Part shown: positions 1 to 32,092 of the stretch, in pieces
Position numbering within the stretch: the stretch's first letter is position 1
Layout of the letters: every line of letters starts with the position of its first letter
From: an uncultured Schlesneria sp.
GTDB taxonomy: Bacteria; Planctomycetota; Planctomycetia; Planctomycetales; Planctomycetaceae
Assembly: GCA_903911795.1 (NCBI GenBank)
Contig: CAIWEX010000528.1
Coordinates: forward strand, 1 to 32,092
Length of the DNA: 32,092 nt
Direction of reading: 5' to 3'
The notes under the pieces: generated by a model
Databases searched by the model: none
What the model saw: the letters and a program-made list of their open reading frames with translations, nothing else
What the model was told of the DNA's origin: nothing
Made by a program: the position numbers and the translations under genes

Positions 1-949
1 AGCCGAGGCGTGACAGGGCGTTCAGAATACCGGACGGCAGGTATCCCATCCGCTCGTAGTATTCGACCATCACTGGATTGAGCGTCTTCGAATCGCCCAG
101 CCCTAATTGTGGAAAGATTTCATCAGCACGATCAAACATCTTCTTCAACTGCGGCGAGTTGCGAAGCTTGTCGACATCGCGTTTGCTCAGCTTCTTCGTC
201 GAACCGGGAGACGTAATAAACGGGATGTGTGCAAAGATTGGCGGGACATTGCCCAGGGCCTGATGCAATAGTGCCTGAACAGCAGTATTCGTCAGGTGTT
301 CTTCCGCGCGGATCACATGGGTGATCTCCATCTGCGCATCGTCAACAACGGTCGCGAAGTTGTAGAGAAACGTTCCGTTGCTGCGCATGATGACCGGGTC
401 AGGCATCAGCGCGCCATCCCATTCCACGTGGCCTCGTACAGCATCATCAATGGCCACCTTCTGATCGCGCGGGATCAGGAATCGCACGACATAGGGCTTC
501 CCTTCGGCGTCCAGACGTGCGCGATCGGCGTCGGTCAGGTCCAGAGACCTGCGGATATTGAGGAACGGCTGCTTCGCCGCTTCGGCAGCAGCCCGGTCAG
601 CCTGCATCAGTTCTGGCGGATCGTAATCGCGAAAAGCCTTTCCTTCAGCGATCAGCCGGTCGACCGCAGCCTTGTACAGGTCTTTTCGCTGGGACTGATA
701 ATAGGGGCCAAATGGTCCACCAACTTCCGGGCCTTCGTCCCAGGTCAGGCCGAGCCACCGGAACGCGCGGAAAATCGGGGCCAGCGCCGCTTCGACATTG
801 CGTTGTTCATCGGTATCGTCAATCCGCAGAATGAACGTGCCGTTGTTATGGCGAGCCCACAACCAGACGAACAGTGCTGTCCGCATCCCGCCAATATGCA
901 TATACCCCGTCGGACTCGGGGCAAATCGCGTTCGTACCTTCAAAGTCAT
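1..949 (-). CDS. gltX: Glutamyl-tRNA synthetase, N-terminal part (cut by window edge)
   Basis: Attaches glutamate to tRNA(Glu) in the cytoplasm (class I aminoacyl-tRNA synthetase). Reading the minus strand from the ATG at 949-947 gives an uninterrupted frame to base 1, about 316 residues, with no stop, so the C-terminal anticodon-binding part lies outside the window. The start reads [20 protein letters not shown], which contains the class I HIGH-type signature (HIGG here). The KMSKS-type loop appears late in the frame as KKLSKRD, preceded by [10 protein letters not shown]. Other family landmarks are [13 protein letters not shown] and the hairpin around [12 protein letters not shown] good Shine-Dalgarno (GAGGTGG) sits just before the ATG. 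It lies 81 bases downstream of the small membrane protein and symporter on the same strand, so co-transcription is possible. Whether it is the canonical enzyme or a non-discriminating one (with GatCAB) cannot be told from this part. Confidence 0.95.
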
Positions 950-1030
950 CTTCCACCTCAAGAGATCGTGAGAAACGAGGCGGGATGATACCGAGGAGAC
1001 CACCCGAATGAGAATCCAGCAGCCGAAATA

Positions 1031-1265
1031 TCAGAAGACGCAGTAGACGATGATCTGAAACATCAGTGCCAGCCATGCCCAGATCCTCAGGTCTTCGTAC
1101 CATTCACAGCGTCGGCCGGGTGGCGTCACCTGTGATGCCGGAAGTTGCACGACCCACCCCCATCAGCGCCAGCAGCAGTCCAATAAAAAGACATCGGGCG
1201 CCCCACAGGGGAACCTGCAGCAACTGCTCGCGAATGGCGTCACCAATCCAGTGCAGAAACGTCAC
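1031..1265 (-). pseudogene. Small two-helix membrane protein coupled to the symporter, frameshifted
   Basis: I do not recognise a named family. The best start is GTG at 1265-1263, overlapping the symporter stop by four bases (GTGA) with a strong Shine-Dalgarno (CGAGGAGG) upstream, which suggests translational coupling. Frame one gives VTFLHWIGDAIREQLLQVPL and then a hydrophobic stretch, CLFIGLLLALMG. At a run of five G (1157-1161; C on the plus strand) the sense continues one base later as WVVQLPASQVTPPGRR, then a second hydrophobic helix, AWLALMFQIIVYCVF, and stop TGA at 1031-1033. With four G the product would be 77 residues with two membrane helices. As written, frame one continues without similarity to a stop at 1104-1106. 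The gene may be a recent pseudogene, a sequencing error in the homopolymer, or a frameshifted gene. By analogy with small partners of other sodium:solute symporters (inference), it could be an accessory subunit. Confidence 0.65.
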
Positions 1266-2908
1266 GGAAGAGCCTCCTCGGGAGGTTTCCATTCCCAGAT
1301 TGAATAACGACGTTTCTCAGGATCATCCGGGCGAGCGAAGTAGCTGAAGAGCCATGTCAGCAGCACAGTCGCCAGAAATGCCCAGATCGAATAGTAAAGA
1401 TAAGCCTGTGCAATCCGGAACAACGGCCGAACCCCCAGCCAGTCCGCTACGAACGACTGATTGAGCATGAACAGCGTGACCGACGTCAACACGCCACCAA
1501 GATAGCCGATCAATGCCCCTTCTGCCGTATTGCGTGACGACAACATTCCCAGCAGGATCACAGCGAGCGTCGGACCGACGATGAAGGACATCAACGTCTG
1601 GAAAATCGTGTAGATTCCTTCGTTGAATGCCATCAATTGGAACGCGAAGTAGACCGCCCATAGAACGAATCCGATCGTCGTCCAGCGGCCGACTTCCAGC
1701 ATTAAGCCTTCGTCGGCATTCGGGCGATAAAACCGTTTGTAAAAGTCGTTCACGTAGATGGTGGTGGCAGAATTCAGGTACGAATCGACACTCGACATCA
1801 GCGCCGCCAGAAACGCAGCGACAAACACCCCGCGCCACCCTTCACCCAGCATGCTGCCAACCAGCAGCGGCAAAGCCCGGTCTGCATGCTCGTGCGTTAA
1901 CTCCGGAAATTTGACGAGTGCAATCAGTCCCGGAACTGCAACAATGAACGGAATCAGGTTTTTCAGTAAAGCACCGCAGACATATGAGGCTTTCGCTTCG
2001 TATTCAGATTTCGCCCCCAATGATCGCTGGACGATGCACTGATTCCCGATCCAGTAACCGGGACTGACGACCAGTGCCAAACCAAACAGGATCGCTGGCC
2101 AGGGGCCCGGGGAATTGGAATCGATCGGCTGGACCAATGAAAAATGCCCGGATTTGGCATCTTTTGATCGCCGCTGCGGTTTGACAACTTCCGGTTCGTC
2201 TTCTTCGTACGCGCGTTGTCGGGCTTGTTCGTTCTCCCGCAGCTTACGTTCATGGACAGTATCATGGACTTTATCCACAAACGGTTCGAAGCCACCGAGT
2301 TCCACAATTCCCATGACCAGGACCATAAAGCAGCCACCGATCATCACAATCCCTTGCAGCACGTCGGTGTAAACAACGGCTCGCAAGCCCCCTGACCACG
2401 TGTACGCTCCCACCAGAAAGGCTGTCACGAGGATCGAAACAGTCATGTCCCAATTCGCAAGAGTATGCATGAACTTGGCCGAAGCCAGCAGCATCACCCC
2501 CAGATTGCAGGCCATCAACAGCAACCAGCATGCAGCAACCACTGTCCGCAATTGAGGGCTGAAACGCCGTTCCAGATACTCGGGAATTGTCGTCACTCGG
2601 CACCGCCACAGATGCGGTATGAAAACGAACGCCGCGACCAGCATGGCCGGAACGCAGCCAATCCATTCGAAATTCCCCATCACCAGACCGTATCGGAACG
2701 TGTCTCCGCCGACCCCCATCAGATCGGTCCCGCCGATATCGGTCGCGACCAGCGAGATTCCGACGGCCCACCACGGAAGCGAGCGTCCTGCCAGAAAGAA
2801 ATCGGAACCGCTACGAACGTAGCTTCCCACCCAAAGCCCGATCACCATCGTCGCACAGAGGTATGCCACGATGACAAGATAATCGACGGGACCAAGGAAA
2901 TTCGTCAT
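1262..2908 (-). CDS. Sodium:solute symporter family transporter
   Basis: A 548-residue inner-membrane symporter of the SSS family (SGLT/PutP type), expected to couple Na+ entry to uptake of an organic solute; the substrate is unknown. The N-terminus has the family pattern: a first helix (YLVIVAYLCATMVIGLWVG), then SGSDFFLAGRSLPWWAVGIS, and SLVATDIGGTDLMGVGG. Many further hydrophobic helices follow to about residue 535. A long, strongly charged hydrophilic loop lies at about residues 210-255 (runs such as RKLRENEQARQRAYEEDEPE), longer than in PutP-like members. The start ATG at 2908 is the natural N-terminus before the first helix, although the Shine-Dalgarno is weak. Its stop overlaps the GTG start of the small membrane protein downstream, and glutamyl-tRNA synthetase follows that. 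Confidence 0.9.
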   Translation of the reverse strand: MTNFLGPVDYLVIVAYLCATMVIGLWVGSYVRSGSDFFLAGRSLPWWAVGISLVATDIGGTDLMGVGGDTFRYGLVMGNFEWIGCVPAMLVAAFVFIPHLWRCRVTTIPEYLERRFSPQLRTVVAACWLLLMACNLGVMLLASAKFMHTLANWDMTVSILVTAFLVGAYTWSGGLRAVVYTDVLQGIVMIGGCFMVLVMGIVELGGFEPFVDKVHDTVHERKLRENEQARQRAYEEDEPEVVKPQRRSKDAKSGHFSLVQPIDSNSPGPWPAILFGLALVVSPGYWIGNQCIVQRSLGAKSEYEAKASYVCGALLKNLIPFIVAVPGLIALVKFPELTHEHADRALPLLVGSMLGEGWRGVFVAAFLAALMSSVDSYLNSATTIYVNDFYKRFYRPNADEGLMLEVGRWTTIGFVLWAVYFAFQLMAFNEGIYTIFQTLMSFIVGPTLAVILLGMLSSRNTAEGALIGYLGGVLTSVTLFMLNQSFVADWLGVRPLFRIAQAYLYYSIWAFLATVLLTWLFSYFARPDDPEKRRYSIWEWKPPEEALP

Positions 2909-3386
2909 GAGGTTCAGACAGCACGAATTGGGAGTCGTTGGAAAAACAGACGTTCACCATGTCACGCAGGCCGCAAAAACCCTCCAACCCTCCGACACTA
3001 CCCGGCCTGCCGAGTCGGGAGCTTACCAATCACCGGGATTTGCTGCTACTGATCTTTGGGAAGCACAACGCCAGAACACGAACTGAACCTTGGGCTGGTC
3101 CTGCGTGTCACACCTGCCTGTCAAGTAAAACAGCGGCCGAGCTTCTGCGATTTGGCGCGAAGAATTCTTCCGAACGAATCCCCATTCCCGGATTCAGATT
3201 CGATTTCGCCAGCGCATTTTCAACGCATCAACCGGCGTCCGGGCTAAACTGAAAAAGTCCAGTCACGGCCCGGGAAATCCGTTTTGACCCCGGTACTGTT
3301 TTCTTACGGAAGAGAAAATGGGTAGAATTCCTCGCAGCAAATCGTGACGACGTGTTGCGATCCTCAGATGGTCGGTGAGCCGGAAT
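2909..3386. other. Divergent intergenic region, no gene seen
   Basis: This stretch separates the minus-strand symporter from the plus-strand PhoH cluster, so it should hold both promoters. Short open frames here look like chance frames with no recognisable protein pattern or good ribosome binding site. No tRNA cloverleaf or strong terminator was found. I could not point to a convincing -35/-10 pair. TTTTGACC near 3283 and TAGAAT near 3332 resemble promoter boxes but are too far apart to form one promoter. Confidence 0.5.
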
Positions 3387-4481
3387 ATGTCCGAAGGTCG
3401 AGTTCAGTTTCGCAGTCATGATGACGTTCGAAGCCTGTTTGGGACTCGCGACAAGAATCTCCGTCGACTGCGCGACGTTCTGCATATTGACGTCGTATTG
3501 CGTGGCGATGAGCTGCATCTGCATGGGGATCAGGCACAGGTTGCCTTGGGAACCAAGGTCTTTGCCGAATTGAAGTCTGTGATCGAACGGACGGGGAATC
3601 TGGAAGACGAAGATCTGGAGCGGGCACTGGGGCGGACCCTGATTTCCGATCCTGTCGCCGCTGAAGAAGTAATCGACGTCTTTCACAAAGCTCGCAAAAT
3701 TCGCCCCATGGGGGTCGGTCAACGCGAATATATCAAAGCCATCCGCGAACACGATCTGGTCATCTGTTCCGGCCCGGCAGGGTCTGGAAAGACGTACCTC
3801 GCCGTTGCCATGGCCGTTAATGCCTTACGTTTAGAGCAAGTTCGCAAAATCGTGCTGGTTCGTCCTGCGGTCGAAGCGGGCGAACGCCTCGGCTTCCTGC
3901 CAGGCGATATGCTGGCCAAGGTTAATCCGTTCCTTCGCCCGTTGCTGGATGCTCTTGGAGATATTCTGGACTTTGACCAGGTGCAGCGTTACCTGGAAAA
4001 GGACGTGATCGAGATCATTCCACTCGCGTTCATGCGAGGACGGACGCTGAACAGCACCTTTATGATTCTCGACGAAGCTCAAAATACGACCGTTACGCAG
4101 ATGATGATGTTTCTGACGCGGATGGGACATCATTCCAAGATTGTCGTTGCCGGTGACGCCACGCAGACCGACCTTCCCGATAAGGTCGAGAGTGGGCTGG
4201 TTGACGCGATCAATCGGCTGCAAAACGTCAAGGGTATCGCTTCGGTTGAACTGTCGGGTGAAGACATTGTCCGACACCCGCTGGTCCGGCGAATCGTAGC
4301 GGCCTATGACTCTGATCGACCGGAACGAAGCAACAGCCCGCGTCAACGCTTTGATCGCTCGGCAGCGCGGCCACCCGAAGAACCTTCTGCTCTGAATCGC
4401 ACTGAACCAGATCATTCGCTGGAGAAAACCTCCAGCAGTGATTCGGGAACGCCGGAATCCGGTGAGCAGGTCGTAAACTAA
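3387..4481 (+). CDS. ybeZ: PhoH-like (YbeZ-type) ATPase
   Basis: A cytoplasmic P-loop ATPase of the PhoH family, a close functional neighbour of YbeY in RNA and ribosome metabolism. From the ATG at 3387 it has 364 residues. An N-terminal substrate-binding-like region (LFGTRDKNLRRLRDVL) precedes the ATPase core, which carries Walker A GPAGSGKTYLAVAMA at about residues 129-143 and Walker B FMILDEAQNTT near 225-235, followed by GDATQTDLP. The last 60 residues are a low-complexity charged tail that is not part of the family core. An in-frame GTG at 3375 would add four residues. I prefer the ATG because GGTGAG (3374-3379) is a well-spaced Shine-Dalgarno for it. The next gene begins 4 bases after the stop, so the cluster is surely co-transcribed. 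Confidence 0.93.
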   Translation: MSEGRVQFRSHDDVRSLFGTRDKNLRRLRDVLHIDVVLRGDELHLHGDQAQVALGTKVFAELKSVIERTGNLEDEDLERALGRTLISDPVAAEEVIDVFHKARKIRPMGVGQREYIKAIREHDLVICSGPAGSGKTYLAVAMAVNALRLEQVRKIVLVRPAVEAGERLGFLPGDMLAKVNPFLRPLLDALGDILDFDQVQRYLEKDVIEIIPLAFMRGRTLNSTFMILDEAQNTTVTQMMMFLTRMGHHSKIVVAGDATQTDLPDKVESGLVDAINRLQNVKGIASVELSGEDIVRHPLVRRIVAAYDSDRPERSNSPRQRFDRSAARPPEEPSALNRTEPDHSLEKTSSSDSGTPESGEQVVN

Positions 4482-4484
4482 ATC

Positions 4485-6809
4485 ATGGTGATGCGAATCT
4501 TTCCCGCGAAAAAATCGCGTACATCCCGGCTGGTCAACCTCAAGACCGGCACGTGGGCTGAACGTATCGGGGATCAACTCACACACGGTGACGTGTCACT
4601 TCGCCTGGTGATCTGCCTGCTGTTCTTGATAGTTCTCGTATTTGCGATCGCTTCCTGGCGGTCACCGTTCCCACACCGATTGGGTGACGATGCCCCGAAC
4701 GGAATCCTCGCCCAGATCGACTTCGACCGGGTGAATCTCCGCAAGACCGATCTTGCCCAGCTTGAACGCGAACGTCGCGTCCCGATGGTCTTTCGCTATT
4801 CCGCCGATGGGCAGGAATTTCGCAACCTGCCATATGAACTCCGCAAGCATCTGTTTGACGTCGTCACGGTCACTTCATTCGAAGGCTTGTCGGCCGACAC
4901 GCGAGCCGCATTCGGATGGGTCGGTGGTGGTGTTGGCGTCCCGTTTGCCCCTGCGAATCCAGAATTCGAAGCGGGCTGGAGGCAATTGCGCGATGCCTTG
5001 GGACCGGAATCAGCCGAACGAAAGATCGACGAATGGATCGGTGAGTTTTCGCAACTCACGACACCACTGATCACAACAGGGGTTCTTGACCCTGCCGAAA
5101 TTGCACGCCAGGAATTGAGACTGGAAGCTGAGATTTCGGTGATTTCCCGAGACGACGAACGAAGTGTGACCAATTTCAAGGTTGCGGATCTCTTACTGAA
5201 CGAAATGTTGAAAAGCACGGGAAACCTGGGTGCACAATGGAAATCGTTCACGGAATTAAAGCCCCATCAGACGTTACTGGAACGCTGGCTGCTAAATCGT
5301 GTTTCGCCAACATTGAAGTACGATCCCGCTGCGACGGCTCAAAAGATCAATGAAGAACGTCGCCAGACTCCGCCAGTACGTGACATCTACAAACGTGGAG
5401 CATTGCTCGTCGCACCAGGTTCGGTCATTGACGAAGAAACGCTGGAAATTCTGCGGGCGCAGTACGACACCATTGAGCGTCAGGTTCATACGTACGAGCG
5501 AATTATCCGCATTCTGACCGTTATGGCACTGTTGATCGTGCTCGGCGGAATGAATGGGTACCACGTGATCCAGAATGAACCTCGCCTGGCGACAAATGTC
5601 GGTCGGCTGACGGTTTATCTGGCGGCTGTCACGTTGACAACTATCCTCGGTCGCTGGCTGTCGTTTGATCCCTGGCGAGCCGAAGCAGTACCGATCCTGT
5701 GCGTAGTCATGATCCTGGCCATTGCCTACAACCAGGTCCTGGCTGCTTTGACAGGGTTTTCAATGACGCTGGTCGTGACGCTCGCAAACGGCCGCAGTGT
5801 CGGGGAATTTGTGGTCTTGATGAGTGCCGTTGCGGCTTCGGTCGTACCGCTCAATCAGGTGTCGAACCGGATGAAACTGGTGAAGGTCGGTTTCTGGGCC
5901 GCCATCGCCTATTTCATCGTGACCTGGGGCGTGAACATTGTCGAAAGCCAGCAGCTTGATCGCCTGTGGACCGACCGGAATCTATTGACGACGAGTCTGC
6001 AAGGGGCGGGCTGGTGTTTCCTGACGGGTTTCCTAGTCTCCGGGGGATTGCCATTCATCGAGAATCTGTTCGGAGTCGTGACCGATATCAGCCTGCTGGA
6101 ATTGAGCGACGTTTCGCATCCGCTGTTACAGGAACTTGTTCAGCGGGCACCTGGAACCTATAGCCATTCCAATGGCGTGGCTACGATTGCCGAAACGGCG
6201 GCCGATGCAATTGGAGCAAATGGGTTGCTCTGCCGGGTCGGAGCTTACTATCACGATGTTGGCAAAATGTTGAAGCCGCAATACTTCGTGGAGAACATGA
6301 TCGCCGGACAGGTCAGTCGACACGAAGCCCTGAATCCTGCAATGAGTGCCCTCGTGATCATTGGTCACGTCAAAGACGGTGTCGAACTCGCCCAGCAGCA
6401 CAACATTCCCAGACCGCTGATCGACTTCATTGAGCAGCACCATGGAACTACACTCGTGGAGTACTTCTTCCACGCGGCGACAAAGCAGGCCGAAAGCAAA
6501 CCGGACCATCGGTTCGAGGTCCAGGAATCGACGTATCGCTATCCTGGCCCACGACCACAATCGCGCGAAGCGGCAGTTCTGATGGTCGCGGACGCCGTGG
6601 AAGGGGCTAGTCGTACACTCGCCGAACCGACCCCAAAGCGGATTGAAACGCTTGTTCACGAAATCGCGATGAAACGTCTGCTCGACGGACAATTTGACGA
6701 ATGTTCGCTCACACTCAGCGAACTTGCCATCGTTGAAGATTCCCTGACGAAATCACTGATTGGCATTCACCACGGTCGGATCAAATACCCCGAACAAAAA
6801 ACCGCGTAG
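4485..6809 (+). CDS. pgpH: 7TM-HD phosphodiesterase (PgpH/YqfF type)
   Basis: A 774-residue membrane protein with the architecture of cyclic-di-AMP phosphodiesterase PgpH. One membrane helix (about residues 40-58, LVICLLFLIVLVFAIASW) is followed by a large extracytoplasmic region to about 340, a set of roughly seven helices to about 530, and a cytoplasmic HD hydrolase domain. The metal-binding residues of the HD domain are all visible: GTYSHSNGVA near 552 (the usual GTYHHS has a His where Ser stands here, but the His before the second Ser is kept), YHDVGKM, GHVKDGVELA, QHHGT and ADAVEGASRTL. The expected reaction is hydrolysis of c-di-AMP to pApA, known for the Firmicute members and inferred here. 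It starts 4 bases after the PhoH stop, and 18 bases separate it from ybeY. Confidence 0.9.
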   Translation: MVMRIFPAKKSRTSRLVNLKTGTWAERIGDQLTHGDVSLRLVICLLFLIVLVFAIASWRSPFPHRLGDDAPNGILAQIDFDRVNLRKTDLAQLERERRVPMVFRYSADGQEFRNLPYELRKHLFDVVTVTSFEGLSADTRAAFGWVGGGVGVPFAPANPEFEAGWRQLRDALGPESAERKIDEWIGEFSQLTTPLITTGVLDPAEIARQELRLEAEISVISRDDERSVTNFKVADLLLNEMLKSTGNLGAQWKSFTELKPHQTLLERWLLNRVSPTLKYDPAATAQKINEERRQTPPVRDIYKRGALLVAPGSVIDEETLEILRAQYDTIERQVHTYERIIRILTVMALLIVLGGMNGYHVIQNEPRLATNVGRLTVYLAAVTLTTILGRWLSFDPWRAEAVPILCVVMILAIAYNQVLAALTGFSMTLVVTLANGRSVGEFVVLMSAVAASVVPLNQVSNRMKLVKVGFWAAIAYFIVTWGVNIVESQQLDRLWTDRNLLTTSLQGAGWCFLTGFLVSGGLPFIENLFGVVTDISLLELSDVSHPLLQELVQRAPGTYSHSNGVATIAETAADAIGANGLLCRVGAYYHDVGKMLKPQYFVENMIAGQVSRHEALNPAMSALVIIGHVKDGVELAQQHNIPRPLIDFIEQHHGTTLVEYFFHAATKQAESKPDHRFEVQESTYRYPGPRPQSREAAVLMVADAVEGASRTLAEPTPKRIETLVHEIAMKRLLDGQFDECSLTLSELAIVEDSLTKSLIGIHHGRIKYPEQKTA

Positions 6810-6827
6810 GTCATTCTGTCACTTCCC

Positions 6828-7307
6828 ATGTTCCAATTTGAGATCGACATTTCCGACCAGCAGTCACTGCTTGCCGTATCCCTTGAGCGGTTGCGGGAAG
6901 TCATCGACCGGGTATTGACGGAGGAATCGATCGTCGCCGCCCAGATCAGTCTCGCGCTGGTTGATGATTCTTCCATACATCGGATCAACCGGGAGTTTCT
7001 CGGACACGACTACCCCACAGATGTCATCAGTTTTCATCTGAACGCAGAATCTGACGCCGAATCGCCTCAAGGATCCGAAGTGAAACCGCTTGAGGGAGAG
7101 TTGATCGTCAGCACCGAGACCGCTCTGCGCGAAGCTCAGACGCATGGTTGGACTGCCGAGGATGAATTGATTCTATACGTTGTCCATGGATTGCTGCATT
7201 TGTGCGGCTTCGACGATCTGAACGACGAGGCCAGGCCGGTGATGCGACAGCGTGAGCGCCATATGTTGGCGCTCTGGCATTTGACTCCAACGGGACTGGA
7301 GGCGTGA
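6828..7307 (+). CDS. ybeY: Endoribonuclease YbeY (rRNA maturation factor)
   Basis: A 159-residue cytoplasmic metal-dependent endoribonuclease involved in 16S rRNA 3' maturation and ribosome quality control. The family core is clear: REFLGHDYPTDVISFHLN at about 56-72, GELIVSTETA at 90-99, and the metal motif HGLLHLCGFDD at 120-130. The classical motif has three His (HGxLHLxGYDH). Here His120 and His124 are kept but the third position, residue 130, is Asp. Asp can bind metal, so activity is probably retained. The ATG at 6828 lies 18 bases after pgpH, and the next gene starts one base after the stop, so this is the middle of a tight operon. Length is normal for the family. Confidence 0.92.
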   Translation: MFQFEIDISDQQSLLAVSLERLREVIDRVLTEESIVAAQISLALVDDSSIHRINREFLGHDYPTDVISFHLNAESDAESPQGSEVKPLEGELIVSTETALREAQTHGWTAEDELILYVVHGLLHLCGFDDLNDEARPVMRQRERHMLALWHLTPTGLEA

Positions 7308-7308
7308 C

Positions 7309-8631
7309 ATGCTGATCCTTCCCGTCATCATTTTTGTGTTGCTGCTGCTCGCCTTCTGGTCGGCGCTGGGTTGCGACGCCTTGCGAGATTTTTCCTACAG
7401 CCGACTGGAAGAGCTTTGCGAAGACCATGGTGTTCCTGAGCGATTCGGCAAGGTGTTGAAAGAGCAGGGATCGGCACTGCTGGTGCTGGAATTCATGCTG
7501 ACCTGTGTGACACTGATCCTGTCCGGCCTCATCTGCGTCTGGATCGGCTGGCCGACGATTCGCGAAGGCCAGTCAGATCTGCGAATCGGATGGACATTCG
7601 TATTGCAATACGCCGGTTTCGCCATGTTGACATTCTTCTTTGCCGACGTGTTGCCTTGGACGATTGCGCGCGTGGCCGCCGAACGATTTCTATTCCGATG
7701 GTGGCCTGTGATCGAAGTGCTGCAGGCGGTTCTTCGCCCGGGACTCTGGATTGCGGACCAGTTGGATCGATATGCACACCGAGTTGCCGGTCGCGCGGAG
7801 CCACAAGCGGACGATGCGTCAGTTCTCGAAGAAGACATTCGCTCGGTCGTCGAAGAAGGGGAACGGGAAGGGGTGCTGGAGCAGGGTTCGACGGTCATGA
7901 TTCGTCGCGTGATGGAACTTCAGGACGAGGACGTCGGGGCCATCATGACTCCGCGTACCGACATGGACTGCGTCCCAGCCGATTGCACTCTGGAAGAAGC
8001 CCGCCAGTTACTGATCGAATCAGGACACTCGCGGATGCCCGTGATTGGAGATTCGACGGACGACGTGATCGGACTGCTGTATGCGAAGGATCTGCTAAAG
8101 GCCCTGGAACCGCAGCGGACGGGCGGACCAATTCCCGTCCTTCGCGACATCATCCGCGAACCGGTCTACGTTCCCCTGACAACTCGAATTCCGGCGATGC
8201 TCGAGTTATTGAAACGTCGCAAGATACATATCGCGATGGTCCACGATGAATATGGCGGTGTCGCGGGACTGGTGACGATGGAAGATATCCTGGAAGAAAT
8301 CGTCGGAGAAATTGCAGACGAATACGACGAAGAACAGACGAGCGACGAGATCCGATCCGAAACGACCGGAATCGTCGAGATCGATGCCCGGACTCGGCTG
8401 GACGAAATCAATCGGCAATGTGACTACGATCTTCCGGAGAGCGATGACTTCGACACTGTCGGAGGATTCGTCTTTTCCCAGTTTGGCCGGATGCCGACCG
8501 CTGGTGAAGTTCTCGACTGGAATCAGCTTCGGTTTACCGTACTGGAAGCCGACGCTCGAAGGATCCAGCGATTGCGGATTGAACAACGAAATGGTCAGGC
8601 CGAGCCGACTTCGGAATCGTCACCTGAATGA
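7309..8631 (+). CDS. CorC/HlyC-type CBS-domain membrane protein (YbeX-like)
   Basis: A 440-residue protein of the hemolysin C / CorC (magnesium-cobalt efflux accessory) group. The N-terminal 150 residues are membrane-embedded and resemble the DUF21/CNNM region (helices near 1-18, 62-82 and 96-118). Two CBS domains follow, at about 210-330 (AIMTPRTDMDCVPADCTLEE, then GHSRMPVIGD and YGGVAGLVTMEDILEEIVGE), and a C-terminal CorC_HlyC domain at about 350-430 (VEIDARTRLDEIN ... DTVGGFVFSQFGRMPTAGE). It starts one base after the ybeY stop. PhoH-YbeY-CorC is a widely conserved order (ybeZ-ybeY-ybeX in E. coli), which supports the assignment. The role in ion homeostasis or ribosome assembly is inferred from the family. 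Confidence 0.9.
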   Translation: MLILPVIIFVLLLLAFWSALGCDALRDFSYSRLEELCEDHGVPERFGKVLKEQGSALLVLEFMLTCVTLILSGLICVWIGWPTIREGQSDLRIGWTFVLQYAGFAMLTFFFADVLPWTIARVAAERFLFRWWPVIEVLQAVLRPGLWIADQLDRYAHRVAGRAEPQADDASVLEEDIRSVVEEGEREGVLEQGSTVMIRRVMELQDEDVGAIMTPRTDMDCVPADCTLEEARQLLIESGHSRMPVIGDSTDDVIGLLYAKDLLKALEPQRTGGPIPVLRDIIREPVYVPLTTRIPAMLELLKRRKIHIAMVHDEYGGVAGLVTMEDILEEIVGEIADEYDEEQTSDEIRSETTGIVEIDARTRLDEINRQCDYDLPESDDFDTVGGFVFSQFGRMPTAGEVLDWNQLRFTVLEADARRIQRLRIEQRNGQAEPTSESSPE

Positions 8632-8728
8632 CTTACGTGTTGATTACGGAATTGTCATCGAAGTATCTGCGCTGCTAGCATACGGCCCGAATTTCCTGCC
8701 GGGTCCTGAGATAAGTTGGAGTTGAAGG

Positions 8729-10210
8729 ATGCTGATCACCTGTGTGATTCTGTACATGGTCGCAACGATTGCCGTGGGCCTCTACGCATCAAGCCGCGTG
8801 CATAGTGCGAAAGATTTCATGGTTGCCGGGCGGTCACTCCCCTTATACATGAGCTTTGCCTGTGTTTTTGCGACCTGGTTTGGCGCGGAAACCGTCTTGT
8901 CAGTCTCCGCCAAGTTCGCAGACAAAGGATTGAGCCACGTCTCGGGAGATCCGTTTGGTGCCTCGTTCTGCCTGCTGCTTGTCGGATTTTTCTTTGCTCG
9001 GACATTTTATCGCCTGGAACTGCTGACCATTGGTGACTACTACCACTTGCGGTACGGGAAATTTGTAGAAGTCGTCACCTCACTGGGAATTGCCAGTTCG
9101 TACCTTGGTTGGACGAGTGCCCAATTGTCGGCGCTGGGACTGGTGATCAATGTCCTGTTCCCAAAAATTTCGCTGAATGAATCGATCATGATTGGTGCGG
9201 CCATTGTCACCGTCTATACCTTGTTCGGTGGGATGTGGTCAGTGGCGTTGACGGACGTCATTCAGACCGCAGCCATCGTGATTGGTCTGATCATCGTCGC
9301 CGTGTTGATGGGAAATCTTGCTGGCGGATTCGACGTCGTCCTGTCCGAAGCTCACAAGCAGGGAAAACTCAACCTCTTCCCGAAGGCATCTGCTGCGGCG
9401 TGGATGATCTTCATCGGTGAATTCATCACGATGTCGCTGGGATCAATTCCTCAGCAGGATGTGTTCCAGCGAGTCACGAGTGCAAAGGATGAACGAACGG
9501 CCTTCATCGGCACGATTGCCGGCGGCATGTTCTACTTTGCGTTTGCGTTCGTGCCGATGTTTATCGCGTTCTCAGCAACAGTGATCGACCCCAGTTACAT
9601 TGAAGCCTTCGGCGGAGACACACCCCGGGAAGTTCAGAAACTCCTTCCAACACTGGTCTTGGATAAGACACCGATCTGGTGCCAGATTCTGTTCTTCGGA
9701 GCGGTCTTGTCGGCAATTCTTTCGACCGCCAGCGGCACATTACTAGCCCCGGCAAGTATCCTCACCGAAAATGTGCTGCAGCAGTTCACCAAACATTTCA
9801 GTGACCGAACAATGTTGTGGCTCTTGCGAGCCGTTCTCGTCACTGTGGCGATCATTTCGACACTGATTTCAACTAACACTGACAAATCGATGTACGAAAT
9901 GGTCGAAAGCGGATACAGCGTGACGCTGGTTGTCGCGTTCATCCCGCTCGCATGCGGAGTCTATTGGCGCCGGGCAACAACTCAGGGAGCCGTCTTTTCG
10001 ATCCTGTTGGGCCTCCCCGCCTGGATCGGATTCAGTTTTCTGCATGCCGTAGATAAAGAATTGTGGCGTTGTATTCCACCACAACTCGTCGGACTGGCAG
10101 GGTCCGCGATCGGTATGGTGGCTGGATCGCTGATGCCACCCTGGATCAAACACACTCAACCGGACCATGCCGAAGTGATTAACAAACGTCGAGTCTCGAC
10201 AGGACACTAA
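8729..10210 (+). CDS. Sodium:solute symporter family transporter
   Basis: A 493-residue SSS-family membrane transporter, clearly different from the one at 1262-2908. The N-terminus is typical: ITCVILYMVATIAVGLYASS, then SAKDFMVAGRSLPLYMSFAC, and the unwound-helix region FATWFGAETVLSVSAK. Around twelve to thirteen hydrophobic helices run to residue 470, including LFGGMWSVALTDVIQTAAIV, which is characteristic of the family. The start ATG at 8729 follows GTTGAAGG immediately and GTTGGAG slightly farther away. The substrate cannot be predicted from sequence alone. It is separated by 97 bases from the ybeY cluster and by 64 bases from the next gene on the same strand, so it could be transcribed on its own or with the cytochrome gene. 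Confidence 0.9.
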   Translation: MLITCVILYMVATIAVGLYASSRVHSAKDFMVAGRSLPLYMSFACVFATWFGAETVLSVSAKFADKGLSHVSGDPFGASFCLLLVGFFFARTFYRLELLTIGDYYHLRYGKFVEVVTSLGIASSYLGWTSAQLSALGLVINVLFPKISLNESIMIGAAIVTVYTLFGGMWSVALTDVIQTAAIVIGLIIVAVLMGNLAGGFDVVLSEAHKQGKLNLFPKASAAAWMIFIGEFITMSLGSIPQQDVFQRVTSAKDERTAFIGTIAGGMFYFAFAFVPMFIAFSATVIDPSYIEAFGGDTPREVQKLLPTLVLDKTPIWCQILFFGAVLSAILSTASGTLLAPASILTENVLQQFTKHFSDRTMLWLLRAVLVTVAIISTLISTNTDKSMYEMVESGYSVTLVVAFIPLACGVYWRRATTQGAVFSILLGLPAWIGFSFLHAVDKELWRCIPPQLVGLAGSAIGMVAGSLMPPWIKHTQPDHAEVINKRRVSTGH

Positions 10211-10274
10211 AAAACGACGGGCCTGTCCGGAACCGCTGGAAGAAGACCATTTCACCGAATCGAGGGAGCTTACA

Positions 10275-12062
10275 ATGGACTCAGTCAGGATTCTCTCGGC
10301 GATCACATTACTTTCGCTCACAGGATACGCTCAGGCGGCCGAGGAACTGAACCGCAGCCCTGTGGCACTGGCCGTGGCAGAGGGAGGCAAGTACTGCCTG
10401 ACAGCAAACCACACCAGTGGTTCTGTCAGCCTGGTCGATCTCGATTCAGGGCGAGTTCTCCATGAACTGGCAGTTGGCAATGGGCCCGCCGATGTCGCCT
10501 GGATCGATGGGAAGACGGCGGTCGTCAGCCTGCTGCACGACGATCAACTCGCCATCGTGAAGCAATCTGGCGATTCACTCACTCTGAATCGAAAGTTGTT
10601 AATCGGGGATGAACCTCGCGGACTGGCTCTTTCGAAGGACCGGCGCACTGTCTATGTTGCGCTGGGGGGCGACGATGCGATCGCGGTCGTTGATTTGACA
10701 TCAAAAGAGGCCCCGGTCACGACCTTGCCCGCTGGAGGAATCCCGAAGACGGTCCGCATTTCGCCAGATGGACGCTGGCTCGTGGCCTGCAGCGCCGTTC
10801 CTGCTGCCGTTTACGTCTATGACCTCGACAATCGGCAACTCGTCAGCGAACGCCGCTTGTTCGATGGCGCATTTAACCCTGGGGTCCCCGCAATTACTGC
10901 GGATTCTGGATTGCTGGTAATGCCGCACGCGGTGAATCGCGAATTCTCGGTGACTCCCCAGATGATTGATATCGGCTGGGTGATCGACAACCGCATTTCG
11001 AAACTGCCGCTTCCCGACGGTGAACCAAGCAGTCAGAAACAACTGGGACTCGACATCCGCGGAGAAGCGGTCGGGGACGCTTACGCAGCCGCTTTCACAA
11101 CAGACGAATCGCGTCTGGTTGTTTCCTGCGGTGGAACTCACGAACTGTTGATCATCGACTTTGCCTCAATCCCCTGGCCGAAGGGAGATCCGGGTGATTT
11201 CCTTCCCGCAGCGATGCAGAAGGATAAATCAAAGTATCGCCGGATCAAGCTGGGTGGTCGCCCGCAGGGACTTGCCATCACTGGCGAACAAACGGTCGCC
11301 GTCGCCAATTACCTCGACAACAGCGTGCAGGTGGTCGATTTCGGTAGCGGCAAGGTGACGCAGACCATCGCCTTGGGCGGCCCTGCCGAGCCAGATGTCG
11401 TGCGACTGGGTGAGGCAATTTTCTATGACGCTGAACGCTCGATGCATTCCTGGTTCAGTTGTCACACCTGCCATCCCGATGGGCATACCGCAGCACAAGT
11501 CTTTGACACACGCAATGACCGCAGCTATGGCACACCCAAGCTGACTCCTTCCTTGCGCGGCGTCGCCGACACCGGCCCCTGGACGTGGCATGGCTGGCAG
11601 ACAGACCTTCACGACGCGATGAAGCGATCGCTGTCCGAGAGCATGGCTACGAAACAGCCGATTACTGACGAAGATGCGACAGCAATGGTGGCATACTTGA
11701 AAACGCTGAAGCACCCGGTGAACCCGCGCATTAACAGCAGCGACCCTGTTTTGACGGGAAAACTTGCTCGCGGCAAAGCGTTGTTCTCAGGGAAAGCGGG
11801 ATGCGCAACGTGCCATCAAGGAAACGAGTTTACCTCGGACGAGACCTTCGATGGCAAAGTCGAAGATCGAAAAGATCGCGATCTCAAATACAATCCGCCA
11901 ACGCTACGCGGTGTCGCATCACGACGACGGTTCCTGCACACAGGAAAGGCCCGCAGTCTGGAAGCGGTCCTGTCCAAGCACCACCGCCCTGAAGATCTGG
12001 TCGGTGAATCACTGACCGACGAAGAGCGAGACGCCATCGTCGAATACCTGAAATCGCTCTAG
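10275..12062 (+). CDS. Secreted YVTN beta-propeller / di-haem c-type cytochrome fusion
   Basis: A 595-residue exported protein. A signal peptide (ILSAITLLSLTGYAQA, cut near residue 21-22) is followed by a beta-propeller of YVTN/lactonase-type repeats at about 25-365 (for example SVSLVDLDSGRVLHELAVGN and VRISPDGRWLVAC). The C-terminal 220 residues are cytochrome-like with two CxxCH haem sites, SCHTCHPDGHT near 396-401 and GCATCHQG near 509-515, in a layout like cytochrome c peroxidase/MauG proteins (RGVADTGPWTWHGWQ, LARGKALFSG). The likely role is periplasmic electron transfer or oxidation; the substrate is unknown. The ATG has a good Shine-Dalgarno (GAGGGAG). Such fusions are frequent in planctomycetes (family knowledge). 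Confidence 0.88.
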   Translation: MDSVRILSAITLLSLTGYAQAAEELNRSPVALAVAEGGKYCLTANHTSGSVSLVDLDSGRVLHELAVGNGPADVAWIDGKTAVVSLLHDDQLAIVKQSGDSLTLNRKLLIGDEPRGLALSKDRRTVYVALGGDDAIAVVDLTSKEAPVTTLPAGGIPKTVRISPDGRWLVACSAVPAAVYVYDLDNRQLVSERRLFDGAFNPGVPAITADSGLLVMPHAVNREFSVTPQMIDIGWVIDNRISKLPLPDGEPSSQKQLGLDIRGEAVGDAYAAAFTTDESRLVVSCGGTHELLIIDFASIPWPKGDPGDFLPAAMQKDKSKYRRIKLGGRPQGLAITGEQTVAVANYLDNSVQVVDFGSGKVTQTIALGGPAEPDVVRLGEAIFYDAERSMHSWFSCHTCHPDGHTAAQVFDTRNDRSYGTPKLTPSLRGVADTGPWTWHGWQTDLHDAMKRSLSESMATKQPITDEDATAMVAYLKTLKHPVNPRINSSDPVLTGKLARGKALFSGKAGCATCHQGNEFTSDETFDGKVEDRKDRDLKYNPPTLRGVASRRRFLHTGKARSLEAVLSKHHRPEDLVGESLTDEERDAIVEYLKSL

Positions 12063-12144
12063 AAACGATTTCAATCGACAAACGTCGGATTTCGCAGGGC
12101 GAGAACCGACATTTCAAAACTGAATTCTACGAGAAAACTGTTCC

Positions 12145-14232
12145 ATGACCGACGACCTCCAACTGATCAACAACCCGCTTCTCGCGACCTCTGGACTGCC
12201 CGACTTTGCAGCGATCCGCCCCAGTCGCATCGTTCCCGCCGTTCAGCGAGTCCTGTCGGACGCTGCAAAGCGACTTGAGGATATCGAACGTAACCTGGCG
12301 CCAACGTGGGAAGGAACAATTGGACGGCTCGAAGAATTGGACCCGCCATTCGAATACGGTTGGAAACCTGTTGGACATCTCTTCGGGGTCATGAACTCAG
12401 ACGAATTGCGTACTGCATACGAGACCGTGCTACCGGAAGTTGTTCAGTTCGGACTTCGGTCCAGCCAAAGTGAACCAATCTACCGAGCCTTGAAGGGATT
12501 GAAAGAAGGTGCCGCATGGCAATCGCTTTCAGAGCCACAGCGGCGGATCGTGTCAGACCGAATCAAGAGTGCCGAACTCTCAGGGATCGCACTCACGGGC
12601 GAAAACCGCGAACGATTTAATGCGATTGAACAGGAATTGTCGCAACTGGCGACAGACTTCTCGAACCATGTTTTGGATGCAACACGAGCGTTCGGACTCG
12701 AAATCACCAGCGCCGCCGATGCCGAAGGATGGCCCAGCACGCTGCGGAACCAGGGCTCTCGTTCGTGGAATACTGCGAATCCTGATGCGCAAACGAAGGC
12801 AACTCCTGAAGCAGGGCCATGGCGAGTCACGCTGGAAGCATCACTGTTTACTCCGTTTATGGAGCACTGCGGAAATCGCGAACTTCGTGAACAACTTTAC
12901 AGGGCGTTCGTGACCCGAGCCTCGTTCGGGACCGTCGACAATAGTCCACTGATTCCAAAAATTCTGAGCTTGCGACTCGAAAAGAGTCGGCTGCTGGGAT
13001 ACCAAAACTTTGCTGAAGTGAGCCTAGCGCGGAAGATGGCTCCCAGTGTCGATGCCGTGCGTCAAATGTTCCGCCAATTGCGCGACGCTTCCTGGGATGC
13101 TGCGGTGCGTGACATTGATGACATCAAGGCACTGAAGGCGTCTCGCGGCGACACGACTGAACTGAAAGCGTGGGATGTCCCGTATTGGGCTGAACGATTA
13201 CGCGAAGAACGATATTCGTATACCGACGACGAACTGCGCCCGTATTTTCCCTTCGAAACAGTTCTGGATGGATTGTTCAAGCTGTTGACGCGGTTGTTTG
13301 GAGTAACCGTTCATCAGGTTTCAAAAGGAATCAGCGTCTGGCACCCTGATGTCCGATACTATGAAGTCCACGATGAAAGTGGAGCCAAGATCGCGGCCTT
13401 CTTTCTCGATCCCTATTCGCGCCCGGAAAACAAACGAAGCGGTGCGTGGATGGACGACTGTCTTGGTCGTCGCAAAATCGGAGATCGAATCCAGCTTCCT
13501 GTTGCTCACCTCGTCTGCAACCAGACACCCCCACATGGCGACACTCCGAGCTTGATGTCATTCCGGGAAGTCGAAACCTTGTTCCATGAAATGGGTCATG
13601 GCCTGCAGCACATGCTGACCCGAGTCGACTTCGCAGACGCTGCGGGAATCAACGGCATTGAATGGGATGCCGTCGAATTGCCCAGTCAGTTCATGGAGAA
13701 CTGGTGCTATCACCGCCCGACACTACTGAGCCTGACAGGCCACTTCAAAACCGGCGAGCCGCTCCCTGAAGCTCTCTTCGAAAAAATCCGTGCTGCGAAG
13801 AACTACCGTGCGGGCTCAATGATGCTGCGTCAATTGCTGTTTGGCATGACAGACATCGCCCTGCATTCCGACTACGATCCGGCAGGGAATGAATCTGCTC
13901 ACGACGTGAATCGTCGCCTTAGCGAGCAGACCAGCGTGCTGCCACTCCTACCTGAAGATCGTTCACTTTGTTCGTTCCAGCACATTTTCAGTGGAGGGTA
14001 TGCCGCCGGGTATTACAGCTATAAATGGTCCGAAATCCTCAGCGCGGATGCATTTTCCGCTTTCGAAGAAGTCGGCTTGGACAACGAGGCCAAAGTCGCA
14101 GAAACGGGACGTCGGTTCCGCGACACAGTACTTGCGCTGGGCGGAGGCTGTCACCCGATGGAAGTCTTCCGGGCTTTCCGAGGACGCGAACCTGAAGTCG
14201 ATGCACTGCTGAAACATTCCGGGCTGAGTTGA
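12145..14232 (+). CDS. prlC: Oligopeptidase A (M3 family zinc metallopeptidase)
   Basis: A 695-residue cytoplasmic M3 metallopeptidase that degrades short peptides, including cleaved signal peptides in E. coli. The catalytic zinc site is FHEMGHGLQH at about residues 480-489, with the downstream glutamate ligand region GINGIEWDAVELPSQFMENW about 26 residues later. The N-terminal half carries the usual helical pattern (LLGYQNFAEVSLARKMAPSV), and the C-terminus has the closing signature HIFSGGYAAGYYSYKWSEI. Length is close to the E. coli enzyme. It starts 82 bases after the cytochrome gene, with only a weak Shine-Dalgarno. It ends 18 bases from the convergent Rpn-type pseudogene. Confidence 0.93.
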   Translation: MTDDLQLINNPLLATSGLPDFAAIRPSRIVPAVQRVLSDAAKRLEDIERNLAPTWEGTIGRLEELDPPFEYGWKPVGHLFGVMNSDELRTAYETVLPEVVQFGLRSSQSEPIYRALKGLKEGAAWQSLSEPQRRIVSDRIKSAELSGIALTGENRERFNAIEQELSQLATDFSNHVLDATRAFGLEITSAADAEGWPSTLRNQGSRSWNTANPDAQTKATPEAGPWRVTLEASLFTPFMEHCGNRELREQLYRAFVTRASFGTVDNSPLIPKILSLRLEKSRLLGYQNFAEVSLARKMAPSVDAVRQMFRQLRDASWDAAVRDIDDIKALKASRGDTTELKAWDVPYWAERLREERYSYTDDELRPYFPFETVLDGLFKLLTRLFGVTVHQVSKGISVWHPDVRYYEVHDESGAKIAAFFLDPYSRPENKRSGAWMDDCLGRRKIGDRIQLPVAHLVCNQTPPHGDTPSLMSFREVETLFHEMGHGLQHMLTRVDFADAAGINGIEWDAVELPSQFMENWCYHRPTLLSLTGHFKTGEPLPEALFEKIRAAKNYRAGSMMLRQLLFGMTDIALHSDYDPAGNESAHDVNRRLSEQTSVLPLLPEDRSLCSFQHIFSGGYAAGYYSYKWSEILSADAFSAFEEVGLDNEAKVAETGRRFRDTVLALGGGCHPMEVFRAFRGREPEVDALLKHSGLS

Positions 14233-14250
14233 ATATGCCTGGCCGCCCGA

Positions 14251-15190
14251 TCAGTTTGCGTGTCGACTGCGAAGTTGAAGGCGAAGCTGCTCGCATAGCT
14301 CAGCCAGTTGTCCGAAGTCAAAATCGGACAACTGGTCATGCAGAGGCTCGGTAATGCCGAGTAATTCTTGAAACGTCTTGATCCGACCGATCAATTCGCC
14401 ACGTTTTTCCCCTTCCTTCAAACCCTCCTTCAAACCAGCCTGCAATCCTTCGTCCCGGCCTTTCAACGCACCTTCCTGAAGAGCTTCAATACGCGTGCTT
14501 TCCAACCGTGACACTTCGTCCATTTGGTACTTCAGGCGCGAAATGTAGTGATCCATTTGTTCCGGTGTTTTCTTGATCACTTCCAATACTCCTGCTGCTT
14601 CGGCGAACTCGGACTCAGGAAATATTTCCCGAATCTCTTCTATTGTCAGCTTGTCCGCATTCAAAAGGAAATAGGCCCATTGTTGCTCGACTGTGGCCGT
14701 CGACAGATTCTCGCGAGTCACCGCCAACTTCGTCAATTCCAGGAGGTGAACCTGCAGGTCGTCGGTCAGGACATTTCCAAATGGATCGCGCAACCGGAAA
14801 TCGATATGCAGATGCGGTATTTCTTTAAAAAGCGGCTTGTCCAATACGCAAATGACGATCGCAGGCAACAGTTCGTGATATCGATCACCTTCACGCATCT
14901 GTTCGACGTAAAGACGGGCATCGTAAAACGCAAGACGCTAACGCAACCCTGAGGGAACGGACGTCTGCATTTCGATGTTAAACTTCCGGCCTTTTTCGTC
15001 CTTTGCCAAAATATCCAGAACGAGCCATTTATCGCCATCAAAATTGGGACCGACGATTGGATTCAGGATTTCGATACTGGTGATTTTCGACTTTTCACCC
15101 AGTATTGCGTTCAGAAAATGAATTGTGACCCGCTCGTGCCCGCATCAGTTTAAACGCAAAGTCAACAAGCGGGCTGATTCCAAGGGGCAC
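14251..15190 (-). pseudogene. Rpn-family recombination-promoting nuclease (PD-(D/E)XK), degraded
   Basis: The minus strand encodes a member of the Rpn / 'PD-(D/E)XK nuclease family transposase' group in three pieces. A GTG at 15190-15188 with a perfect Shine-Dalgarno (GAGGAGG) starts VPLGISPLVDFAFKLM. Near 15142 the sense moves to another frame and continues GHERVTIHFLNAILGEKS, consistent with a small deletion. The nuclease core follows (NFDGDKWLVLDILAKDEKG, KFNIEMQTSVPSGLR), including the D...ExQ catalytic pattern. A TAG at 14940-14938 then interrupts it where the family normally has Gln or Lys, after which RLAFYDARLYVEQMREGDRY continues in the same frame to 14251. The C-terminus has the typical repeated KEG pattern (GLKEGLKEGEKRGELIGR). 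Two independent lesions make a functional full-length product unlikely. An internal ATG at 14898 could give only a C-terminal fragment. Confidence 0.85.
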
Positions 15191-15265
15191 GCGAACACCT
15201 CCTCAAAACACCGTTCGACTCTTTAGTTCCGATTGAAGCAAATCACCGATTTCTCACTGGACTCA

Positions 15266-16108
15266 TTAGAACCCGGCAGCAGGAGCGGCGGTTGCGGGAC
15301 CGGAAGTCCCCTTATCCTTGGGAGGCGTCCTGGTGATCTGGAAGTGATCCAGCATCATCGCCGTTCGTTCAGGGATCTTTTCCTGTGACGATACGCTTTC
15401 TGGAATTGCAAGCAGAATAATTCCCTGGATATCACCGTTGTTCATTTTTCGGTACATCGTAAATGTGTAATTCACTGTCGCTTCACGTTCTGCCGTCTTG
15501 AGCTTGATGGCCTTCGGATGGAACTCGAAGACGCTATAGGTCGCCTCAGGAATATACGTCCCCTTCTTGGGATGTGATTCGATGATCGGATTCTCGAGCT
15601 TGTCGTTTGGAATCGGATCGTCCAACGCATCTCCGACCAGTTGCACCATCTGGTCGCCGAACTTCAAGGCATCGTCGCCGGGGAAACTCCAGTAATTACT
15701 CAGCACATAAATGTAGCCCTTGCAAACTTCCGTGCTTCCGTCCGCCAGCGGAACCGTAAACGGTGCTTCCCACGCTCCCATCAGCCCCGCCGCGGGAAAC
15801 ACGAGATTCATAAAATCGGGTTGTCTCGGATCGACGGCAGGAAGTTCCTCGGTTCCATCTTCTTTCTTGACCGGGACAGGAGCGGGAATGTGTACAAACT
15901 GTTTCGGTACTCGCAGGCTCTCGACAATTCCGTTGAACCACTTGGGAGCAACATTCTGTTCAATGTTGTCCAAGTACTTGTAGTACGCTGCCGACTCCTT
16001 CAGCCGCAACTGATACTGATCGGCTCCGCATCCGAAACAAGCAAATGACAGCAACCCCACAAGGACCAATCGTCGATGATGAACTGTCGGCTCAAAGTTG
16101 TATGGCAT
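15266..16108 (-). CDS. Exported hypothetical protein, possible lipoprotein
   Basis: A 280-residue protein of unknown function. The N-terminus has positive residues (HHRR) and then a hydrophobic core, LVLVGLLSFACFGCG, followed by a Cys. This is a secretion signal that may be a lipoprotein one, though the residues before the Cys fit the lipobox poorly. The rest is soluble and mixed alpha/beta with no domain I recognise, and the last 20 residues are Pro/Ala-rich and disordered (TSGPATAAPAAGF). Internal segments such as YIYVLSNYWSFPGDDALKFG and TVNYTFTMYRKMNNGDIQG look like a structured domain. The start ATG at 16108 has a weak Shine-Dalgarno (AGGATT). It diverges from the efflux genes, with 296 bases between. 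Confidence 0.75.
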   Translation of the reverse strand: MPYNFEPTVHHRRLVLVGLLSFACFGCGADQYQLRLKESAAYYKYLDNIEQNVAPKWFNGIVESLRVPKQFVHIPAPVPVKKEDGTEELPAVDPRQPDFMNLVFPAAGLMGAWEAPFTVPLADGSTEVCKGYIYVLSNYWSFPGDDALKFGDQMVQLVGDALDDPIPNDKLENPIIESHPKKGTYIPEATYSVFEFHPKAIKLKTAEREATVNYTFTMYRKMNNGDIQGIILLAIPESVSSQEKIPERTAMMLDHFQITRTPPKDKGTSGPATAAPAAGF

Positions 16109-16404
16109 CGCGGCAATCCTGATTGCGAATTCGGCTATGGTGTGGGAGTGCGAATGTCGTGGTGACTCGCAAGATTGTCATCAAAGCAGTCCGGCAGGTC
16201 AATCAGCAACTACATCGATCTTCAGTGAAGTTTTCCCGGAACACAAAAAAGGATACAAACCAATACCCCGACACGATATCCTACTTGGTACATTCCACGA
16301 ATCTGGTGGCGCTGATGATGGCCGTTTTTCCAACTGCGACAGCGTAAACGGACGTCGTATCCCCACCTGTTTATCACTTTTAATCTCTCGACTGGAACTT
16401 CACG
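16109..16404. other. Divergent intergenic region upstream of efflux genes
   Basis: This gap must contain the promoters of the exported hypothetical (minus) and of the efflux operon (plus). It is locally A-rich at about 16230-16265. Open frames across it overlap the efflux start in a different phase and do not look coding. I found no clear operator palindrome or promoter pair, and no regulator gene is adjacent. Confidence 0.4.
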
Positions 16405-17739
16405 GTGCCGTTACAGAAATCACCTTGTTTACTTCCTGCACTTTGCTGTGTTGCTTCCCTTTTCCATTCCTCGATCGTTTGTGGGCAGGTACGTATTTCG
16501 CCCGTTGTCGTCGCACCCGTCACAGAGCGTTCTGTTGCCACCGGCCAGACGTTTGTCGGGACAGTGATGCCGGTCAAAAAAAGTTCGGTCGGGTCGGCGG
16601 TCGATGGCCGCGTGGCAGAATACCCGGTCAACGAAGGGGATCGTGTCACTAAGGGGCAGCCGCTGGCCAGGCTTTTGACCGAAACCATCAGCCTTTCGAT
16701 CACTGCGGCCGAAGCCGAACTGAAACTGCGAGAGGAAGAATTGCGCGAGCTGCAAAATGGCTGGCGCAAGGAAGAAATCTTGCAGGCAGCAGCTCGAATG
16801 GAAGTTGCTCGAGCCCGGCGTGATTATGCCGTCGCTCGAGCCAAGCGAACGGCACAACTGGTCGAGCGAGGTCAGTCTGGAACGCTCGATCAGTTAGAAG
16901 AAGATCGATCGATGTCCGTGGCTGCCGAACAACAGTACGAATCCGATCGGCTGGCGCTGGACTTGATGAAGCAGGGGCCACGACCGGAAAAAATCGAGCA
17001 GTCTCGTGCGAAAGTTGCCGAACAAACGGCGATCGTCAGCCAACTGCAGGACCAGTTGAAAAAACACACGATGATTTCCCCGTTCGATGGATACGTCGTT
17101 GCCGAGCGAACGGAAATCGGCGAATGGGTCACGCGAGGGCAGATCGTCGCCGAAGTGGTCTATCTCGATGAAGTCGACGTCGAGGCTCATGTTCTGGATA
17201 CCCAGATCGAACACGTCCGTCTCGGAGCATCCGTTCGCGTGGACGTCCCCGCCCTCAAATCCATGGTATTTGTCGGTGAGGTCAAAGTCATCACACCTCA
17301 GGCCGATGTCAGATCACGGACGTTCCCAGTCAAAGTGCGCATCAAGAATGTGATCCGGGAAGATGGTCCACTGCTGAAGGCAGGAATGCTGGCTCGAGCG
17401 GCTCTGCCAACCGGTGAACAACGTCAATCAACACTGGTGCCGAAGGATGCTATCGTCCTCGGTGGTCAATCGCCGATGGTCTGGATTGTCGGCCCCACGG
17501 ACGAAGCCGACCTGAAGGGGATCGATCCCAAGGGGCCAAAACCCGCTGGCAAGGTCCGCCCCGTCCCCGTCGAACTCGGTGTGGCACATGGGAACTGGAT
17601 CGCGGTCACGGGAGCATTAACGGTTGACCAGCAAGTTGTTGTCGTCGGGAATGAACGACTGCTTCCCGGTCAGTTGATCAGCGTGCTGGAAACGCGCAAG
17701 CCTCCCGAGACCGATTCATCGGCTGCTCCCGCCAAATGA
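16405..17739 (+). CDS. RND efflux membrane fusion protein (HlyD/AcrA family)
   Basis: A 444-residue periplasmic adaptor that would bridge the RND permease encoded next and an outer-membrane channel. It has a signal peptide at 1-27 (LLPALCCVASLFHSSIVCGQ), then the first half of the lipoyl-like domain (GRVAEYPVNEGDRVTKGQPLA). A long coiled-coil hairpin at about 90-205 is rich in Glu/Arg/Gln heptads, followed by the second lipoyl half (HTMISPFDGYVVAERTEIGE), a beta-barrel region and a membrane-proximal domain (AGMLARAALPTGE, VPKDAIVLGG). The GTG at 16405 is the best start before the signal peptide. The permease ATG lies 128 bases downstream on the same strand, so they form one transport unit. 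Confidence 0.9.
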   Translation: MPLQKSPCLLPALCCVASLFHSSIVCGQVRISPVVVAPVTERSVATGQTFVGTVMPVKKSSVGSAVDGRVAEYPVNEGDRVTKGQPLARLLTETISLSITAAEAELKLREEELRELQNGWRKEEILQAAARMEVARARRDYAVARAKRTAQLVERGQSGTLDQLEEDRSMSVAAEQQYESDRLALDLMKQGPRPEKIEQSRAKVAEQTAIVSQLQDQLKKHTMISPFDGYVVAERTEIGEWVTRGQIVAEVVYLDEVDVEAHVLDTQIEHVRLGASVRVDVPALKSMVFVGEVKVITPQADVRSRTFPVKVRIKNVIREDGPLLKAGMLARAALPTGEQRQSTLVPKDAIVLGGQSPMVWIVGPTDEADLKGIDPKGPKPAGKVRPVPVELGVAHGNWIAVTGALTVDQQVVVVGNERLLPGQLISVLETRKPPETDSSAAPAK

Positions 17740-17867
17740 TTGAACCCGTCAGGGGCAATCTTCTATGCCGCAGGCTTGAAGCCGCGCCCCAGTGTGACGG
17801 TCAGCCTGTTTGAAAACTGTTCCGCAAAATTCGACGTGATTTGCCTCTGGACTTTGGACACCGTTCG

Positions 17868-20800
17868 ATGTCGCTTGTTGAAACCTTCGTAAAAAACCCG
17901 GTCAAAGTCACGGTCGCCGTGATGCTGATGGGCCTTTTCGGCATCATCTCGCTCTTTTCGATGCCCATGCAGTTGACCCCCGAAGTCCAGACACCGTCGC
18001 TGACCATTACAACCAACTGGCCCGGTGCAAGCCCGCAGGAAGTCGAACAGGAAATCGTTCGCGAACAGGAAGAAGCACTCAAGAGCGTTGAAGGGATCAC
18101 CAAGCTTTCGTCCGAAAGTACGGACTCCGTCGGGACGATCACCCTGGAATTCGCCGTCGGGACGGATATGGATGAGGCGCTGTTGAAGGTCAACAGCCGA
18201 CTGCAGCAGGTCACCGCTTATCCCGAAAACGCCGACCAGCCCGTGATCAGTACGTCGAACTCATCCAACCAGCCCATCGCTTGGTTTGTGATGACATTGC
18301 GGCCCCCGTCAGATGGAGAAATTGACGAGTTCCTCAAAAAGCATCCGGAATTGAAGACGCCCTTCGAAAAGGTACTGAGTGCCGCCAGCAGTGGTGTCCG
18401 GATGTATCGCCTGCGGGAACTCGTCAAAGAACACCCGGCAGCCGCGACGCTGCTCCCTCCAAATCTCGAAGTGACCAAGTTGCGTCGGTTTGCAGAAGAC
18501 TACATCGAATCGGCCTTTGAGCGAGTCCCCGGCGTTGCCAACGCGGACGTCATTGGGGGGCTGATCGACGAACTTCAAGTCGTTGTTCATCCGGAAGAAT
18601 TGGCTGCTCGCCAATTGACCGTCTACGATGTCCGCAATTCCCTGCGAGGTCAGAACAAGGACACATCCGGGGGAGACTTCTGGGAAGGGAAGCGACGCTG
18701 GGTTGTTCGGACGCTGAATCAGTTTCGGTCCAAGGAACAGGTTGAACGACAGTTGCTGGCCGTCCGAAACGGGAAGCCTGTTTATGTTTCCGATGTGGCT
18801 GAGGTCGAAGAAGGATTTCGCAAACCGGACGGACTGGTTCGCCGATTTGGCTCCGACAGTATCGCCGTTCGCGTCCTGCGAGAAAACAATGCGAACGTGC
18901 TGGATGTGATGGACGGGCTGCGTGCCACAAATGCGAATCTGAACGACAACCTGCTGAAACGACGAGGCCTGGAACTCACGCAGGTTTACGACGAAACAGA
19001 ATATATCCACTCCGCCATCAATCTCGTCCGGGAAAACATCTTCCTCGGCGGGGCACTGACGATGGTCGTGCTGATGATCTTTCTGCACTTGAACCGTCGC
19101 ACCCTGATTATCGCACCCTTGATCCTGTTATCCGGCCTGGCTGCGGTCTATATCCATCCCTACTACTTCGCCGCCTGCCTGGCATTGATCGTGGTGTCCG
19201 GCCTGTGGTACGCCCGCGGGGCACTGATCATCGGCCTGGCCATTCCGACATCGATCATCGGCACCTTTCTGATCATGGCACTGCTGGGACGATCCTTGAA
19301 CGTCATCAGCCTGGCTGGCCTGGCGTTTGCCGTGGGGATGCTGGTCGACAACGCGATCGTTGTGTTGGAAAATATCTACAGTCGATGGGAACAGGGAGAA
19401 TCGGCACTCGAAGCCACGGTACGCGGGACTGAAGAAGTCTGGGGAGCGATCCTAGCCTCAACACTGACGACGGTCGCAGTCTTCCTGCCAGTCATCTTCG
19501 TTCAGGAAGAAGCGGGGCAGTTGTTCCGCGATATCGCACTGGCCATCTCGGGTGCCGTCGGTTTGTCGGTCATCGTCGCTATCGTCGTCATCCCTCCCGC
19601 CGCAGTCCGCATCCTCGGCAAACGAAGCGACGGTTCCTCAGGCGCGATTAATACCGAAAAGGTAAATCACGCAATTACGGGTGGCAGTTCGGCCGCTCCA
19701 ATGCAGCTCACGTCAACAGGCATAGTCTGGTTGATTGAATCCTTGGGAAACTTGGGATTGAACGGCGTCACGGCACTCAATCGATTCATCCAGCTTCACG
19801 TCGTGACTCGGCTGTTAACCGTGGCACTGATGCTGGCGGCCTGCGTAGGCCTGACATGGTTGTGGTGGCCCTCTATGGAATACCTGCCAAACGGAAACCG
19901 GAATCTTGTCTTCGCAATCCTGATTCCACCTCCAGGTTATAACATGGATACACTGACCGAAATGGGGCAGCAGGTGGAACGAGACCTGAAGCCCTATTGG
20001 GACGTTGACCCCGGCAGTGAAGAAGCCAGGAAAATGACGACGCCGATCATCGCCGACCTGTTCTTCGTCGCACGAGGAAAAGCCGTCTTTATCGGGGCTC
20101 GTGCCTCCGATGCCACGCGTGCGGCGGAATTGATTCCGATCATCCGCGGTGTCGGCTCCAAGATCCCGGGAACGTTCGCCGTCGTCTTTCAATCCAGTCT
20201 GTTCTCGCAGGGGCTGACAGCCGGTCGGTCGATCGACATTGAAATTACCGGGCCTGAATTGACCAAACTGGTCCAGTTCGGCGGACGAATCCTTGGTGGT
20301 GATCAGCCGAGTATGCCGCAACAGCTTTTGAAGCCAATTTTTGCCCTGATTCCAAACTGCCAGGCACGTCCGATCCCCAGCCTGGATCTTTCGAGTCCCG
20401 AATTGCACGTGAAGCCAATGCTGATGCAGTCGGCAGAAATGGGAATGAGTGCTGCGGAACTGGGATATACCGTTGATGCACTCGTCGACGGTGCATATGC
20501 GGGAGACTATTTTCTTGATGGCGACAAGATTGACCTGACAATTCGCGGTCGTAGCGACTTCACGCAGAAAACTCAGGACGTCGCCAATCTGCCGATTGCG
20601 ACACCATCCGGGCAACTTGTCCCACTCGCTGCCTTGGCGGATGTTCTCTTGGCAAGCGGCCCGGAACAGGTGAACCATCGTGAGCGTGAGCGTGCTATCA
20701 CGATTCAAGTGTCGCCTCCACCACAAGTCCCGCTGGAAGAGGCGATGAGGATCATTCAGACGCAAATCGTCGATCCACTCACCAATTCCGGTCAACTCGA

Positions 20801-21416
20801 AGGGGGCTACCGAATCGTGCTGGCAGGTACGGCAGACAAGCTGCGTGAAACATGGAAGGCGCTGCAATTCAACGTGATTCTGGCTCTGCTGATCACCTAC
20901 CTGTTGATGGCGGCACTCTACGAATCATGGGTCTATCCGTTCATCATCATCTTCAGCGTGCCGCTCGGCGCAGTCGGTGGCCTCGGTGGCCTGGTGTTGC
21001 TCAACTATTACCTGAAGCTGCTGGGCCAGCCTCCGCAGATGCTGGATGTTCTAACAATGCTCGGCTTCGTGATCCTGATCGGAACCGTGGTGAACAACGC
21101 GATTCTGATCGTCGATCAGGCTCTGCATCTGATCCGCCAGCAGGGGATGACCGACCGGGAAGCGGTCATCGAAGCCGTCCGGTCCCGATTGCGACCGATG
21201 TTGATGACAACGGTAACAACGGTCCTGGGATTGCTGCCGCTAGTCTTGTTCCCCGGAGCAGGCAGCGAACTCTATCGCGGACTAGGTGCCGTCGTACTGG
21301 CGGGACTGGTCGTCTCGACAGTCTTTACGCTGTTCCTGATTCCGACGATGTTCACGCTGACGCGCGATACACAGCGGGCATTGTGGGTCATGGCGTTTGG
21401 GCGCCCCAAGGCGTGA
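17868..21416 (+). CDS. RND efflux permease (AcrB-like) with an extra hydrophobic hairpin
   Basis: A 1182-residue inner-membrane proton-driven exporter. The ATG at 17868 begins MSLVETFVKNPVKVTVAVML, the usual RND N-terminus; a TTG at 17841 would add nine residues. The first porter region holds about 50 extra residues (PELKTPFEKVLSAASSG ... EHPAAATLLPP). In the membrane domain the TM4 proton-relay segment reads GMLVDNAIVVLEN, so the first Asp (D494) is kept and the second is Asn. TM10 has the usual GTVVNNAILIVDQ. Between the helix ending MIFLHLNRR and ALIIGLAIPTSIIGTFLIM there are about 40 additional hydrophobic residues (TLIIAPLILLSGLAAVYI, FAACLALIVVSGLWYARG), which suggests an extra helix pair. 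No outer-membrane factor gene follows. Confidence 0.92.
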   Translation: MSLVETFVKNPVKVTVAVMLMGLFGIISLFSMPMQLTPEVQTPSLTITTNWPGASPQEVEQEIVREQEEALKSVEGITKLSSESTDSVGTITLEFAVGTDMDEALLKVNSRLQQVTAYPENADQPVISTSNSSNQPIAWFVMTLRPPSDGEIDEFLKKHPELKTPFEKVLSAASSGVRMYRLRELVKEHPAAATLLPPNLEVTKLRRFAEDYIESAFERVPGVANADVIGGLIDELQVVVHPEELAARQLTVYDVRNSLRGQNKDTSGGDFWEGKRRWVVRTLNQFRSKEQVERQLLAVRNGKPVYVSDVAEVEEGFRKPDGLVRRFGSDSIAVRVLRENNANVLDVMDGLRATNANLNDNLLKRRGLELTQVYDETEYIHSAINLVRENIFLGGALTMVVLMIFLHLNRRTLIIAPLILLSGLAAVYIHPYYFAACLALIVVSGLWYARGALIIGLAIPTSIIGTFLIMALLGRSLNVISLAGLAFAVGMLVDNAIVVLENIYSRWEQGESALEATVRGTEEVWGAILASTLTTVAVFLPVIFVQEEAGQLFRDIALAISGAVGLSVIVAIVVIPPAAVRILGKRSDGSSGAINTEKVNHAITGGSSAAPMQLTSTGIVWLIESLGNLGLNGVTALNRFIQLHVVTRLLTVALMLAACVGLTWLWWPSMEYLPNGNRNLVFAILIPPPGYNMDTLTEMGQQVERDLKPYWDVDPGSEEARKMTTPIIADLFFVARGKAVFIGARASDATRAAELIPIIRGVGSKIPGTFAVVFQSSLFSQGLTAGRSIDIEITGPELTKLVQFGGRILGGDQPSMPQQLLKPIFALIPNCQARPIPSLDLSSPELHVKPMLMQSAEMGMSAAELGYTVDALVDGAYAGDYFLDGDKIDLTIRGRSDFTQKTQDVANLPIATPSGQLVPLAALADVLLASGPEQVNHRERERAITIQVSPPPQVPLEEAMRIIQTQIVDPLTNSGQLEGGYRIVLAGTADKLRETWKALQFNVILALLITYLLMAALYESWVYPFIIIFSVPLGAVGGLGGLVLLNYYLKLLGQPPQMLDVLTMLGFVILIGTVVNNAILIVDQALHLIRQQGMTDREAVIEAVRSRLRPMLMTTVTTVLGLLPLVLFPGAGSELYRGLGAVVLAGLVVSTVFTLFLIPTMFTLTRDTQRALWVMAFGRPKA

Positions 21417-21437
21417 GGATGATTGACTCCTCTGGCA

Positions 21438-21465
21438 CAACGTACGTCACCGTCGACGTACGTTG
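21438..21465. repeat. Perfect inverted repeat, 11-bp arms, between convergent genes
   Basis: CAACGTACGTC at 21438-21448 is followed by a 6-base loop and its exact reverse complement at 21455-21465. It lies 21 bases after the RND permease stop and 115 bases before the end of the convergent copper-protein gene. A third partial copy, GACGTACG, sits at 21471-21478. It may be a bidirectional transcription stop, but no T-tract follows on either side, so a protein-binding palindrome is also possible. Confidence 0.6.
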
Positions 21466-21580
21466 CGCATGACGTACGACGATCTCAACCTGTATCGGCA
21501 AAGTTCAACAGTCGTTGCTACTAACGCGCCACGAGTCGGTCGACGGATGTTGGACGCGTTTGAAATGAGAACTGACCGGA

Positions 21581-22345
21581 TCATTCGAAGGTCGCCGTGA
21601 TCGTGGGAATCTCGTTGACGCCTTCCTTCACAATGACCATCTTCGTCTGCACGACCCATCCGATTTTCTCTTGCCAAACCTTGATTTCGTGCTCGCCAAC
21701 CGGCAGATCTGCGATTTCGAACTCACCTTTTTCGTTCGTGATCGCCACATACGGATGATCAAGGACGACCCAGTAGGCTTCCATCCAGGGATGAATGTCG
21801 CACGTGACTTTGATTGGAAACTTTTCCTTTTGCTTTAGATACTTGATTTCAGCTTCTTTAATCTTGTCACCAACAATGGCTCTGAGCCCGAGGACAAAAC
21901 TTTCAGGCCTGTTTACTCGCGGGAAAGTGTGAGTAATATGAGCGATGCCATCGTCACAAAACACATTCACCACCTGATCGGTTCGAACGGACAGGATGTG
22001 TGGAATGAACCGACACCCTTTCTGGTGTACGTCAGTTCCCTTTGCTGATTTTTCAAGGTTTGGATGAATCTTGGCGGGCTTGGTTGCCACCCAGATCGCA
22101 ACATTCGCGAGTCCTCTGGTATCTCTGTCAATGACCTTTGACTCATCAGGAACCATCTCAGCAGCGCAGACCTCCAAATCCCTTGTGGACTGGCCCTTCG
22201 CAATCAATGGGGGCAAAGGGACCAGATTGCCTTCGGCAAGGACCGTACCCTTGATCGATCCCCACTGAGCCTCGGCCGACGTGAAGGAAAGACCAAGAAC
22301 GGCCACAATCATTCCTGCCGACGCCCACGTCACTATGCTGCGCAT
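21581..22345 (-). CDS. Secreted cupredoxin-like / carboxypeptidase-regulatory-like protein
   Basis: A 254-residue exported protein. The start is placed at the ATG at 22345 because GGAAGGTGA precedes it and a clean signal peptide follows (IVTWASAGMIVAVLGLSFTSAEAQ). A longer frame to 22456 has no such support. After the signal come a regulatory-like strand pattern (GSIKGTVLAEGN), a section with conserved Cys and His (VCAAEMVPDES, GCRFIPHILSVRTDQ, DDGIAHITHTF) and CDIHPWMEAYWVVLDHPYVA, where Cys, His and Met are arranged like a type 1 copper site. A C-terminal beta-sandwich-like motif follows (NEKGEFEIADLPVGEHEIKV). The likely role is a periplasmic copper-binding or electron-transfer protein; this is inference from the motif. 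Confidence 0.8.
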   Translation of the reverse strand: MRSIVTWASAGMIVAVLGLSFTSAEAQWGSIKGTVLAEGNLVPLPPLIAKGQSTRDLEVCAAEMVPDESKVIDRDTRGLANVAIWVATKPAKIHPNLEKSAKGTDVHQKGCRFIPHILSVRTDQVVNVFCDDGIAHITHTFPRVNRPESFVLGLRAIVGDKIKEAEIKYLKQKEKFPIKVTCDIHPWMEAYWVVLDHPYVAITNEKGEFEIADLPVGEHEIKVWQEKIGWVVQTKMVIVKEGVNEIPTITATFE

Positions 22346-22498
22346 GAATTCACCTTCCGGAATAGAGTTTTTTCGCCGCCGCAGCCAATCACTTTGAAAC
22401 GATCCTACGAACGCGACCACCAACGACGCGGGACAATTTCCAACATTTTCCCACAAGACGACGAAAAAAGAGACTTTGGCTGATACTGGATTACTTAA

Positions 22499-24019
22499 CT
22501 AACTACAACCCCCGCATCCACCACCACCTCCCCCACATCCGCCGCCACAACCACCTCCACCTCCACCTCCACCTCCACCTCCACCTCCGCCTCCGCCTCC
22601 GCATCCAACTCCACTGCAATCTCCTGATCCACCACTACCCCCGTGGGTCGCTGCCTTCCATGCGGTCTTCAAGTCATCAAACGCAGGTCCGTGCAGGGCG
22701 GTTGCGCCAAACAATGCGGCACTCAGAGCCACATCATGGTGCGACAGATTCGCGGGGCCACCTGACTTGAGATTGCTGTGAAGCGATTTCAATGACTCCA
22801 ATAATCGATCGCCAGACAATGAACGACGAACCGACGTCAACATCGCCAGGGCCGTGATCAATGTCACGACACAGCAGGCAACCAGCAGTTCAACCGCCCG
22901 CATTCGCTCAATCCCGATCATCACTTTCACCGAACCCGTGATGAGCAGCAATACCATCACGAGGAATGGGACCACACGCGCTGAAAACTGACGTTCGGAA
23001 TCAACCACGTAGCCATAAGCTTGCAGGCGTTCGTCAATCGCTTCCGTCTCGTGAGCAAGAACGGCGTGTAATTCAACGAGTGTTTTGTCCGAAGCCTGAA
23101 CCGAGGCATAGATCGCAGTCGCGAACTTGTCGTCTGCGGCAGGAACATTTTCACCTGCCGAAAACCTCACCCGCGCACCGTTCGATGAAATCAGCCACCC
23201 TTTAAATGGCTTTGAAATGAGCTGCTGTGCCTGAAGCATTCGGGCGACAGTAACATTGACGACTGCGGGACGTCCAAATGACAGACAGGCAATTTCTTCT
23301 GCCGTCAACTCTGGGTCTCCGACTGTCGGCACGTCGCGCTGGTACCTGCGGAAGTTCATTGAGCCATTGAGGAAAATGACATAAAGAACCGCATACATAC
23401 CGAGAAATCCGGGACCAGCCCAGTCAAAAGGACCGAGTCCCACGGCCATGATCGGGACAAATGCCAGAGCGAGTTTTCGGCACCCGAATGAACGAGGCCA
23501 CCAGCCTGGCTTGCGAATAATCCAATGATCCCGCGCGTTCACGGTCCGCACTCGCGATTGCGGATCAAATCGTTCAAACGCTGGCGGCCAGATGTCGCCG
23601 GGAGGGGAAGTGCCAAACACCCGATGGTAACTCAACAGTGTCTGGCGATACATCGCCCAGTGCTTTTGAAGCTCTGCGGTTCCTCCGGCAGTCGGGTTGT
23701 GGTGTAACGTGGAACGCAGGGTCTTCTGACACAGATCCTCCCAGTAGGATTTGCTAAAAGTGAGGTGTTGATGCCAGACGGCATCAACGTCCTCAGACGG
23801 ACAGACCGCATGACCGGCCACGGCCGTCAGGAATACAAACCGCAGATATTCCTGTAGTACTCTCTCAGTGAACTCCGCAGTCCAACCCATCTCCGCTGCC
23901 AGGCGAGCAGAAAACGGCTTCTCTGCCGAATTGGGGTTCCATGGGAACTCATTAAGCCTGTGCCAAAGTGCTTGCTGATCACTCGTTAAGGCGGCCAGGA
24001 ACTGTCGATCATTCGACAT
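22499..24019 (-). CDS. TIGR04222-like membrane protein with Gly/Cys-rich C-terminus
   Basis: A 506-residue membrane protein. The N-terminal 160 residues are soluble (helical, with WHQHLTFSKSYWEDLCQKT) and precede hydrophobic helices at about 175-215 (ALAFVPIMAVGLGPF, FLGMYAVLYVIFLNG). A segment like the TIGR04222 core follows (DPELTAEEIACLSFGRPAVV, then VARMLQAQQLI), and two more helices lie near 345-395. The last 45 residues are almost only Gly with scattered Cys, including a run of 17 Gly (22550-22600), and end GGGGCGGCS. I match it to the TIGR04222 family of conserved membrane proteins with glycine-rich tails by pattern memory; function is unknown. The start ATG at 24019 opens a natural N-terminus. 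It is upstream of the copper-like protein on the same strand, 153 bases away, so the two could share a transcript. Confidence 0.75.
   Translation of the reverse strand: MSNDRQFLAALTSDQQALWHRLNEFPWNPNSAEKPFSARLAAEMGWTAEFTERVLQEYLRFVFLTAVAGHAVCPSEDVDAVWHQHLTFSKSYWEDLCQKTLRSTLHHNPTAGGTAELQKHWAMYRQTLLSYHRVFGTSPPGDIWPPAFERFDPQSRVRTVNARDHWIIRKPGWWPRSFGCRKLALAFVPIMAVGLGPFDWAGPGFLGMYAVLYVIFLNGSMNFRRYQRDVPTVGDPELTAEEIACLSFGRPAVVNVTVARMLQAQQLISKPFKGWLISSNGARVRFSAGENVPAADDKFATAIYASVQASDKTLVELHAVLAHETEAIDERLQAYGYVVDSERQFSARVVPFLVMVLLLITGSVKVMIGIERMRAVELLVACCVVTLITALAMLTSVRRSLSGDRLLESLKSLHSNLKSGGPANLSHHDVALSAALFGATALHGPAFDDLKTAWKAATHGGSGGSGDCSGVGCGGGGGGGGGGGGGGGGGCGGGCGGGGGGCGGCS
22550..22600. repeat. In-frame hexamer tandem repeat coding the 17-Gly run
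   Basis: The plus strand shows a near-perfect repeat of a six-base unit (CCTCCA, drifting to CCTCCG at the right end). Read on the minus strand it encodes two glycines per unit. Copy-number change by slippage keeps the frame and would change only the length of the glycine tail. Confidence 0.85.
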
Positions 24020-24163
24020 GGCGTGTTATGTCTCCAGCAGCGGGCTGCAGGGTTCGATCAAAACAATCGTCACGCAAATCTGAGATGCAGAACGTGGGTC
24101 CGCAGATTCTGGATCACGGCAGTGCTGAAATGTACCAAATTATGGCGGATAACCGTACGGGTG

Positions 24164-24183
24164 ACATCAACTGCTGTTGATGT
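24164..24183 (+). terminator. Short perfect hairpin followed by T residues
   Basis: ACATCAAC at 24164-24171, loop TGCT, then GTTGATGT at 24176-24183, followed by TTT. The shape fits a weak factor-independent terminator on the plus strand, but no plus-strand gene lies upstream. It could terminate antisense or upstream transcription, or simply be a protein-binding palindrome. Confidence 0.35.
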
Positions 24184-24259
24184 TTTGCGGATTCGGACGA
24201 TATTCTGATGTGAAGTCATCACGTACGAATTGGGTGACCGGGTACTGCGATGGCCACAA

Positions 24260-24292
24260 CAGCCGGAACCGGACGCTCGCGCGTTCCGGCTG
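24260..24292. repeat. Imperfect palindrome with 10-bp perfect arms upstream of DUF1501 gene
   Basis: CAGCCGGAAC at 24260-24269 pairs exactly with GTTCCGGCTG at 24283-24292. The 13-base interior, CGGACGCTCGCGC, can partly pair as well. Sequences of this type (AGCCGGAACGC...GCGTTCCGGCT) are, from memory, dispersed in planctomycete genomes. No second copy was found in this window. Confidence 0.5.
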
Positions 24293-24386
24293 ATGGTCGG
24301 ATTTGATAATTGCGTCCTGACGTGGGAATCACGAATTTCGCAATCGTAATCGGTGGCTGGGAGTTTCTGGAGAAAGCAAGAAAACG

Positions 24387-25766
24387 ATGTTCAGAGTCAC
24401 AGGACAATCGGGAACGGATTGCGAAGGTTGGTCGCGCCGCAATTTCGTCCAGGCCGGAATGCTGGGACTCGGCGGACTCTCGCTTCCTCAATTCCTGCAG
24501 AGCAGGGCTCTGGCGGCAGGCAAATCGTTTCGGTCCGGAGCGGCTGGAACGAGTGTTATCCTGCTCTGGATGAGTGGCGGGCCTGGCCATCATGAAACGT
24601 GGGATCCCAAACCCAAGGCGGTCGATCAATACCGCGGACCATTCGGAGCGATCCAGACAAATGTCCCGGGAATCCTGTTCAGTGACATGCTGCCGAAGTC
24701 CGCTCAGGTGATGGACAAACTCGCCATTTGTCGTAGCGTCCGACATGGCAGTGGAGATCACACCAAGGGGAATCACTGGATGCTTACCGGCTTTGAAGGT
24801 CCGGATTTCAATAAACCAGACAACGCGATTCAGCGCCGTCCTTCGCTGGGATCTGCGGTCGCCGCCGTTCGAGGCCCCAACGTGAGTGGTATGCCGGCAT
24901 ACGCGGCCGCGCCGCATCTGCGTGGCGGAACGGATAATCTCTTTCACTACGCCACTTATTTGGGGGGAGCCGCGAACCCGTTCGTGGTCAATTCTGACCC
25001 CAATTCCGCCAGCTACCGTGTGCGAGACTTGACGCTGGCAGGCGGACTGACATTCGATCGGTTGCGAGATCGTCAATCGCTGCTGACAACGATGGATCGT
25101 CAACTACGCCAGGTTGAACAGTCCATGCGCGACATGGATGGTCACTATCACGCGGCATTCGATCTTCTCACCAGTGAACGAGTCCGTGAAGCGTTTGATA
25201 TCACGGCCGAATCAGAAGCTGTGCGCGATTCCTACGGTCGACACGAATTCGGCCAGAGTGCCCTACTGGCACGTCGACTGGTCGAACGAGGCGTGACGTT
25301 CGTCACAGTAAACACACAGCCGTGGGACCATCATGGCACTGCCAACCGCTACGCCACGGCTGAAGGTGCCAAGCTGCTGTTACCACCGTTTGACTGTGCC
25401 ATGGCGGCGCTCGTGCGAGACCTGGTGGATCGAGGTCTGTACGAGCGGACCATGATTGTCGCCATGGGCGAATTCGGTCGCACTCCGCGAATGAACGATG
25501 CCGCCGGTCGCGATCACTGGGGACATACATTCAGCGTCGCCATGGGTGGCGGTTCCCTGCGACAAGGAATCACCGTCGGTGCCTCCGACGAACATGGTGC
25601 CTACGTCGCGGAACGCCCGCTGTCTCCGGAAGACGTCGCAGCCACGATCTACCATCATCTCGGCATCGATGGACGAACCACGTCGTTTCCTGATCGGGCC
25701 GGACGACCGTTGTATCTCGTCGAAAACGGCGAGCCCATCCGCGAACTGGTCGGGGACGTGTCGTAA
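24387..25766 (+). CDS. DUF1501 protein (Tat-exported, sulfatase-like fold)
   Basis: A 459-residue DUF1501 protein, a family of predicted exported hydrolases related to the alkaline phosphatase/sulfatase superfamily and highly expanded in planctomycetes. A twin-arginine leader is visible (SRRNFVQAGMLGLGGLSLP, Arg17-Arg18). Putative metal-binding motifs occur in order: SGGPGHHETWDPK near 70, GSGDHTKGNHWMLTG near 121-135, TQPWDHHG near 310, and FGRTPRMND with GRDHWGHTFS near 362-382. In many genomes a DUF1549/DUF1553 cytochrome-type partner lies next door; none is present here, so this is an orphan copy. Start ATG at 24387 with GGAGAAAG upstream. It converges with prolyl-tRNA synthetase with only 6 bases between stops. 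Confidence 0.9.
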   Translation: MFRVTGQSGTDCEGWSRRNFVQAGMLGLGGLSLPQFLQSRALAAGKSFRSGAAGTSVILLWMSGGPGHHETWDPKPKAVDQYRGPFGAIQTNVPGILFSDMLPKSAQVMDKLAICRSVRHGSGDHTKGNHWMLTGFEGPDFNKPDNAIQRRPSLGSAVAAVRGPNVSGMPAYAAAPHLRGGTDNLFHYATYLGGAANPFVVNSDPNSASYRVRDLTLAGGLTFDRLRDRQSLLTTMDRQLRQVEQSMRDMDGHYHAAFDLLTSERVREAFDITAESEAVRDSYGRHEFGQSALLARRLVERGVTFVTVNTQPWDHHGTANRYATAEGAKLLLPPFDCAMAALVRDLVDRGLYERTMIVAMGEFGRTPRMNDAAGRDHWGHTFSVAMGGGSLRQGITVGASDEHGAYVAERPLSPEDVAATIYHHLGIDGRTTSFPDRAGRPLYLVENGEPIRELVGDVS

Positions 25767-25772
25767 CCTGTC

Positions 25773-27278
25773 TCAATAGGACTTCGCAAATACGCCGACG
25801 GTGTCAGTATCCTCGCCCGAAAAGACACACTTACCTGGCGTCTTCGGTTCATCCAGCGGGGCACAACGTACCGTCAGACGATGCTGCTTCAGCCATTCGT
25901 ACATTTCAGGCTTGTCGCAGAAGTGGGCATAGGCGAACCCACCGTTTTCCATCGAGCCTTCGTCGGAATCACCCAGGAAGGCCAGCAGTTCATCACGCGT
26001 CTGGACTCGTACGGAATTCGCCTTGAGGAACTTTTCGGCTGTCTCGAACAATTCCCGCTGAATCGTCTGCAACTGCGTCGCGGCAGTCGCGACGAGTTGT
26101 TCGACCGTCATGTTTTCCTTCGCGAGCGTATTACGCCGGAAGACAGTGGCGGTCCCGGCCTCAACTTCCTTCGGCCCAACTTCCACTCGCAATGGAACCC
26201 CGTGCTTGACCTGGTACCAGGCTCGATCACCGAACCGCATGTCGCGGTCATCGATCGTGACTCGAATCGTCTCACCTTCGTAGCGTTCGGCCATCAACAG
26301 GCTGCGAATCCGGTTTGCATACTGGATGACACCTTCTTTTTCGGCGTCGTTCTTGTAGATCGGAACGATGGCCACATGCTTTGGAGCCAGGCGCGGAGGA
26401 AGAACGAGTCCGTTGTCATCGCTGTGCGTCATGATCAGGGCACCGATCAACCGCGTGGAAACGCCCCATGACGTCGTCCAGGCAAATTTCTCCTGAGTAT
26501 CACGATCCTGGAACTTGATTCCCTGGGCCTTGGCGAAATTCTGCCCGAGGAAATGTGACGTTCCGGCCTGCAATGCTTTACGATCCTGCATCATCGCTTC
26601 GATGGAATATGTCGCAACAGCACCGGGGAAGCGTTCACCACTCGGTTTCTCACCGCAGACCACCGGCATCGCCATATAGTCCCGGGCGAATCGCTCGTAC
26701 GTCTTCAGCATCGTGTGCGTTTCTTCACGAGCTTCAGCTTCCGTAGCGTGAGCCGTGTGCCCTTCCTGCCAGAGGAATTCTGCCGTTCGCAGGAAGACGC
26801 GAGGTCGCATTTCCCAGCGAACAACGTTGGCCCATTGATTGATCTTGATGGGCAGGTCGCGGTACGACTGGACCCACTTGGCGTATGTCGCACCGATGAT
26901 CGTTTCGCTCGTCGGCCGGACAATCAGCGGTTCTTCCAGCAATCCGTCGGGAACGAGTTTCCCTTCAGAGTTCATTGTCAGACGATGATGCGTGACGACA
27001 GCGCACTCTTTGGCAAACCCGTCGACGTGATCCGCTTCAGACTGCAGGAAGCTGATGGGAATGAACAGTGGGAAATAGGCATTTTCGTGCCCGGTTTCCT
27101 GAAACATTCCATCGAGAACTCGATGAATGTTTTCCCAGAGAGCACAGCCCCAGGGCTTGATCACCATGCATCCGCGAACAGGCGACACTTCCGCCAGATC
27201 GGCGGCTTTCACAACTTGCTGATACCATTCGGCATAGTTTTCGGAACGGGTCGGTGTGATTGCGGTTTTTGGTGCCAT
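25773..27278 (-). CDS. proS: Prolyl-tRNA synthetase, type 3 (archaeal-like)
   Basis: A 501-residue class II synthetase charging tRNA(Pro) with proline. The ATG at 27278 gives the expected N-terminus (MAPKTAITPTRSENYAEWYQ). A longer frame to 27353 adds 25 residues that do not look like the family. Class II motifs are seen: motif 2 VRWEMRPRVFLRTAEFLWQE, the proline-site region SHFLGQNFAKAQGI, and motif 3 with the anticodon-domain start (NGLVLPPRLAPKHVAIVPIY). There is no editing (INS) insertion, and the chain ends GVFAKSY, the hallmark of type 3 enzymes with a C-terminal extension and terminal Tyr. In the C-terminal zinc-like domain the last Cys pair is reduced (GKCVFSGED instead of CxxCG), so zinc may be absent. 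The Shine-Dalgarno is weak. Confidence 0.95.
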   Translation of the reverse strand: MAPKTAITPTRSENYAEWYQQVVKAADLAEVSPVRGCMVIKPWGCALWENIHRVLDGMFQETGHENAYFPLFIPISFLQSEADHVDGFAKECAVVTHHRLTMNSEGKLVPDGLLEEPLIVRPTSETIIGATYAKWVQSYRDLPIKINQWANVVRWEMRPRVFLRTAEFLWQEGHTAHATEAEAREETHTMLKTYERFARDYMAMPVVCGEKPSGERFPGAVATYSIEAMMQDRKALQAGTSHFLGQNFAKAQGIKFQDRDTQEKFAWTTSWGVSTRLIGALIMTHSDDNGLVLPPRLAPKHVAIVPIYKNDAEKEGVIQYANRIRSLLMAERYEGETIRVTIDDRDMRFGDRAWYQVKHGVPLRVEVGPKEVEAGTATVFRRNTLAKENMTVEQLVATAATQLQTIQRELFETAEKFLKANSVRVQTRDELLAFLGDSDEGSMENGGFAYAHFCDKPEMYEWLKQHRLTVRCAPLDEPKTPGKCVFSGEDTDTVGVFAKSY

Positions 27279-27448
27279 TGTGATTTCAACGTATCGTATT
27301 GGGTTGGAACGACTCCACAGGTCGAGAGCCGCGAGGATAGCGGAAAGCGTCAAATCATTTCAACGTGGATTGCTGCTTATGACAGGGCGATGGTTTTTTT
27401 CAATGTAGGGTGGATTCAATGTTACCCACCTCTTTGTCTCTCGGCGTC

Positions 27449-27477
27449 GACTCCTCTGAGGATGAGGAGTCATTTTT
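27449..27477 (+). terminator. Hairpin plus T-tract, plus-strand orientation
   Basis: GACTCCTC at 27449-27456, a 7-base loop, then GAGGAGTC at 27464-27471, followed by ATTTTT. This is a good factor-independent terminator shape for plus-strand transcription, although both flanking genes run on the minus strand. It may belong to a repeat element or stop antisense transcription. Confidence 0.45.
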
Positions 27478-27496
27478 CGAGGCCGTGCTAGAGTTT

Positions 27497-27587
27497 GGGT
27501 GGCGGGGGCGCACTGGCTTTGCAGAAGCCCCCGAAACGGAATGATTTTGAACGGGGGCTTCCCCGAAGCGGGTACGCCCGGCCACCC
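27497..27587. repeat. Nested palindromic element (MITE/REP-like)
   Basis: The outer arms are GGGTGGCGGG (27497-27506) and CCCGGCCACCC (27577-27587), complementary apart from one missing base. The inner arms are GAAGCCCCCG (27524-27533) and CGGGGGCTTC (27552-27561), a perfect 10-bp match. It is about 91 bases with no coding potential. The layout resembles a small non-autonomous mobile palindrome or a structured RNA; no target-site duplication was confirmed. Confidence 0.5.
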
Positions 27588-27682
27588 TGTCGATTTGGAC
27601 CCATGAAGCGAGCACGGAAAACACTGATGACATGGAACGAAGCGATTCCCGTTGCGACAAAATCGACTCGCCCAACGAATTC

Positions 27683-29134
27683 TCACGACGGCCGAGTCAC
27701 ACTGCGAGAGCGTGTTTTCTCGACAAATCGCGGTGGAGGAACTGACGTCGATCTAGGCGATTCCGGTTCGCTGATAGCGATTTCCGCGGGAACGTCATCA
27801 TTGATTCCCGCCGAGAGAAAGATCCCGCGCCGCGAAATCGATTCCACGACATCCGCGACCAGAGTCATCGTAGGATGCGAATTCGGTTCGCGGACCGACT
27901 GTACCAGCAGCAGTGCAAACCACCGCAGCAGGATGCTCGCGGCAAACATCATCTGGAAGTGACTCATGACGAATCCCCCCACATTCCATGTCCGCCCCGC
28001 CAGTTGTGTCATGATCCATCCGGCAGCGATCGAGGTGACTCCGCCAACGATCCCCGCCAGTGCCTGGGTCGCCGCGATATACATTGTCCGGTTTTCTGTC
28101 GGCGAATGCTTGATCATGAAGCCGTTGTTGGCGATCAGAATCCCTGCATTTTGAGCGGCATCCAGCATGAAGAACGGAGCCAGCACCCAGAAGGCAATGT
28201 CGGGATTGTGCGGTGTCAGTAACAAAGCCAGCATGTTTGCGGACTTTGAAGCGACGCAAATCACCAGCACCGGGCGAGTCCCGTACCGATCAGCCCAGTA
28301 GCCGAGGGTCCGCGAAAACATCGCTCCGCCGACCCACGAAATGGTCCACAACAACAGAACTCGGAACAGGTCCATCTGCACCTCTTCCAGCAGATACAAG
28401 CTGATAAACGGAGCCCCCGCCATGGCGGCGAAATTCCAATAGCACATGAACCGGATGTAGCGGCGAAAGTCCTTGTTTCGAAACGGCGCACTCAAGACCT
28501 GCCGCAAGCGAGGACTCGGAACCTGAGTCACTTCCGGTTCATAAATGCGATGAAACAACAGCAGATCCAGTACCCCGCAAAGCGTGCCAATGCACGTCAA
28601 CACGGCATAACCGGCTTCAATGCCGAGTTCCGTCTTAAAGAGCAGAAAGGCCGCGACCGCCAACGATGCTGCCGCGGTAATCTGCATCCAGAACTGGCGA
28701 TGTCCCCAGAAATGGCTGAGTCCTTCATGAGGCAAATAATCGCCCATCCAACTGAGCCACAGCGGCGAGCTGAAATGGAGCAGTGCCTGATTCATCGCCG
28801 TCGTCACCAGTAATGTCACCACCCAGAACTCGGAGGACATGCCAGGAAACAACCACGGGCCGAGAGCTGTCGGCAGTAATAGCAGACGGTGCGTCATGGC
28901 GGCCCAGAACCACAGGCGCCGGCGATGCCGCAAGTGATTGACGACAACTCCTGAAATGAATTGCATGAACAACATCAGCGTCGGGAGTGCGCCCAAGATA
29001 CCGATATGCAGTTCATTGCCGCCGATGGAACGCAGATAGCGAATCGTCGCGGGCGACGTTGTCAGTTGGGTATAGGCGGCAGCCAGGCAGCCGGCGATCA
29101 CAATCGCCCGCTTCGCACCGGTTAAAGACCACAC
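27683..29134 (-). CDS. MFS transporter
   Basis: A 483-residue major facilitator superfamily protein with about twelve hydrophobic helices. The loop between helices 2 and 3 (ISGVVVNHLRHRRRLWFWAA) and the matching loop in the second half (SRTLGYWADRYGTRPVLVIC) carry the MFS signature pattern of a small residue followed by RxGxRP or basic residues. The central loop is short (YEPEVTQVPSPRLRQVLSAP). The C-terminal 60 residues after the last helix are hydrophilic and Ser/Pro-rich. The start is GTG at 29134; an in-frame stop lies five codons upstream. Substrate is unknown. Many planctomycetes carry this type of permease with no linked catabolic genes. It diverges from the nucleoside hydrolase gene. 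Confidence 0.85.
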   Translation of the reverse strand: MWSLTGAKRAIVIAGCLAAAYTQLTTSPATIRYLRSIGGNELHIGILGALPTLMLFMQFISGVVVNHLRHRRRLWFWAAMTHRLLLLPTALGPWLFPGMSSEFWVVTLLVTTAMNQALLHFSSPLWLSWMGDYLPHEGLSHFWGHRQFWMQITAAASLAVAAFLLFKTELGIEAGYAVLTCIGTLCGVLDLLLFHRIYEPEVTQVPSPRLRQVLSAPFRNKDFRRYIRFMCYWNFAAMAGAPFISLYLLEEVQMDLFRVLLLWTISWVGGAMFSRTLGYWADRYGTRPVLVICVASKSANMLALLLTPHNPDIAFWVLAPFFMLDAAQNAGILIANNGFMIKHSPTENRTMYIAATQALAGIVGGVTSIAAGWIMTQLAGRTWNVGGFVMSHFQMMFAASILLRWFALLLVQSVREPNSHPTMTLVADVVESISRRGIFLSAGINDDVPAEIAISEPESPRSTSVPPPRFVEKTRSRSVTRPS

Positions 29135-29546
29135 GGCATTCTCATTTCAAAACAAATTGCGAAATCCCAGGATGGCGACCGCGAAAACGAAACGTTTCGG
29201 CAGGACGCGCCGAAGGCGCTCAACTTCTCGAGTCTGATCTTGGGACAATTCAATTCATGGGTAAGTTCGGGAGGTCCCTGTTTTATCATAGGCCGCCAAA
29301 CGCGAGAAGATCGATCTGCCTCCCTGACCTGCGGGCTGCGGATTTCCGCAACATATTCAGCAACAGACATTTGCGTCCCATCCAAAGCGCCGGGGATGTA
29401 CCGCGATTGCATCGCAAACAGGGCAGGGCCACCAATCGCACATCACCTATGTTTGACAAACCTGTTGCAGGCGGTTTCACTTCGGATGCTGGATGGCGTT
29501 CGTAACACTCTACTTGCGCCCGAAGCATCCCTTTGAAGGAACTGTC
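29135..29546. other. Divergent intergenic region, no gene seen
   Basis: The 412 bases between the MFS gene (minus) and the nucleoside hydrolase gene (plus) have no convincing coding frame. A small GC hairpin, GCGCC-GAA-GGCGC, lies at 29207-29219. A perfect -35-like TTGACA is at 29453-29458, but the sequence 17 bases later (TTCACT) is a poor -10. The Shine-Dalgarno of the next gene, GAAGGA, is just before 29547. Confidence 0.45.
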
Positions 29547-30581
29547 ATGCTGCTGCCGGATTGTCGTTTTTCTGTTCTCATGGTCATCGCCTGCTCGCTC
29601 GCCGTTCCATTATCGCCGAATGGTCTCGGTGCGGCCGAACCCGTGCGATTAATTTTCGATACGGATATCGGAAACGATGTTGACGACGTCCTGGCACAGG
29701 GGATGATTCATTCGCTGGAATCGCGCGGAGCCTGTCGCCTTCTGGCAGTCACCATCACCAAGGATAGTGAACTGGCCGGTCCATTCGTCGATGCCATCAA
29801 TACCTTCTATGGTCGGCCTGACACTCCGATTGGGGTCGTTCGGCCGGGAAAGACGCCAGAACCCGGCAAGTTCCTGCCGATGGCTGCCGAGAAAAAGGGA
29901 GACGCTTTCCGGTATCCGCACGACCTGCTCGCCAGCAAAGATGCTCCTGAAGCCGTTTCACTGCTTCGCAAGACATTGGCAGCGCAGCCCGATGGTTCCG
30001 TAAGCATCGCCCAGGTTGGGTTTTCCACGAACCTGGCAAGGCTCATTGATTCGAAGCCAGATGCCGCTTCGCCGCTGTCGGGAATGGATCTGATTCGGCA
30101 AAAGGTAAAGCTCCTTTCCATCATGGCCGGAGCATTCACGGCGATCGGTGATAACAAGCACTATTGCGAATACAACGTCGTTCAGGACATTGAAAACTGC
30201 CGAAAGCTGGCGGATGAATGGCCAACGGATGTCGTTTGGAGTGGATTTGAGATCGGGATTGCCTTGCCCTATCCTTCAGAAAGCATCATTAAAGACTATG
30301 GGTACGTTGCCGACCATCCGCTGGCCGAAGCCTATCGCCGCTACGAAAAGCCGCCGCACAATCGTCCAACCTGGGACTTGACCAGCGTCTTGTACGCGGT
30401 ACATCCAGATCGCGGTTACTTTGATCTTTCGGCACCGGGTCGAGTCATCGTTGAAAAGGATGGCTTTACGACATTCGAACCGAAGGCCGATGGCAAACAC
30501 CGCTATCTGAAGTTGACTGAGATTCAGCGAGCCCGTGCTCTTGAATCGCTGGTCCAACTCAGCAGCCAGCCACCAAAGTAA
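29547..30581 (+). CDS. Exported nucleoside hydrolase (IunH-like)
   Basis: A 344-residue inosine-uridine preferring nucleoside hydrolase family protein, expected to split ribonucleosides into base and ribose. The ATG at 29547 is chosen because AAGGA precedes it and a signal peptide follows directly (LMVIACSLAVPLSPNGLGAA). A longer frame from 29493 is unlikely. The calcium-binding Asp cluster is present at residues 38-47 (FDTDIGNDVDDVLAQ), followed by LLAVTITKDSELAGPFVDAI. Later conserved regions include KLLSIMAGAF and SGFEIGIALPYPS. Export to the periplasm is unusual for the classical enzymes but common for planctomycete paralogues. It stands alone on the plus strand, followed by a palindromic element and a broken hypothetical gene. 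Confidence 0.88.
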   Translation: MLLPDCRFSVLMVIACSLAVPLSPNGLGAAEPVRLIFDTDIGNDVDDVLAQGMIHSLESRGACRLLAVTITKDSELAGPFVDAINTFYGRPDTPIGVVRPGKTPEPGKFLPMAAEKKGDAFRYPHDLLASKDAPEAVSLLRKTLAAQPDGSVSIAQVGFSTNLARLIDSKPDAASPLSGMDLIRQKVKLLSIMAGAFTAIGDNKHYCEYNVVQDIENCRKLADEWPTDVVWSGFEIGIALPYPSESIIKDYGYVADHPLAEAYRRYEKPPHNRPTWDLTSVLYAVHPDRGYFDLSAPGRVIVEKDGFTTFEPKADGKHRYLKLTEIQRARALESLVQLSSQPPK

Positions 30582-30611
30582 TTGCGTTCGAACGTCAGAA
30601 TCTCGCCTTTG

Positions 30612-30656
30612 TTCGGCGCGGGTCTCCGACCCCGCCGAAACCGACGACCGAAGGTC
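30612..30656. repeat. Imperfect hairpin pair downstream of nucleoside hydrolase
   Basis: TTCGGCGCGGGTC (30612-30624) pairs with GACCCCGCCGAA (30628-30639) apart from one bulged base, giving a long stem with a TCC loop. A second short hairpin, GACC-GAA-GGTC, follows at 30646-30656, and a T-rich stretch (CTTTTTG) begins near 30668. It may act as the terminator of the hydrolase gene. The sequence resembles a dispersed planctomycete repeat from memory; only one copy is seen here. Confidence 0.5.
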
Positions 30657-30703
30657 TCCTCTTCCGTCTTTTTGAACGAGACTTGCCAGCAAAGCAACTG
30701 AAG

Positions 30704-31423
30704 ATGGCAGCAGAGACCATGAGGTATTTCGAGCCGACAAAGGCCCCGCTCCTCGATCTTGCTTTTCGGCGAGTTGACGATTCCATGCTCCGTGAGATCG
30801 CAGAAGCGGACTATGGGATGGATTCTGATGCTCACCTGCAGGGCCTACTCGCCATTAAGGCGGGCCAGATGTATGTCCCCATGAAATGGAAGCCGAAAGA
30901 GGTTCTTGAACTGACTCGATGGACTGAACCGGAAGATCCGAGCTCAGAATCGGGATCGCCTGCAACTCGCGACCACTGGATGCGATTGCTTTCATGTGCA
31001 ATTCTCATTCGTGCCGCGGCCGAACCCGAAAACGACGGATATTTCAATGGCGAAGGATCCACGATTATTCAACTTGTCGACAGCGCGATCAAACTGGGTG
31101 AAGAAACGACAGTCGCAACACTTCAATTTCTCCGCTGGCGCATGGAATATCGTCGGCTCGATTAATGGAATCGTCCTTATTTTGCCGTTGCAGTCCTGCT
31201 GCTATCCGTATTGCTCAACAAATGCGATCCTCAAATCACTCGAGATTTGATTGCTGCCGCCAACTCCGAGGTCAACGCGTTTTCACAATTATTCGACGAT
31301 TGTCTGCTTTCGCAGAAGTGGAAAGACGCCACTCGCAGAATACTTTGCGAATCCGTTGCAGCAAGCGAGGATGTTCGACGATTTGGAACTTTGCTGCTTG
31401 GAAAAACGAATGCGGGATGGTGA
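30704..31423 (+). pseudogene. Hypothetical protein interrupted by an in-frame TAA
   Basis: A planctomycete-type conserved hypothetical protein, with no function known to me. From ATG 30704 (or ATG 30719, which gives the more familiar start MRYFEPTKAPLLDLAFRRVD) the frame runs to TAA at 31163-31165. It then continues in the same frame without any shift as WNRPYFAVAVLLLSVLLNKC and on to TGA at 31421-31423. The part before the stop (VPMKWKPKEVLELTRWTEPE, GHW/DHWMRLLSCAILIRAAAEPEN-like segments, LATLQFLRWRM-like segment) and the part after it form one helical-repeat-like protein of about 240 residues. A single base change from CAA, GAA or AAA would explain the stop. Upstream shorter products remain possible, so the 150-residue N-terminal part may still be made. 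Confidence 0.7.
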
Positions 31424-31435
31424 GGAATCTGTATT

Positions 31436-31500
31436 CTGTGGGTTGAATTCAGGCTATGATCATGGTCATCAGGCAGGCCATCCACGGTTACAACCCACAG
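31436..31500. repeat. Inverted repeat with 10-bp perfect arms
   Basis: CTGTGGGTTG at 31436-31445 and its exact reverse complement CAACCCACAG at 31491-31500 enclose 45 bases, which contain the small palindrome ATGATCAT. It lies between the interrupted hypothetical gene and the last membrane protein. It could be a terminator-like hairpin or a dispersed palindromic element; no T-tract follows. Confidence 0.55.
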
Positions 31501-31572
31501 GTGCCAAATCAATGAGTTGATGTCTCTGAAGTGGTCCCCGCCGCGTACTGACTTCTCCGACGGAACGTACCG

Positions 31573-32092
31573 ATGGCCTATTCCGAACCTGACGTCAAAA
31601 TTAAGACCTTGCTGCGGGTCGCTGTGATTGCGGTCGGCTGTCTGATTGCCGGGGTGTCACTGCTCGTGAGATCCTACCTGTATTCCCGACCGACTCCGTT
31701 GGAGTCATTACAAAAGGTGACGGGAACAGTCAAACTGGAAACGGGGATCCGTCGCGACAAAGAGTATCCAGTGCTGGTTATTGACCGCGAGCGGTATAAG
31801 TACCTGGATTGGTTTCCGAACGCTGACACGTTGCCGACAACACTGCGATCGGGCGAAACCATTTCGATCTGGACGGACGCCAAGGCGAATCGCTGGGTCT
31901 GGCAGATCGAACGAAATGGTGAGCAACTTGTTCCGTATGCGGCGGTCCATGACGCCGTCGCGGCAAACAAAGCCTGGGATCCCGTGCTTGGCGTCTTCGT
32001 GTTCGTGCTGGGGATCGTCGGATCGGTTCGGTTGGCGTATCTGACGAAACCATTCTGGCAGACCACGCCGCACAAGAAAAAGAAGACTGCTG
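31573..32092 (+). CDS. Hypothetical two-helix membrane protein, C-terminus cut by window edge
   Basis: The ATG at 31573 opens a frame of 173 complete codons that reaches the window end without a stop, so the gene is partial. The N-terminal helix is VAVIAVGCLIAGVSLLVRSY. A soluble domain of about 100 residues follows (SLQKVTGTVKLETGIRRDKE, YPVLVIDRERYKYLDWFPNA, GETISIWTDAKANRWVWQIE), rich in beta strands and resembling small OB- or SH3-like membrane-anchored domains, which is inference. A second helix, GVFVFVLGIVGSVRLAYL, leads to a Lys-rich tail (TPHKKKKTA). Upstream, GACGGAAC may serve as ribosome site. Function is not known. Confidence 0.75.
   Translation, partial: MAYSEPDVKIKTLLRVAVIAVGCLIAGVSLLVRSYLYSRPTPLESLQKVTGTVKLETGIRRDKEYPVLVIDRERYKYLDWFPNADTLPTTLRSGETISIWTDAKANRWVWQIERNGEQLVPYAAVHDAVAANKAWDPVLGVFVFVLGIVGSVRLAYLTKPFWQTTPHKKKKTA

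Follow-up and report, generated by a model that had tools for sequence, protein, structure and literature searches.

A small gene directly behind an SGLT-type sodium:solute symporter of a planctomycete probably encodes the detached C-terminal helix (TM13) of that symporter as a two-helix subunit of its own; we put the probability of this reading at about 0.7. With slightly less assurance, we consider it likely that a single ancient fission in Planctomycetota, located at the TM12-TM13 loop, converted the last helix into a two-helix subunit on its own chain, which now occurs in several families and is kept even where it lies far from the symporter. An ancient fission is favoured because the second helix of the small protein (TM2) matches the C-terminal helix of fused symporters best, and because the symporters accompanied by the small gene form one clade within the fused ones.

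Layout of the locus and its frame break

The window, i.e. the whole stretch of DNA analysed here, comprises 32,092 nucleotides from an uncultured Schlesneria sp. and is a complete contig of an 8.39 Mb assembly in 1338 contigs. The features of the locus are as follows, with the basis of each assignment in brackets.

1262..2908, minus strand: SGLT-like sodium:solute symporter, 548 aa (PF00474, TIGR00813, SGLT1 as best PDB relative)
1273..1279, minus strand: Shine-Dalgarno motif GAGGAGG, 7 nt 5' of the GTG (sequence)
1031..1265, minus strand: small two-helix gene, interrupted here by one additional base (intact in 19 relatives)
1157..1161, minus strand: GGGGG run, GGG C in three close relatives (comparison with G011, G012 and G013)
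1162..1265, minus strand: first half of the small gene, amphipathic start and TM1 (profile match 1161-1262; AlphaFold helices of the L057 relative)
1034..1156, minus strand: second half of the small gene in the shifted frame, loop and TM2, the proposed TM13 equivalent (profile match 1034-1162; comparison of TM2 with TM13)

The GTG start of the small gene (1265-1263, minus strand) overlaps the TGA of the symporter (1264-1262) and is preceded by the Shine-Dalgarno motif at 1279-1273, just as an earlier note on this DNA had described; the end coordinate given there, 1292, is that of an upstream ATG in the same frame, and the conserved start lies at 1265. The unshifted frame terminates with a TGA ending at 1104 after 53 codons, and the shifted frame remains open until the TGA at 1033-1031 and encodes the second helix. 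The note had further seen protein-like sequence on either side of the five-G run, with the second helix in the shifted frame only, and this is confirmed by homologues that match the shifted part. It had also expected a two-helix protein of 77 residues once a G is removed, and all 19 relatives from which we built the family profile possess an uninterrupted two-helix protein of 77-84 aa. An AlphaFold model of the small protein of one relative (L057), used for helix limits only, places helices at residues 3-16 and 20-39 (pLDDT 76.5, pTM 0.44).

At the site of the break, the window reads ATGGGGGTGGGT, as opposed to ATGGGCTGGGT at the same place in the three close relatives G011, G012 and G013, and the additional G was seen in the window's genome alone. 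A profile search across the class recovers the small gene of the window as two pieces, 1262-1161 and 1162-1034. Compared with G011, pS and pN are 0.60 and 0.12 in the first half and 0.44 and 0.09 in the second, a pattern repeated with four other relatives (pN 0.10-0.20, pS 0.60-0.74). About 23.6 kb of the window is covered by G011 ORFs of at least 100 aa, antisense ORFs included, and among likely genes the small gene alone is split between two frames; this disregards weak paralogue pieces, at 22-23% identity, as well as a single antisense ORF that spans the break site. As the relatives are intact, pN is far below pS in both halves and no other likely gene in the part compared lies in two frames, we take the break to be recent or an artefact.

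Which of the two applies is more evenly balanced. That the strain has truly lost the gene by a one-base insertion, and thus carries a new pseudogene instead of an assembly error, is possible at somewhat less than even odds. The comparison with G011, with no second two-frame gene in about 23.6 kb, argues that the contig is not error-ridden, and the symporter beside the broken gene is intact; on the other hand, constraint is still visible in both halves, and the assembly is fragmented into 1338 contigs, with the break site only about 1.1 kb from a contig end. A programmed frameshift, which would make the break a working feature and not an error or mutation, might be suspected from the conservation of the second half in the shifted frame. 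We rejected it as improbable in the extreme because the relatives use one frame: all 19 in the profile read through, and the three closest have GGG C and lack the five-G run.

Elsewhere in the window, a second SSS-like symporter is found at 8729-10210, with a local identity to the first of only 22-23%, and an ORF at 22499-24019 encodes a product with a long Gly/Cys-rich C-terminal tail. A short palindromic intergenic repeat at 30610-30673, with the hairpin TTCGGCGCGGG...CCCGCCGAA, resembles a REP element; it has at least 45 matches in the window's genome at E<=0.001, itself included (40 of 215 candidates scored), and accounts for 46 of the 59 matches listed for G011.

Distribution of the small gene and the C-terminus of its symporter

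The symporter is a clear member of the SSS family, scoring 249.7 bits against PF00474 (E 6e-74, cut-off 22.8) and 309.8 bits against TIGR00813 (E 3e-92, cut-off 184); it falls well short of the panF and actP cut-offs. Among solved structures, SGLT1, vSGLT and SGLT2 are its best relatives. Residues 8-536 align to residues 27-558 of SGLT1, a chain of 673 residues that continues for 115 residues beyond the aligned end. The residues E102, W291, K321 and Q457 and the Ser pair, which we take to be part of the sugar and Na2 sites of SGLT1, are matched in the window symporter; N78 and H83, presumably also site residues, are Asp. A sugar-like substrate is plausible. The chain stops 23 residues past its last hydrophobic helix and carries no C-terminal TM13. 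Likewise, all symporters with a small gene within 600 nt (50 rows, including two duplicates) end 10-38 residues past this helix. More remote SGLT-like symporters, with about 27-33% identity to the queries, possess the C-terminal helix, and the small gene is absent within 600 nt of them; in these fused symporters, 'TM13' is assigned by position and not by structure.

Homologues of the 41 aa encoded in the shifted frame are found in 18 of 58 relatives at E<=1e-3, every one directly 3' of a symporter, which is more than chance would give; weaker matches (E 0.026-0.08) in G041 and G022, and at second sites in G019 and in the genome of the window itself, were not counted. Within the class, the family profile has matches at E<=0.01 in 66 of 397 genomes; within the phylum, it has matches at E<=0.001 in 22 of 392. 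A symporter adjoins the small gene in 61 of the 66 matched class genomes, the window's own counted. The small gene does not always follow this symporter: in G210 and G281 the two genes are both present but apart, G270 holds a small-gene relic interrupted by five stops, alongside symporters that are all distant (best E 6e-21), and the weak matches in G160 and G372 are probably due to chance. Furthermore, G147 has one linked copy and a second, truncated orphan copy without symporter. Among the six phylum matches outside the class, those in G624, G674 and G535 follow a symporter, that in G498 sits at the start of a contig, where linkage cannot be judged, and those in G446 and G573 are weak. Long open frames in G304, G624 and G674, at first suspected to be fusions of symporter and small protein, are actually other frames of the symporter gene.

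Several of these loci have neighbours that we identified by eye. The relic in G270 (L126, 1555-1741, minus strand) lies beside a transposase-like ORF, and the second copy in G147 (L119, about 2633-2824) lies downstream of an ORF resembling Gfo/Idh-type oxidoreductases. In G210, the small protein is encoded behind a sulfatase-like ORF, on a different contig from the close symporter (L155/L162, G210:C1 227411-228920), which is itself in two frames. A second small two-helix gene, possibly for a further accessory protein, lies 3' of the TM13-like one in L182 (1696-1947), L183 (422-688) and L025, and 3' of a fused symporter in L028; for the proteins of L183 and L028, Pfam and NCBIfam gave no match above cut-off.

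Start and stop overlap in an ATGA or GTGA pattern in 55 of 62 distinct linked loci, and in the remaining seven, 6 to 181 bases separate the symporter stop from the start of the matched stretch. Across the 397 class genomes, the 59 with a symporter of at least 49% identity are exactly the 59 with a strong small-protein match (E 2e-18 or better), with the genes unlinked in two of them (G210 and G281); since the genomes are related, these are not 59 independent events.

The earlier note had proposed an undescribed accessory subunit of planctomycetes, and the homologues, the linkage in 61 of 66 genomes and the lack of a Pfam or NCBIfam family support this. In scans of 19 members and four divergent members, no family of either database was seen to score above cut-off. 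A literature search, whose coverage excludes most subscription journals, gave no description of the small protein among its best-ranked matches. DUF3810 (PF12725) matches nine of the 19 members weakly (best E 7.4e-5; member 1 is without match) and scores 12.3 bits for one divergent protein, against a gathering cut-off of 28. No match by the name of MAP17 appeared in the Pfam and NCBIfam scans, and the small protein has two predicted membrane helices. The parallel drawn to YhdT and YjcH found no backing in profile tests, as none of the 19 members at E<=1, and none of the four divergent ones, matched the YjcH, YhdT or DUF4212 families of Pfam and NCBIfam; the evidence points to the symporter's own detached last helix, which is more specific than an added partner.

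TM2 of the small protein and TM13 of fused symporters

We compared TM2 with windows sliding over the whole length of fused symporters in HHalign. The E-values given here refer to single comparisons, with more than 100 windows tried each time, and the match spans about 30 mostly hydrophobic residues. Against 18 fused symporters, the C-terminal window ranked first of 136, with E 3e-7 for ten divergent members (some of them N-terminally trimmed beforehand) and 9e-5 for the combined family, and the next separate region reached 1.2e-3 or worse. For the core family alone, an earlier run still placed the C-terminal window first (E 2e-3, probability 13%). With 34 symporters, first and second rank go to the last two windows, which lie two columns apart, and the C-terminal region obtains E 8e-7 with the divergent members, 4e-5 with the combined family and 2e-4 with the core (probability 46%); for the divergent members, the next region follows at 1.6e-3 and the best control window from split symporters at 6e-3. 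The split symporters' own TM12 region, the best of all split controls, is not far behind for the core family (E 1.4e-3). The profile match, which may point to a TM13-like helix on the second chain, is strong for divergent members and modest for the core. TM1 has no counterpart in the symporters among the HHalign windows. An ungapped TM2 matrix was not decisive, with the C-terminal helix on top in two of the 26 symporters scanned, 18 of which end in such a helix. MAFFT alignments mixing symporters and small proteins misaligned and were left out, and an AlphaFold prediction in which the window, read with table 4, supplied one chain of symporter, out-of-frame linker and second half was discarded at a mean pLDDT of 44.

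For 20 further loci, the outcome was written down beforehand from symporter identities alone and then read. The C-terminal helix terminates the symporter in each of the 16 loci predicted to be fused, none of which shows a small gene within 700 nt, and it is missing from all four predicted to be split. The profile finds the small gene in three of the latter, beside the stop in L195, within a few hundred bases in L197, and about half a kilobase downstream in L198, where direct adjacency had been predicted. In the fourth, L196, a two-helix ORF begins 11 nt before the symporter stop; the profile does not match it.

In a tree of 72 symporters, built without TM13, the 48 split ones form one clade (98/94) inside the 18 fused ones, and six with neither feature fall outside both. 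One fission would be the simplest reading of this tree, the root of which is uncertain because of long branches and a distant outgroup (six distant rows). L115, L122, L152, L153 and L155 were dropped before tree building (stops, duplicates, fragment), and L123, L136 and L143 dropped out because they were short or ran off. For five rows, labels were assigned by eye, overriding the automatic rule: L027 and L140 as fused, L141 and L142 as neither, and L154 as split, its small gene being located elsewhere in the genome.

The loop between the helices is richer in Lys and Arg than the N-terminal stretch (3.2 vs 1.7 residues in 59 core members, 5.2 vs 1.3 in ten divergent ones), which suggests that the loop is cytoplasmic and that TM2 runs outward, as TM13 does in SGLT. 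Net charge separates loop and N-terminus in the divergent members (3.0 vs -0.3) but not in the core (0.34 vs 0.36).

Origin of the small protein and comparison with known systems

In the scenario that we favour, an ancestral 14-helix symporter would have been cut once at the TM12-TM13 loop, and the detached piece would have acquired its own start and an additional first helix. The stop/start overlap and the Shine-Dalgarno motif would couple translation, so that both chains are produced together. TM2 would insert from the cytoplasmic side, like TM13, and pack on the symporter beside TM12, thereby restoring a scaffold helix needed for folding or stability; we infer physical binding, its position and an effect on transport. 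In SGLT2, the TM12-TM13 loop is described as flexible, with a GFP fused there leaving the structure nearly unchanged (PMC10803289). Given this flexibility, the loop would be a tolerable split point.

A different origin is conceivable if the small protein were an independent accessory subunit, not derived from TM13, that docks like MAP17 on SGLT2. The likeness of TM2 to TM13 would then reflect the convergence of interface helices, on features such as Trp and Arg at the cytoplasmic end and C-terminal aromatics. The unmatched TM1 and the weak ungapped matrix fit this view, as does the single-helix MAP17 itself, known to sit on TM13 of SGLT2 (PMC10203128, PMC10803289). We nevertheless consider it unlikely, since the last helix is absent from symporters accompanied by the small gene, and the gene from those that have the helix, since the C-terminal region beats all others in HHalign, C-terminus to C-terminus, and since the split clade is nested in the fused one. 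It is far less probable still that the small ORF is functionally unrelated to the symporter and retained by synteny. The copies apart from a symporter (the second one in G147, and those in G210 and G281) could be read this way, but G210 and G281 have retained the symporter elsewhere, the genes co-occur in 59 of 59 genomes, and the small gene has decayed in G270, where a close symporter is absent. A detached TM13 therefore remains our preferred reading.

To our knowledge, the role of TM13 in SGLT-type transporters is not settled. If the preferred reading is true, these proteins represent a naturally split SGLT whose scaffold helix, the one touched by MAP17 in man, is supplied in trans, and TM13, as a gene of its own, could be deleted, swapped or added without touching the transport core. 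They would also illustrate how a membrane protein can be divided by gene fission while translational coupling keeps its parts together. In addition, the analysis points to a small membrane protein family to which our scans assigned no Pfam or NCBIfam model.

Small membrane genes coupled to SSS genes are known from PanF-YhdT, ActP-YjcH and DUF4212. The present system differs from these, as none of the 19 profile members matches theirs at E<=1 and the symporter scores far under the panF and actP cut-offs. With SGLT and vSGLT (SLC5-type SSS, PF00474), it shares the core, which aligns to SGLT1 27-558, and the C-terminal helix, which TM2 matches, likely in the same direction; here, however, this helix resides on a separate chain of 77-84 aa with an additional first helix, and the symporter stops after TM12. 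A further parallel is MAP17 (PDZK1IP1). In SGLT2, TM13 forms part of the immobile scaffold, and MAP17 docks on it as an essential partner thought to aid surface expression or folding (PMC10203128, PMC10803289). Both systems would have a small membrane partner with a presumably structural role on the TM13 side. But MAP17 adds a single helix to an SGLT2 already equipped with TM13, while the planctomycete partner appears to supply TM13 itself.
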